Positions 1 to 64,000 of a stretch of 64,000 bases of DNA are shown here, piece after piece; within the stretch, counting starts at the first letter, position 1, and each line of letters opens with the position of its first letter. Both the position numbers and the translations under genes were made by a program. Location: the NCBI RefSeq assembly GCF_018446385.1, contig NC_055991.1, positions 103,647,712 to 103,711,711 on the forward strand, in the 5' to 3' direction. Below the pieces are notes generated by a model. It had not been told where the DNA came from. It did no database searches and was given only the letters and a program-made list of their open reading frames with translations. Source of the stretch: Zingiber officinale. Taxonomy: Eukaryota; Streptophyta; Magnoliopsida; Zingiberales; Zingiberaceae.

Positions 1-548
1 AGAGGTTGAGAGAGATGTCTTACATTGAATACAAGCAGGATGGTTGAAATGGAGGGGAGCATCGATTGTTTTATTTGACTGTAAAGTATCTCTTAAACTT
101 AAAGGTAAGTTTTATAAAACCGCAGTTATACCTGCTATGTTATATTGAGTTGAATGTTGGGCTATGACTCAAGCACATGAGTAAAAAATGAGAGTTACAA
201 AGATAAAAATATTAAGGTGGATGTGTGAAAATATGAGGATGGACAAAATAAGAAATGAGAGCATTAGAGAGAAAGTCAGAGTTACATCTATTGAGGAAAA
301 ATTTCAAAAGATACGTTTAAGATGATACGGATATGTACTTAGATGACCAATAAATGTTCCAGTTAGGCGATGTGAAACTATGATAAACATGCACATCAAA
401 CGAGGAAGACGGAGATAAAAAAAAATTGATTAGTAACAATAAAATAAGATAAAATTTATTTAAATATAAATGATAATATAGTAGGAGATAGAGTTCAATG
501 ACGTAAAAGAATTCATACAGTCGACACTATCTGATGAGAAAAGACTTA
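1..548 (+). mobile_element. 3' end of a degenerate LINE (L1-type non-LTR retrotransposon)
   Basis: Translating the + strand across several stops and frameshifts gives the conserved C-terminal part of plant L1 reverse transcriptases: [16 protein letters not shown] near 95-145, then MRVTKIKILRWMCE near 188-230, a RWFGH-like block near 318-345 and an RGRR block near 398-415. The tail at about 545-565 is rich in ATT and GTT triplets, as at the 3' end of many plant LINEs. The element is cut by the window edge, is AT-drifted and cannot code. Family assignment is by remembered motif only. Confidence 0.72.
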
Positions 549-1180
549 ATTATTATTACTGTTGTTATACATTTATTTGTTCTTTATGATATGCATTGTC
601 AATAATTGCAAATTCATTTGTTACCTCATCTAGACACAAATGGACACAAATGGACTGTTAAATTACTTGCTTACTGGGTCATCATTTTACTCTTCCATTG
701 AGAGCTCCTCTATACTGGAAAGTTTTGCAGTGCAGAGTCTACCAGTAGTGGGTATTTTATCTAATGGTTGCAAATTGAAGAATTCTAGTTACTCCTTGCT
801 CTTAATTATAATTTAATTTTTTTTTTCTCGTAGATGAATGTGGAAAGAAACTAAAAGTGAGATTTTTATTTTGTCAAGAAGGATACTCATATATTTATAA
901 GAAGATGTAATATTATTAGAAAGATTCAATTTAAGAAGCAAGATATTTTGGAACTATTAATCATATCTAGTATGTAGGGTTTTTACTTTTATATAAATTT
1001 AACATGAATTCAAAATTTGTGGAATATGTCTATATATTTTCTGTTTGAATTGTATGATACATTTCTGATTTAATAGTAAGAAGATTGATCAGTTCTAGTT
1101 TCATGATATTTTAATTGGTGTGTTAAATTAAGTAATTCATTGTGTAAATATAATAGATAATGGTTTTGTAAATAAATTGA
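549..1180. other. AT-rich DNA, nothing recognised
   Basis: No open frame with coding character, no clear repeat and no transposon terminus could be supported here. It is probably old intergenic DNA. Confidence 0.5.
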
Positions 1181-1474
1181 TCTTTTACTAAAAAGTTGTA
1201 TTTTAAAAAAGATAATATTTTTTAAGCGTTATAAAAATATTTACAAAAAACAACAACACTTTTTAAATATGATAAAAGTGTTGTCTTGGTAAAAAATGAC
1301 AATATTTTTTAAACATAATAAAAACGTTGTCTTTCCAAAAAAAAAAAAAGAAATAATACTTTTTAAGTATTGTCTTTAATAAACTTTAACAATAGTATTT
1401 TTATCAATATTTTTTCAATCATATAGATAATGCATAAAAAAATATTGTGTTTCAATTTTTTTTTTTCTTGCAGT
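1181..1474 (+). mobile_element. possible 3' terminal remnant of a CACTA transposon
   Basis: The block ends in a T-run followed by CTTGCAGTG at 1467-1474, whose complement CACTGCAAG resembles the CACTA terminus. Upstream are three diverged direct and inverted copies of a motif of the type GACAATATTTTTTAA / AAAAACGTTGTC (about 1217-1380), which look like CACTA subterminal repeats. I could not find the matching 5' end, so this is a weak call. Confidence 0.3.
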
Positions 1475-2004
1475 GTAGTTTTGAATATATTAATATCATG
1501 TAGTTTTGAATATTAAGAATCATAAACTAAAGTTCTAGACGTTCATAATCATACAGCGTGATTCTATATATTGTTTCTAAAGCATATATTTAAAGTATAT
1601 GAATATATGAAATTATGATACATAGATATACACGACCATGACCGTAGTATATGACTATATTAAATGATATTTGTAAAATTTTAGAAATACATCTGAATAG
1701 ATATAAATGTTTAATTACGATAATTAAATCTATTGCAAACTTTAGTTTTAATTTATAACAAATTTAGATCTTTAACAACTTAACATATTGTATAATACAC
1801 TTATTTCTTAATAGATTAATATATTAAAACATGACAAATACTAATATAAAATAATTTATAAAATTGTAATATAATAAATAATAATACGATAATTTCATTA
1901 TAAAATTAGAATTATAAAAATATTTTAAATTTAAAATAAAATTCAATATTAAGTCAATCCAAATATTAAAAAAGAGATCAGAAATCATATAACAAACAAG
2001 CGCT
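1475..2004. other. AT-rich intergenic DNA, nothing recognised
   Basis: Very AT-rich, many stops in all frames, no repeat unit or terminal repeat that I can support. Confidence 0.45.
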
Positions 2005-2110
2005 ATCTGCCAATCAGTCCACTACTATTTTGCTGATTGCCAGCCAACCTCATCCACTTTCGTTATCCAGTTTATTACACTGCATTCCACGTGTCCAACC
2101 AAATGCTCCC
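2005..2110 (+). promoter_or_regulatory. possible original promoter segment of the LPAAT gene
   Basis: This stretch is less AT-rich than its surroundings. It carries a CCAAT box (2010-2014) and a G-box core CACGTG (2088-2093). It lies about 1.7 kb before the LPAAT start codon, but removing the transposon at 2627-3758 would bring it to roughly 0.6 kb. Promoter function is inference from motifs and position only. Confidence 0.28.
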
Positions 2111-2626
2111 ACTCCTCCAGAACCTTCCCAATTCAAAACTTAATTGACTCAAATTTAATCGACTTTTTCAAGTACCCATTCATTGTTTTTCAAATACCAC
2201 TTACACCTCAAACTTAAGGGACGAAATTCGATACATCTGAATATACTTCCCTTATATTTTATGGTTATGATTTATCTATTCCGTATATGTCTAAAGATGA
2301 ATTAACAAAACATTGAGATAAATAAATCATCTTTTATCATATTAAAAATTGATATCTAGTATGCTTCTCCATTAATTAAATAAATTTTTAATACATGTAA
2401 CAGTATGTTAATTAATGGACAAGAAGTCTGATTGTGTTGAGAAAGAGAAAAATATGGTATATAGTAATAAATAAATTAATTCGTGAGATTTGTCATACAT
2501 TCTCGATTTGGAGAGTCAAAGCTTTGGGACAAATTACTTGAAAGTTTGAGAGTTTTATGCAAATGCATGAAAGAAGTATGGGTAATGTGTAATTTGTGGA
2601 TCTGAATATTATTGGCTCGACACTGA
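2111..2626. other. intergenic DNA upstream of the Tourist-like element
   Basis: No coding signal. It ends in the TGA trinucleotide (2624-2626) that is repeated directly after the transposon at 3759-3761. Confidence 0.45.
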
Positions 2627-3758
2627 GGGGGCGTTTGGTTTTTTCCTAGGAATAGGAATCGGAATGGGAATCATTGTATTGTGGAATGGGAATGGGTATG
2701 AGCATGGATATCACTCTTAAAAGCAATGTTTGGTTAGTTGTATATCTTCTATCGGAATAAATCAAAGTTTCCTTTTTTACCCTTAAAGGAAAATAAGAGA
2801 AAGAATTAGATGTGAGAGAAAGATGAATGTGAGAGAAAAATATGATGAAAGAGAATTATGAGAGAGAAAGTGTGATAAGAAAGAATGAAGAGAGAGAAAG
2901 TGGAGAGAAAGTGTGATGAGAGAAAATGAAAAAAGAGAGTGTGTTGAAGAGAGCATGATGAGAGACAATATGATGTGAGAGAAAGTATGATAGGAGAGGA
3001 TGAAGAGAGAGAAAATATAGTGAGGAAAAATGAGGAGAGAGAGTGTGATGAGAGAGATTGAGGAGAGAGAAAGTATGGTGAGAGAAAAAAGAACAGTGAA
3101 TATGATGGGAGAGATTGAGGAGAGAGAAAGTATGATGAGAGAGAAAGTGTGTTGAGGAAAAAAGGAGGAAGTGTGATAAGAGAGATTGAGGAGAGAGAAA
3201 GTATGATGAGAGAGAAAGTGTGATGAGAAAAAAGAGAGTGTGATGGGAGAGATTGAGGAGAGAGAAAGTGTGATGAGGAACAAAAGAAGGAAGAAAGTGC
3301 GATGGAAGAGATTGAGAAGAGAGAAAATATAATGAGAGAGAAAATATAATGAGAAAAAAAGAGGAAAGAGAGTGTGATAAGAGAGATTAAGGAGAGAGAA
3401 AGTGTGTGATAAAATGATGAGAGAGAAACTATGATGAGAGAGAAAATATAATGAGAGAGAATAAGGAGAGATAAGTGATATGAAAGAATAAATAAATAAA
3501 TATATTTTGATATTTGATATTAATGGAGAAAATTTTAGTTTTAAGTCAAGGGTATTTTTGGAATAAGGGAATATTTTGATTGATGAAAATAGGGTAATGG
3601 CTCATTGAAGGGGAGGTACATGGGAATGAGTCATTACCCAATTTCAAGGATTCATTCCCTTATTTGTATTCCTATTCCTATAATCCAAACATTAACAATG
3701 GGAATCAATGATTCTCATTCCCATTCCCCACTCCTATTACCCTAAACCAAACGCCCCC
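2627..3758. mobile_element. PIF/Harbinger (Tourist)-like non-autonomous DNA transposon
   Basis: The ends are inverted repeats: GGGGGCGTTTGGTTT at 2627 and its complement AACCAAACGCCCCC at 3745-3758. Inside each terminus are inverted GGAATGGGAATG-type blocks (2646-2700 against 3600-3728). A 3-bp direct repeat TGA flanks it (2624-2626 and 3759-3761). GGGGCGTTTGGTT-like termini with 3-bp duplications are typical of Tourist elements. There is no transposase. The middle is a purine-rich minisatellite. It lies 57 bp from the LPAAT start codon, so it either sits in the 5' UTR or replaces the proximal promoter. Confidence 0.8.
2800..3480 (+). repeat. purine-rich degenerate minisatellite inside the Tourist-like element
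   Basis: Repeated variants of GAGAGAAAGTGTGATGAGAG and GATTGAGGAGAGAGAAAGT, with units of roughly 20-40 bp and variable spacing. The + strand is almost free of C. Long open frames on the opposite strand (Ser/Leu/Phe-rich) are a consequence of this composition and are not genes. Confidence 0.8.
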
Positions 3759-3815
3759 TGAGTGTTTTTTGCTTTCTTCGCTTTGTTCTCGCGTCTTGTT
3801 CGTTTGTCGGCGTTG

Positions 3816-4124
3816 ATGGACTACTCACTGCTGAGCTCGCTGGTGAGGGCGGTGCTGCCGTCGCAGGAGCGCAAGAAGAAAGAGCTCCCGCTGGAGGCAG
3901 AGGCGTCAGGGCACCCGGAGGTGGGAGAGGGAGGCGGCGGATGGGACGACGACGACTCGGGGTGGGCCACCGTGGGCTTGTCGGTGGTCCGCATCGTGGC
4001 CTGCTTCGTGACGATGATGGCGACGACGATCGTGTGGGCGGTGATAATGTTCCTGTTGTTTCCGTGGCCATACGAGAGGATCCGGCAGGGCAACCTCTGG
4101 GGCCACCTCACCGGCCGCCTCATG
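3816..4124 (+). CDS. PLSC: LPAAT exon 1 (residues 1-103)
   Basis: Runs from MDYSLLSSLV to WGHLTGRLM and stops at the donor ATG|GTAACC. It encodes the acidic linker (WDDDDSGW) and the hydrophobic region RIVACFVTMMATTIVWAVIM, which probably anchors the enzyme in the ER. It is strongly GC-rich compared with the later exons, as is common for first exons in monocots. Confidence 0.86.
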
Positions 4125-7100
4125 GTAACCATTCAAGGAATTTACAATTTACGCCTTGTCTTCTGGTTCGAGAATCTTTACCTTTAGAATTCAAGAACAG
4201 TTTCTTAAGGCTTTCTGCTAACATACGGTAGAAGTAAAAAGTCTGGCAACGGAGAGATAAAGTGTTGGAATTTTGATGTATCTAGGATGAGAAAAAAGAA
4301 AGTAGAGAGACTTTGTAAAAAAAAATGTGGAACCGCCACATCAGCGGCCCCCCTAGAGCCGGTCCCACGGATATGGAGGGAGGTAAATGCAGGTACACAA
4401 GTGGAAAGTGCATAGCGGAGACGTTAACCCCAGGCAGTGACACCCCGGGGATCGACCCCTGGACCTTTCAGCCACAGAACCATGCACTCCCCATCTGTGC
4501 TACGCCCCGGGGACAAGTAGAGAGACTTTGTAAGAAAGTATGAGAATAGGAGAGAGACTTTATGAAGAGGAATGTTTATTACATATTATTCTTTATCATA
4601 TATATAAGGTTCCTATTTATACATTTATATTTATGCTTCCACATCCTTCTACAATTAATACATCACATCATTAAACACAAGATAATTAGATTTTATTCTT
4701 TTCTATACTAATGACTCTCGTCCTAAAAGTTTTATTGAACTTAGTAAGATAATTGAACTTTGCTTAGTTAATGAAAAGTCACATGAAGTCAAATTGATTT
4801 TGACAACTTTCTTGCATGGTTGATGATGTCAAATTATTCTTGGTATTGTTCTTGCATAGTTGAAGAAGTCAATTTATCTTTGGAATAAGTTTACATGACA
4901 ACATTTGTCCCCTTAAACTTTTTCTTCCTTGAACTCCAACAAATTCCTTAGGTATTAGAAAGCTTCCGCTTCTAGAGGCTTTATAAATGTATCAGCTACT
5001 TGATCAGTTGACTTGAGCAATTCCATTTCTTTTGATTTAATATACTTCCTTATGAAATGAAAGCAAGTATCGATATGCTTGGATCTTTCATGATGAATTG
5101 GATTTTTGCCTAAAGCAATTGCTAATTTATTATCCGCATAGATCGTGGTTGTAGCTTCTTGTTGCAATCAAAGATCCTGAAGTAATCTCTTTAGCCAAAT
5201 AGCATGAGAAACACGAGGTTGCAACAATATACTCAACTTCACAAGTTGATAGAATAACAATTGATTGATTTTTTGAAGACCAAGTGAATGCAACATTACC
5301 AAGATAAAACATGTATCCAATAGTGTTCTTGTAATCATCATAACTTCCAGCCCAATCACTATCACTGAAATAAAAAAAACTCCATATCTTTCGTTGATGA
5401 ATAGAGAATCCCATAATCAATTGTCCCCCTTGATATATCTAGGAATTCTCTTAGTTGCAATAAAGTGAGAAGTTTTTAAAATTTCCATATACCTGCTTAC
5501 CAAACAAACTCCAAATAATATATCAAGTCTTGTACATGTCAGATACTTGAGGCAACCCATAAGACTCTTGTAATAAGTTAGATTCACAAGTTTGTCTTCT
5601 CCTTTTTTAGTCATTCTAATGTCATTTTCAATGGACATATCTATAGTATAGCAATCTTCCATTGAGAATTTCTTCAAAATCTCTTTGACATATTTTTCTC
5701 GTGATATAAAAATTCCCTCTTCTCTTTGTTGTATTTCAATGGCAAGTAAGTATCTCATCAATCCTAGATTTGTCATCTCAAACTCCTCCATTAATTGCTT
5801 GAATTCTCTAATCATGTAGATATTATTTCCTATAAAAATTAAATCATCCACATAAAGACATATATCTCCATATGAATTCTTCTTCAAGTATAAGAATGCT
5901 CAAAGGGACACTTTGTGAAGCCTTCTTTTATAAAATGCTCATCAATTCTTGAGTTCCAGACTCTTAAGGGCTTAATTGAGTCTATAAATAGTTTTCTTTA
6001 ATTTGTATATCCTTTCTTCTTTCCCTTGGACGATAAAACCTGTTGGTTGCTCGATATAGACCTCTTCTTCAAGATTTACATTTAAGAAAACAGATTTTAC
6101 GTTTATTTGATATATCTTCCATCTTTTTTGAGTTGTAAGATAGATGAGTAGTCTTACTGTTTCAAGCTAGACTACTAGTGCGAAGACTTTTTCATAGTCA
6201 ATCCTGTACTTTTGCTTGTATCTTTTAGCAACAACCTTGTTTTGTGCCTTTCAACTTCTCCTTTTTGCGTTTGTCTTTGTTTTAAACACCTATTTGACTC
6301 CAATAGCTTTATGTCTTTGTGGAAGTGAAATGAGCTCCCATGTATTATTATTTTATAGTACAAATCTCTTCTTCCATTACTTTTCTCCACTTTGCATCCT
6401 TGGAGACTTCTTCATAAGTTATACAATCATATCCTACAAATAGACACAAATTATTACGAGCAAAGTCAGCATCAATCACTCGGCTGAAGTCATATACGTC
6501 TTGGATGCTCTTCATCTTTTTCACAATTGGACTGATTAGATCATTACTTTTTGACTGAGTATCAACTTGTTGGGGTGATGATTCTTCTTCACTCTCTCCT
6601 TGCTTGTCTTTCTTCTCTCTATAACCTTCTTCAAATGAGATTTGCTTCATGTTATCATTATTGTTGTTGTTCCAATTTCATGCGTGTTCTTTATTAAATT
6701 CCACATCTCTTAATACCATGAGCTTTTGTACAGTTTGTACCTGCTAGCATTCTCACAATAGCGCATGAGAATACACTTTTGACTTTTATCTTCAAGTTTT
6801 GTCCGCTTCTCTTCTTATATATACTTTTGCATATGCTACACTTCCAAAAATACGAAGATGATCCACCCTTGGTTTGTGTAAATTCCAAGCTTCCTCTAGG
6901 GTGATATCTCTAATTCTATTAGTGGGAGCATGCTCAATAAATATACATCACAAGCAACAACATCTTCCCAAAATTTTTGGGGACATTTTTCTCTTTCAAC
7001 ATATATCGAACCATATTTAGAATAGTTCAATTTTTTTTTCTTTTTAAAACACCATTTTGTGGTGGTGTATGGGGCATTGAGTTGATGAAGAATATATCAT

Positions 7101-10100
7101 TTTCCTTACTAAAATTTTTAAACTCAAATGAGATGTACTCACCTCTTCGATCAGCTCGTAGACATGTTATCTGATATCCACTTTTTGTTTCAACCAAATA
7201 TTTAAATTGATTAAATTTGGTGAAAACTTATTTCTTCTCTTTTAGTATATATACCTAGTTTTTGTTAGTGCAATCGACTCTAGAGTTTTGATGTTTGGTT
7301 GACAATATGTTTAATGGAGTCTAGTCAAGTCAAGGTTGACCGGATGACTAGCAAGGGTAGGGTGAGAAGTGTATTGAGTGACTAGTCCTAACTGCGGTTA
7401 GGCAAGGGAAGTCCTAGTCGCGGCTAAGCAAGAGTAATCTTGACAGATCGTGGAAACCAGGTAGGATTCGGTTGTTCTGAGGACCCGATATCGAATCCCT
7501 AGTGGACCGATATGATGTTGAGTCCTAGTGAGTGAAGCCCGGTAGTGAAAACCCTAGGGGGAGGTAACCCTAGATTCTAGTGAGCGAAGCCAGGTAGTGA
7601 AACCCTAGGGGGAGGTAACCCTAGGTCTTGGTGAGTGAAGCCAGATGATGAAAACCCTAGGGGGAGGTAAGCTTAGGTAACGAGAAGTCTTGGAGGATTG
7701 AACTCTAAGCAAGGTTGATCAAAAGGTTTCCGGTCGATCGCGCACGATCAACTGGACCAGTGGATCTTGGTAAATCTAAGTTTAATTTTACCATAGTATT
7801 TTGCATTGCTATTATTGCTGTTAGCTAATTTAGTATTGTAGGAAAAGTCTTACTGGATCAAGATATCAAATGCTAAGTAGAGAAAGTCCAAACAAGTCTG
7901 GAGGACCAAATGTTTGACAGGTAGGTTAAGATAATCAATTGGAGTGGAGTGATGGGGAGTTCATGTACCATAAAGGAATGAATACTAGGTCGCTGATCCA
8001 ACTAAAGAAACTAGGAGATTTTCAAGTTGAAATCAAGATAGGTCTTACTATCTTTTTCTTACTCATGCAACATTATATTACTGTACTAACTTTATTTTAC
8101 AGGAATATTATTTTTATATTGAACTAACTCTATCTTGCAGAAACTGAAAGGATCAGTCTACCGAACAGGAGGGATCGGTCGACCGAACCAAACTGACATG
8201 GCATAGAGTTCAGTTTGAGCAGAGCACATTTGATATTCAAGGTGGATTGGTCCACTGAACTCAGGGATCGATCGACTGAACCAAGTTTAGTAAGCACAGT
8301 GGTAGATCTGAATCTCAACAAAGAAGGAACTTTCAAGATTTGTCGACCGATCAAGGTGATCAGTCGACTGTTCAAGTAATACTCTTAATTACACGAAGAT
8401 CGGATCTCGGCGAAGAAGGAAGGCTCGTCGATCAGGCGACCGATAGGGTGATCGATCGGCTAAAAGGATCAGTTGATCGAACCCTTTTTCAGTAGACAAA
8501 ATAAAGCATATAAAAGGACCTCGAGATCAACGTCGACAAGATCAACTTTTGTGCAATCTTCTGATCATCTTTGTGTAGTTTGTGTTACTGCTTTACGCTT
8601 CAACCCTGCGCAAGCTATGATGCCAAAAAACTCCAACGCTCTTCATCTTGTGTTTCATTGTCGGTATATTTACTTTAGCTTGCATATTATTTTGTAAACT
8701 CCATTGTACGAATTGCCTCTTTTACGAAGATTTGAGAAAGAAGAGTTTTAATGAATTGCCCAACAATGCGATTAAAGATTGCGGATCTTGGAGTAGGAGT
8801 CGACATAGACTCCTAATCAAATGGTAACCACCCGAGTCACTTGTATTGCTTTTGCTATTATATTCCGTTGTTTATTCTCATTCGCTTTTATGATAAAAGA
8901 AAAGATTTTCAATGAGCGATGTCCACCCCTCTCCTCTGTCATGTTTTTGATCCTTCAGGTTTTTCCACTATAATCATCAGTGAAAGCCAAGAAATAATGT
9001 TTCCACTAGAAGAGATAGGTTTGATGGTTCCACGGATATCAAAGTGCACAAGTTCAAGTTGTGAAGATGCTCACCTCAAATTGTACTTTTTGAATGACTT
9101 CCTTTGTTGCTTTCATACAACACATATTTCATATAGATGGTTTAATCTTTTGCAATCCAAATACCATGTCATTTTTTGAAAGTGGCTTTAATGCCTCAAA
9201 ATTTAGATGCCCATATTGAAGATGCCAAAGAGTGGAACTCTCCATAGTGCTTGCCTTGAAGCAATTCTCTTCATTGATACTTAACTTCTATGGAAACATT
9301 CTTTTCATGGACATTGTGACATGAGTAATAAGATTATTAATCTTATCACGAATACTAAGAGTCAAGTCCATTTGTATATTATATCCTTTCTTCAAGAGTT
9401 GACCAATACTCAAAAGGTTATTTTTTTATATCGGGAACATAATAAACATCTGAGATGCATACCTTCTTTCCATTTTGCAATTCAAATAGAATGTCACCTT
9501 TTCTTTTAATTGACATTTGTGAGAGATCTCCAAAGGTGATATTTCCTATTGGCGTCTCATCAAGCTTTGTGAACAACTCCTTTCTCACATACATATGGTT
9601 TGATGCGCCTGTGTCTAGGAACCATGTAATATATTGGACAAATTCTGGCCCATCACATGCCATCAACAATACTGATCCTTCATTGTCCACCTTCTTATTA
9701 ACAAAGTTCATTTTTCTTCTACATTTTAGTGTTATACCAACATTCATTATAGTGATGATCATACTTCTTGCAAATGCGACATTGAGATTTAGTTTCATCA
9801 TACCTCCATTCAGTGTTTCTATCTTGTCCACTTTTGACCTTGGCTTCCACCATAGCCTCTTCCATGTCCTTTTTGATTATCTTAATTTTCAATTTTTTTA
9901 TTTTGATTGTACCAATTTGAGTTAGAAGTACGACCACCTCTTCCCTTCCATGTAGAAGCCCTTCCTCAATTCATTCTGCTTGAATGATAGTTTGGCTTGA
10001 AGTGCTTGCTCCAAAATTCTTCTTTCACTTTTCTTCAATATTCTTTGTTCATATACTTGAAGGGATCCCATAAGCTCTTCCACAGTCATCACTTCTAAAT

Positions 10101-12120
10101 CTTTTGATTCCTCGATCGCTATAGCTACGAAATCAAACTTTGAGTCTAAACACCTTAAGATATTTTCAACGACTTGAACATATTTTAGCTCCTTGCCATG
10201 TCTTTTTATTTGATGAACAATGGAAATAACTTGGGATAAATAATCAGAAATTATTTCCGAAGCCTCTTATTGTAGTGCTTCAAATTGAGATGGTAGAGTT
10301 TCTAGGCGAATCTTCTTTACTTTATCTACTCCATCATATGCTATCTTAAATGTCTCCCAAGTATCTTGTGGCATTGTTGCTAGAGCAATCAACTCAAAAG
10401 CGGCTTCATCTACTCCTTGATAGATAGTGAATAAGGTTATTCTTTTCTTCATTGTCTTAAGAGTTTGCTCAATCCCATCGCTTGTTTTGGCTATAGTATA
10501 GCCGGTCTCCACAAGGTCCCGTACATTAAGGGAACCTAATAGAGCCTCCATTTATATACTCCATAATTTGTAGTTGTCTTTGGTTAACTTTGGCACTTGA
10601 AGGGAGCTCGTCGAAGCCATTGGTGTATATGACTCTGATTCTAGATTTGTTAGAATTTTGATGGATCTAAGATGAGGAAACAAGAATGTAAAAGAGACTT
10701 TGTAAGAAAGTATGTGGATAGGAGAGAGACTCTATGAAGAGGAATTTTACTATATGTTATTCTTCATCATACAAGGTCCCTATTTATACATTTAGATTCA
10801 TGCTTCCACATCCTTCTACAATTAATACATTATATTATTAAACACAAGACAATTAGATTTTGTTCTTTTCTATACTAAAGACTCTTGTCATAAAGAGTTT
10901 TATTAAACTTAGTAAGATAATTAAACTTTGCTTAGTTGATGAAAAGTCACATGAAGTCAAATTGATTTTGACAACTTTCTTGCATGGTTGATGAAGTCAA
11001 GTTGTTCTTGCCATTGTTCTTGCATAGTTAAGTCATTTGTCTTTGTAATAAGTTTACATGCCAATACAGTAATGTGCTGGAAATCAATCTTAAACTATTT
11101 TATGTAATTGCAATCTTTAGAAATTGTTCGTTTCCTTAACATAAGGGATGTTCTCTTATTTCTAGTCTACTTGACAAGTACTGTAATTCTACTTGTTGCA
11201 GATGTGGATTTTAGGGAATCCCATTATCGTTGAAGGGTCTGAATTCTCGAACACAAGGGCTATCTACATCTGCAATCATGCATCGCCAATAGACATTTTT
11301 CTTGTCATGTGGCTGACCCCAACTGGAACTGTTGGCATAGCCAAAAAAGAGGTACATTACAAGCTGTTTGTAACTGCCATTGGTACAAAATAGATATGAT
11401 ATTCCTTCTTCAGATCATTTGGTATCCACTATTTGGCCAACTTTATGTGTTGGCAAACCATCTCCGAATTGATCGATCAAACCCAGCTGCAGCTATTCAA
11501 TCATTGAACGAGGTTGGTGGTTTGTCCACTTAACTAATAGTTTGGTACTTCCTTGAAACAAATAAATGTTGTTTTGCTGATGTGTATTTTGTTCCAAGAT
11601 TGCTAGTGACATTAAGAAAAACAACTTGTCGCTGATCATTTTCCCAGAAGGCACCCGCTCGAGATCAGGGAGGCTTCTTCCATTTAAGAAGGTAAACAAC
11701 ACTTCCATGGAACCAACAAAGGTCCATGGCATTTAGTCCCAACTATTTGGAACCAAGTACATCAATTTTATCTCTCCATTGAAATTAGACAGTAATATCT
11801 TGATCTTCCACTTGAGCCATGAGCAAAATATGAGCTTCAATGTCTATTTCATCTGCTAATTTGTCAATCTTTCTTCCATATAGGGCTTCATGCACATTGC
11901 ACTACAAACGCGATTGCCCATCGTGCCAATGGTGTTCACAGGTACACATCTCGCTTGGAAGAACAACAGTTTGAGGGTGAGACCCACACCAATCACAGTG
12001 AAGTACCTTCAACCAATAAAAACAGATGATTGGGAAGAAGAAGGGATGAACGAGTATATAGAGTTGATACACAAATTATACGTCCAACACTTGCCGGATT
12101 CCCAGAAGCCATTAACATGA
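3816..12120 (+). CDS. PLSC: 1-acyl-sn-glycerol-3-phosphate acyltransferase (microsomal LPAAT), five exons, complete
   Basis: The enzyme transfers an acyl group from acyl-CoA to lysophosphatidate to make phosphatidate in glycerolipid synthesis, at the ER membrane. Exons 3816-4124, 11202-11351, 11414-11512, 11599-11691 and 11884-12120 join in frame with GT-AG introns and give 295 residues. The family (coconut seed enzyme, PlsC-like) is about 300. Visible features: an acidic N-terminus, hydrophobic segments at about 52-86, NHASPID with catalytic H129 and D134 (HX4D), LRIDR at 170-174, FPEGTR at 201-206, and LPIVPMVFTGTH at 228-239. The start was chosen by agreement with family length; an upstream in-frame GTG at 3762 is not a eukaryotic start. 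No frameshift or stop breaks it. Intron 1 is 7.1 kb because an antisense copia element sits in it. A Tourist-like element ends 57 bp upstream. Expression cannot be judged from sequence. Confidence 0.88.
4263..4903 (-). repeat. 3' LTR of the intronic copia element (interrupted by a SINE)
   Basis: Matches 10648-11068 along its length except for the SINE and duplicated target at 4319-4533. It ends in CAACA, next to the polypurine tract complement TTTGTCCCCTT. Confidence 0.85.
4319..4514 (-). mobile_element. tRNA-derived SINE (Au-like), in the copia LTR
   Basis: Flanked by a perfect 19-bp direct repeat AAGTAGAGAGACTTTGTAA (4300-4318 and 4515-4533). Read on the minus strand it begins with GCGTAGCACAGATGGGGAG (RNA polymerase III A box), continues with a B-box-like GGTCGATCCCCGG and ends in a T-run. 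It is the reverse-complement relative of the element at 13497-13690. Assignment to the Au SINE family is by remembered sequence. Confidence 0.85.
4955..5420 (-). pseudogene. copia RNase H domain remnant
   Basis: Minus-strand fragments carry RNase H motifs of copia polyproteins: YFSDSDWAGSYDDYKNTIGY, then WSSKNQSIVILSTCEVEY and TIYADNKLAIALGKNPIHH, with IDTCFHFIRKYI near the end. The reading frame changes near 5165 and stops break it. It is the last coding part before the 3' LTR. Confidence 0.82.
5417..6650 (-). pseudogene. copia reverse transcriptase remnant
   Basis: The minus strand gives, in order: a linker (6348-6650), weakly readable EQPTGFIVQGKEERIYKLKK and IYRLN.ALKSLE near 6000-6090, and then GDICLYVDDLIFIGN (5850-5887) with the YVDD active-site motif. 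TSCLKYLTCTRLDI-type sequence follows. At least three frame changes and several stops make it non-functional. Confidence 0.82.
6694..7262 (-). pseudogene. copia integrase C-terminal half
   Basis: Minus-strand reading gives CLRADRRGEYISFEFKNF and PHTPPQNGVLKRKK, equivalent to the RSDRGGEY and PQQNGVAERKN blocks of copia integrases. VAYAKVYI-like sequence follows. It is separated from the N-terminal half by the solo LTR at 7263-8942. Confidence 0.75.
7263..8942 (+). mobile_element. solo LTR inserted in the copia integrase
   Basis: Starts TGTTAGTGCAATCGACTC and is flanked by GTTTT (7258-7262 and 8943-8947). The copia integrase resumes on the other side. It contains GTGAGTGAAGCC phrases (7527-7660), an array of GATCGGTCGACCGAACC-type palindromes (8150-8484) and a TATA box TATAAAA at 8509-8515. 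It belongs to the same broad LTR type as the gag-only elements further right. No internal region was found. Confidence 0.75.
8943..9400 (-). pseudogene. copia integrase N-terminal half
   Basis: Minus-strand reading shows GHLNFEALK, then KNDMVFGLQKIKPS, then a degraded GTIKPISSSGNI and a DDYSGKT-like end. These match the GHL..., C..C and GPIKPxSxGGN segments that precede the solo LTR insertion point. Confidence 0.7.
9418..9937 (-). pseudogene. copia gag zinc knuckle and protease
   Basis: Two overlapping minus-strand frames. One has the CCHC zinc knuckle CRICKKYDHHYNEC (about 9735-9776). The other has the aspartic protease WFLDTGASNHMYV (about 9590-9630) with intact DTGAS, then GDILFELQNGKKVCISDVYY. 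A single frame change separates them. Confidence 0.85.
10267..10620 (-). pseudogene. copia gag N-terminus
   Basis: Starts at the ATG complementary to 10618-10620 (MASTSSLQVPKLTKDNYKLW), hits a stop, and continues as MEALLGSLNVRDLVETGY and ATMPQDTWETFKIAYDGVDK. These are UBN2/DUF4219-type Gag features of TNT1-like elements. It lies directly behind the 5' LTR. Confidence 0.8.
10648..11068 (-). repeat. 5' LTR of the intronic copia element
   Basis: A 421-bp LTR, TGTTAGAATTTTGATGGATC to CCAATACA, matching the left copy. LPAAT exon 2 begins 133 bp after it. Confidence 0.85.
11202..11351 (+). CDS. PLSC: LPAAT exon 2 (HX4D catalytic exon)
   Basis: Begins MWILGNPIIVEGSEF after the acceptor TTGTTGCAG and ends GIAKKE before the donor GAG|GTACAT. 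It holds the acyltransferase motif NHASPID, whose His and Asp form the catalytic pair. Confidence 0.87.
11414..11512 (+). CDS. PLSC: LPAAT exon 3
   Basis: Encodes IIWYPLFGQLYVLANHLRID through SLNE. It contains the second conserved acyltransferase block (LRIDR). The intron before it is only 62 bp, short but workable for a plant. The donor is GAG|GTTGGT. Confidence 0.85.
11599..11691 (+). CDS. PLSC: LPAAT exon 4 (FPEGTR motif)
   Basis: Starts IASDIKKNNLSL after the acceptor TTCCAAG and ends LLPFKK before GTAAAC. It carries IIFPEGTRS, the glycerol-phosphate-binding motif of the family. Confidence 0.86.
11884..12120 (+). CDS. PLSC: LPAAT exon 5 (C-terminus and stop)
   Basis: Starts GFMHIALQTRLPIVP after the acceptor CATATAG and ends SQKPLT with a TGA stop at 12118-12120. 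It holds the last conserved block (PIVPMVFTGTH) and the conserved tail (TDDWEEEGMNEY). It is slightly shorter at the C-terminus than the coconut enzyme. Confidence 0.87.
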   Translation, partial: GFMHIALQTRLPIVPMVFTGTHLAWKNNSLRVRPTPITVKYLQPIKTDDWEEEGMNEYIELIHKLYVQHLPDSQKPLT

Positions 12121-13481
12121 GCAAAAACCCAAACAATTATGAAGTGAAGAATCAAGTGCAGTCCCGGAATATATTGTAGCAATTAGCTCTGTATGTCATA
12201 CATTATATAGAGATCTAAAGTTATATGGTGAAGCATCGTTGTAAAGTTGTTTCAAAAGTAAATCTGAAGCTTCTTTTAACTTTGTAGTGGCCGTTTATAT
12301 GGTCTTTCATATTGATATGATTCAATTTGATATATTTTATACAACAACAATCAATCTTATCCCACTTCGGATAAAGTGATTGTAGTGATATTCAGAACTA
12401 CAAGAGGCTAGTAGAAAGATATTCACATATGCATTAGACAGTAGACACTTATTATTTATTTACGAAATTTATAGAATTTATCAAAAGAATGTTGGAAAAA
12501 TATGAATGAAAAAGTGGTGGAGAGAAAGAAATTCAATTGTGAATGAGACATTAGTTACATATTGAGAGTTGAGTGACATTAAGGCTTGTATATAGTCACA
12601 ACCGTGGAAATTGTGGACGTGTACATACTTGCAAAAAAGGGTGCAAATCCAATGCCTGAATTATACTAAGCCAGATGACTTGTGTGAGTGCTATCTTTAC
12701 GCATTAGGAACGGTCGAGGCAAAATTTACCCTCAGCCGTTTACTACAGCAGAGATATAGAGCTCCTTAGTCATGACCTTGATTAGGTACATGCTTGGTTC
12801 GCCACAACTGACCCATGATTGGTAGTGATTGCGGTATGTCATTGTAATAGACATCCATTGTAATCTTGAAGCACTACATCTGCCTAAGGGGATGAATCTA
12901 TTCTAAGGAAACTGTATTAAAATCAGGCCTCGACATCTCTTTTTTTGACTAGGCGACCCATTTTGAATTGGTCGCTTGGGCGACTTGACATCACATCTCG
13001 ACTCGGCAATTGAACACTCGACTCAACCTCCTGATCGGCGAGTTGGCAACTCTGCCAACTCGAACTCAGTTACTCAGTTGACTTGCACTCAGCGACTCAA
13101 CTACTCGGTCAACTTGGTAGTCAAGAGAGGAGCTTGACATTTGGCGACTTGAATGGTCGGGCATTCGATGTCCAGAACAGCAGCTTGGGCATTCGGTGTC
13201 CCAACTCGACAACCTATTGGCAAGCACTCGGCTTCCCACTCGGACTTTGGAGCGAGTGGAAGCAATCAAGCTTACTGGACCTCCGACACACGAGACTACT
13301 CGGGAGCACTCGGCTTTGTCTAGTCACATCCCACACATGCTTGGACAACCCAATAGCTCAACCTAATCAGTCTAATCTGATAGTTTGAGGTTATCAACTC
13401 AAGTTATCTCAACCGATAAACCTGAATTTAATTTTTATTCAGTAAATTTCACTTGTAACACTGACAACAATCTCTAATAGA
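12121..13481. other. 3' flank of LPAAT, no gene recognised
   Basis: Contains the 3' UTR of LPAAT, with no single convincing polyadenylation site. A short ACAACAACAATC...TTATCCCACTT motif near 12350-12378 resembles the complement of a plant LINE tail. A stretch at 12940-13390 rich in CTCGACTCGG and CGACTTG phrases looks like transposon LTR sequence. No complete element could be defined. Confidence 0.45.
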
Positions 13482-13496
13482 TTGTGGATTATTATC

Positions 13497-13690
13497 TGCC
13501 CCAGGGCGTAGCACAGACGGTGGGCGCATGGTATTTCTGGCGTAATGGTCAGGGGTCGATTCTCAGGAACTGACGACCTGGGGTTTACCCCGCCATGCGC
13601 CTATGGCCTGTGTACCTGCATGAACCTCCCTCCATATCCGTGGGGCCGGCACTAGGGGGGCCGCTAAGGTAGCGGATCTACCTTTTTTTT
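13497..13690 (+). mobile_element. tRNA-derived SINE (Au-like), complete
   Basis: Flanked by a perfect 15-bp direct repeat TTGTGGATTATTATC (13482-13496 and 13691-13705). It starts TGCCCCAGGGCGTAGCACAG (A box), has GGGGTCGATTCTC (B-box-like), and ends in ten T. It shares the phrase CTCCCTCCATATCCGTGGG with the SINE at 4319-4514, which is in the opposite orientation. Confidence 0.88.
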
Positions 13691-13699
13691 TTGTGGATT

Positions 13700-14650
13700 A
13701 TTATCCAATAGTCTTAAAAAATGATTTTGTTCTATTGAGATGACCACAGAAAGTATTGAGATATAACATGCTTAACACATGGAACCCACTATGCCTTGAT
13801 TGGAAATATTCCAATCAACTATCTAGAGAAGTTCAATGGATTGAACTTCAAGCTATGACATTAGAAGATGTTATTTTACCTAACCGCACTAAACATGTCT
13901 CAATTCTTGACAAAGGAACCTCCCAAGTAGGATTAGGATGCTATTGTTGTTCAGATCATCAGTACAGTAGAGACATGGAACTATTTTGAGTCCCTATGTC
14001 AAAACTATATCCTTAACTACTATGCTGATTCGTTCTATGTTGTGTATAGCATGAAGAGAAAGGTTAAGAAACTATGAAAGTCCTTGGATAAGAAATACAA
14101 GATGAAGGATGTAGGCATTAAGAAGTTCATTAGAGGTCGATTCCAGGACTATAAGATGGTTAACTCCAAGATGGTGATCAGTCAAGTCTAGAAGCTTCAA
14201 ATGATCTTGCATGATATTTACTCAGAAGACATGATGCTAAGTGAAAACCTACCAAATGATAACTATCATTGAGAAGTTGCCTCCTGGCTGGAAAGACGTC
14301 AAGAACTATCTAAAGCACGAGAAGAAGGAGATGAATGTCGAAGAAGTCAATGTTAGACTTCACATTGATGAAGACAACAAGAGTTCAGAGAGAAAATTAT
14401 TCTCTCAGACTATTGTGAAAGTCAACATGGTTGAGTATAGTCAAAGCTTGAAATAGAAGAATCCTTAATCTTCCAAAGTGGGACCCAGAGGAGGTGTAAG
14501 AAAAAATAAGTTATTTGAGAAGTGCTTCAATTGTGACCGAGTTAGTCACAAATCTTGAGAGTGTAGAAAGTCGAATAAAAAGAAGGAGATCTACCTTAAC
14601 GAGAGATCAGACATGACTGAACCTGATAGGCTAAAATCCGTGATAATAGT
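13700..14650 (+). pseudogene. gag of a decayed copia element (left piece)
   Basis: Broken frames contain copia Gag features: KKYKMKDVGIKKFIRGRFQD, DYKMVNSKMV, then in another frame IIEKLPPGWKDVKNYLKHEK and VNMVEYSQSLK. A zinc knuckle follows, CFNCDRVSHKS.ECRK (about 14524-14570). The 5' LTR was not identified. The same element resumes at 17783 and at 30543, so two later insertions split it. Confidence 0.78.
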
Positions 14651-17600
14651 TGTTATGAATCCGCAAGTGAACGGAAATATCGTTAGTAATATAAAAGATT
14701 ATCAAATCCATAGGGATTGTTGATTAAGTACTAGAGATGTCATAAAATAAGTTATCTAGACAGTCGAAAGTTGACTTTGGCGCTTGCGAACTAATGAGAG
14801 AAATTGAAGAGAGGGAGAGAAGGTTGAGAGAAAGAGATCTAGAGAGAAGAGAAAAGAGAGTAGAGAGAGGGAAATAGAAGTCTAGAGGTGTAAGTTATTG
14901 TGGTTGGTTTGGGAAGACAACTCTAGGACTTCAATTTCATTGCAATGCTAGTTGATGTGTCCGGTATTGGTAATCTCCTACCCTCTACGTGTATGACTTA
15001 TAGGAATTCCCTACTATGTACCGGCATGACTCTCTTGAGCGGATGCTCCGGAGTGCCTCTCCCTATGAGAATCAAATGCCCGAAGTAGAGAAGGTAACCT
15101 AGAGAGTCTGGTTAAAGAGATACCTCCTGCTACATGAGAGTGATGTGTATAGATTATATACATTTTTATGCATATTTTGACATACATTCATGTACTTTAT
15201 TTGCACTTGATCTATGCACTTTTACATCTCTTATCATATTTTCAGTATAATTACTCTTCTTTGTCAGAGATCTGCTCTTTGTGTGTTTTTCTATTGATAG
15301 GATGAACTTTTGGAATGAAAATGATGCTTGGAGATGACTCGGAGAATAGACGAAGAAAAAGGGCCTGGCCGTGCCACTTATTAGATAAGGAGAAGGCTTC
15401 GACCATGTGAACCCACACGTTTGTGCCACCAAACAGAGAAGAAATAAGACCCGACCATATGGATTTCACACGACCTTGTCAACAAAACAAAGAAGAAGCA
15501 GACCTTGGCCATGTGGATGTTCCAGAGTCAGAGCCGACTGTGGTTGTGTGGAATCCACATGGTCATGCCATTGGTCCAGGGCTCAAGCAAACCTTGGTCA
15601 TGTGGTTGCCACACGACCATGACACGGGCCATGCCCAACTTTATTTAAGGGAATTTCTTCCTCTTCTTAGAGATGAAAGTTCTCCCCTTTGGAAGATCCA
15701 TCTTCGATGAGATCTATACTTCTTCAGCACTTTCTCGAATGATCCGAAGCTATATGCAGTGTCTCCATTTCTCCAGAAGCAAAGGATTGGATCCAAAAAT
15801 CACTTGACACATCAGATAAGCATCTTCTCTCTTCTTTCTCTAGATAGGGTTTTGGATGCTTTCAATTTCATTATCTTTGGATTCTTTCCTCCTAGCTATG
15901 AAGTAGATCTCTTGTTCTAAGATTAAGGGAGTAATTGTGATATGAATTGATGTAAAACTCATGGATATTCCAATTTTCTATTTATGTGACATTGTTATGC
16001 CTTGTATCTATTTGATCTTATGTGCAAGTAGTGTGCTTGAGCTTAATTTTCATATTTGATTGAATATTTGTGTTGATTTACTAATCCCATAGAGGGAATA
16101 TCCTAGTGATAAGGGTATCTTGTTTTCAGACATCTACGACATTATCCTGCAAGGAGAGGCAATCTTCCACAAGAAAGTAGGAAATTGGACATAATTGTTA
16201 TTTCTATTTCTATGTTATTGAGTGTTAGTGTGTTATTATGAGAAGAAGAGATGCTTAGCTACACATTGTTGATGCCTTCGGAGAGTTTTCTTACCCTGGA
16301 GGTGGTTGGATAAGCGAAGATGGAAGATCTAGGATACCCCTAAAGAGGAGAACCCCTCACCAAGGAATGGGGGCAAAACCCCAAGCCAAAGATAAGTAAA
16401 AGGAGAGAAAATCCCCTTTTATAGCACTAGGCACGACTCGTAACATGTGTCATGTCATACAGGCACAGCATGGCTGTGTAACTGCTTTACTGGGAGGCAC
16501 GACCCCTGCTAGATGTGGAGGAATGGCCCGTCACATAGGCCATGTCGTATAGGCATGACACGACCGTGTAACTGTTGTGCTGGGAGGCACGGCCCCTGCT
16601 TGGATGTGGAGGCGCAACCGAGTTTTTGTGGCATAGCTTGAGGCACAGTCATGCCATATCTCAGATTAGGGTTTGAAGTAATGTTGTAGATCTCAAAGAT
16701 ATCTACATTTCAAGGCTTGATTTGATCCACAATTCCAACTAAGCAAAAAGTTATAACTATTTTACTTTTTGTTCCCGTAGTAGTCTAGATTTCGAGATGG
16801 TCGTGCCTAAAAGGCACGACCATGCCATGTAACCATATGGAAATGCCCTGAATTTCCCATGCCATGTGGGTAAAATTTAGGTCCATTTTGACTTCTTTTC
16901 GACCTCAATTTGGTCCGAGGAACATGACAACGTCGTAGTACATGACCATTTCTAGTTAATCTTCCAAAGTTGCTTAAATGTGCCTTTCCACTCCATATTC
17001 ACTCCAAATTATGTCCTATCAATAAAAACAAGCAAAGAACAAATCTATGAATAAAAGGAGTGGAAGTATGACAAATGAAATATGGTGCAATAAACATAGA
17101 TTATGAAGGATAGAAAATAATTTAAACATCTCTATAATTGTATGATATTGTCCACTTTGGGTCTGAGCCTTTATGGTTTTTTTCTTGGGCTCTATCCAAA
17201 AGGCCTCATGCCCATAGAGATATCTTTTTCTTATAAATTCATGATCTTTCCCATGTATTTTCAATGTGGGACTATGTTTGCTACCTTGCAACCCCAACAA
17301 TCCTCCCTTAAACAAAGGACCACAGGGTCCCTTCAAGTATTGGGGCACTCTTGACCTGCTCAGGGCCTCCCCTCGAGGATCGGGTCACCTTGACCTGCTC
17401 AGGGTGTCCTCTACTTTATTCAAGGTTTCACCTACATGGTTCAATCTTAAATCATGGCTCTGACTCGTGCTTCTTCCAGTGGTTAGTCCAGTGAAGAGCG
17501 ACCTCACTCTGATACCAATTGAAGGATCAAAAAGAATTTAGATATCTCCATAATGGTATGATATTATCCACTTTGGGCCTAAGCCCTCATGGTTTTGCTC

Positions 17601-17782
17601 TTGGATCTACCCAAAAGGCCGCATGCCAATAGAGATATCTATTTTTATAAACCCATGATTTTTCCCATGTATTTTCAATGTAGGACTATGCTTGCAATCT
17701 TACAACCCCAACATATTATATTCATGAAATACAAGATGTGCGTCAAACAAAGCTTAAAAGCATATATAATCTATGTACATCA
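14651..17782 (+). mobile_element. LTR-like element (solo LTR?) inserted in the copia gag-protease region
   Basis: Bounded by TG (TGTTATGAATCCGC) and CA (TATGTACATCA) and by a 5-bp direct repeat ATAGT (14646-14650 and 17783-17787). The copia reading resumes afterwards. Without the nested TRIM it is about 2.5 kb. No protein motif was found. Internally TGATGTGTATAGATTATATA at 15141 is the inverted counterpart of the right end (ATATAATCTATGTACATCA). A gypsy-type solo LTR is the simplest reading, but the LTR could also start at 15141. Confidence 0.65.
17104..17713 (-). mobile_element. TRIM (terminal-repeat retrotransposon in miniature), complete
   Basis: A 610-bp element with terminal direct repeats 17104-17299 and 17520-17713 (about 195 bp each). 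On the minus strand each starts TGTTGGGGTTG and ends CCTTCA. Next to the 5' LTR (minus strand) is a tRNA-Met primer-binding site, TTGGTATCAGAG (complement of 17508-17519). Next to the 3' LTR is a polypurine tract, AAGGGAGGAT. Flanks GATTA and TATTA differ by one base. There is no coding capacity, as expected for a TRIM. Confidence 0.9.
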
Positions 17783-17879
17783 ATAGTCGATTAATATTGG
17801 TTTCACCAGATATATATGTTGTAACAAGGAACTGCTACACAACTTTGAAGAAGTTAAATATTAGGATAAGTTGTTTATA
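17783..17879 (+). pseudogene. copia protease-region piece between two insertions
   Basis: The frame YICCNKELLHNFEEVKY runs into DKLFIA and continues on the far side of the CACTA element as NSTTSNIKSQGNVVLKITV. This shows that the CACTA transposon inserted into this copia element. Confidence 0.78.
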
Positions 17880-18110
17880 CACTACAAGAAAAATCCTCAT
17901 AGACATCGGTGGAACAACAACGGTTTTAAGCAAAAATCGATGTCTTTGAGTATTTTACATCAGTTCTTCCAAAAGCCGATGTCCATAAGCATAGATTTTC
18001 GCTCATAGACATCAGTTTTTTAAACCGATGTCTATGAGCGCCTTTTTTTCGTTAATAGACATCGATTTTAACAGCGGTTTAAAACCCGGTGTCTATGATA
18101 AAATAAAATA
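17880..18110 (+). repeat. CACTA 5' terminal and subterminal repeats
   Basis: Multiple direct and inverted copies of CATAGACATCGG and CCGATGTCTATGA in about 230 bp. Such arrays bind the element-encoded accessory protein in the En/Spm family. Confidence 0.88.
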
Positions 18111-18541
18111 ATTTAATTTTCACACCAATACTTAGCCGAAACCCTTCTTCGCATTTCGAGAAAGGAGAGGTGACGAGTTTGTCTTGTTTTCTAGGGTTTT
18201 AGAGTAGTAGCGACGGAGGGAGGCAAGATGAAGACGACTAGGGGGAAAGGTGATACTAAGTTCCACCGATCCGATGAAGACGACTTTAAATAGTCATCAA
18301 AGAAAATGGAGAAGAACCTCAACTATAGCAGAGCTTCCCCATGGACGCATCGACGTTCGTGTAGATCGACCCGCTCCAATGGATCCTTGACATGAACTCC
18401 CTCGTCAGCGATGCCTACCGCGACGTTAGAAAACTCTGTGTGTTTCTCCTCCCGGTTGCAGCTTCCTCCTTCCCACCCGGCAAGGCCCTCACCATCTACT
18501 TCCAGCCCCTTGGTCATCCCTTCCTCTTTTGCGGTGCCGTC

Positions 18542-20429
18542 TGTTGGTGTAACCTTAGGTCAAGGTTGACCTGGTTGACCCGACTCGAGTTGACGTGACT
18601 CGAGTTGTATTTTGATGTTTGACTTGGGAAGATTGTCGGTGCAACCTTAGGTCAAGGTTGACCTAGTTGTGTTGCATGTTGATGTTTGACACTCGTGAGA
18701 GAGTTCTATTCTTGATGTGGGACAAGAATAGATGTTTGGGAGATTATTGGTGCAACCGTAGGTCAAGGTTGACCTGGTTGACCTGATTCGGGAAAAGTCC
18801 AAGTATGGAGACTTGGCACGGAAAAGTCCAAGCAGGGAGCTTGGCGAAAAGTCCAAGTATGGGGACTTGGCACGGAAAAGTCCAAGCAGGGAGCTTGGCA
18901 CGAAAAGTCCAAGTATGGAGACTTGGACGGGAAAGTCCAAACAGGAGTTTGGCACGGGAAAAGTCCCGTGAGTGAAGCCAGTGGAAATCTGGTGAGTGAA
19001 TCCGGTGAAAATCCTAGTGAGTGAAGCTAGGTGAAGGTGAAAGTCCCTGGTGAGTGAAGCCGGGCATTCGGGAAAATCCTGGTGAGGCGGTGAAAATCCT
19101 AGTGAGTGAAGCTAGGTGAATGGAAAAGTCCTAACTGGATGTTAGGCGGTGTGGAAAGTCCTGTAAGTGAAGCCGGCGGTGGGAAAGTCCTGTAAGTGAA
19201 GCCAGCGGTGAGAAAGTCCTAACTGGATGTTAGGTAGTGGAAATCTGGTGAGTGAAGCTGGTGAAAGTCCCGTGAGTGAAGCTGGAAGGGAAAATCCAGA
19301 TGGATCGGGAATGATCGGACTTCCGGTGTTGGAAAGTCCAAGTAGGTCAAAGGATTGACCGGACACTTGGAGAGGGAGCGGTCAAGGAGTGACCAGATGT
19401 TAGGGATGAAGTACCAATAGGTCAAGGTTGACCGGATATTGGTTTAGAAGTCTTGGGACTTGGTTTGGGCCAAACCAGCTCTGGATCGGTCACCAAACCG
19501 ATCCAGTGATACTGTTTGCTCGATCGGTCCGTGACCGATCGATCAACAAGCTCTGTTCGATTCTTGATCGATCGGTGACCGATCGCCAGTAACAGAGGCA
19601 AAGAGAGGCGGTGCCGATCGTCCATTGCATCGATCATGTCCTGATCGGCTGGGGACCGATCGAGACGATGTCGCGAGGTTGGGATCGGTCGGACCGATCC
19701 AGGTCGATCGGTCCACGCACCGATCGAACCCGCATGTAGGTGGGCACGTGAAGAAAGCGATCGGTCCGGGACCGATCGAATAGGTCTGATCGGTCCCCGA
19801 CCGATCAGTAGCAGTTGCGACGCAACGGCCAGATTTCTTCTGTGTTTTCTTCGCTTTCGCAGGTTAGGCTACGGCTGCGAGCCAAATGTTCTTCTTGCAC
19901 TCCTTCTGCTGAATCTTTTCTGCTTCCTGCTGAGCTTTGGTTGAGCTCTCATTGTGCTGAGTTCTGTTGAACTCGTTGAAGCTCTGCGTGAGTTTCCTGC
20001 TGGTGTTCTAGCTGCTGGATCCGAGAAGCTGCTGCTTCATCAAGGTTCCAGTCGACAACAAGAGGCAAGCAAGTGTATTACAATTTCTATTGTTCTTGTT
20101 TGTTTTCTCCATTGTTGTACTCCTTTGTTTGCTGTTGCAAAAGAGTGTGGCGAGGTTTCTCCACCCATAAGGAGTTTATATTAGCCGGTTCTCCGGGGAC
20201 TCATCCACCGACGGATTGACCGGACTCGTCCACCTTACGGACACGCCGAGGAGTAGGAGCCCTAATCTCCGAACCTCGTTACATCCATCGAGTTTGAGGT
20301 TTGATTTCTTTCTTTATCGCTTCTATTGTTTTATTTCCGCTGCGCTAACTCGACATTGTAGAAAGAATCGAACGAATTGGGGTCGGCTATTCACACCCCC
20401 CCTCTCTAGCCGTACGAAGGATCCTAACA
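18542..20429 (+). repeat. 5' LTR of the gag-only element
   Basis: 1,888 bp, TGTTGGTGTAACC to GGATCCTAACA. The first kilobase is a chain of short hairpin units (18799-19290). Then come eight GATCGGTC...GACCGATC palindromes (19483-19806). Compared with the 3' LTR it lacks the segment ATAAAAGGAGG at about 19865, which removes the TATA box. The open frames in it (e.g. 19954-20184) are identical in both LTRs and are not genes. Confidence 0.9.
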
Positions 20430-20431
20430 AG

Positions 20432-20443
20432 TGGTATCAGAGC
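20432..20443 (+). other. primer-binding site (tRNA-Met type)
   Basis: TGGTATCAGAGC, two bases after the 5' LTR. This is the usual minus-strand primer site of copia elements. Confidence 0.88.
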
Positions 20444-20492
20444 GAGGTCGCTCTTCATCGGATTCACACCCGTGGGAGCACAAGCGCTAGAG

Positions 20493-21968
20493 ATGGATCA
20501 ATTCGGAGAAGACATCACCATTCCACCCTTCTACAACGACAACTTCGCATATTGGAAGGTAAGGATGATGTATTTTCTTAGGACTAATATGTGGAATTGG
20601 TTTTGTGTACAAGAAGGGTTTACTCCTCCAATGGATAAAGAAGGAGAGCCTCTAGAGAAGAACAAGTGGACAAAGGAACAAGTCCATCAATCAACGATCA
20701 ACAATGAGGTAACTAAAACAATTGAATTTTCATTACCTACTAATATTTTGCGTAAGATAGGTGAATACAACAATGCCAAGGAGTTGTGGGATAACTTGGC
20801 CAAGTACCATGAGGAGAGTTCCACTTCAAGCCATGAAGAGGAGCCTAGTGAGCCAAGTAGCTCACATCATGGAGGGAGCGAATTGGGAGTTGAGGGCTAC
20901 TCAACATCCAAGGAAGAAGAGGAGGAGAGTTCCTCTTGCTCAAGTTCGGAGCAAGAAGAAGAAGTTTCCACCTCCGGAAGGGATGAGGAAAAGAGCCTTC
21001 ATCCATCCTCAACCCTAGGTAACTCAAGCATCGTAATTTCAAATAAGTTGCACATAATGTGTTTTGAGTGTAGGAAACATGGACATTACAAGAGTAAGTG
21101 TCCAAAGAGGGTAAGAAAGACTCCACCGGCGCCAAAGGTCAAGGAAGCCGGAGTCCCGAAACGCAAGGGCAAGGAGCACATCGTGTGCTTCCAATGCAAG
21201 CAAAGGGGACACTATAGGAGCCATTGTCCGAGGGGGAGGCAACCTCACAAGGGCAAGAGACCGGGCACATCGATAGGGGGAGCTAAGGCAAACCCTAAGG
21301 TAACCTCTAAGGTTCATTTTTGCAACTCTAATAAAATGCATGCTAGGAATTTTATTGCACTTGTCGATAATAACAAGCATGATAACCTTAGGAATCAATA
21401 CATGTGCTTAGGTGCCAAACATGTGAGCCTAGATAAGGATAACACTAGGAAAGCCAACCCTAGAATTACCTCATCTAAGGTTAAGGAGAACCTAGGTAGG
21501 AATCCCAAATCAACTAGACACATGCCTAGGAATGCCTCAAAGAAAAATGACAAATCAAAAATTGAGGTATTAGAGAAGGAGAATCAAGTCTTGAGGTCAA
21601 GACTTGATACTTTGGAAAAGGCTCTTAAGAACTTGGAGAAGTCATCTCTAGGGTTTAAGGGTCAAAAACCAAAGCCCAAGGACAAGAAAGGTTTGGGTCA
21701 CAAACCTAAGTCCCAAATGGTCAAGCCCACCTATCATAATGTTCCATTCGATTATGGAACAAAACCTAGGGCTAGGAAGACCACCACCAAGGTCACAAGG
21801 GGAGTCACCCCTATAGTTGATCTTGATGAGACCCAAATGACCAAGGCTTTAAAGCCTAAGAGGGTCATTAGGAGGGTTGCTAGGGAAGTTATCCCTAGTG
21901 AATATTTAGTGAACCCAATGAGCTCACATAGATATTGGGTTCCTAGGAGCATCTTCTCTACCCCATAG
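20493..21968 (+). CDS. gag: Gag protein of the gag-only retrotransposon
   Basis: An intact 491-codon frame from MDQFGEDITIPPFYND. An in-frame ATG lies 21 bp upstream, but this one matches Gag starts in the family. The N-terminal UBN2/DUF4219-like capsid part has FAYWKVRMMYFL and AKELWDNLAKYHEE. A Ser/Glu-rich acidic stretch follows (about residues 110-170). Two CCHC zinc knuckles come next: CFECRKHGHYKSKC from about residue 190 and CFQCKQRGHYRSHC from about residue 232. Near residues 360-395 is a short coiled coil (EKENQVLRSRLDTLEKALKN). The C-terminus is YLVNPMSSHRYWVPRSIF. Gag packages element RNA into virus-like particles in the cytoplasm. It stops where a protease would begin in autonomous relatives. 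The open frame suggests recent activity or trans-use. Confidence 0.9.
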   Translation: MDQFGEDITIPPFYNDNFAYWKVRMMYFLRTNMWNWFCVQEGFTPPMDKEGEPLEKNKWTKEQVHQSTINNEVTKTIEFSLPTNILRKIGEYNNAKELWDNLAKYHEESSTSSHEEEPSEPSSSHHGGSELGVEGYSTSKEEEEESSSCSSSEQEEEVSTSGRDEEKSLHPSSTLGNSSIVISNKLHIMCFECRKHGHYKSKCPKRVRKTPPAPKVKEAGVPKRKGKEHIVCFQCKQRGHYRSHCPRGRQPHKGKRPGTSIGGAKANPKVTSKVHFCNSNKMHARNFIALVDNNKHDNLRNQYMCLGAKHVSLDKDNTRKANPRITSSKVKENLGRNPKSTRHMPRNASKKNDKSKIEVLEKENQVLRSRLDTLEKALKNLEKSSLGFKGQKPKPKDKKGLGHKPKSQMVKPTYHNVPFDYGTKPRARKTTTKVTRGVTPIVDLDETQMTKALKPKRVIRRVAREVIPSEYLVNPMSSHRYWVPRSIFSTP

Positions 21969-23837
21969 ATGGGTTAGAGAGTGTCAACTCCAATAAGAAG
22001 GGTAGTTAACCCAACTTTGAGGAAATTGACACTCAAGGAGCATTCTCAAGGTTTTTGAGAACTTTTGAAAATGAAATGGAATTATCATTTACTCCTTTGA
22101 AGAGCTAAATGTGCCTAATGGTGGAAATATCATTTTTAATCTTAAGTGGCACAATTTGAGGAAAACTTAGAGAAATACCATAATTGGGATTTTGGTTTTC
22201 TCTTAGGGATTTATGGGCAATCTAGGGTTAGATTTTAAGTTAGCTAAGGCTAAGGATACTTAGATAGGGATTTAGGTATTTTATTTGTGCTAACTTGCCA
22301 TGATTGGTTGCCACATGCCATGCCATGACATCATATTTATTTTATTATCATTTGAAATGTCATGATAATGCTTAGGTTATCTATATGTCATGCTTTAATT
22401 AAGTTTTCAAGCTTTATGCCATGACATCATGACATTGGCACATGTTTTTACTTATGATATCATTTATGCCATGTCATCATCTCTTGCATTAATAATCAAT
22501 TGAATTGGTTTAAGGATGAAAAACACATTTTGATATTGAGATCAAAGTGTAGTTTAGAAAATGCATGAGAACTTAGCCTAAGTTGACCTTAACCCATATC
22601 TCACATCAAATTGACTTGAATGTGGTTTGATACACCTTAGATGTGTGTGAGATATTAGGATCATGAGTTAGGATCAAGGTGCATAGTTTTTGTACCTAGA
22701 TGAGCCTAATTCAAGAAAAGGAGGATCATAGGGAAAGCTTGTGTACAAGTCATGTACATTTAGCCCTAAGATTATGGTCCTAAATTCAAATGGTTTTAAA
22801 AGCATTTTAAAATTGATTTGAAAAACCTTGATGAAGCTTTCCTAGTGATAGCATTCATCATTGAACATTGTGATACAAAGTTGAGTTAAAACTTGAACTA
22901 TTTCAAAGTTTTTGAACTTTGTATCAAGATTTGAAAATGGAAACTATTTTCATAGAAAATTATTTTTCCATGGTAGTGTATGATATGAGGAATGTATCCT
23001 CAAAATTTCACAATTTTTTGAATTTTCTGGAATTTATTAGGGGTTTCTGAATTTCGGGAGAGGAAAAATCAGAAATCCCTGTGATCAGTGTGTGGATCGG
23101 TCGCTGGACCGATCCAGGGAGGGCTGGATCGGTCACTGGACCGATCCAGAGTGCTGTGGATCGGTCTGGTGACCGATCCAGTGAGGTCTGATAGCGTGCC
23201 AATGTGCTGAAATTCGACTGCATGTCTGAAATTTCGGCTGAAAGTTGGTTTTTAGATTTCTAAAGGTTTGAAACTCTCCAAGACATTGTTGGTGCAATGG
23301 TCAAGGGGGAGTTGGCCTTTAGGGGGAGTTTTAACTATTAGTCAAGGGGAGTTGACTTTTAGGGGGAGTTTTTACTCCTTGAGGATTAGTGATATGGGAT
23401 TATCACTAAGTGGATTGTTGAGCTTAGTATCAAGGGGAAAATAAGAGTTTCAATGAAAGGTATGGGACTTTCATTAGGAAGAAACTCTTGACCTTGATAC
23501 CCTCCTTTTTCTTTTTGATGTGTGTCAAAAAGGGGAGAGTGTTCATTGGAGAATTATTGGAGAACCCAAGTTAGGTTATCGGTTTAACCTAAGCTAGGGG
23601 AAGATTGTCAAGGAATGTTCGAGGAAGAACATTGGAATACTTTTTGATGTGTGTCAAAAAGGGGGAGAATTATTAGAGAACCCAAGTTAGGTTATCGGGT
23701 TAACCTAAGGGGAGAATGTCCAGAGAATGTTCAAGGAAAGAACATTGGACATTGGAAGATGGTTGGAAAACCTAAGTTAGGTTATCGGGTTAACCTAACT
23801 TGATTATGATTTTGTCAAACATCAAAAAGGGGGAGAT
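21969..23837 (+). other. non-coding 3' internal region of the gag-only element
   Basis: No conserved retrotransposon domain in any frame. It includes two GGATCGGTC...GACCGATCC palindromes (about 23096-23180). Three tandem modules at 23511-23837 each combine a G-rich polypurine-like stretch with an inverted repeat TTAGGTTAT..GTTAACCTAA. Confidence 0.75.
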
Positions 23838-25757
23838 TGTTGGTGCAACCTTAGGTCAAGGTTGACCTGGTTGACCCGACTCGAGTTGACGTGACTCGAG
23901 TTGTATTTTGATGTTTGACTTGGGAAGATTGTCGGTGCAACCTTAGGTCAAGGTTGACCTAGTTGTGTTGCATGTTGATGTTTGACACTCGTGAGAGAGT
24001 TCTATTCTTGATGTGGGACAAGAATAGATGTTTGGGAGATTATTGGTGCAACCGTAGGTCAAGGTTGACTTGGTTGACCTGATTCGGGAAAAGTCCAAGT
24101 ATGGAGACTTGGCACGGAAAAGTCCAGGGAGCTTGGCACCGAAAAGTCCAAGTATGGGGACTTGGCACGGAAAAGTCCAAGCAGGAGCTTGGCACGCGAA
24201 AAGTCCAAGTATGGAGACTTGGCACGGGGAAAGTCCAAACAGGGAGTTTGGCACGGGGAAAAGTCCCGGTGAGTGAAGCCAGGCAATGGAAATCTGGTGA
24301 GTGAATCCAGGTGAAAATCCTAGTGAGTGAAGCTAGGTGAAGGTGAAAGTCCGTGAGTGAAGCCGGGCATTCGGGAAAATCTGGTGAGTGAAGCGGTGAA
24401 AATCCTAGTGAGTGAAGCTAGGTGAATGGAAAAGTCCTAACGGGATGTTAGGCGGTGTGGAAAGTCCTGGTAAGTGAAGCCAGGCGGTGGGAAAGTCCGT
24501 AAGTGAAGCCAGGCAGTGAGAAAGTCCTAACCGGGATGTTAGGTAGTGGAAATCCTGGTGAGTGAAGCCGGTGAAAGTCCCGTGAGTGAAGCCGAAGGGA
24601 AAATCCAGATGGATCGGGAATGATCGGACTTGGTGTTGGAAAGTCCAAGTAGGTCAAAGGATTGACCGGACACTTGGCGAGAGTTCTAGCAGTCAAGGGA
24701 GTGACCGGATGTTAGGGATGAAGTACCAATAGGTCAAGGTTGACCGGATATTGGTTTAGAAGTCTTGGGACTTGGTTTGGGCCAAAACCTCTGGATCGGT
24801 CACCAAACCGATCCGGGATACTTGTTGCTCGATCGTCCGTGACCGATCGGATCAACAAGTTCTCGTTGCATCGATCGGTGGACCGATCGCCAGCAACAGG
24901 CAAAGAGAGGCAGCCGATCGGTCCATTGCATCGTCAGTTATGTCCCTGATCGGTCGGGACCGATCGAGACGATGTCGCTGAGGTTGGGATCGGTCGTGGA
25001 CCGATCCAGGTTTGATCGGTCCACGCACCGATCGTAACCCGCGAAGGTGGGGCTCGTGAAGAAAGCTGATCGTCCGGGACCGATCAGAATAGGTCCTGAT
25101 CGGTCCCCTGACCGATCCAGGCACTAGCCGTTGCGTCGCAACGGCTAGATTTCTTCTGTGTTTTCTTCGCTTTCTTCGCAGGTTATAAAAGGAGGGCTAC
25201 GGCTGCGAGCCAAATGTTCTTCTTGCACTCCTTCTGCTGAATCTTTTCTGCTTCCTGCTGAGCTTTGGTTGAGCTCTCATTGTGCTGAGTTCTGTTGAAC
25301 TCGTCGAAGCTCTGCGTGAGTTTCCTGCTGGTGTTCTAGCTGCTGGATCCGAGAAGCTGCTGCTTCATCAAGGTTCCAGTCGACAACAAGAGGCAAGCAA
25401 GTGTATTACAATTTCTATTGTTCTTGTTTGTTTTCTCCATTGTTGTACTCCTTTGTTTGCTGTTGCAAAAGAGTGTGGCGAGGTTTCTCCACCCATAAGG
25501 AGTTTATATTAGCCGGTTCTCCGGGGACTCATCCACCGACGGATTGACCGGACTCGTCCACCTTACGGACACGCCGAGGAGTAGGAGCCCTAATCTCCGA
25601 ACCTCGTTACATCCATCGAGTTTGAGGTTTGATTTCTTTCTTTGTCGCTTCTATTGTTTTATTTCCGCTGCGCTAACTCGACATTGTAGAAAGAATCGAA
25701 CGAATTGGGGTCGGCTATTCACACCCCCCCTCTCTAGCCGTACGAAGGATCCTAACA
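23838..25757 (+). repeat. 3' LTR of the gag-only element
   Basis: 1,920 bp. It has the same layout as the 5' copy: hairpin chain (24085-24260 and onward), palindrome array (24792-25130), TATAAAA at 25184-25190, then a U5-like end with the CACCCCCCCTCTCTAGCCG stretch. The TATA box is present here and missing in the 5' copy. Confidence 0.9.
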
Positions 25758-26117
25758 CCGTCCACCCTGCCCGCCCATCCGCTCTCCTCTCCCTCCCTTG
25801 GCTTGACCCTTCCGAAGAACCCCCCCATTCCTGACCCTAACCCTAATCCCCTCCAGCTCGCGCTCACCTCCGCCAAGATCGGCATCTCGGTCGAGGACCT
25901 CGCCTCCTTGCCACCTGTCGCTTACGCCTTTGCGGAGAAGAAGGCCGAGCGACTCGCTCTTAGGGTTGGCGAGAACCTCTTCAATTTCATGCAGTCCTTC
26001 TGCGGGATTGACGGAAGGCGGCTCATCGTGCCCATGGATATCCTTGACCGGTGGTTCAAGAAGTTCCAAGAGTGAGCCCGGAAGGATCCCAGTTACCTCA
26101 AAGATTTCGCCTTGTGA

Positions 26118-26740
26118 CAGACAGGTGAATGCCCAATCCCAAAGGTGCTGCTTTTTGCAAGGATCTCTTTCCTTGATGGTATCGCGTTTCATATTATATT
26201 TTGGTTGCATCTGATTTGCTTGAATTGTATGATACTTCTTCTTTTCATGCCTCTTCATTTTTATGTCTCTCTCAATTAATCCAGGTGGATGATCTTTGAT
26301 GTCCACTTTAACCGCCCACAATGTGTTTGTTGATTGTCCCCAACCAACTATAAAGCGATTTTGACATTGTTTGAAGTGAAGTTCTCAAAAAGTGATAGGA
26401 TCTCAAGATATTATATATGGCAGGAGAAATAAGCTAAATTTTTCAGTAATTATTCCATTTTGGATTTATTCATCTCATTGAAGTAGTCAACTAGAAAACG
26501 TCAACTAGAACATGCATCAAGAAACACTAAAAGATATCATAGCTTTGTTGAACTCCATTTTGCTTCATCATGCTTTAGTTATTCAGATGGTACAACTAAT
26601 TTACTCCTTCAGCACACAGTTTTATGGAAAGTGGCTGGAAAACTAATCATGCCAAAACCAAAGGGCTGAACATCTGAGATTAAAAAAGCTTCGTCGTCTG
26701 GACTTAAGTGGTCCTTTTCTCCTGGGACTAACCTGCTATC
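26118..26740. other. CACTA interior between the Hikeshi and LRR fragments
   Basis: The beginning probably represents the captured Hikeshi 3' UTR. No coding motif was recognised. Confidence 0.4.
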
Positions 26741-27390
26741 AGGTGGTGCTGGAAAACTTGAAAAAGAGTTTAGGAAAAAACTAAATGAGTTTTCCAAGGA
26801 ACTTAGAACATTCAGAAGTGTTGACTTGTCAGGTTAGCACACTGAACTTGTTAGAATGTATCTACAGCAAGTGATTACAGTTGTTCACTCTATAACTGAT
26901 TATTTCTAAATCTAATATCTGGTAATGAATATGCTGAGATAACTTTTCAGGGGATTAAACTTACATTTACTTTACCAAGGTAATGGAATACTTGTAGATA
27001 TTTAACAAATTCATGATTCTGTTAGGTCATAACTTTGGTGATGATGGTCTGTTTTTTCTTGCTGAAAGCCTTGGTTACAATCAGGTTAGTTCTTTTCCTT
27101 CCTTTCCATAACCTTGCTTTTTTTTCTTGTTCCTACTTGTAAACTATTGCTGAACCAGACTCTTAAAGGTATGACATTACTAAAGCAAGACATTTAAGCA
27201 TAACTTTTTTTAGTGTCGTTTAGCATCTCATTAGTTTTTTTCCAAGTCTCAGGCAACAGAGGAAGTTGATTTTTCTGGCAATGGGATTACAGCAGTTGGC
27301 CTAAAGGCACTCGATGGTGTTCTTCAGACGAATACCATGCTTAAAACTCTGAACCTATCAGGAAATAATATTGGCGATGAAGGAGCTAAG
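26741..27390 (+). pseudogene. captured EMB2004-like LRR gene, exons a-c
   Basis: Three exon-like segments with GT-AG borders. 26741-26832 reads GGAGKLEKEFRKKLNEFSKE then FRSVDLSG. 27026-27084 reads HNFGDDGLFFLAESLGYNQ. 27253-27390 reads ATEEVDFSGNGITAVGLKAL then TMLKTLNLSGNNIGDEGAK. They join in frame. The LxxLxLSGNxIGDEGA repeats are of the ribonuclease-inhibitor type and match, from memory, the chloroplast-related Arabidopsis EMB2004 protein. The gene's start is absent. Two LRR segments expected next in the family are missing, so this is a captured fragment rather than a working gene. Splicing could still occur if transcribed. Confidence 0.78.
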
Positions 27391-27763
27391 GTAAGTCCAT
27401 TTTTTATTTTTAATTTTACTAATTTTTATGTTTGCGCCTATTCATCTGGAAATAAGCAATTTGATTCTGCTAGAAGTACAATAGTGTATTGGAATACAAG
27501 AAAAATTAAAGTTCATTATAATCATTAATTGATAATTTGATATTAGATGATTTCTTTGATGGTAAATGACAAAATCCTTTAATGGTATTAGATAAATTTA
27601 CTGTGGTTGATATAGTAGGAATTCACACAAAGTAATTAGCATACTCCTAATTGTAGTTGCTAAATGCAAATACCCTACTATGTTTAGCTAGTTCATTTGA
27701 CTGTATTTATCTTAGTTTGTTTAGGTCGGTTTTCCGCACTATGTTTAGCTAGTTCTTCTCTGC

Positions 27764-27838
27764 TTCCAAGAAAAGAGCAGAGAAGAAAGAACCAGTGGTT
27801 CCTCAGTGGATCAATTTAGTCCCGTTAAGCTACGACAC
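27764..27838 (+). other. possible captured exon of unknown origin
   Basis: A short frame reads ASKKRAEKKEPVVPQWINLV, with coding-like residues (charged run, then VVPQWINLVP). It is surrounded by non-coding sequence. I do not recognise the parent gene. Confidence 0.3.
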
Positions 27839-28270
27839 TTGTTAGATGTAAGTCAGGAACTTGTATGCCCATCTTTTAACTTCCTTTTACTAAACTAAAT
27901 GCCCACATGAACAATCTTGAAACTTTTACAATGTCCTCATATATACTCTTGTGGAGTGTTTGTTTCCATGGTAGGTTAAAATGTTGAACTTAAAATTTTC
28001 TACTTTATGATATGTTAGTTTTCCATTAGTAGTTCCGATTAGAGATGCAAATTGGGTAGTGTCAAAGGGTTACGCCATACTAGCAGCTTGCAGGGCAAAT
28101 CCAATTCTCGAGCCGTACTACAACCATGCCAAACTGAGCATAGTGCGAAAAGTGACTTGGATGGATCTCTATCATGCCTAACCCAGGCACATTCCATTGA
28201 TTCCTCTCTTCTGGTTTAGATAAAGATTGTTTGGAATTGTATGAGATTGTATTTACCTGTCTCTAGATGA

Positions 28271-28771
28271 TCATAGTGTTCCTGCCAAGAACTCACACGC
28301 TGCTCCTTCCACTTCAATCATGCTTGCTCCTGAGGATTGTTTGATGTCCAAATCACACATCAGTTTCCTCACTTTCAATGCATCCTCTGTTCTACCAGTA
28401 ATCGCATACAACTTTTGCAGAGCTACATATCCACTTTCCTCCAGTGGCTCAAGCTCAATGAGATGCCTCGCCACCACTACGCCCAACTCGTAATCACCAT
28501 GAGCAAAGCATCCACCTAAAAGTGCACGCCAAGCAGAAGCATTTGTTTCGAAAAGCAAGCTCTCAAGCACTGATCTCGCCTTATCGAGATACCCCCCACG
28601 AGAAAGAGCATCCACCAAGCATCCAACATGTTCTGCCTTTGGCTCAACTCCATAAACCGTCTTCATGCAATTGAAGTCGATGATAGCAGTGTCAATCATG
28701 CCTACATGGTTGCAAGCCATCAAAATTCCGATGAAGGTATTCCTATCTGGTCGCAATCTGAACTTGATCAT
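28271..28771 (-). pseudogene. captured PPR protein fragment (C-terminal PPR plus E domain)
   Basis: An uninterrupted 166-codon minus-strand frame begins MIKFRLRPDRNTFIGILMAC and contains PPR helices: HVGCLVDALSRGGYLDKARS, WRALLGGCFAHGDYELGVVV and ELEPLEESGYVALQKLYAIT. It ends GASMIEVEGAACEFLAGTL, like the E domain of PLS-class PPR proteins, which act on organelle RNA. Full members are 400-800 residues, so only the last third is present. A stop lies immediately upstream of the first Met. It is antisense to the LRR fragments that flank it on both sides. Captured by the CACTA element; function as a protein is doubtful, though no stop has appeared yet. Confidence 0.8.
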
Positions 28772-28972
28772 CTACACAAATAGTGAAAGAGTAGCCATTC
28801 CACATCCATTTACAGCCAATCCACACAGACTTAAGACTTACACACAATTGTATTCTGTATGACCTTATTCTTGGGCAATCTTTCATGTTTTTTTATGAAA
28901 TTCCTAGATCTTTTACACTTTGTTTCTGGTGTCCTTACTACTTACACCTTATTTCCATGTGAAATTTTATAG

Positions 28973-29314
28973 GGTTTTGCAAGTCTTGTTGGAGCACTAG
29001 TTGAGAATAAGGTAATTCGATCTATACATCTCAAGCTAATAAGACTTACACACACTTAGATTTTCTATCCATGCAGTTCTTTCTTGCAGATTTAATTTCT
29101 TCATCAGATTTGTTGACTTTCCAGTATTTATTGATTGTACTACTTCTCAGCAATTATGTAAAACTATATTTCTTCTTGTTTAGGAAAAATAACACTTCTA
29201 GATATTGGCAACAATGAGATTGGTCCCAAAGGCGCCTTTAGCATCACTGAGTATGTTAAGAAAACTAAGTCCTTGCTATGGCTGAATCTTTACATGAATG
29301 ACATTGGCGATGAG
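28973..29314 (+). pseudogene. captured EMB2004-like LRR gene, exons d-e
   Basis: 28973-29011 reads GFASLVGALVENK and ends at a GTAATT donor. 29184-29314 reads KITLLDIGNNEIGPKGAFSI then KTKSLLWLNLYMNDIGDE and ends at GTGTGG. Both match successive parts of the EMB2004-type repeat protein, but the segment expected between them (about one exon) is missing. They belong with the exons at 26741-27390. The PPR fragment lies between. Confidence 0.75.
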
Positions 29315-29818
29315 GTGTGGTTATTGACTATTGTTGCTTTATGCTCTGTTGCTTCACTTCTGAAACATAAATTATCATCTAAGGTGCATATATATCTCAT
29401 TGGAAATCATATAAATGAATTGATGTTACTCATCTTTATTGTTGCTGAGGAATTTATTTACTTTCCATGTACTCTTAGTGATAAAAGTGAATTTATTGTT
29501 TGCAAACTAAAAGTGAATTTATTTACTTTCCATGTACTCTTAGTGGTAAACAGTTATGCCATTTGGGTCGACTACTAATGAATTGAATTTGAAAGATTAA
29601 ATTGCTGTTTATGTAGTTAGATTAAAATTTTTAGTTTGGATTATATTAAGTTCCCAGGAATGATAGATCTATCACTATATGATATGGTTGAGATAATTGA
29701 TGAATGTTTTTCTTTTTAAGCATTCCAATTAGTCATCTTGTTACATGGTGCTCTTACTACTTTTTCAATTATGATTTTTGGTCTTGGTTTACTAATATAT
29801 TATTTATGTGTTTTTACA

Positions 29819-29899
29819 GTTTACAATTCTCAAGCACTCCAAAGTTGAAATTGATGAAGTGCGGTTCGAGTGGGCTGAATGCATGCTAGATTACATTTG
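29819..29899 (+). other. possible terminal exon of unknown origin
   Basis: After an acceptor-like TTTTTACAG, one frame reads TILKHSKVEIDEVRFEWAEC then MLDYI and stops. This looks coding-like but I cannot name a parent gene. It may be another captured piece. Confidence 0.3.
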
Positions 29900-30017
29900 A
29901 GTAGGAAATGTATTTGATTTTTGAAAACTTTGGATGATGCATGCATTTGCATGGAATGTAAATTGCGGATATTATCTTGATGTGTACAATATTTATTACC
30001 TTTTGATGTTGTGAAAA

Positions 30018-30175
30018 GAATTTGTGCATTTTATGGATACTGTTGTAAGAAGAATATTTATGTAATTTATGAATATTTGTGTATTTTATGGATACTGATG
30101 GAAGAAGAATATGTGTAATTTGTGAATATTTGTGTATTTTATGGATACTGTTGTAAGAATAATATTGGTGCATTT
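30018..30175 (+). repeat. tandem repeat of about 54 bp, three copies
   Basis: Copies start at 30021, 30076 and 30129 with TTTGTG[CT]ATTTTATGGATAC and diverge slightly. A partial fourth follows. Confidence 0.75.
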
Positions 30176-30214
30176 TATCATTTTTTCACTATTTCAGAAA
30201 TTGAATTTATGCTG

Positions 30215-30542
30215 TTAAAAAATAATGAAATTACATCGGTTTTCCACCGCTGCAAAACCGGTGTTATTAACTAATATTACATTGGTTGTATATCGCTGCC
30301 AAAATTAGTGTTATTAACATATAATATTACATCGGTTTTACACCGTTGATGAAACAGTGTCGTTAAGTGATATGACACCGGTTAATAACAGATTCGAACA
30401 CCGGTGTCGATAAGTGATACTACACCGGTTTTAACCCGATGTCTAAAATGACAGACCTTTTACATCAGCTTCATAGACATCGGTCGAAAATGTAATAGAC
30501 ACCGGTGGAAAACCGATGTCTATGAGGGTTTTTGTTGTAGTG
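30215..30542 (-). repeat. CACTA 3' subterminal repeats
   Basis: Repeats such as ACATCGGTTTTCCACCG, GACACCGGTTAATAA and CCGATGTCTATGAGGG in both orientations, ending TTTTTGTTGTAGTG at the transposon border. Confidence 0.88.
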
Positions 30543-31627
30543 ATAGCAAACTCAACGACCTCGAACATCAAGAGCCAAGGAAATGTGGTGCTAAAAATAA
30601 CCGTGGGCAAGGAGCTTACTGTGAACAATGTGTTATATGTTCCAGAGCTTCGAAAGAATTTGATATCCAGATCACTATTAAGCAAGTTGGCTTTCACATT
30701 GTTTTGAAGTTAGATAGAGTTGTTTTATCCAAAAGTATGTGATCTAAAAGGGATACCTACACATGGTGGGAATAATACTTCATCACTTTTGCTGATGATA
30801 ACACAAGATATTATTATGTGTATCTTCTCAAGGGTAAGGATGAAGCTATAGAAAAATTTATTCTCTATAACAATGAGGTTGAAAACTAATTTAATAAAAA
30901 AATTAAGGTGGTGTGAGATGACCGAAGCGGTGAATTTGTATCACTATTCGCTGAGTTGTGTGTTGGATAAAACACAAAACAACAACACCCTATACTCCTC
31001 AGTAAAATGGTGTTGTTGAGTGAAAGAGTCACACTCTGAAGGAAATGCCTATTGAGCTATGGATTGCTAAAGTACATATAAAGGCAAGATGTATTAACAA
31101 TTAATTACCTTTTAAATAAAGTATTTCGAATAAAAATAGACAAAAACCCTTATAAGTTGTGGAATGAAAAACAACTATCATAGAAATACTTGTGAGTGTG
31201 GGGTGTCTTGCAAAAAGTTATGGTGCCTAATTAGAAAGGATTAAAATAGGACTAAAAAATATTGATTACATATTTATTAGATATACACATAACAGTGGTG
31301 CTTACCGGTTCCTTGTGTATTAGTCTCAAATACTGGAAATACACAAGAACTTTATTATTGAATCAAGAAATGCTTCATTCTTTGACATGTGTTTTCTTAA
31401 AAGACCCGAGAAGAAGGAAGTTCTTCAAAATGAACATTTAAACCATAAGAAGAACAAGAATAAGAAGAAAATGATGAACCAGTTGAGGTTGAGTTTAGAC
31501 GAAGTAAAAGAGATCAAGTGGAAAAATTGATTCAAAATGAATTTTATCACTTCATGTTGGAAATTGATCACAAAAGTTACTCAGAATCTATAGGCTCTTT
31601 TGATAGACCTAATTAGAAAGAGACAGC
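30543..31627 (+). pseudogene. decayed copia element, protease-integrase-RT start (right piece)
   Basis: Continues the frame from 17879: NSTTSNIKSQGNVVLKITVG, NVLYVPELRKNLISRSLLSK. Then broken integrase blocks: FADDNTRYYYVYLLKGKDEA, VMVPN..., IDYIFIRYTHNSGAYRFLVY, ESRNASFFDMCF. It ends near VEFRRSKRDQVEKLI at the start of the RT region, where the next LTR begins. Many stops. Confidence 0.75.
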
Positions 31628-32719
31628 TGATGGTGCAGGGAGCACCATAATCAAATGTATATTTTGATGTTGTCAAAAGTTTAAAGTTAAGTCATATTAT
31701 GATCTAATGTATTGACTAAGTATATAGGTTGAAAGAATTAACGGGTTTAGAGGATCAAACACTAGACTGAAGTTTAATTAAGTCAGGAGAACTATATAAC
31801 TGGCAGGAAGCCTAGATAAGTTAGAAAGGACTTAATATATGGTAGGAAGTCTAGTTGGGTTAGCAGGACCTTACAATTGGCTGAAGTCTAGATGGAATAT
31901 ATGGCAGGAAGATCTGGTGGGTCAGGAGATCAAACATCAAGTATATAAATGGTAAGTAGAGGTAAGCAACTGAAGAAGAGAGATTCAGTGAAGATGAGTT
32001 CTAGTGGGACTATAGATGCTAGTCCAACTTATATCTAACTTGGAAATCAATGTTGAGACCAAGTCTAGATCCTAAATTTGGTATGAGAAGATCTAATTCA
32101 CAAATATATCTATGCATTTGTGCTAACTTTGTGTTGTAGGTAATTTTGTGATTCAGACTAACATATTTTATAGGAGCTTGGAACATAAAATAAAGCTCTG
32201 ATAAATAGTTCTTGAGGCACCTCAAGTGTTGGAGAGCAAGTGGAACAAAGTGTTGGAGCTGCCTCAGATGAGTGGAGGTACCCCCAAACAGATAAACTTC
32301 GAGGATGAAGTTTTAGCCTTAGAGGAGTCTCGGCTGACTTGGAGGTGCCTCGGAGATGATAATGTCAAAGCATTGAAGGTTCCCTCAGCCACTTGGAGGC
32401 GGCCCCAAATGGATAAGCACCAAATACTTGGAATTAAATCAGAGTTCAGTTGATGGAGGTGTCTTGGGTCATTGGAGGCGCCTCCGACCTAGCTAGGAAA
32501 AGGAGGCTTTGGCTACAACATTCTTCATTAATTCTATACCAACTTTCAAGTTAATTTTATTGGACTACTTACACCCAACTATTTGCTGCGACTTTGCTAT
32601 GATCAACTGCTACAGTCAGAATGACACCGACATCATACTTCAATCTTCAACTACAATCCATGTCAATAAAATAAGTATTTTCTTTCGGTTGTTGTTAAAC
32701 TTGCATATGAAAGTGTAAG
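31628..32719 (+). mobile_element. LTR fragment of a SIRE-like family
   Basis: Starts TGATGGTGCAGGGAGCACC and shows the family layout: GGAAGTCTAG phrases, then GGAGGCGCCTCC-type palindromes (32229-32490), then a degraded TATA position (GGAAAAGGAGG near 32495). No matching partner LTR or internal region is in the window. Confidence 0.55.
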
Positions 32720-33718
32720 TGTAGGTCCCAGTGCGCTTGGCAAGAGGGGTGAATTACTCTGAAGTTACAAAATTACCCTTCTCTTTCTTTTAACTTTAAT
32801 TAGACAAACACTTAATAAGTAAAAATAAAAATGTGTAATAGAAATTCAAGGCTACCAAGATTTATTAGGTTTTTAATCGGGAAGGTTGCTAATCTAAGGC
32901 AATGTAAGGACTAACAAAGTCTCCCTCTTTAAGCTAGGTTAGAGGCGAAGAAGCCCCCTACAACGTTTGAAAGTACAAATATGAAGACAAAATTAAAACT
33001 GAAGTAGAGTAAGGGTTGTATTCAAATAAAGAGAACCGAGGCTCTATTTATAATCTACTAGTCGAACTAGCCGTTTTGCTAACGTAACATCTCCAGGCGT
33101 GTGGACCCTCTCCGAGCGCCCCTAGTTGTGCGCCTTATCTGCTCACAATTGTTACTCAATGGTGCGATGATAACAACTCATCCTTGTCTAGGCACCCAGA
33201 GTACTGTTGACTTGCACCTGAAAGTGATATGCAGCAACAACTCTATGACGAGGTACCTGTTCCACACCAAGGCATTTTGGGTGCCCGGACCCTCTCCAAG
33301 TGCCCAGAATTCAGGTACCTAGACTTATTCCATGCACCTGGACAAGGTCAACTCAGAGTTTAACTTTGTCCTTGCTTCGTCTCTGATCGCTTGGGTGGTT
33401 TTCTAGCTTATCCAGAGTTGAGCTCACCCGAACCCAACTTTGGCCTTCTCTCCTCGAGCAATCTTCTGCTCCAGCTTCTTGACCCTTGGAAGCACTATGC
33501 ACATCCTTCTCGTCCATCAGTGTACTCTTCTGCAGCACCTCATCCTACGGATTCATTGAGCCCGTCAACTCGCTTCCCGTGCCATTTTTTTTGCTAACTG
33601 CATCTTTCACTCAACTTCTTGTGTTCCTAAGTTCCTGCACACTTCAACACAAGGATCAAACATAACAAGACCTAACTTGATTTGGTTGACCACATCAAAA
33701 CTAACATGAGGTACTTAC
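32720..33718 (-). mobile_element. diverged LTR related to the 46579/58406 LTR family
   Basis: Aligns by eye with the LTRs at 46579-47504 and 58406-59280: the GGCAAGAGGGGTGAATT start, the CATCCTTCTCGTCCATC.GTGTACTCTTC block, and GACCTAACTTGATTTGGTTGACCACATCAAAA at the end. It is more diverged, so it is an older copy. The exact ends are uncertain. Confidence 0.6.
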
Positions 33719-33807
33719 TATTGGGATATGGTTGATGCAATGTGTACTAAAAATATATTTCATAAACATGCATAGTGGAAGACTTAATGATAAATAAACT
33801 AATTTAT
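33719..33807. mobile_element. outer copia LTR, piece 1
   Basis: Starts with a mutated terminus TATTGGGATATGG and reads into AAACATGCATAGTGGAAG. It continues after the next element at 42781. Other pieces are 42781-43830 and 59337-59486. Confidence 0.6.
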
Positions 33808-35782
33808 TGTTGGGTTTTTCGGGCCGCGAAAATCATTTTTCGCGTCGCGGAAACCCCGAATCACCCATGCCACTGGATCTCGTGCGAAGGATAGATTTCA
33901 AAATACGAGTATGAGTTTTAAACTTTGATCTACAGTAGATCTACAAAGGAAAAACATTTTATACCTTCGATGCGTGCCCGTCGCAATCCCGCAAGTCCAA
34001 GGTATGCCGGATCTCGAAGTTGTCAACGTAGATAATTCTCTAGTGATATCCACACGAACAAGAAGTGTTCTCTAACACTCAAGGATGGAGAAGAGAGCAC
34101 CACAAGTGTGCTAGCACTCTCTAGGGCTCTCGGGTAGGATTGGAAGAAGAAGAAAAGAAAAGAAGAGAACACACTCCTCTAAATTCTCTATGTGACTTTC
34201 ACTAACCTTTCTTCTTGGATTAGATTCACTCTCCTTTCTTCTCCCTTGCTTGAAACCCACGACCAAGACAAGAGAAGGAGCAAGAAGAGAGCTTAGGAGG
34301 AGGAAGATCACTTGAATGAGAGTTACACTTGCAAAAATGAAACTCTTTTTTCATCTAATTAAGTGGTTTGTAACCTCCATGGGATACCAAGAGTCACAAC
34401 TCTTGGTAACTCCCATGAGGTGGCACTTCACTTAAGTAACCATGATGATGTGGAGCATCATCATTGGTCCACTTAATGCCAACTCACCGATGAGGTGGCA
34501 TAAAGTCAAGTCAAACTTGACTCTTCATCTTCCTCTCAAGTCAAGTCAAACTTGACTTAATCTCTCTCATGGTTGATCTAATCCAACCATTTAATTCAAG
34601 CCAATTTAATATAATGAATCTAATTCATTTAATTAAATTGATTCAATGAGTCATAATCTAAATTAGACTCATTGAACACATGAATCAACTTGAGTCCAAC
34701 TCAATTAGCCCAATTAGGATTACTCTTAATCCAATTTGATTCATCAAATGAATCTAATCCTCTTGGTTCATCATATGAACTTAATCTCCATCCACTTGTT
34801 CTTTGTGTGTGACCCAATAGGTTCTTGTAACGTTGGTAATGCCCCTAAACTCATTTAGAAACATAAGTAATGAGCGGTATCTAGCAATACATCATTACTA
34901 CCCAAGTTACAAGAATGTTGAGATCCAACATCACCTTGTGACTACTAATTGTGACTTCTCACAATATATGACAAGTGTCCTTCTATCCTAGACATCTAGA
35001 TTGATCAATGTGAGGCATAGACCGTGTCATCCTCTAATCAATCTAAATCTTGAACTCCAAGTAGACTCACTCAATCAAATGAGCTCAATATCCTATATTG
35101 ACTCATTTGGGCATGGCCACCATGCACTTCGTGGTCTCACTCTATCAAGAATACCGATGTCTCTCCCGTCATATAGGAGGGATAGATCCCATCTACATCA
35201 CTCACATCCCTCCACATAATTTGTTACATACCCAGTAATCGCCTTTATGGTCCACCCAGTTACGGGTGACGTTTGACGAAACCAAAGTACATAACTCCTT
35301 ATGTATGGAACCATTGTGACTTCAGGTCTAAGGACTAGTAGTCATACTAATAGCCACATGAGAAAGTATATGACACTCATATAACGATCCATGATACTTT
35401 CTCATGGCGGGTCATTCAATATACATTCTCTAATGCATACCCATGTGTCAACTTGATATCTCTATATCCATGACTTGTGAGATCAAGTCATCGAGTTGAC
35501 CTACATGCTAGTCTTATTGCATTAACATTGTCCTTGAATGTTAATACTCGACTAGGAATGATTAAGAGTAGTGTTCCCTATATCATCTCACTATCGGTTC
35601 AACTAACCAATTGATATAGGTGAGAACCGTCTACTCAAGGACGTTATTATATTTAGTTTATTTGGTACCAATAAAAGTAAGTATAATAACCAAAAACTAA
35701 ATGTCTTTATTTATATAAGAATATGATACAATAAGTCCATAATACAATCATCAAATGATTGGCTCTAGGGCTCTAGCTAACA
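33808..35782 (-). repeat. 3' LTR of the Tork-like element
   Basis: TGTTGGGTTTTTCGGGCCGC to CTCTAGCTAACA on the + strand. It differs from the 5' LTR by scattered substitutions and small indels; a 66-codon shadow frame is identical in both. Confidence 0.92.
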
Positions 35783-35796
35783 ATCTCCCACTAGCA

Positions 35797-36789
35797 CTAG
35801 TGCCAATCAGTGTAAGCTCTAAGCCCCAATGACCTAGTGTGACCATCATGCTTCCTCTGTGCCAAAGCCTTGGTCAAGGGATCTGCGATGTTAGCCTCTG
35901 TAGGTACTCTGCAAATCTTCACATCTCCTCTCTCGATGATCTCTCGAATGAGATGGAAGCGCCGTATTATGTGTTTGGTCCGCTGGTGTGAGCGAGGTTC
36001 CTTCGCCTGTGCTATAGCTCCATTGTTGTCACAATAGAGCTCAATAGGGTCAGCAATGCTAGGAACCACCCCAAGTTCAGTGATGAACTTGCGAATCCAA
36101 ACTGCCTCCTTTGCTGCCTCTGATGCAACAATATACTCGGCCTCTGTCGTAGAATTAGCTACTGTGTCCTGTTTCGAACTCTTCCAGCTCACAGCACCAC
36201 CATTAATGCAAAATACGAACCCCGACTGCGATCTATAGTCATCCTGGTCGGTCTGAAAGCTAGCATCACTGTAACCCTTTACAGCTAGCTCATCATTGCC
36301 TCCATATATCAAGAAATATTGTTTAGTCCTTCTTAAGTACTTAAGAATATTCTTGACCACTATCCAGTGACTTTCACCTGGATCTGACTGGTATCTGCTC
36401 GTCATGCTCAAAGCATACGAGACATCAGGTCGAGTACATAGCATGACATACATGATTGATCCTATGGCTGAGGCATAAGGGATCTGATCCATGCGGTCTC
36501 TCTCCTCTCTAGAAGAGGGACCTTGAGTCTTCGAAAGACTCACGCCATGTGACATCGGCAGAAATCCCTTCTTGGAGTTCTGCATGGAAAACCGAAGGAG
36601 TACCTTGTCAATGTATGTACTCCGACTTATGCCAAGCAATCTCTTAGATCTATCTCTATATATCTGTATCCCTAAAATGCGGGATGCCTCACCTAAGTCC
36701 TTCATTGAGAAGCAACTCCCTAGCCATGTCTTGACAGACTGAAGCATAGGGATGTCCTTCCCAATGAGTAGTATGTCATCCACATACAA
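35797..36789 (-). pseudogene. Tork-like RT C-terminus and RNase H
   Basis: An uninterrupted 330-codon frame. It starts MYVDDILLIGKDIP (the YVDD reverse transcriptase motif) and runs through YASAIGSIMYVMLCTRPDVS. It then carries the RNase H motifs GYSDASFQTDQDD, NSTTEAEYIVASEAAKEAVW, LYCDNNGAIAQAKEP and KHIIRRFHLIREII, and ends TDWH 15 bp from the LTR. Two in-frame stops just upstream (36790-36885) separate it from the RT N-terminus, so this is part of a broken polyprotein. Confidence 0.9.
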
Positions 36790-36885
36790 TATGAGGAAGA
36801 CAACTATATCCCCTACAACCTTCTTGTAGACACAAGGTTCATCTTCATTCTTGATGAAACCAAACTATTTGATTGCATCATCAAA

Positions 36886-37659
36886 TCAAAGATTCCAGCT
36901 CCGAGAAGCTTGCTTTAGTCCATAAATGGACCTATGCAGCTTGCATACTCTGCTAGTATGCTGTGGATCTATAAAACCCTCAGGTTGTGTCATGTACACA
37001 TCCTCGAGTAGGTTTCCATTCAGAAACGTGATTTTGACATCCATCTGCCATATCTCATAGTCATGGTAGGCTGCAATAATAAGCATGATCTGAATGGACT
37101 TAAACATCGCTACTGGAGAAAAGGTTTCATCATAGTCAATACCATGAATCTGCTTGAAACCTTTAGGTACCAAGCGACCCTTATAGATAAGTTCATCCAT
37201 GTTAGTCTTTCTCTTAAAGACCCACTTACACCCAATGGGTTTTACCCCTTCAGGTGGATCAACCAAAGTCCATACTTGGTTGGTGTACATGGATTCCATC
37301 TCGGATCTCATGGCCTCTAGCCATTTCTCAGAATCTGGTCTTATCACAGCTTCCTGATAAGTGGTAGGCTCATCCTCTATGAGAACAATGTCATCATGGT
37401 CAGACAAGAGAAATGAGTATCTCTCAGGCTGACGACGTACCCTATCAGACCTGCGAAGAGGTATGTCTACTTGAACTGGTTGTTGTTCCTCAACTCCTTG
37501 TGGAACAACATCATCCACAACACTTTGTGGTTCCAGTTCAATTTCCATCGAGGCATCAGTGCTATTGTTCGCAACTTGAACTTCTTCAAGATCGAACGTG
37601 CTCCCACTAGTCTTTCTAGAAACAAAGTCCCTTTCTAGAAAGACCCCAGTCTTTGCCAC
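36886..37659 (-). pseudogene. Tork-like RT N-terminus
   Basis: A 257-codon frame with the integrase-RT linker (RRSDRVRRQPERYSFLL) and RT blocks WTLVDPPEGVKPIGCKWVFK, GIDYDETFSPVAMFKSI, WQMDVKITFLNGNLLEDVYM and SIYGLKQASRSWNL, where a TGA ends it. It is in the same frame as the downstream RNase H piece. Confidence 0.9.
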
Positions 37660-37661
37660 AA

Positions 37662-38351
37662 CTACCTGGGAATATAGAAGTAATATCCCTTAGTTTCCTT
37701 GGGATATCCAATAAAGTAGCACTTGTCGGATTTGGGTCCTAACTTGTCTGAGACTTGACGTCGAACGTAAGCCTCACAACCCCAAATTCTCATGAACGAC
37801 ACCTGGGCATCTCTCCCAGTCCATATCCTATATGGTGTCTTTATCACGACCTTGGATGGAACTCGGTTGAGTATAAAAGCTGCCGTGTCTAGAGCATAGC
37901 CCCAAAGGTATGTCGGAAGATCTGTGTGACTCATCATAGATCGTACCATATCTAATAGGGTACGATTCCTCCTTTCGGATACACCATTCCACTGTGGTGT
38001 TCCAGGAGGAGTGAGTTGGGATAGAATCTCACACTCAGCTAGATAGTCACGGAACTCATGGCTAAGGTATTCTCCACCTCGATCGGATCGAAGTATCTTA
38101 ATACTCTTGCCAAGCTGGTTCTGTACTTCATTCTTGAATTCTTTGAACTTTTCAAAGGATTCTGACTTATGTGTCATCAAGTACACATAACCATATCTAC
38201 TGAAGTCATCAGTAAACATGATGAAGTACCTATAACTGCCTCTAGCAGCGACATTGAAAGGGCCACATACATCACTATGTATGAGTCCTAACAAATCAGT
38301 CGCCCACTGAAGGGAGTCTTGGTCATCTTGCCTCGTAGGCATGACTCGCAT
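37662..38351 (-). pseudogene. Tork-like integrase core
   Basis: A 229-codon frame with the DDE integrase core: DLLGLIHSDVCGPF, MFTDDFSRYGYVYLM, LRSDRGGEYLSHEF and TPQWNGVSERRNRTLLDMVR. It is offset by frameshifts from both neighbours (near 38300-38350 and at 37660). Confidence 0.9.
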
Positions 38352-39082
38352 ATCTCATATGATTCTAAATCAAATGAGTCCAGTAAACCATCCTTATGGA
38401 GCTGGGATAAGCGCTTGTCATTTATATGACCTAAGCGACAGTGCCAGAGGTAGGTTTGGTTCATGTCATTTGACTTGATCCTCTTGGTATTTATGTTATA
38501 GATAGGGCTCTCAAGATCTAGAATATAGAGTCCGTTTATCAGAGGTGCACTACAATAGAACATATCGTTTAAATAGACGGAACAACATTTGTTCTTTATT
38601 ATAAACGAAAATCCTTTCTTGTCCAAACAAGAAACTGAAATTATGTTCTTAGTCAAGCCAGGCACATAACAACAATCATCTAATTCTAGTACAAGCCCAG
38701 AGGGAAGAGATAGATGGTAAGTTCCTACAGCAATAGCAGCAACCCGTGCTCCATTGCCTACTCGTAGGTCTATCTCACCCTTCGTCAATGCCCTGCTATT
38801 CCTCAGCGCTTGTACATTAGTACAAATGTGCGAAGCACATCCGGTATCTTATACCCACGATGAAGAAATAGAGAGGTTGACTTCTATAACATGTATACCT
38901 GAAGTAGAAATCTTATTTCTCTTCTTCTTAAGATCTTCCAGGTATTCTTTGGAGTTCCTCTTCCAGTGCCTTGCTTGTCCTTGATATAGGTGACAAAGAT
39001 GTTCAACCATATCGTAAGCGCCCATCAACTTATGTTGCTTCTGAAGCTCAGAGTTCATGGTCGTGAGCATAAGACAGGACAC
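38288..39082 (-). pseudogene. Tork-like gag C-terminus, protease and pre-integrase
   Basis: Upper frame (38849-39082): MNSELQKQHKLMGAYDMVEH, then LYQGQARHWKRNSKEYLEDL. This fuses early Gag directly to the end of the zinc knuckle, so roughly the middle of Gag is missing. A TAA at 38849-38851 lies just before the protease DTGCASHIC. Lower frame (38288-38788): ALTKGEIDLRVGNG-type protease sequence and the zinc HHCC pre-integrase domain (YLWHCRLGHINDKRLSQ, CESCLRGKMTK). Frame is shared across the stop. Confidence 0.87.
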
Positions 39083-39084
39083 AT

Positions 39085-39300
39085 CTAATGCGTCATCTTG
39101 ATGCTTCTTGTAAGCATCACGGTCTGCTCGCGTGGCAGTGGCAGGAGGAGCCTCCAGAATGGGTGCTCCAGAACGTACAGTTTACGTTCCTGAGTGAGAA
39201 CAATTCTCAGATTCCTGTACCAGTCCAGGAAATTTGCTCCGTTGAGCTTGTCCTTCTTAAGGACAGAACGCAGAGAGAAGATGTTCGTGTTCGACGTCAT
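39085..39300 (-). pseudogene. Tork-like gag N-terminus
   Basis: MTSNTNIFSLRSVLKKDKLN then GANFLDWYRNLRIVLTQE, the typical Gag start of this copia group. It frameshifts near 39100-39120 before the next Gag piece. Confidence 0.85.
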
Positions 39301-40807
39301 GGAAATTCTACAACAGAAATAAATGCAGAAATAAGTATCATATTCTTAATCATTTAATTAGGCCTTTAACTAAATGATGCTCCCACTGAATTCTATAATT
39401 CATGTGGGACAAGATCTACATCGTACTAACCCTTGAGTTAGCTTTGGCTAATACGCCCAAGACTTAGTATGATCGGTAGGTAACGATTACCAATTACATC
39501 TCTATGCAACTCTTGTTTATAGGATCAAAATCCGCATTTATATTAAAACTCGAGTTAGCTTTGGCTAATACACCCGAGAGTTAATATATATGTGATTTTG
39601 ACCTATCTTTCCAACCATTGGAAGAATGCCTATAGTTATACTCGATCCAACCGAGTTAACTAGGAATACTCAATCTAATTGAGTTGTACTCACCCATGCG
39701 TTGATAGGCGGGACCAAGATTGTCCCTCCGTACCCTACCAAGATAGTATGTGTTGCTCTGCTTTGGCAGATTCAACAACAACATGCGATCGAGGTAGTGG
39801 TAGGTATCACGGCATGGTAGGCATTACGAGTTGACGTGATTTAGATCTAATCTAAACGATGATGCATATCATATACTCGATAGATCTAATCTAATCGAAG
39901 GGTGCATCATGTGCACGATTTAGATCTAATCTAATCGCTAGGTACTAATTAACTACTTAATTAAACATGCATCACATACATATAAACAATTAATTAAATT
40001 ATTTTGTGATTGTGTCATGGCCCTACTACGATCTTCTCAAGCCAATGAGAAGATCGGATGGTCAACCTAAGGTCAACAGCTTCTCAAGTTTCTTCCTTTG
40101 ACCACCTTGTGTTGCTCGCGCCCTCCTCGTAACTTCGTCTCGTGTGGACCTTCCACCGCTTCAAAATTACATTACAATTTTGAAACTCGAGTTACATTCA
40201 AGTCTAAATCTAATTTAAAACCAGAATATAAGAGAAAGGCACGACGCGCAGGCCGTGAAAATAAAATAAATACAGCACGCACATCACATAACGACACGCA
40301 GGTCGTATTATGAATTACAACACATTTCCAAATCCAATTTGGGTCGTTTTGGCTATGACTATCACAAAATTAATATATAATTCAAAATTATATATTTCTA
40401 TAATTTTCTGTAATTTTTTTTATAATTTTACAGATTTTATGAGTAAATTTTTCCCGGCAGTCCCGATTAGCGATTTCGGGCGTAATCGCGGAGCAAATCC
40501 CCTTGCGGGGTTAGGGGCAGTACCCCTACCCGCGATCTAACCATCGCGAGTTGCTCCTAAGCGATCCAAGAGCGCCTTAGCCCGCTATCCCCAAAATTTT
40601 TTTTTGGGGCGAAACGTTGCCGTTTGGAAAAATTCTTCTCGGTAGTCGAAGTCTACAAGTGCCGAAACACTTGTGCTTCGCTTCTACGAGAAAAATACCC
40701 ATAAAAACTCTAAAAACCATAAAATTACAGAATATCATAGAACTGAATTTTTGTCATAAAAATAAAAACTAAACTCATACAAGCTTCGCACGTGGCTCTG
40801 ATACCAC
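39301..40807 (-). other. Tork-like 5' untranslated leader
   Basis: The 1.5 kb between gag and the 5' LTR has no coding signal. It ends at the primer-binding site (complement of 40794-40807). Short open frames here are chance. Confidence 0.75.
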
Positions 40808-42780
40808 TGTTGGGTTTTTCGGACCGCGAAAACCGCTTTTTCAAGTCGTGAAAACCCCGAATCACCCATGCCACTGGATCTCGTGCGAAGGATAGATTTC
40901 AAAATATGAGTACGATTTTTAAACTTCGATCTACAGTAGATCTACAAAGGAAAAACATTTTATACCTTCGATGTGTGCCCGTCGCAATCCCGCAAGTCCA
41001 AGGTACGCCGGATCTCGAAGTTGTCAACGTAGACAATTCTCTAGTGATATCCACACGAACAAGAAGTGTTCTCTAACACTCAAGGATGGAGAAAAGAGCA
41101 CCACAAGTGTGCTAGCACTCTCTAGGGCTCTCGGGTAGGATTGGAAGAAGAAGAAAAGAAAAGAAGAGAACACACTCCTCTAAATTCTCTATATGACTTT
41201 CACTAACCTTTCTTCTTGGATTAGATTCACTCTCCTTTCTTCTCCCTTGCTTGAAACCCACGACCAAGACAAGAGAAGGAGCAAGAAGAGAGCTTAGGAG
41301 GAGGAAGATCACTTGAATGAGAGTTACACTTGCAAAAATGAAACTCTTTTTTCATCTAATTAAGTGGTTTGTAACTTCCATGGGATACCAAGAGTCACAA
41401 CTCTTGGTAACTCCCATGAGGTGACACTTCACTTAAGTAACCATGATGATGTGGAGCATCATCATTGGTCCACTTAATGCCAACTCACCGATGAGGTGGC
41501 ATAAAGTCAAGTCAAACTTGACTCTTCATCTTCCTCTCAAGTCAAGTCAAACTTGACTTAATCTCTCTCATGGTTGATCTAATCCAACCATTTAATTCAA
41601 GCCAATTTAATATAATGAATCTAATTCATTTAATTAAATTGATTCAATGAGTCATAATCTAAATTAGACTCATTGAACACATGAATCAACTTGAGTCCAA
41701 CTCAATTAGCCCAATTAGGATTACTCTTAATCCAATTTGATTCATCAAATGAATCTAATCCTCTTGGTTCATCATATGAACTTAATCTCCATCCACTTGT
41801 TCTTTGTGTGTGACCCAATAGGTTCTTGTAACGTTGGCAATGCCCCTAAACTCATTTAGAAACATAAGTAATGAGCGGTATCTAGCAATACATCATTACT
41901 ACCCAAGTTACAAGAATGTTGAGATCCAACATCACCTTGTGACTACTAATTGTGACTCCTCACAATATATGACAAGTGTCCTTCTATCCTAGACATCTAG
42001 ATTGATCAATGTGAGGCATAGACCGTGTCATCCTCTAATCAATCTAAATCTTGAACTCCAAGTAGACTCACTCAATCAAATGAGCTCAATATCCTATATT
42101 GACTCATTTGGGCATGGCCATGCACTTCGTGGTCTCACTCTATCAAGAATACCGATGTCTCTCCCGTCATATAAGAGGGATAGATCCCATCTACATCACT
42201 CATATCCCTCCACATAATTTGTTACATACCCAGTAATCGCCTTTATGATCCACCTAGTTACGGGTGACGTTTGACGAAACCAAAGTACATAACTCCTTAT
42301 GTAGGGAACCATGGTGACTTCAGGTCTAAGGACTAGTAGTCATACTAATAGCCACATGAGAAAGTATATGACACTCATATAACGATCCATGATACTTTCT
42401 CATGGTGGGTCATTCAGTATACATTCTCTAATGCATACCCATGTGTCAACTTGATGTCTCTATATCCATGACTTGTGAGATCAAGTCATCGAGTTGACCT
42501 ACATGCTAGTCTTATTGCATTAACATTGTCCCTGAATGTTAATACTTGACTAGGAATGATTAAGAGTAGTGTTCCCTATATCATCTCACTATCGGTTCAA
42601 CTAACCGATTGATATAGGTGAGAACCGTCTACTCAAGGACGTTATTATACTTAGTTTATTTGGCACCAATACAAGTAAGTATAATAACCAAAAACCAAAT
42701 GTCTTTATTTATATAAGAATATGATACAATAAGTCAATAATACAATCATCAAATGATTGGCTCTAGGGCTCTAGCTAACA
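40808..42780 (-). repeat. 5' LTR of the Tork-like element
   Basis: 1,973 bp, TGTTGGGTTTTTCGGACCGC to CTCTAGCTAACA on the + strand; nearly identical to 33808-35782. Confidence 0.92.
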
Positions 42781-43830
42781 TTTATAACATCACACACACC
42801 ACACATATGCAAGATATAATCACGTAGACAAGATCATAAAATAAAATGAAATTGAATAACGATTATTCTATGTATACCTTACGTATGATCTATGACGAGA
42901 AGGGTATCAACATTTTGTGATGTTATTAAACCTCGCGTCTATCAATATCCACGCCGAGCTCTTCAAGAACTCTAAGAGAACAAGCTTCACCTTCATAAGG
43001 TACTAACCACAAGCGAAAGAGAAGTATCAAAGAGGATGAAGAAGCAAAAGGAAGACCTTCTTTCTTTGGGTGGTTCACGGCAATAAGAGGAGACCCTCTT
43101 GTTGGGGTCGGTGGAAAGAGAGAGGGAGAAGGAGAGAGGTATTAGGTTTAGGTTTCCAAAACCTAATTAAGACAATAATAAATTATATGTTAATTCTCTC
43201 TTAACCATATCAATATATAGTCCTCTTTAATGAGTTGGATTAGAAAGCCCAAATCCAACACATTATGCCTTAACAAAAAATTAACCCATTAACCTTGGTT
43301 TGGTTCACATGGCTAAACCAAATTGGTTCATGACTAAACCAAATAAGGTCCAACTCTTTCATAAGAGATGTGGCCCATCCACGCTTTCAGTCAAACAAAG
43401 ATTTTCATATATGTCTCATGTATGTTCCAACCACACATTTATCTCTTGATCCAAGAATTCTATTCTCTAATTTATTTTTTGTCTTTTAGAGACTCATAGT
43501 GTGTGTGACCCAATAGGTTCTTGGTTTATCTTGGATGTCCATGATTAACTACTTAATTATGGAACGATCATGAGTGACACATAGTAGTACATCATGATCC
43601 CCAATTAACCAGAAAATCACAATTGACCTCAGAACTAATTATGAACACTTCAGTAGCTTCAGTGAGTCGTATCTTGTTCCTTTCACTTGTATTATACCCA
43701 CTTGATTTAAGACATAGTCTATGTATCTGCCTTTATTAGGCTGACTACGTCACAACTAGCCCAAGTAATACTTCCTTGTTCTGTGAATTCAAATTACTCA
43801 TACATATGTACAAGAGTCTCATACTCTTAA
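42781..43830. mobile_element. outer copia LTR, piece 2
   Basis: Continues from 33807 after the duplicated TTTAT: ACATCACACACACCACACAT and AGATATAATCACGTAGACAAG, then CCAAAACCTAATTAAGAC and GTGTGTGACCCAATAGGTTC, phrases typical of Tork-type LTRs. It ends in CTTAA (43826-43830), the target duplication of the following gypsy solo LTR. Confidence 0.65.
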
Positions 43831-46578
43831 TGTGAGATATGGGAAATAAATAATAAAGAGTTATAGGAGAATAACCTTATCGTAATTTATGGGGATTTTT
43901 AGATATTTTTTTGGAATTATTTGGGGGTCGTATGGTAGAATTTAAGGGGATAAATCGTTAAGTATAAGGTGGTAATGGAAATCATCATTTGAGTAGTGTT
44001 AATTGAGGAGTTAATAATAACACAACTTAATCAAACCCTACCTTTATACCCTTATAAAGAAGCTACAGTGCCCTAAACCCCTAAAATCGTTGGTCCCTCA
44101 CCATTTCTCCCGATTATGCCGACGGTCTCAACTTTGACGCACCCTCGCACCAGATCGTCGGCATCATGTCGCGAGTCGAGTCTCTGATCTTCTCCACTAC
44201 TTATCGGAGGTCTCATCTATAGTGTTCTCCTTCGAAATGCCGCTTCGCGCAAGGGATCTTCGGTTAGGTGAGGAGATCTGAGCTCCGGTGACGCTGGAGT
44301 TGAATCGCCTGTTCCAGTGCTCGATCTTGGTTGAAGACTTGTGCTCCAAGCGGCTGCCTCACCTTCCCGAGCCCTAGAGCCGAGCTATGTTCATCGGATT
44401 TCCCTGCGCCGCTAGTGGTGATTTCTATCATCGAGGTAGGTTGAGGTATGGTAGTTGTTTTGGGTTCGATAGCTATGGATATCTGAGATTTGAGGTCAGT
44501 AGAGAAGGTTAGGTTAACTGAGAGTTGTTTTTGGCAGTGGCTCACCGTAAAGGACTAGACCACAAATTCCAGCAGCAAATTTCGCCAGTGGGCAGTCTGA
44601 GCAACTATTCTCCAGTCGTGAACCACTAGGTAAGGAAGCTACCGCATTGGAAAGTAGATATGTAGAACTAGGTATGGGTTCCAGTGTGGATCAGGTGTTG
44701 AATAGAGTGATTACATTTGTTTGTAGCTTTGTAGAAGCTCCGATTGTGGATCTGTGGCAGCATGCATCACCACTGTGCTTGTGCCGGCAATAACACCTCC
44801 TGGCAGTGGGTTAACTGAGGTGAGGTTATTGTAGGGTAAAGCGTTGGGTTTTGAATACCTAGTGTTGTTAAATTTATATCAGTGTTATTTGTATTTAGGG
44901 AACAAATTCATGATTTGGTAATCCTAATTGTCGTAGTGTGTTGTTGGAATTGTGGGAATTGAGAGTGTAAATTAGGGGGTTTGGATTTGTTTAGATTAGT
45001 AATGAGGATTAGTAGAAGGTAATGAATGAGCTCAGATATGTTACATGTTTCATATATTGGTTTAGCTATTTAAATTCATAGGAATTTGGTTAAAATTGAT
45101 ACGTTGACGTAGGACTTTGATCAAGGCTGGTGTCTGATGAAGGTGACATCGGATTCAGACTACTTTACAGGCAAGTACATCTTACTTTGTTTCTTTAGCT
45201 ATTGCCCTTAGTGCATGAGTTATTTGCATATTAAGTAGAGTTTACCTTGACTCCACTCGTATTATTTTCTTGTGCTTGATACTTTATCCACTCAACCTTC
45301 GAGATGTTCAAATTTATATCTATACAGTCTCACATTGTTATCCCTGATAATTAGCAGATACTAGACTCCATGCTTAATTGTTTGATTACTGTTTATTCAC
45401 GTATCTTATTGAGCATGCAACTTCATGTAGCATACCTGATTTCTGTTTATATATATATGATACTGTTGCATTTTACACATCATGTCATTGCATGCATGCC
45501 CTCGACCATATCTCCCTTGTGGTTGAGAGGGTCGTTGGCCAGGGCCGCACACTCGGCCACTCATGGGCAGTGGTAGCTGGAGTGTGCCGCTTGTCCTGTC
45601 GTGCTTCCACTCACTCACTCATGGGTAGTGATAGCTGGAGTTGCGAGTAGCAGGGACCCCCGTCGCAGACATAGCTAGTTAGCTACTATGCAACTGTCCC
45701 CTCGACCACTTGAGAGTAGTGGCAGCCGGAGTGATGTACAGTCTATCACTGACCCGACCTCTCAACCATACAAGGGTCATGGTGTAGAGAGGTGGGTGGG
45801 AGTGACAATCCGTGCATACACTGTTACCATTATATTTACTTATGCCGCTGTTTGTTTACTTACGATGTGCTCTTGTTACCTTACATGTGATCCTTGTAGT
45901 TATGAGCAGCATTGTAGTAGATTTGTGCTACCACTGACCTTATATTATTAGCTTAGGATATGGTTTCAGGTATGATCATGTACTATGATTTCACAGTAGT
46001 ATCTGCTATTTATCTCTCTGAGACTGTATACTTTTGTATCCTTGGTTCATTACTATACTCATGCACTATCTATCTATTATCTGCTGAGTCTTAGCACCCA
46101 CCACCCATAAACTAGTTTTCTTTCGCCAGGTAACAGATAGTTGATACCAGTACACTTGGAGGTGGATCCTGACTGCCGGTCCCACGGCGCATACGAGGAT
46201 AGGTTTCTAGTTTTTTTTTTTTTTTTTCCATTTTGGTGGTATTTTGAACTTGTGAACTTGGTATTGTAATAATTCCTTGTGAACTTGATGTTTTGGCTTG
46301 CGGTGTCTTATACTTGGTTTTTATTGTCGTAGAGTCAAGCCGGCCCAGTCCGCGGTGAGTAGTTTTTGATGTGTTGTGCTTGATATTTGGTTTTCTGCTA
46401 TGTTTTATTTCAGCCGTGTGGGCTGCATATTATCTGCGTGATTATGCTTTATTCTAGCCATGTGGGATGCATTATAAACTGTGTGGATGTGTGTAGATCT
46501 AGCCATGTTGGCTGTGAATTACATATGAGTAGTTGTTGGCTATGTATACTGGTTTCATTTATCCCTGCTACAGGGAAG

Positions 46579-47504
46579 TGTTGGTGCAGCGGAGTCGGCA
46601 AGAGGGGAGGGGTGAATTGCCTGCAAAAAGAAAATACCCTCCTAGTTCTTTCAACTCTAAAACAGCAACAATAATAAAATAAAATAACAGAAAAGAAGAG
46701 ACAAGAAATTTAACTTGGTTACAACCTAGGTGGTTAATCAAAGGTAGTTGAAAAGTTCCACTAGAAATGTCTCCTTCACTGTAGGTGGAGAAGCCTTTTT
46801 ACACACTAAGAAAGCTCTAAGAGTTGCTAGGAATTGAATACTGAGTTGAATTCATAATTTCCTAGCTCCAGGGGCTTTTATATAGCTCTTGGAAATCTAA
46901 TCTCGAGTCTTGAGGGTACCTCCCAAGAGGTTGAGGGCGCCTCCAGCCGAGGCATCGGATAAAACTTTATCCAACTACGAAACAGTCAAGTAAACTGGGT
47001 CGAGGGTGCCCTCAATGGCCTTGAGGGTACCCTGGACAATGTGGAGGGTGCCCTCAAGGCAATGAGGGCGCCCTCATGCCTGTGGGCAGCCGAGGCGCCT
47101 CCAACACTTTGTTGAGGGTGTCTTCATCTTGTTTTTCCAGCTCCTTGTGACTTCTTTTCTTCTTCCGAAGTCCATTTAGCTTGGGTGATTGCGGCCAATC
47201 AAAATAGGGCTCACCCGAACCCAATTTCCGGCTTTCTCCTCGAGTAGGTTTCCGCCCCGGCTTCTCGTCCCTCTAATGTCGTGCACGTTCTTCTCATCCA
47301 TCGGTGTACTCTTCCGCAGCTCTTTCGTCCTTCGGACGCATCGAGCCCGTCGACTCCCTTCCCATGATGTCCTTCTCGCTAGCTGTGTTTTCCGCTCGAC
47401 TTCCTGCGCTCCTAAGCTCTTGCACACTTAGACACAGGGATCAGAACCAAACAGGACCTAACCTAACTTGGTTGATCACATCAAAACAACCACGGGGACC
47501 AACA
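46579..47504 (-). repeat. 3' LTR of the nested SIRE-like gag-only element
   Basis: 926 bp. It contains GAGGGTGCCCTC and GAGGGCGCCCTC palindromes (46933-47101). On the minus strand, just downstream of them, lies a TATA box TATATAAAAG (complement of 46875-46884). Confidence 0.85.
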
Positions 47505-48000
47505 ATCTCTCCCTTTTTGATGTGCATCAACCCAAGTTCAAGTTAGGGAAAAAATAGACAAGAAGTAATTTAAAAAATTTCTAAACTAACATTTTAAGCA
47601 TAAAAATTACAATAATAGAATTTGTAATTTTCTAAGTAAAAAAATATTAACTTGTTCCTATCCAAAAATTTTTTTAAGTACCAATTTTTAAAAAATATTA
47701 ACTCCCCCTATATTTGTTCCTATCTCTCCCCCTTTGATCACAGTAAAAATGAGATAGGAATTTTTCAAAATCAATTTTAAGTTAACAAAGAACTCTAACC
47801 TTTAGGTAATTTAAACAAAATATTTTTGAAAATTTTCAAAAAAATATTTTAAAAAAACTTGTTAAAGAAAGCGACTTCCAGGCAGTGGTGAGGCACTAGA
47901 CCTTCTTGGTTATTGGAGCAACAATCACTTTCTTAGACAAAGCCTCATAAAGAAATTAACTGTTTAATTTTTCTTGCTGAAAGCGCTAATTTACAAAAAT

Positions 48001-48492
48001 TTAATCTAGAAAAGATTTTGGAACCCAGTATAGGTTCCTTCCTAATGGATTAATCAAGTATTTAGGAGGTACATAACTTTTGGAAACTTTTCTAAGTTGT
48101 TCCTGATGTTTTCTAATGTACCAGTTTAACTTTCCATAAACTCTAAGTTTTGATTTTTGAAATTTATTTAAGTATTCATGATCATTTTTCAATTTTTCAA
48201 TTTTAATTTTTAATTTTTCATTCTCTAATTTTAGATTATCGTACATTTCTAGAGGGCATGTCTTTGCTAAGTTTAATTTTAACTTATCATTTTCCTTTTC
48301 TAATTTAACTAAATCTTTAGTAAGCACTTTAATGAACTGAAAGGACTGCTTGGGAGTTAGAGCACATACCTTACTTACCTCAATTTCTGATGCTCCTCCT
48401 TCATCGCAGCTTTCTTCTTCTGATGATCCTCCCCCTTCATCTATGCTCATCTCTGAGCTGGTTTCTTCTTTAATTTGATGGTTGACCATCAA
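48001..48492 (-). pseudogene. SIRE-like Gag C-terminal region
   Basis: A 163-codon frame. An acidic stretch (EEESCDEGGASEIEVSKVCA) is followed by a long coiled coil (KLEKENDKLKLNLAKT, LKLENEKLKIKIEKLKNDHE) and the C-terminal motif YLINPLGRNLYWVPKSF. It is equivalent to the C-terminus of the Gag at 20493-21968. It stops about 500 bp before the LTR with no pol after it. It is separated from the zinc knuckle by the foldback insertion. Confidence 0.83.
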
Positions 48493-48556
48493 TTCTACTC
48501 CTGAGAAGGCTTCGACTTCTAATTTGGAGGATGATGATTCATCCCATATAGCCTTC

Positions 48557-49091
48557 TGTAATGACCCGTCCCTTTTGGCCTCTTGGGCGACCCTTGTGGC
48601 GGCCCTTATATCGTCGGCCCATTTGATGACCTCTCATGTCGTCGACCGACGACCCTTGGCCGTGTCGTTACTCACTAGGTCTTCCCACCCCTGGCCAGTG
48701 GATTTTTGCCTCCCCTAGGATTCGAACTCTAAACCTCCAGGCTTAAGTATTAGAGTTTATGAATCCTGGTAACCAAGTGAGATGAGCCTTTTTATTGTAA
48801 TGACCCAACCCATTTGGTGGCCCATTTGGCGACCCTCGGGTCGTCGACCGTCGACCGTCGGCCGTGCCGTTACTCACTAGGACTTTCCACCCTTGGTAGT
48901 GGATTTTTGCCTCCCCCAGGATTCGAACTCTAAACCTCCAGGCTTAAGTATTAGAGTTTATGAATCCTGGTAACCAAGTGAGATCAAAAATCCACTGCTA
49001 GGGGTGGAAAGTCCTAGTGAGTAACGGCACGGCCGACGGTCGACGACCCGAGGGTCGCCAAATAGGCCGCCAAATGGGTCGGGTCGTTACA
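48557..49091. mobile_element. foldback element with tRNA-like core, inserted in the SIRE-like gag
   Basis: Bounded by TG (TGTAATGACCCGTCCC) and CA (GGTCGTTACA) and by a perfect 5-bp repeat CCTTC (48552-48556 and 49092-49096). It holds two direct copies of one unit (from 48557 and from 48797). The second is followed by an inverted copy of its own first 110 bp or so, so 48797-48910 pairs with 48983-49091. Each direct copy includes, on the minus strand, a tRNA-like stretch CTCACTTGGTTACCAGG...GGTTTAGAGTTCGAATCC with A- and B-box resemblance. I could not place it in a known family. Confidence 0.7.
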
Positions 49092-49099
49092 CCTTCAGA

Positions 49100-49969
49100 C
49101 TCTTGCGTTTAGAAGGCATTGGTCTTTGAGACTTCTCCTTGTCCCTTTTCTTTAATTTTGGGCAGTCATCCTTGATGTGCCCTTCCTCATTACAGTTGTA
49201 GCATCGGACCGTCCTTCTGTTACGTTGATGCTTTCTCGACTGCGATCTAAATTTATTAGTCTTAATAAACTTATTTTACTTTCTTACCAATAGCACCGCT
49301 TCAGTTTCGTCGATTGATGCTTCAGAGTTGGGATCGTCCATCTCGTCTTATAGGGCAACATTGAGATTTGACTTCTCTATTTGTTTAGGTTCTGCAATTC
49401 GAGATTCGTGAAGTTTGAAGGTAGAGAATAAATTTTCTAACGTACTTACCTCAAAGTCCTTAGAGTTGTAGTATGCATCTACTAAGGATGCTCATTCTAG
49501 AGTTCTTGGGAAGGCGTTCAGCGCATACCGGATCGAGTCTCGGTTTGTTACCGATTCTCCGAGGTTGTTCAGTTGAGTTATTAGCTCCTTTATTCTTGCT
49601 TAGAGTTGCGCTACCTTCTCGCCATTGTTTATCCGGAGCTGAGTCAGGAGGATGTCGCGGCTTGCTAACTTCGCTTCTGAGGTGCCTTTGTGGAGGTCTA
49701 GGAATTTTTCCAAGAGGTCTTTGGCGAAGTCGTAGCTTCCGATCCGACTTACCTCCTGGGGCAGCAGAATGTTGAGCAGATGGAACTCTACCTTTCCGTT
49801 GGAAACGAAATCAGCTTGTTCCTTTTTCGTCCAGTTGTATTCTTCCTTGTCTTTAGGGACTACAAAACCATATTTCATAACTAAAAGAATATCAAATTCT
49901 GTTTTGAAGAATACCTCCATTCGACGTTTCCGTGTAGTGAAGTCTCTGTCGAATTTCGAGGGATAAATA
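49100..49969 (-). pseudogene. SIRE-like Gag N-terminal and zinc-knuckle region
   Basis: 49600-49969 on the minus strand reads KFDRDFTTRKRRMEVFFKTE, ILLVMKYGFVVPKDKEEYNW, WTKKEQADFVSNGKVEFHLL and YDFAKDLLEKFLDLHKGTSE, then a stop. 49162-49203 encodes the CCHC knuckle CYNCNEEGHIKDDC, followed by PKLKKRDKEKSQR. Stops between them disable the frame. The first Gag codons lie beyond the nested element, at 58322-58405. Confidence 0.82.
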
Positions 49970-51072
49970 TGTTAGTGCGGTTAGCACTAACGGTTTAACT
50001 CAGGTTTTGATGAATGACAAATTGGGTTAAGTTAGCTTTGTCATTATATAACACTCTAACCGAGTGTGCAGGCGAAGTCCAAACAGGTCGACGGGCTGAC
50101 CGAATGTCTGGCACGAAGTCCAAGCAAGTCGATGGGCTGACCGGACGCTTGGCACGAAGTCCAAATGGGTCGACAGGCTGACTAGACATTTGGCACAAAG
50201 TCCAAGCGGGTCGACGAGCTGACCGGACGCTTGGCACGAAGTCCAGTTAGGTCGACGGTCTGACCGGATAGCTAGCGAGAAGTCCAGACGGGTCGAAGGG
50301 CTCACCAGACATCTGGCAGGTAAGTAAAGGTAAGTCACTGGAGGGGAGTGACTGTGAGGACGTGTTCCCGGGAAGGGAACATTAGGCGTCGATCCGGCTT
50401 AGATCCATTTCAAATATCTAAGTCGAGATCGTGACTAGATTCCTGTCTCGGAAAGACGGAATCTAAGTCATACTCTTTATGTTGAACTTATAAACTGTAC
50501 TAACACTTTGTTTTGCAGGAAATTCATTATATTTGCCTCAGACTAACCTTGTCTTGCAGGAGAAGGACTTTTTCTGGAGAAAGGTGGTCCGGGCGCCCGG
50601 AGGCAAATGTTATCCAAGACGCGGCGTCGACACGTGGAGCTCGCTGGTTGGGACTACCACGTCACACCTGAGCGCCCGGAAGGGATCCGGGGCGCCCAGA
50701 GCCTCCTATATAAGGAGGGTCAAAGGTGGAGCTCAATACAACGACTCTGAATTGACGATCTGCTCTCCTGTGCTCCTACGACGCTACGATCTCCGACAAG
50801 TTCTTTTTTACTGTCTCATTTATGTTTATTGTCGATTTTTATTTTACTATATAATTCCTGTACTGCATTTGTAAACACCCTTTTCGAATTATTAGTATTT
50901 GCCCATTGAAAGCACCCTTGTGTGCGGACCTTGGAGTAGGAGTCGCCAAAGGCTCCGAACCAAGTAAATCCTTGTGTTCTCTTTGGCTTATTCTTTCTTT
51001 TCCGCTGCGTTTACTCGACGAATTTTCGTAATCGATATTCACCCCCCCTTTATCGAACGATCACGGTCCAAC
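49970..51072 (+). repeat. 5' LTR of the AT-rich element
   Basis: TGTTAGTGCGGTTAGCAC to GATCACGGTCCAAC. It holds six 41-bp units GAAGTCCAA..GGTCGAC..CTGACC..TTGGCAC (50072-50320), CCGGGCGCCCGG-type palindromes (50589-50700) and TATATAA at 50707-50713. Confidence 0.87.
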
Positions 51073-51300
51073 CCTTATTCTTTCTTTTCCGTTTACGCCT
51101 TTCGTTTTTTCCCTCCAAAACTACTTTTGAAAAATACATCGTCATCTTTTCACCATTATTTAGTATCGACAAAATATTACATTTTCAAAAATTTGAGATA
51201 ATATTTTTTTTATTAATATTTTAATAATATTTTATTATTTAAAAAAAAATAGTGAAAAATTATATTTTTTTTTCCAACACTGCTAATCCAAGACCAAGTC

Positions 51301-51510
51301 TTGGGACTTTTTCTCTGTTTCCATGTGTGCAAGACCAATGCCTCTTCAAGAAGGATGGAACCCCAACGAACCACGACTGTACGATCAAGATTTCAACTAC
51401 TGGAGATGAAGAATGAAATGTTTTTAGGAAGTCTAAACTTTGATTATTGGCTGATATTGAGAAAACCTTCTCAGAACTCAGAACTAAGAACTAAATACAA
51501 ATGTAAGTAA
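51301..51510 (+). pseudogene. Gag N-terminal remnant of the AT-rich element
   Basis: Two broken frames give PLQEGWNPNEPRLYDQDFNY and FDYWLILRKPSQNSEL, resembling the F.YW..RM Gag start of the other gag-only elements. Upstream stops and frame changes disable it. Confidence 0.55.
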
Positions 51511-51589
51511 AATTATTTGTAATGTTTTTCCTAACAATGTTTTATACATACTAGAAAAGTACAAAGATGCACATGAGCTTTGGACCCAG

Positions 51590-52465
51590 TTGATCAAACT
51601 CCACGAGGAGCTGATGGAGCTCGAGGATCAAGTAAAAATCGAATCCGAACTCGGGTTAGATCCAATCAAAAAGCCTACTGAATTAGGGGATGCGGTTAAG
51701 GTGAGTAATATTTACCTAAATACCCCTACTAATAGTAGTTTAAAGAATATACATGTTAATTTGGATATTTCTGAAAATATCTATGAAAATAATGTAGCTG
51801 GCAATACTTGCAAAAATACCTCTAGGATATTTTCTGATAAAATAAATCTAATTAATTTAGAAAATTCAAAAAATCTGAAAATAATTAATAACCCTAAAAA
51901 TTCAAATTTAAACCTAAACAAATCTGAAAGTTCAAATAATAATGATGATAAAGTCAATATTAATCTAGACATAATTAATACATTGTTTAATAATCTAGAC
52001 AATATCAATCTGGAAAATCCTATCCAAACCCAAGATAATTTAATTAACAAAAAATTAAATTTTAAATATAAGACTTATTTAATAAATTCCACTAATTATA
52101 TCAACTTAAAAGGTAAAGAAAATATAAGGATAAAATCAAACACTCTGATAAAATCAAAAATAAATTTAACAAACTTAAAATTAAATGATAAAGATAACAT
52201 ATTAAACAAAGATAATTTAGAAAATTCAAAATTAATAGTTAATAAAAGGTTAAACGATAAACCTTTAAAGAAATATAATTTAAACAATTTGATTAATTCA
52301 AACTCTAAAATCAATAAAAACTCAATTATTAATGATAATCTATTAAATAAAGACAATTCAATTAACTTAATAAAATTAAAATTGAAAGAAAATTCAAATA
52401 TTAAATACACTCTCTTAAAGAAGGATAATTTAACCAATTTAATTAATTCAAAATTAAAAACTTAA
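51590..52465 (+). CDS. Asn/Lys/Leu-rich open frame of the AT-rich element
   Basis: A 291-codon frame. It stays open upstream to about 51490, where EKYKDAHELWTQLIKLHEEL resembles the AKELWDNLAKYHEE stretch of Gag. After about 50 residues it becomes low complexity: repeated [ND]NL[IL]N, KxNLxN and LKLN words for over 200 residues. The DNA is so A/T-rich that TAA codons should be frequent, yet none occurs in frame. It may be a Gag whose C-terminal part expanded by repeat slippage. No function is known. It is not a host gene. Confidence 0.45.
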   Translation: MIKLHEELMELEDQVKIESELGLDPIKKPTELGDAVKVSNIYLNTPTNSSLKNIHVNLDISENIYENNVAGNTCKNTSRIFSDKINLINLENSKNLKIINNPKNSNLNLNKSESSNNNDDKVNINLDIINTLFNNLDNINLENPIQTQDNLINKKLNFKYKTYLINSTNYINLKGKENIRIKSNTLIKSKINLTNLKLNDKDNILNKDNLENSKLIVNKRLNDKPLKKYNLNNLINSNSKINKNSIINDNLLNKDNSINLIKLKLKENSNIKYTLLKKDNLTNLINSKLKT

Positions 52466-53039
52466 ATCTAAATTATAAATTAAACATTAAGACTAAATTG
52501 TATAAAAAAATCGTAAAAGAAAAATCAATAATTTAGGGGAGGCTCCAGAATAGCTAGCACCTCCAAAAATAATTTACCCGATAGGGTAACCGAAACCAAT
52601 CTACCCGGCAGGGTAATTAGGACTAGAGTAAAAGGACAAGGTTTAATTTGACCTATGATACTGGTGAAGTTTTGGATGATAGTACGTTAGGGAAGCCTAG
52701 TCTATGCATGTCAAGGAAGATATGACTTCGACCTGGTGCATTTGGCAAAGTGAAACTAGCCGAAGCTACCCCTTACGGATCCTAACTAGTTAGACCAAGG
52801 TTTTGTATTAAGTTCCGTGGATAGAACTATTCAGAAAACCTCGAAGGCTTGGTTACTCTAATGATGTCAAGGTGACCTACCATAGCCCAGAAGTTTATCC
52901 GAAAAATACCTATTTGTTGAACCTAAAGCTAAACCTGAATCTAATACAAAGTTAAACTAAACCCTATAATTGAATCTATCTCATCTCACAAAATTATAGG
53001 ATTCCCTGATTGATAATTTAGATCGGGTGAGATGAATAA
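52466..53039. other. non-coding spacer in the AT-rich element
   Basis: The middle (52535-52960) has normal composition and phrases such as CCCGATAGGGTAACC and CCCGGCAGGGTAA (a repeated GG-flanked motif). It has no open frame. The ends are A/T only. Confidence 0.5.
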
Positions 53040-55080
53040 GGAAATAAAATAATTTTTTTTATAAAATTAATTAAATTAAAAATTAAATTAAATTTAGAAT
53101 TAATTTAAATTTCAAATTAAATTAACTAAATTAAATTAAAATATGAATTGAATTAAATTGCCGTTTAAATTAAACTAAAATTTGAATTAAATTAATTAAA
53201 TTTTTGATTAATTTCAAAAAAAATTAAATTAAATAAAAATTAAAAAAAAATAACTTAAAATTATTTTAGAAATATTTCTAACAAAATTATTTTAGAAATC
53301 CTTCTAACTAAAAATTATTTTTCAAATCTTTTTAACTTAAAATTATTTTAAAAAAATTTTAACTTAAAATTATCTTAAAAATATTTGTAACCTAAAACTT
53401 CATTAAAAAACTATTTTAAAAATTCTTTAAAAACTATTTTAAAAATACTTTAAAAACTATTTTAAAAATTCTTCAAAAACTATTTTAAAAATTCTTTAAA
53501 AAATTACTTTAAAAATTATTTAAAAAATTCTTTAAAAAAAATATTTTAAAAATTCATTCAAAAATTACCTTAAAAATAATTCTAAATATTCTTTAAAAAA
53601 TTATTTTAAAAATTCTTTAAAAAATTATTTTAAAAATTTCTTTAAAAATTATTTTAAAATTTCTTCAAAAAACTATTTTAAAAATTCTTTAAAAATTATT
53701 TTAAAAATTACTTAAAAAATTATTAAAAAAAATTATTTTAAAAATTCTTTTTTAAAAATCATTTTAAAAATCCTTTTAAAAATTATTTTAAAAATCCTTT
53801 TAAAAATCATTTTAAAAATTATTTTAAAATTTATTGTAAAAACATTTAAAAATTATTTTAAAAATTCTTTCAAAAAATTATTTAAAACTTTTCAATATAA
53901 TTTTAGAAATTCTTTTAAAATATATTTTAAAAACTTTTAAAAACCATTTTAAATTTTTTTTTAAAATTTATTTTTAACTTTAAAAAATCATTTTAAAAAT
54001 TCTTTTAAAATTTATTTTAAAAACTTTTAAAAAAATTCTTTTAAAATTTTTTTTTAATCATTTTAAAAGTTCTTTTAAAAATTATTTTAAAAAAAATTAA
54101 AAATCATTTAAAAAATTCTTTCAACTTTTAAAAATCATTTTAAAATATTTAAATTATTTTAAAAATTCATTTAAAATTTATTTTAAAAAAACATATAAAA
54201 ATAATTTTAAAAATTCTTTTAAAATTTTTTTAAAAAAAAATTTGAAAAAAAATATTTTAAATCCTTTTAAAAATTATTTTAAAAATCCTTTCAAAAATTC
54301 TTTTAAAATTTATTTTAAAAACTTTAAAAAATCATTTTAAATATTCTTTTAAAAATTCTTTTAAACTTTTAAAAATCATTTTTAAAATTCTTTTAAAATT
54401 TATTTTAAAAAGTTTTAAAAATCATTTAAAAAAATTCTTTTAAAAAATTATATTTAAAATTTCTTTTAAAATTTGTTTTAAAAATTATTTTAAAATTATT
54501 TTAAAATTTATTTTAAAAATCATTTAAAAATTTTTTTAAAAAATTTATTTTAAACTTTTAAAAATCATTTTAAAAATTCTTTTAAAAATTATTTTAAACT
54601 TTAAAAAATCATTTTAAAAGTTCTTCTAAAATTTATTTAAAAAAAACTTTTAAAAATTCTTTTAAAAATTCTTTTTTTTTTAAAAAATAAAAATCATTTT
54701 AAAAATTCTTTAAAAATTCTTTTAACTTTTAAAAATTATTTAAATCATTTTAAAAATTCTTTTAAAATTTATTTGTAAAAAAACTTTTAAAAATCATTTT
54801 GAAAATTACTTTTAAAAAATCCTTTTAAAAAAATATTTTAAATTCTCTTAAAAATTATTTTAAAAATCCTTTAAAAAAACTATTTTAAAAATCGTCTTAA
54901 AAACTATTTTAAAAATTATTTTTAAAAAATCCTTTTAAAAAATATTTTAAATTCTCACAAAAATTATTTTAAAAATCCTTTAAAAAATCTATTTTAAAAA
55001 TCGTTTTAAAAACTATTTTAAAAATTATGTAAAAAAAACATTAAATCATTTTGAAAAATTCTTTTTAGTATTATTTTTCC
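53040..55080. repeat. AT-only minisatellite (TTTTAAAAATTCTTT-type), about 2 kb
   Basis: Runs of TTTTAAAAA alternate with ATTATTTT, ATTCTTT or ACTATTTT for roughly 2 kb, units of about 11-16 bp with no fixed period. On the + strand G is almost absent while C recurs in each TTCTTT unit. Every unit has the TTTTAAAA self-complementary core. Confidence 0.9.
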
Positions 55081-57226
55081 CTCTAATAAAATTTTGTTAA
55101 CTTAAAAAAAATAATAATAATAAATTATATTTTAGATTATTTTCACTTAAAAAATTATTATTAAGACTTTAAACTTATTTTTAATCTTAAACAATAATTT
55201 AACCTTAAAATTCTTTTTAAACTTATTTTAACTTAATTGAAAATTAAAATTTAATATTGAAATTACAATTAAAATTAAAAATTTTAACTTAAACTTAAAA
55301 TTAAACTTACACTTAAATTAACCACTAATATTAATTTAAATCTAAATTCAAAACTGAATCAAACATATGTTAATTGCCATGAAACATATTATAAAAATCA
55401 ATTTAAATTTCTTTTAAATACTGTTTTAGAAATCCCATTAGAAATCTCTTTAAAAAAATAATAATAAATAATAATAATAATAAATAATAATAATAATAAT
55501 AGTAATAATAATAAATCTTTTAAATTCATCTAAAACTTAAACACCTATCTTAAAAACTTAAATTCCATTAACTTAAACTGTAAATCTAATTATGTATAAC
55601 TTAATTGTTTAAGTCTAACTTTAGTTGAGAACTAAAATTGACTTGAATTAAACCTTACTTAACTGTGTTTAATAACTTTAACTTCATGCTAACTTAAAAC
55701 TAAATTAATCCTACTTAAAAGGAAGTAAAAAATAATAATAATAATAATTATAACTAACACTTTCATTGACCAACTCAATCAATTAATACTAAATTTAAAT
55801 TATTTCACTAAATATTAAATTATTAAATCAAGTAAAAACTAATCAATAAATTATTGATAATGGTTAACTATTATTGAATTAATAAAATCTTATCTTATTT
55901 AACCTTAAACTAAAGTTAAGCACCTGAATCTAAAATTAATTATTAATTAATCAAACTCAAACAAACAATTATACCAAGGATACAGAGATAATTATGTGTT
56001 ACTAAATCCCCTAGAACACTTAGGTAAAAAAATGTGTTAGGGCTTTAAAATTTAACACACTCAAACCTTAGCATTATATTAAGAGGATAATAAAATAAGG
56101 AAGATTAATAAATTAAGGGAGAGTAATAAATTAAAGGAGTATCAAATTCAGGGGGAAGTTTATTTTTTTATCTCCAAGTGTTATTTTTTTTCTCCTTAAA
56201 ATATCTTTAGAAAATTCTACCTCAATTTATTTCTTTTAAAAAAATTACTCTGAAAATCTTATATTAAATATTCCTAGCAAATATTTTCAAAATATTTATT
56301 TAAATGTCAGGTTTAGGGGAGGATTAAATCAACCTATTTTCATACTTAGTACCAAAATTATTTTCTCCGCTTTAAAAGTAATGACTCCTCTTAAACACTT
56401 TTTTAAATATGATCCTTGGAAATCTAATAAAATCTATTTTTGAAAACTAGCTTTTATAAAACTAAGCTTTTAAATTGGATTTTATAAACTAGGATTTTAA
56501 AAATTGAATCTACTTAGTTTTAATTAGTTTTGAAAAGTATTTTTTTCAAACTTAGTTTTGAAATTCTGATTTTGAAAACTCATGTGTGAAAAGTGTTTCA
56601 AAATTGAAACTTATTTTAAAAATTTAAACCTTGATTTTGAAATTTTGATTTTGAAAACTCAGGTTTGAAAAGCATCTCAAAGTTGAAACTTATTTTAAAA
56701 AAATTTTACACCTTGATCTTGAAACCTTGGTTTTGAAAACTCATGTTTGTAAAGTGTTCCAAGTTGAAACTTATTTTGAAAATTTAATTTCTTGAAATTT
56801 GGAACTTAAACACTTATGTTTGAAAATTAGACTATCTAAACTTAACTTCCCTAAACTTATACTTGAAAATTAGCTTTTAAAATATACTAAAATACTAAGT
56901 TATGTTGCTAAATTAGTTATTTTTTCAAAAACTTAATTATTTTACAAAAATTAAGAAAAGCTAAATTAATGTGTGTTAAAAGTTTAAACTCCCCCGAGTT
57001 ACCTTGACATCATTTCTTACAACTTTTACTCTGTTTGAATTCTGTATTGGTTACTTGACTTATGTCCTTATTTGATGAATGCCAAAGGGGGAGGGATAGG
57101 TAGTTAAATTAGAGCAAACAAAATGTCAAACTTAAAAACTAACTTAAACCTCAAAAATCATGCTTGGTTTTTGCATATATTTTCACTAACTTAACCAGGT
57201 TGTCATTCCATCAAAAAGGGGGAGAT
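55081..57226. other. AT-rich 3' internal region of the AT-rich element
   Basis: No domain recognised. It includes AAT/ATT triplet runs (about 55455-55520 and 55730-55750). At 56450-56800 are repeated phrases of the type TTTTGAAA.CT.ATGTTTGAAAA. It ends at the polypurine tract. Confidence 0.6.
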
Positions 57227-58321
57227 TATTGGTGCGGTTAGCACTAACAGTCTAACTCAGGTTTTGATGAATGACAAATTGGGTTAAGTTAGGTTTGTCG
57301 TTATCTAACACTCTGACCGAGTGTGCAGGCGAAGTCCAGACAGGTCGACGGGTTGACCGGATGTTTGGCACGAAGTCCAAGCGGGTCGACGGGCTAACCG
57401 GACGCTTGGCACGAAGTCTAAATGGGTCGACGGGCTGACCGGACATTTGGCACGAAGTCCAAGTGGGTCGACAGGCTGACCGGACGCTTGGCACGAAGTC
57501 CAGCTAGGTCAACGGGCTGATCGGATAGCTGGCGAGAAGTCCAGTTCAAAGGCTGACCGGACGTCTGGCAGGTAAGTAAAGGTAAGTCACTGGAGGGGAG
57601 TGACTGTGAGGACGCGTTCCCAGGAAGGGAACATTAGGTGTCGATCCGGCTTAGATCCATTTCGAATATCTAAGTCGAGATCGTGACTAGATTCCGGTCT
57701 CGGAAAGACGGAATCTAAGTCATACTCTTTATGTTGAACTTATAAACTGTGCTAACACTTTGTTTTGTAGGAAATTCATTATATTTGCCTCGGACTAACC
57801 TTGTCTTGCAGGAGGACTTTTTCTGGAGAAAGGTGGTCCGGGCGCCTGGAGGCAAATGTTATCCAGGACGCAGCGTTGACACGTGGAGCTCACTGGTTGG
57901 GACTACCACGTCACACCAGGGTGCCCGGAAGGGATCCGGGGCGCCCCGAGCCTCCTATATAAGGAGGGTCAAAGGCGGAACTCAATACAACGACTCTAAA
58001 TTGATGATCTGCTCTCCTGTGCTCCTGCGATGCTGCAATCTCCGACAAGTTCTTTTTTACTATCTCATTTCTGTTTATTGTCGATTTTTATTTTAATATA
58101 TAATTCCTGTTCTGCATTTGTAAACACCCTTTTCGAATTATTAGTATTTTCCCATCGAAAGCACCCTTGTGTGCGAGCCTTGGAGTAGGAGTCGGCAAAG
58201 GCTCCGAACCAAGTAAATCCTTATGTTCTCTTTGGCTTATTCTTTCTTTTCTGCTACGTTTACCCGACAAATTTTCATAATCGATATTCATCCCCCTCTA
58301 TCGAGCGATCACGGTCCAACA
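57227..58321 (+). repeat. 3' LTR of the AT-rich element
   Basis: TATTGGTGCGGTTAGCAC to GATCACGGTCCAACA. It has the same 41-bp hairpin units (57328-57570), palindromes (57838-57950) and TATATAA (57956-57962) as the 5' copy, with visible point differences. Confidence 0.87.
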
Positions 58322-58405
58322 TAATACTTGCACCGGGTATCATCTTGATCTTGATGCTTCAGTCAGCGGTCAGTCCTTCTGAGGCGGTCTGGCTCTAATA
58401 CCACT

Positions 58406-59280
58406 TGTTGGTGCAGCGAGACTGGCATGAGGGGAGGGGTGAATTGCCTACAAAAAGAAACTACCCTCCTCATTTTTTCAACTCTAAAATAGTAACAATA
58501 ATAAAATAAAATAACAGAAAATAAGAGACAATAAATTTAACTTAGTTACAACCTAGGTGGTTGTTAATCCAAGGCAGTTGAAAAGCTCCACTAAAAATGT
58601 CTCCTTCACTTTAGGAGGACAAGCATTTTACACACTAAGAAAGCTCTAAGAGTTACTAGGAATTGAATATTGAGTTGAATTCATAATTTCCTAGTTCCAG
58701 GGGCTTTTATATAGCTCCTGTAAATCCTATCTCGAGTCTTGAGGGTGCCTCCAGCCGAGGCATCGAATAAAACTTTATCCAACTACGAAACAGTCAAGTA
58801 GACTGGGTCGAGGGTGCCCTGGACAATGTGGAGGGCGCCCTCAAGGCAATGAGGGCACCCTCATGCCAATGGGCAGCCGAGGAGACTCCAACACTTCCTT
58901 CAACTTGCTTTTCTAGCTCCTTTTGACTTCTTTTCTTCTTCCGAAGTCCCGAGAGCTTGGGTGATTGCGGCCAACTGAAATAGAGCTCACATGAACCCAA
59001 TTTCCGGTCTTCTCCTCAAGCAAGCTTCCGCCCCGGCTTCTCGTCCCTCGAACGTCGTGCACGTTCTTCTCATCCACCGGTGTACTCTTCCGCAACTCTT
59101 TCATCCTTCAAACGCACCGAGCCCGTCGGCTCCCTTCTCGTGTCGTCCTTCTCGCTAGTTGCATCTTCCGCTCGACTTTCTGTGCTCCTAAGCTCTTGCA
59201 CACTTAGACACAGAGATCAAAATCAAACAGGACCTAACCTAACTTGGTTGATCACATCAAAATAACCATGGGGACCAACA
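58406..59280 (-). repeat. 5' LTR of the nested SIRE-like gag-only element
   Basis: 875 bp. Shorter than the 3' copy mainly because part of the GAGGGTGCCCTC palindrome array is deleted. TATA complement CTTTTATATA at 58704-58713. Confidence 0.85.
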
Positions 59281-59336
59281 AGAAGGTGCTATCCGATTTT
59301 CATCGGACAACCTTATCCTCAGGGCGTGACACTTAA

Positions 59337-59486
59337 CATGTGATGCTTTAGCTAAAGATTTTGAGTAATAATTATAACTAGTGGTTATAGGATATATGTC
59401 TCCTCGCAAGGAGCGGTGAATCCTTTGTGGGGTATCCAAATATCTTCGATCACTTCAACTTATACCCAATCATCTCGGGCGTACAC
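59337..59486. mobile_element. outer copia LTR, piece 3
   Basis: After the duplicated CTTAA the outer Tork-type LTR resumes: GAGTAATAATTATAACTAG, GGATATATGTCTCCTCGCAAG, GAGCGGTGAATCCTTTGTGG. It is cut at 59487 by the next LTR. Confidence 0.6.
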
Positions 59487-61655
59487 TGTTAGATCAAAGG
59501 GGTGCGATAGGGTAGGGCGGGTGAATATCGCGCTTTTAAAACTTTTCTTTTACTCTTTAAAAATAAAGTCGTGTAGTGGAAAAATAAAGAACAGTTCGAT
59601 TATTTGGTTTGAAACCTAGGTTGACTTCTACTCCAAGGCTCGCGATCCTTGACCGCACCGATGGGCAATCCACTAATACTCTTCTTTCCAAAAATCTTGG
59701 AAAGAAGTAGTGCGTACAATATGTAAGACAGTAACACCCTACTATCTTGTAAGAGTTTAAGGACAATGCAAGTATAAATAAATGTACCGACAATAATAAA
59801 AGATGAAGCTTGGTCGGTACTTCTGGATGGAGCAACTTGTGAGTTGTAGAGCAGTAGCACGATCAGCAGAAGCTTGCACATTGATTAATTTCGAACCAAA
59901 ACCTTCCATAGCCTCAGATCTCGAACTCTCTTTTATAAGAATCATTGATGTTCGGTTAACCAATCCCTGGGTTCGGTCCACCGAACCATCTCCCTTCTTT
60001 CCTGGCTGAGATTCGATGCTGATTCGATCTTCTGCAATTAATGAACATTAAGGGTTCGGTCAACCGATCCCTCTATTTGGTCAACCGAATAGGCTCCTTC
60101 CCTGTTCGTCGAGATTTGCCGAGATTCACATTTATTGTGCCTTTAATGATTGATCGTTCGGTCGATCGATCCTCTGGTTCGGTTAACCGAACAATGTAGT
60201 TTCCTTCTGCTTCTGATCGTTGCTAATTGAATTGAACTGTGCTGAGTCACCCTAGTTCAATCGACCGATCCCTATGTTCGGTGGATCGATCATGCCATAA
60301 CCTGCAAAATAGTGTTAGACAAAGTATCCCTACAATACAAAGGTTAACACAATAATATATAATGCATGAGTAATATTAGACAGTAGAACCTGTCTTGATC
60401 TTAACTTGGAAACCTTCCCGATTTCTTCAATTGGATCAACGACCTTAAGTTGTTCCCTTCAGGAACTCGACCTCTCTGTCGCTCCTCCAGTTGTTTACCT
60501 CAACCTACCTACCAAACATTGATCCTCCAGATCTTGTGTGGACTTTTCACTTAGCCTTGATCGGCTTGCCATGACTTTTCTTTTGACCTTCGGTCCTCCA
60601 GACCTCTCGATAATACTGCCAAGTGTCAGGCCCTCTTGACCAACTTGGACTTTCACCTGGGTTCCATGATTTGCTAAGACTTTTCCTGCCTAGCCTCCAG
60701 CTAAGTCTTTCCTGATTGAGAAAACATCTTGCACACTCAGTTAACTTTTTAGATCACAACAAAACTTAACTTGAACCTTTGACAACATCAAAAACAGGTT
60801 TTATTTTGGTGCAACTTGCACCAACACTCTCCCCCTTTATGCTGTTTGGCAACCAAGGTTTAAAGTTAAGTTAAAAAGTACAAAAATAAATAAGCAAGCA
60901 TTTTCACTCTCCCCCTAAGTTGAATAACTCCCCCTGAATTCATTATCTCTCCCCCTTTGACACACATCAAAATAGGGGAAGCTAATAAATAGAATTAAAG
61001 TAGAAGTTTGATAAAAATATTAGAGTGAAAAACTCTTTAAAAATTTGGCAAGTTATAGATTGTGAAAACAAGAATTTTGAACACTTTGTAAGATTTTAAA
61101 AGTTTAAGTTAAGGAATTGAAAAATATGTTGAAAGTAAAATTGTAAAAAAATGAAGCCAAATTTTTGAAAAAATTGTAAAGTAAAATATAGCAAGATTAT
61201 CGTTATTCTAAAGAAAACAATTTTAAACATTTGAGTGCAAAGTTTAAATTATTAAAATTTTAACAAAGTTAAAATATTGAAAATTTGATAAAGGAAAATT
61301 TTAATAAATATTTAGTTAGCTTAAAATTTTAGTAAGGATAAAATTTTTAAAAATTACTTAAGAAAATAAATTAGAAGAAATAAATCTTTTCTAAATTCAT
61401 AAGCTCCCCCTAAAATTGATAATTCCTAAAAGACCAAGCATGGTTTAAAAAACTAAACAAATGCCCTTATGATGAAATGTCCAACCTTAGTACAATGCTA
61501 ACTACCATAAGATAGTAGCTATTGACTCAAATTGGTCAATTTGAGCATTTGGTACTAACAAGATTGTTACTAGCCAGGAAACTCAAATTGATCAATGTTC
61601 ATTGTTTAAAGCAAAAATTTATAGCGATACACTGATATAAGCATCTGAAATCTTA
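59487..61655 (-). mobile_element. SIRE-like retrotransposon, 3' LTR and adjoining interior
   Basis: The LTR spans 59487-60826 (on the + strand TGTTAGATCAAAGG to TTGCACCAACA). The polypurine tract AAAGGGGGAGAG is the complement of the sequence right after it. The LTR has four paired GGTTCGGTCGACCGATCC-type palindromes (59948-60292) next to a minus-strand TATA box (complement of 59930-59938). 60827-61655 is non-coding interior with several CTCTCCCCCT repeats. The rest is replaced by the gypsy-type LTR from 61656. Confidence 0.75.
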
Positions 61656-64000
61656 TGTAACGACCACCCTTCTTACTACTACTCTCTAAGAGCGACCGTA
61701 ACTTATCTATTACTCTACTTACTAGTGTCACTTATGCTATTATTAACAACACTTAAATTTATCACGGCCCCAGAGGAATTCCTACCGAAAAATTTTGACA
61801 GAATCTCCCTTGTACCGTTGACAAAATCAACAATACATGCAAAATAATGCCATCAGCCACATGCGGCTGGTATATATGTATCTCACAACCATGCAGTAAT
61901 AAGACACAACAAATAAAATAAAACTATTCTAGCAATAGCAATGAATAAAGCTCCAAGAATAGAAAACAACCAAACTAACAATGCGGAATACTCTCAACTA
62001 GCAACATAAGAAAAGGAAATAACTCTTTAACAATCTCAACTTCTCTAATAATAGTAAAGGACTCTATACAACTTCTTAGCCAGGTCCCGAGGCTTCCATA
62101 GTTCAACATCACACACCATTCATCATGCATCCTCCTTGTCGCCTTCCTCTTTATACTTTAGCTTTTCCTTTATCTGCAGTAGGAGGAAAAATAAATCTAT
62201 AAGTGAAACGTTTAGTAAGCGCTATCTAACTCACAAAAACCCGATAACCATGTTTATAACAAAAAGAAACATGCTAAAACTGAATGCTTAAGAAGAAAAC
62301 TACTCATGCTCATCTATTAGCAATAAATCAAATTAACTGAAATGCTAACATGTAAAGCTACTCATGCTATACAAGAATAAAGATGGAATCATCTAGAAAT
62401 AAGACTAACCATGCTCAATAAACTCATAAGGAAAGCAAATAAAAACTAATACTGTATGCTTAGCATTATAAGACCTAAACTTTACTGGTTCTAAACATAG
62501 GTGATACTTGTTTCATTTACTTATAGCCTTATACTTGAAATTAATACTTAACTTTCTTCTTCTTTTTCTTACTTGGGCCCAGGCTTAGTACCATCTTATG
62601 CGCGCTCTCTAATAGAGACTGAGGTAGTGAGCCTCCAGTCCTATGAGGATAAAGACCTCGGTCTTCCCAGGGCCAAGACCTTGGAATTGGTCACCTGGAT
62701 TTATTTAACGACAACCTTGGAAGTCGGGTACTAGCCTCTTTTAAAGATTTACTTGTTATCTTTTCTTCTCTAGACCTTGGTCTTTTCTTACTTATAACTC
62801 CTCATAATCCTCAAAAGTTTAATGAAATCTGAAACTGAAGACTACATATCAACTGTTCATGCGCTTAAGGTGGCAAAGGAAACTAAAACTGGAATGTGAA
62901 TTAATACTGCTCATACTAATAACAAATGAGGAACACTGCTCATACTTGAATTTATAACAAGGAAATAGGAATATGAATTTATACGGATTGTATTTGCCAA
63001 CAGCAAAGCAAAGGAGATCGTTCATGCTTATCTATTAACAATGGAAACTACTAGTGCTCAACCAATAATAACGAGAACTGTACATGCCCGATTAAATAGC
63101 AAATAAAAGCTACTGGTGCTCACTAATAGCAATAAGAGCTATACTGGAATGCTAAGGTCAAAATCAATAGTTCCATAATTTCATGGGAAAAACTAGTAAC
63201 AAATGCTCTACTGAATACCCCCAAAACTAGGGCTGTACATGTCAAATGCATAGCACAAACAAGACTATAATCTGCTGAAGTTTACACCTATGCAAAGCTT
63301 GATACGGTAGCAAAGGAAATCAACTATTCTGTTAAGAAATGCATTGGCAGATTTCTGTTAAGCACATGCTATTAAAAGGGGTGATTGCTATGACAATTTA
63401 AATCCCTTCTCCTCTTCTTAATCAACTCACGACAGCATAAAGGAAATGACCCAAGCCAATATATCTGTCCAGAAATTACAGAATCAATGGAAGCTAAAGC
63501 ATCATAAATCAAGGCTAAATCCATTAAGCCCTTTCTCCTTCCTGAAGGCCACGGCAGAAACTTTGAACTCATCCCTAGGTCACGGCAGATTCAAAAACAA
63601 GGAGAAACAAAAACTTGATCCCTAGCAAGCTTAGATTCGGCGCAAACACTATCCTACATGCTCAATTAAACTAAACCAGTTCTTGGTCCCTCTTTGAAAC
63701 CCATGGCAGAACACCCAAAGCCAAAATCTTTATAGCATGTTTCGGATTCAAGAAGAAAAACAAGTTCGAAACTACTCCTACCACAGGTGAGCAGCTACTT
63801 ACCTACTATTCTTGGACTTACAACCGAAGGAAGGGCTGCTAGGGTTCGGAGGGATGAAGATCTCGGCCCCTTCTTGTGCCCGTGCGCTCACCTTGCCGAG
63901 AGGAGCTCGGATATGTGAAGAACCCGCGGAGGAGGGAGCTCGCTGGCCGCTGGAGTGAAGCCCTAAGCCTGCTTCTTCGTTTCCGCCTCGAGAGGAGAAG
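61656..64000 (-). mobile_element. gypsy-type LTR, truncated by the window edge
   Basis: Starts TGTAACGACCACCC at 61656. The GC-rich 63840-64000 segment, read on the minus strand, has CCCTAGCAGCCCTTCCTTCG followed by a donor-like GGTAAGTAG, as in the leader region of Tekay-type LTRs. AGGAATTCCTACCGAAAAATTTTGACAGAATC-like sequence near 61770-61815 is also typical. No coding region. The other end is outside the window. Confidence 0.55.

Follow-up and report, generated by a model that had tools for sequence, protein, structure and literature searches.

Single captures of host DNA by CACTA transposons are already in print (PMC8978399) and, in the parts of these reports on which we draw, so are captures of several genes at once: maize Pack-CACTAs carry several loci (PMC8903248), and soybean Tgm-Express1 is a 5.7-kb CACTA element with intron and exon sequence from five unrelated genes (PMC1947982). 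For the way in which DNA transposons pick up genes, print offers both the fusion of tandem insertions, which is the Pack-CACTA model of Catoni and colleagues as described in the consulted parts of PMC8903248 and PMC13317346, and template-switching repair. Here we examine an element of this kind in ginger (Zingiber officinale), whose diploid assembly is described, in the portion of the article used here, as 11 pseudochromosome pairs and 3.1 Gb (PMC8342452). The element lies in a stretch of 64,000 nucleotides that we call the window (C6:103647712-103711711), and an initial sequence-only reading had described it as a gene-capturing CACTA transposon of a sort rare enough to deserve attention. Great rarity is not supported by the published multi-gene cases (PMC1947982; PMC8903248), as far as their text could be consulted. 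The word CACTA does not occur in the main texts of two ginger genome papers, one of them PMC8342452; a literature search for ginger and CACTA returned no ginger genome study by title, and the literature searches as a whole, with subscription papers mostly outside their reach, found no report of this family.

The feature is almost certainly a Pack-CACTA built from three parent genes. Our fuller reading, to which we give a probability of roughly 0.7, is that a non-autonomous Pack-CACTA assembled its cargo stepwise, gained a piece of a pentatricopeptide repeat (PPR) gene by template-switching repair, multiplied in a burst and, in the window copy, later received a retrotransposon. A Pack-CACTA as such is a known kind of element; the interesting part is the series of captures that its relatives resolve.

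The borders of the element fall at 17880 and 30542 (coordinates are those of the window, and pieces lie on the plus strand except where a minus is given). Its first letters at 17880 are CACTACAAGAAAAA, and a terminal inverted repeat of 31 nt that begins with CACTA pairs 17880-17910 with 30512-30542 at 94% complementarity. A 3-bp target-site duplication of the CACTA type, ATA, stands at 17877-17879 on the left and 30543-30545 on the right, so that the matching termini and ATA duplication noticed in the sequence-only reading hold good. Short subterminal repeats occur in both orientations, as is usual for the superfamily, with ACATCGGT at 17903, 30233, 30329 and 30477 and its complement at 18024 and 30512 (a short motif, counted with no control). 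The 5' end (17880-18283) consists of the terminal repeat and subterminal repeats and is common to sister subfamilies, and the 3' end (29757-30542) holds a shared exon-like end piece, subterminal repeats and the terminal repeat 30512-30542. The exon-like stretch at approximately 29820-29900 is thus part of the 3' end common to the family.

All genome-wide searches covered the assembly of 3,090,333,446 bases in 211 contigs. For the empty site, the two flanks were joined as a single query, and scores were computed for the best 40 of 7,060 candidate places. Two of these are the flanks of the window itself, and each of the remaining 38 has a match across the join at 77-80% identity; a further 27 rows were side pieces on one flank. 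The 38 join-spanning places are, judging by these alignments, other copies of the repeat that received the CACTA insertion. Because repeat copies match across the joined flanks, the insertion is real and the borders fit. No flank match above 88% other than the window itself, and so no allele of the insertion site on the other haplotype, was present among those best 40 of 7,060 candidates.

About 64% of the CACTA element could be assigned to three parent genes, which lie on three different chromosome pairs and have a longer gene structure than the pieces. The first part of the captured Hikeshi gene (18325-18541) begins at about codon 10, matches the parent L041 at 93.5% over 215 bp and carries a premature stop in the window copy; the second (25758-26228; 96.6% to L041 over 471 bp) comprises the remaining coding sequence and about 110 bp past the stop. 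The Hikeshi parents, at C15:27.99 Mb and C16:24.06 Mb, are uninterrupted genes of 196 codons. A search of PDB with the Hikeshi piece matched three designed dTor repeat proteins only.

The leucine-rich repeat (LRR) gene is represented by a first part at 26527-27734 (95.6% to the parent L054 over 1214 aligned columns), which includes an LRR exon at 27253-27390 (Pfam LRR_6), a second part at 28851-29177 (96.0% to the C20 copy) and a third at 29168-29398, which is 98.7% identical to the C20 copy and corresponds to another exon farther downstream in that parent. Its parents are at C20:3.87 Mb and C19:3.83 Mb. We take the gene to be EMB2004-like on the strength of an Arabidopsis C-terminal probe sequence; this probe has 57-82% identity to exons downstream of the captured part, against 27-30% for other LRR genes. 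Introns are retained in the captured LRR, and we therefore rejected capture of this piece from a processed RNA. The Hikeshi and PPR parents are uninterrupted over the captured parts, where the sequence would be compatible with an RNA or a DNA source and cannot tell between them.

The third gene contributed the 3' part of a PPR gene, inserted antisense (27764-28828, minus strand); its 1065 bp are 97.7% identical to those of the parents L050 and L051. It contains an open reading frame (ORF) at 28271-28771 of 166 codons with Pfam PPR and E motif matches, and the rest is mostly the 3' flank of the parent, to which 27764-28270 corresponds. The open frame of the parents, which lie at C5:164.76 Mb and in contig C48, runs for 448 codons with no interruption. 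Parent matches and Pfam together bear out the Hikeshi, EMB2004-like LRR and antisense PPR fragments that the sequence-only reading had named, and with them its claim of gene capture; it had held that absence of the parents elsewhere would refute capture, and the search of the same genome located all three, on different chromosomes. Between and beside the parent-matched stretches, about 700 bp of the interior is left over, which we count against our explanation: 41 bp that separate the 5' end from the Hikeshi piece (18284-18324), 298 bp common to the Hikeshi-only subfamily (26229-26526) and 358 bp with a 95.8% match in another repeat copy, L057 (29399-29756).

The earlier description as a complete element of 12.66 kb was right about the ends and wrong about the length, as a 7.2-kb LTR retrotransposon (18542-25757) is nested within the captured Hikeshi piece of the window copy and splits it. 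Its LTRs of about 1.9 kb each (18542-20429 and 23838-25757) are accompanied by a 5-bp duplication, CCGTC, at 18537-18541 and 25758-25762, by a primer site that reads TGGTATCAGAGC and by a polypurine tract. A gag-like ORF at 20472-21968 (498 aa) has weak Pfam matches to Copia-type gag and a zinc knuckle, below the curated cut-offs; no pol was seen among the ORFs listed, so that a complete pol is missing from them. Because none of the 16 fetched sisters that carry the composite has this separate insertion, the CACTA element itself measures about 5.44 kb (5,442 bp plus the 5-bp duplication), and the 14 complete fetched sisters are 5.36-5.66 kb long. The retrotransposon thus appears to have entered the Hikeshi part of the window copy late. 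We rejected LTR-based dating of the nested element, as an overall K2P of 0.062 would make it predate its host copy; the end parts of the LTR pair differ at 3 of 740 compared sites and the middle at 108 of 1,128.

The lack of a visible transposase, also claimed at the outset, was confirmed: none was found among the 17 ORFs of at least 80 aa (five stretches through Pfam), and the three gaps together with the ends (404 and 786 bp) are too short for the element to have one of its own, as expected of a Pack-CACTA. A genome search with Transposase_21 gave 6,544 first-look candidates, the best 150 of which were scored, and none of the 16 checkable listed places (on C1, and on C2 to 133.5 Mb; by eye) lies within 20 kb of the listed exact ends. 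Looking for the autonomous partner through the shared termini, as had been suggested, thus linked none of these 16 places to the family, which is weak evidence and is also counted against our explanation.

The family is large. With at most one mismatch allowed, the 30-nt terminus is matched 2,933 times in the genome (1,486 forward, 1,447 reverse), against 0 for the reversed control. Family size is not given by the searches with the element's ends, because 40 candidates were scored in each (the best 40 of 3,011 for the 5' end and of 3,164 for the 3' end). With 26000-27000 as the query, 17 of the best 40 of 98 candidates span the joint between the Hikeshi and LRR parts, 8 end at about 26542 and 15 begin at 26527. 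The composite cargo is therefore present at 17 places at least, the window and 16 fetched sisters, which make 16 insertion loci because C9:49.99 Mb and C10:47.35 Mb are alleles, with both flanks 99.7-99.8% identical. Apart from this allele pair there are no left-flank matches among the composite copies; the right flanks of L013 and L019 share an inverted repeat of 387 bp at 90%. A place at C8:49.17 Mb has the 3' end at 97%, yet it is outside the 17 composite places.

Among the sister copies, 14 of 16 are complete, and L014 and L017 are without a 3' end in the fetched stretch. The 3-bp duplication is perfect in 11 of the 15 complete copies (the 14 fetched ones and the window, two being alleles, and L013 being included on the assumption that its initial C has mutated to T) and imperfect in 4, another point that we count against our explanation. 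The recommended search for further copies with the same termini hence found many, and the 16 insertion loci with unrelated left flanks indicate that the cargo has been multiplied by transposition, as in other Pack-CACTAs. The 17 composite copies differ by 0.9-1.4% from their consensus (up to 3.6 kb) and form a star-like tree with very short inner branches. Such a tree would fit multiplication of the composite in a short burst, for which the transposase would have been supplied elsewhere. L011-L013 have variant 3' ends that group with one another.

Simpler subfamilies of the same genome hold Hikeshi without LRR or PPR, or LRR without PPR, and because of them we conclude that the cargo was built stepwise. 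The first kind comprises L025, L026, L027 and L037, as far as the fetched stretches go, with both ends seen for L027 only. The second is represented by L052, read between the LRR halves, while the LRR-bearing L053 has a CACTA 5' end of its own and a different 5' cargo. From this series it follows that the left part of the composite comes from the Hikeshi lineage and the right part from the LRR lineage. The motif CTAAAAGA near the joint occurs in both source lines, and the Hikeshi-carrying and LRR-carrying elements would have recombined at a stretch of 8 nt shared by the two, near 26527. Capture by one element in a single act is thus not supported, the cargo having grown in steps with recombination of two subfamilies. 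Across the interval between the first and second captured LRR parts, about 0.83 kb in the parent, L052 has about 1.6 kb, an intron and two more LRR exons by our reading of the translation; because the parent interval is only 0.83 kb, L052 holds about 0.8 kb extra in the intron. By this comparison of sequences, the PPR piece appears to postdate the LRR capture and to replace part of the LRR segment. Pfam runs on the cargo of other subfamilies (8 + 4 stretches) returned one LSM domain, a match of flanking DNA to retrotransposon gag, and the parent gene of the PPR piece; the remaining cargo stretches gave no convincing family.

Both junctions of the PPR piece carry templated filler. On the left (27735-27764, plus strand), 18 nt repeat 27677-27694 exactly and are followed by 12 nt (27753-27764) that form an inverted copy of 27776-27787; on the right (28829-28850, plus strand), 15 nt (28832-28846) are identical to 29040-29054. 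In a control of 3000 random segments of parent and cargo DNA, scored for exact repeats within 250 nt, an 18-nt local repeat was present in 0 of 3000 and a 15-nt repeat in 0.3% of 3000 (22-nt segments). The left filler is conserved with at most 1 mismatch in 15 of the 16 fetched copies, the exception being L012 with 9 mismatches, which is likewise counted against our explanation; the right filler is conserved with at most 2 mismatches in 15 of 16, L017 being without the region. Because the filler is copied from both flanks, once as a snap-back, we infer template-switching break repair: a break or transposon gap would have arisen inside the LRR part, and during its repair 1.06 kb of the PPR gene, on a different chromosome, would have served as a template, with the filler left at both junctions.

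The strongest competitor differs from this account in one step only. A PPR fragment may have been flanked by two LRR-type CACTA insertions, which lost their inner ends and moved as a hybrid, a fusion that we regard as possible but unlikely. It predicts the observed layout of left LRR half, PPR and right LRR half, in which one LRR segment breaks off at 27734 and resumes at 28851, and the family clearly does combine halves; filler of this sort could also arise from end joining that followed inner deletions. Against it, the PPR parents match 27764-28828 alone, with no other match to the element in the 3.5 kb fetched for L050 and L051, and filler copied from the element on both sides, one piece of it an inverted snap-back, fits repair synthesis better.

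Another alternative, very improbable in our view, is that the carried Hikeshi frame is under selection and makes a protein, so that the family would be a functional gene carrier. At least 7 of the 16 sister copies keep, by text match, a frame of 184 codons that starts at Met13 of the parent (196 codons), several copies have open frames of 201 codons, and uncorrected omega values of 0.49 for Hikeshi and 0.72 for PPR, taken alone, hint at constraint. Translation of Hikeshi would have to begin at Met13, because the start codon of the parent was not captured, and the window copy holds stops as well as the 7.2-kb insertion. We rejected selection on the captured frames, as the omega signal vanished once the mutation spectrum was modelled: silent changes number 71 of 186 for Hikeshi (66.9 expected under the observed spectrum; 16 sequences) and 31 of 109 for PPR (31.3 expected; 15 sequences), and stops number 7 against 8.9 expected and 4 against 4.6, respectively. 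This test left out the allele L024, and L017 has no PPR piece in its fetched stretch. By these counts, the Hikeshi and PPR frames appear to fit neutral drift under no detectable selection, with no sign of being kept. The last alternative, that these are ordinary resident genes that lay together here before the transposon surrounded them, has the local order in the window in its favour and nothing more, and it is refuted by parents on other chromosomes, truncated fragments and a composite at 16 loci with unrelated flanks; the last of these also speaks against the prior synteny that the sequence-only reading had named as a possible undoing of its claim.

Our preferred account, of stepwise growth with repair-mediated gain of the PPR piece, shows that related copies in one genome can reveal the order of captures and the repair scars of one of them. 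Because a single genome holds parents, intermediates, product and filler that names its template, the two models in print could be weighed against each other for each event in the family. We lean, by a modest margin over even odds, towards a broader view in which the ginger CACTA end family is a combinatorial gene shuffler that exchanges halves and gains unlinked genes via templated break repair; if so, capture would be readable base by base in surviving intermediates. There is also a warning for annotation, in that several copies have an open, nearly full-length Hikeshi frame that fits drift, and this frame could end up as a gene model.

Comparison with described systems, limited to the consulted parts of each report, places the ginger element among them. 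Animal Pack-TIRs are alike in that capture is explained by gap filling, template switching and microhomology, but more than half of their captures come from nearby DNA, whereas the ginger sources are on other chromosomes (PMC8277862). CACTA elements of Chenopodium likewise hold captured host fragments, with the gap repair of Rubin and Levy cited as the mechanism; they adjoin a transposase-domain region, which the ginger element lacks (PMC8978399). Tgm-Express1 is similar as a CACTA element with pieces of several unrelated genes, although it sits in the intron of a gene and has proven chimeric transcripts, whereas the ginger insertion lies in repeat DNA (PMC1947982). Pack-CACTA and other Pack-TYPE elements share with it CACTA ends, the lack of a transposase, captured host coding DNA, several loci per element and subgroups with added cargo; to these the ginger element adds a larger cargo, a subfamily series with the parents identified and templated filler at one capture (PMC8903248).

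The Hikeshi gene was also picked up by a different repeat. Found at C3:154.35 Mb, C2:186.85 Mb, C4:18.58 Mb and C11:104.35 Mb of the same ginger assembly (stretches L045, L046, L047 and L048, respectively), it carries as cargo the second half of Hikeshi together with ~1.2 kb of the gene's 3' flank. In the two of these copies that were compared directly, the Hikeshi cargo is 94–97% identical to the parent. We take this piece to be a second capture of the same gene, independent of the first.

Sister CACTA subfamilies carry further cargo. In L028, which represents a subfamily with the same ends, a piece of an LSM-domain gene (L028:1121–1486; Pfam LSM, E = 6.6e-12) occupies the position that Hikeshi holds in other members. 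In L053, a CACTA element of the LRR type, a 281-codon open frame (L053:1314–2156) lies downstream of the 5' end and ahead of the LRR piece; a Pfam search with this frame returned no match.

Within the window, the LTRs of the nested retrotransposon (18542–20429 versus 23838–25757) are nearly identical at both LTR ends, whereas ~10% of sites differ across their middle 1.2 kb, with many small indels. This divergence may stem from an error in the assembly, from conversion or from rapid mutation of GC-rich repeats. The flank of the CACTA element holds minus-strand ORFs resembling Copia-type pol (35797–38351; labeled from translations read by eye), and a long AT-rich tandem array (12-bp unit, ~139 copies, 70% match) lies at 53406–55036.

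Among the composite copies, L017 (C14:86.74 Mb) is interrupted by ~17 kb of other DNA, its remainder lying at C14:86.72 Mb. Three others (L011, L012 and L013) have 3' ends that are ~86% like that of the window copy and that group together, a shared variant that suggests either end exchange or two founder ends.
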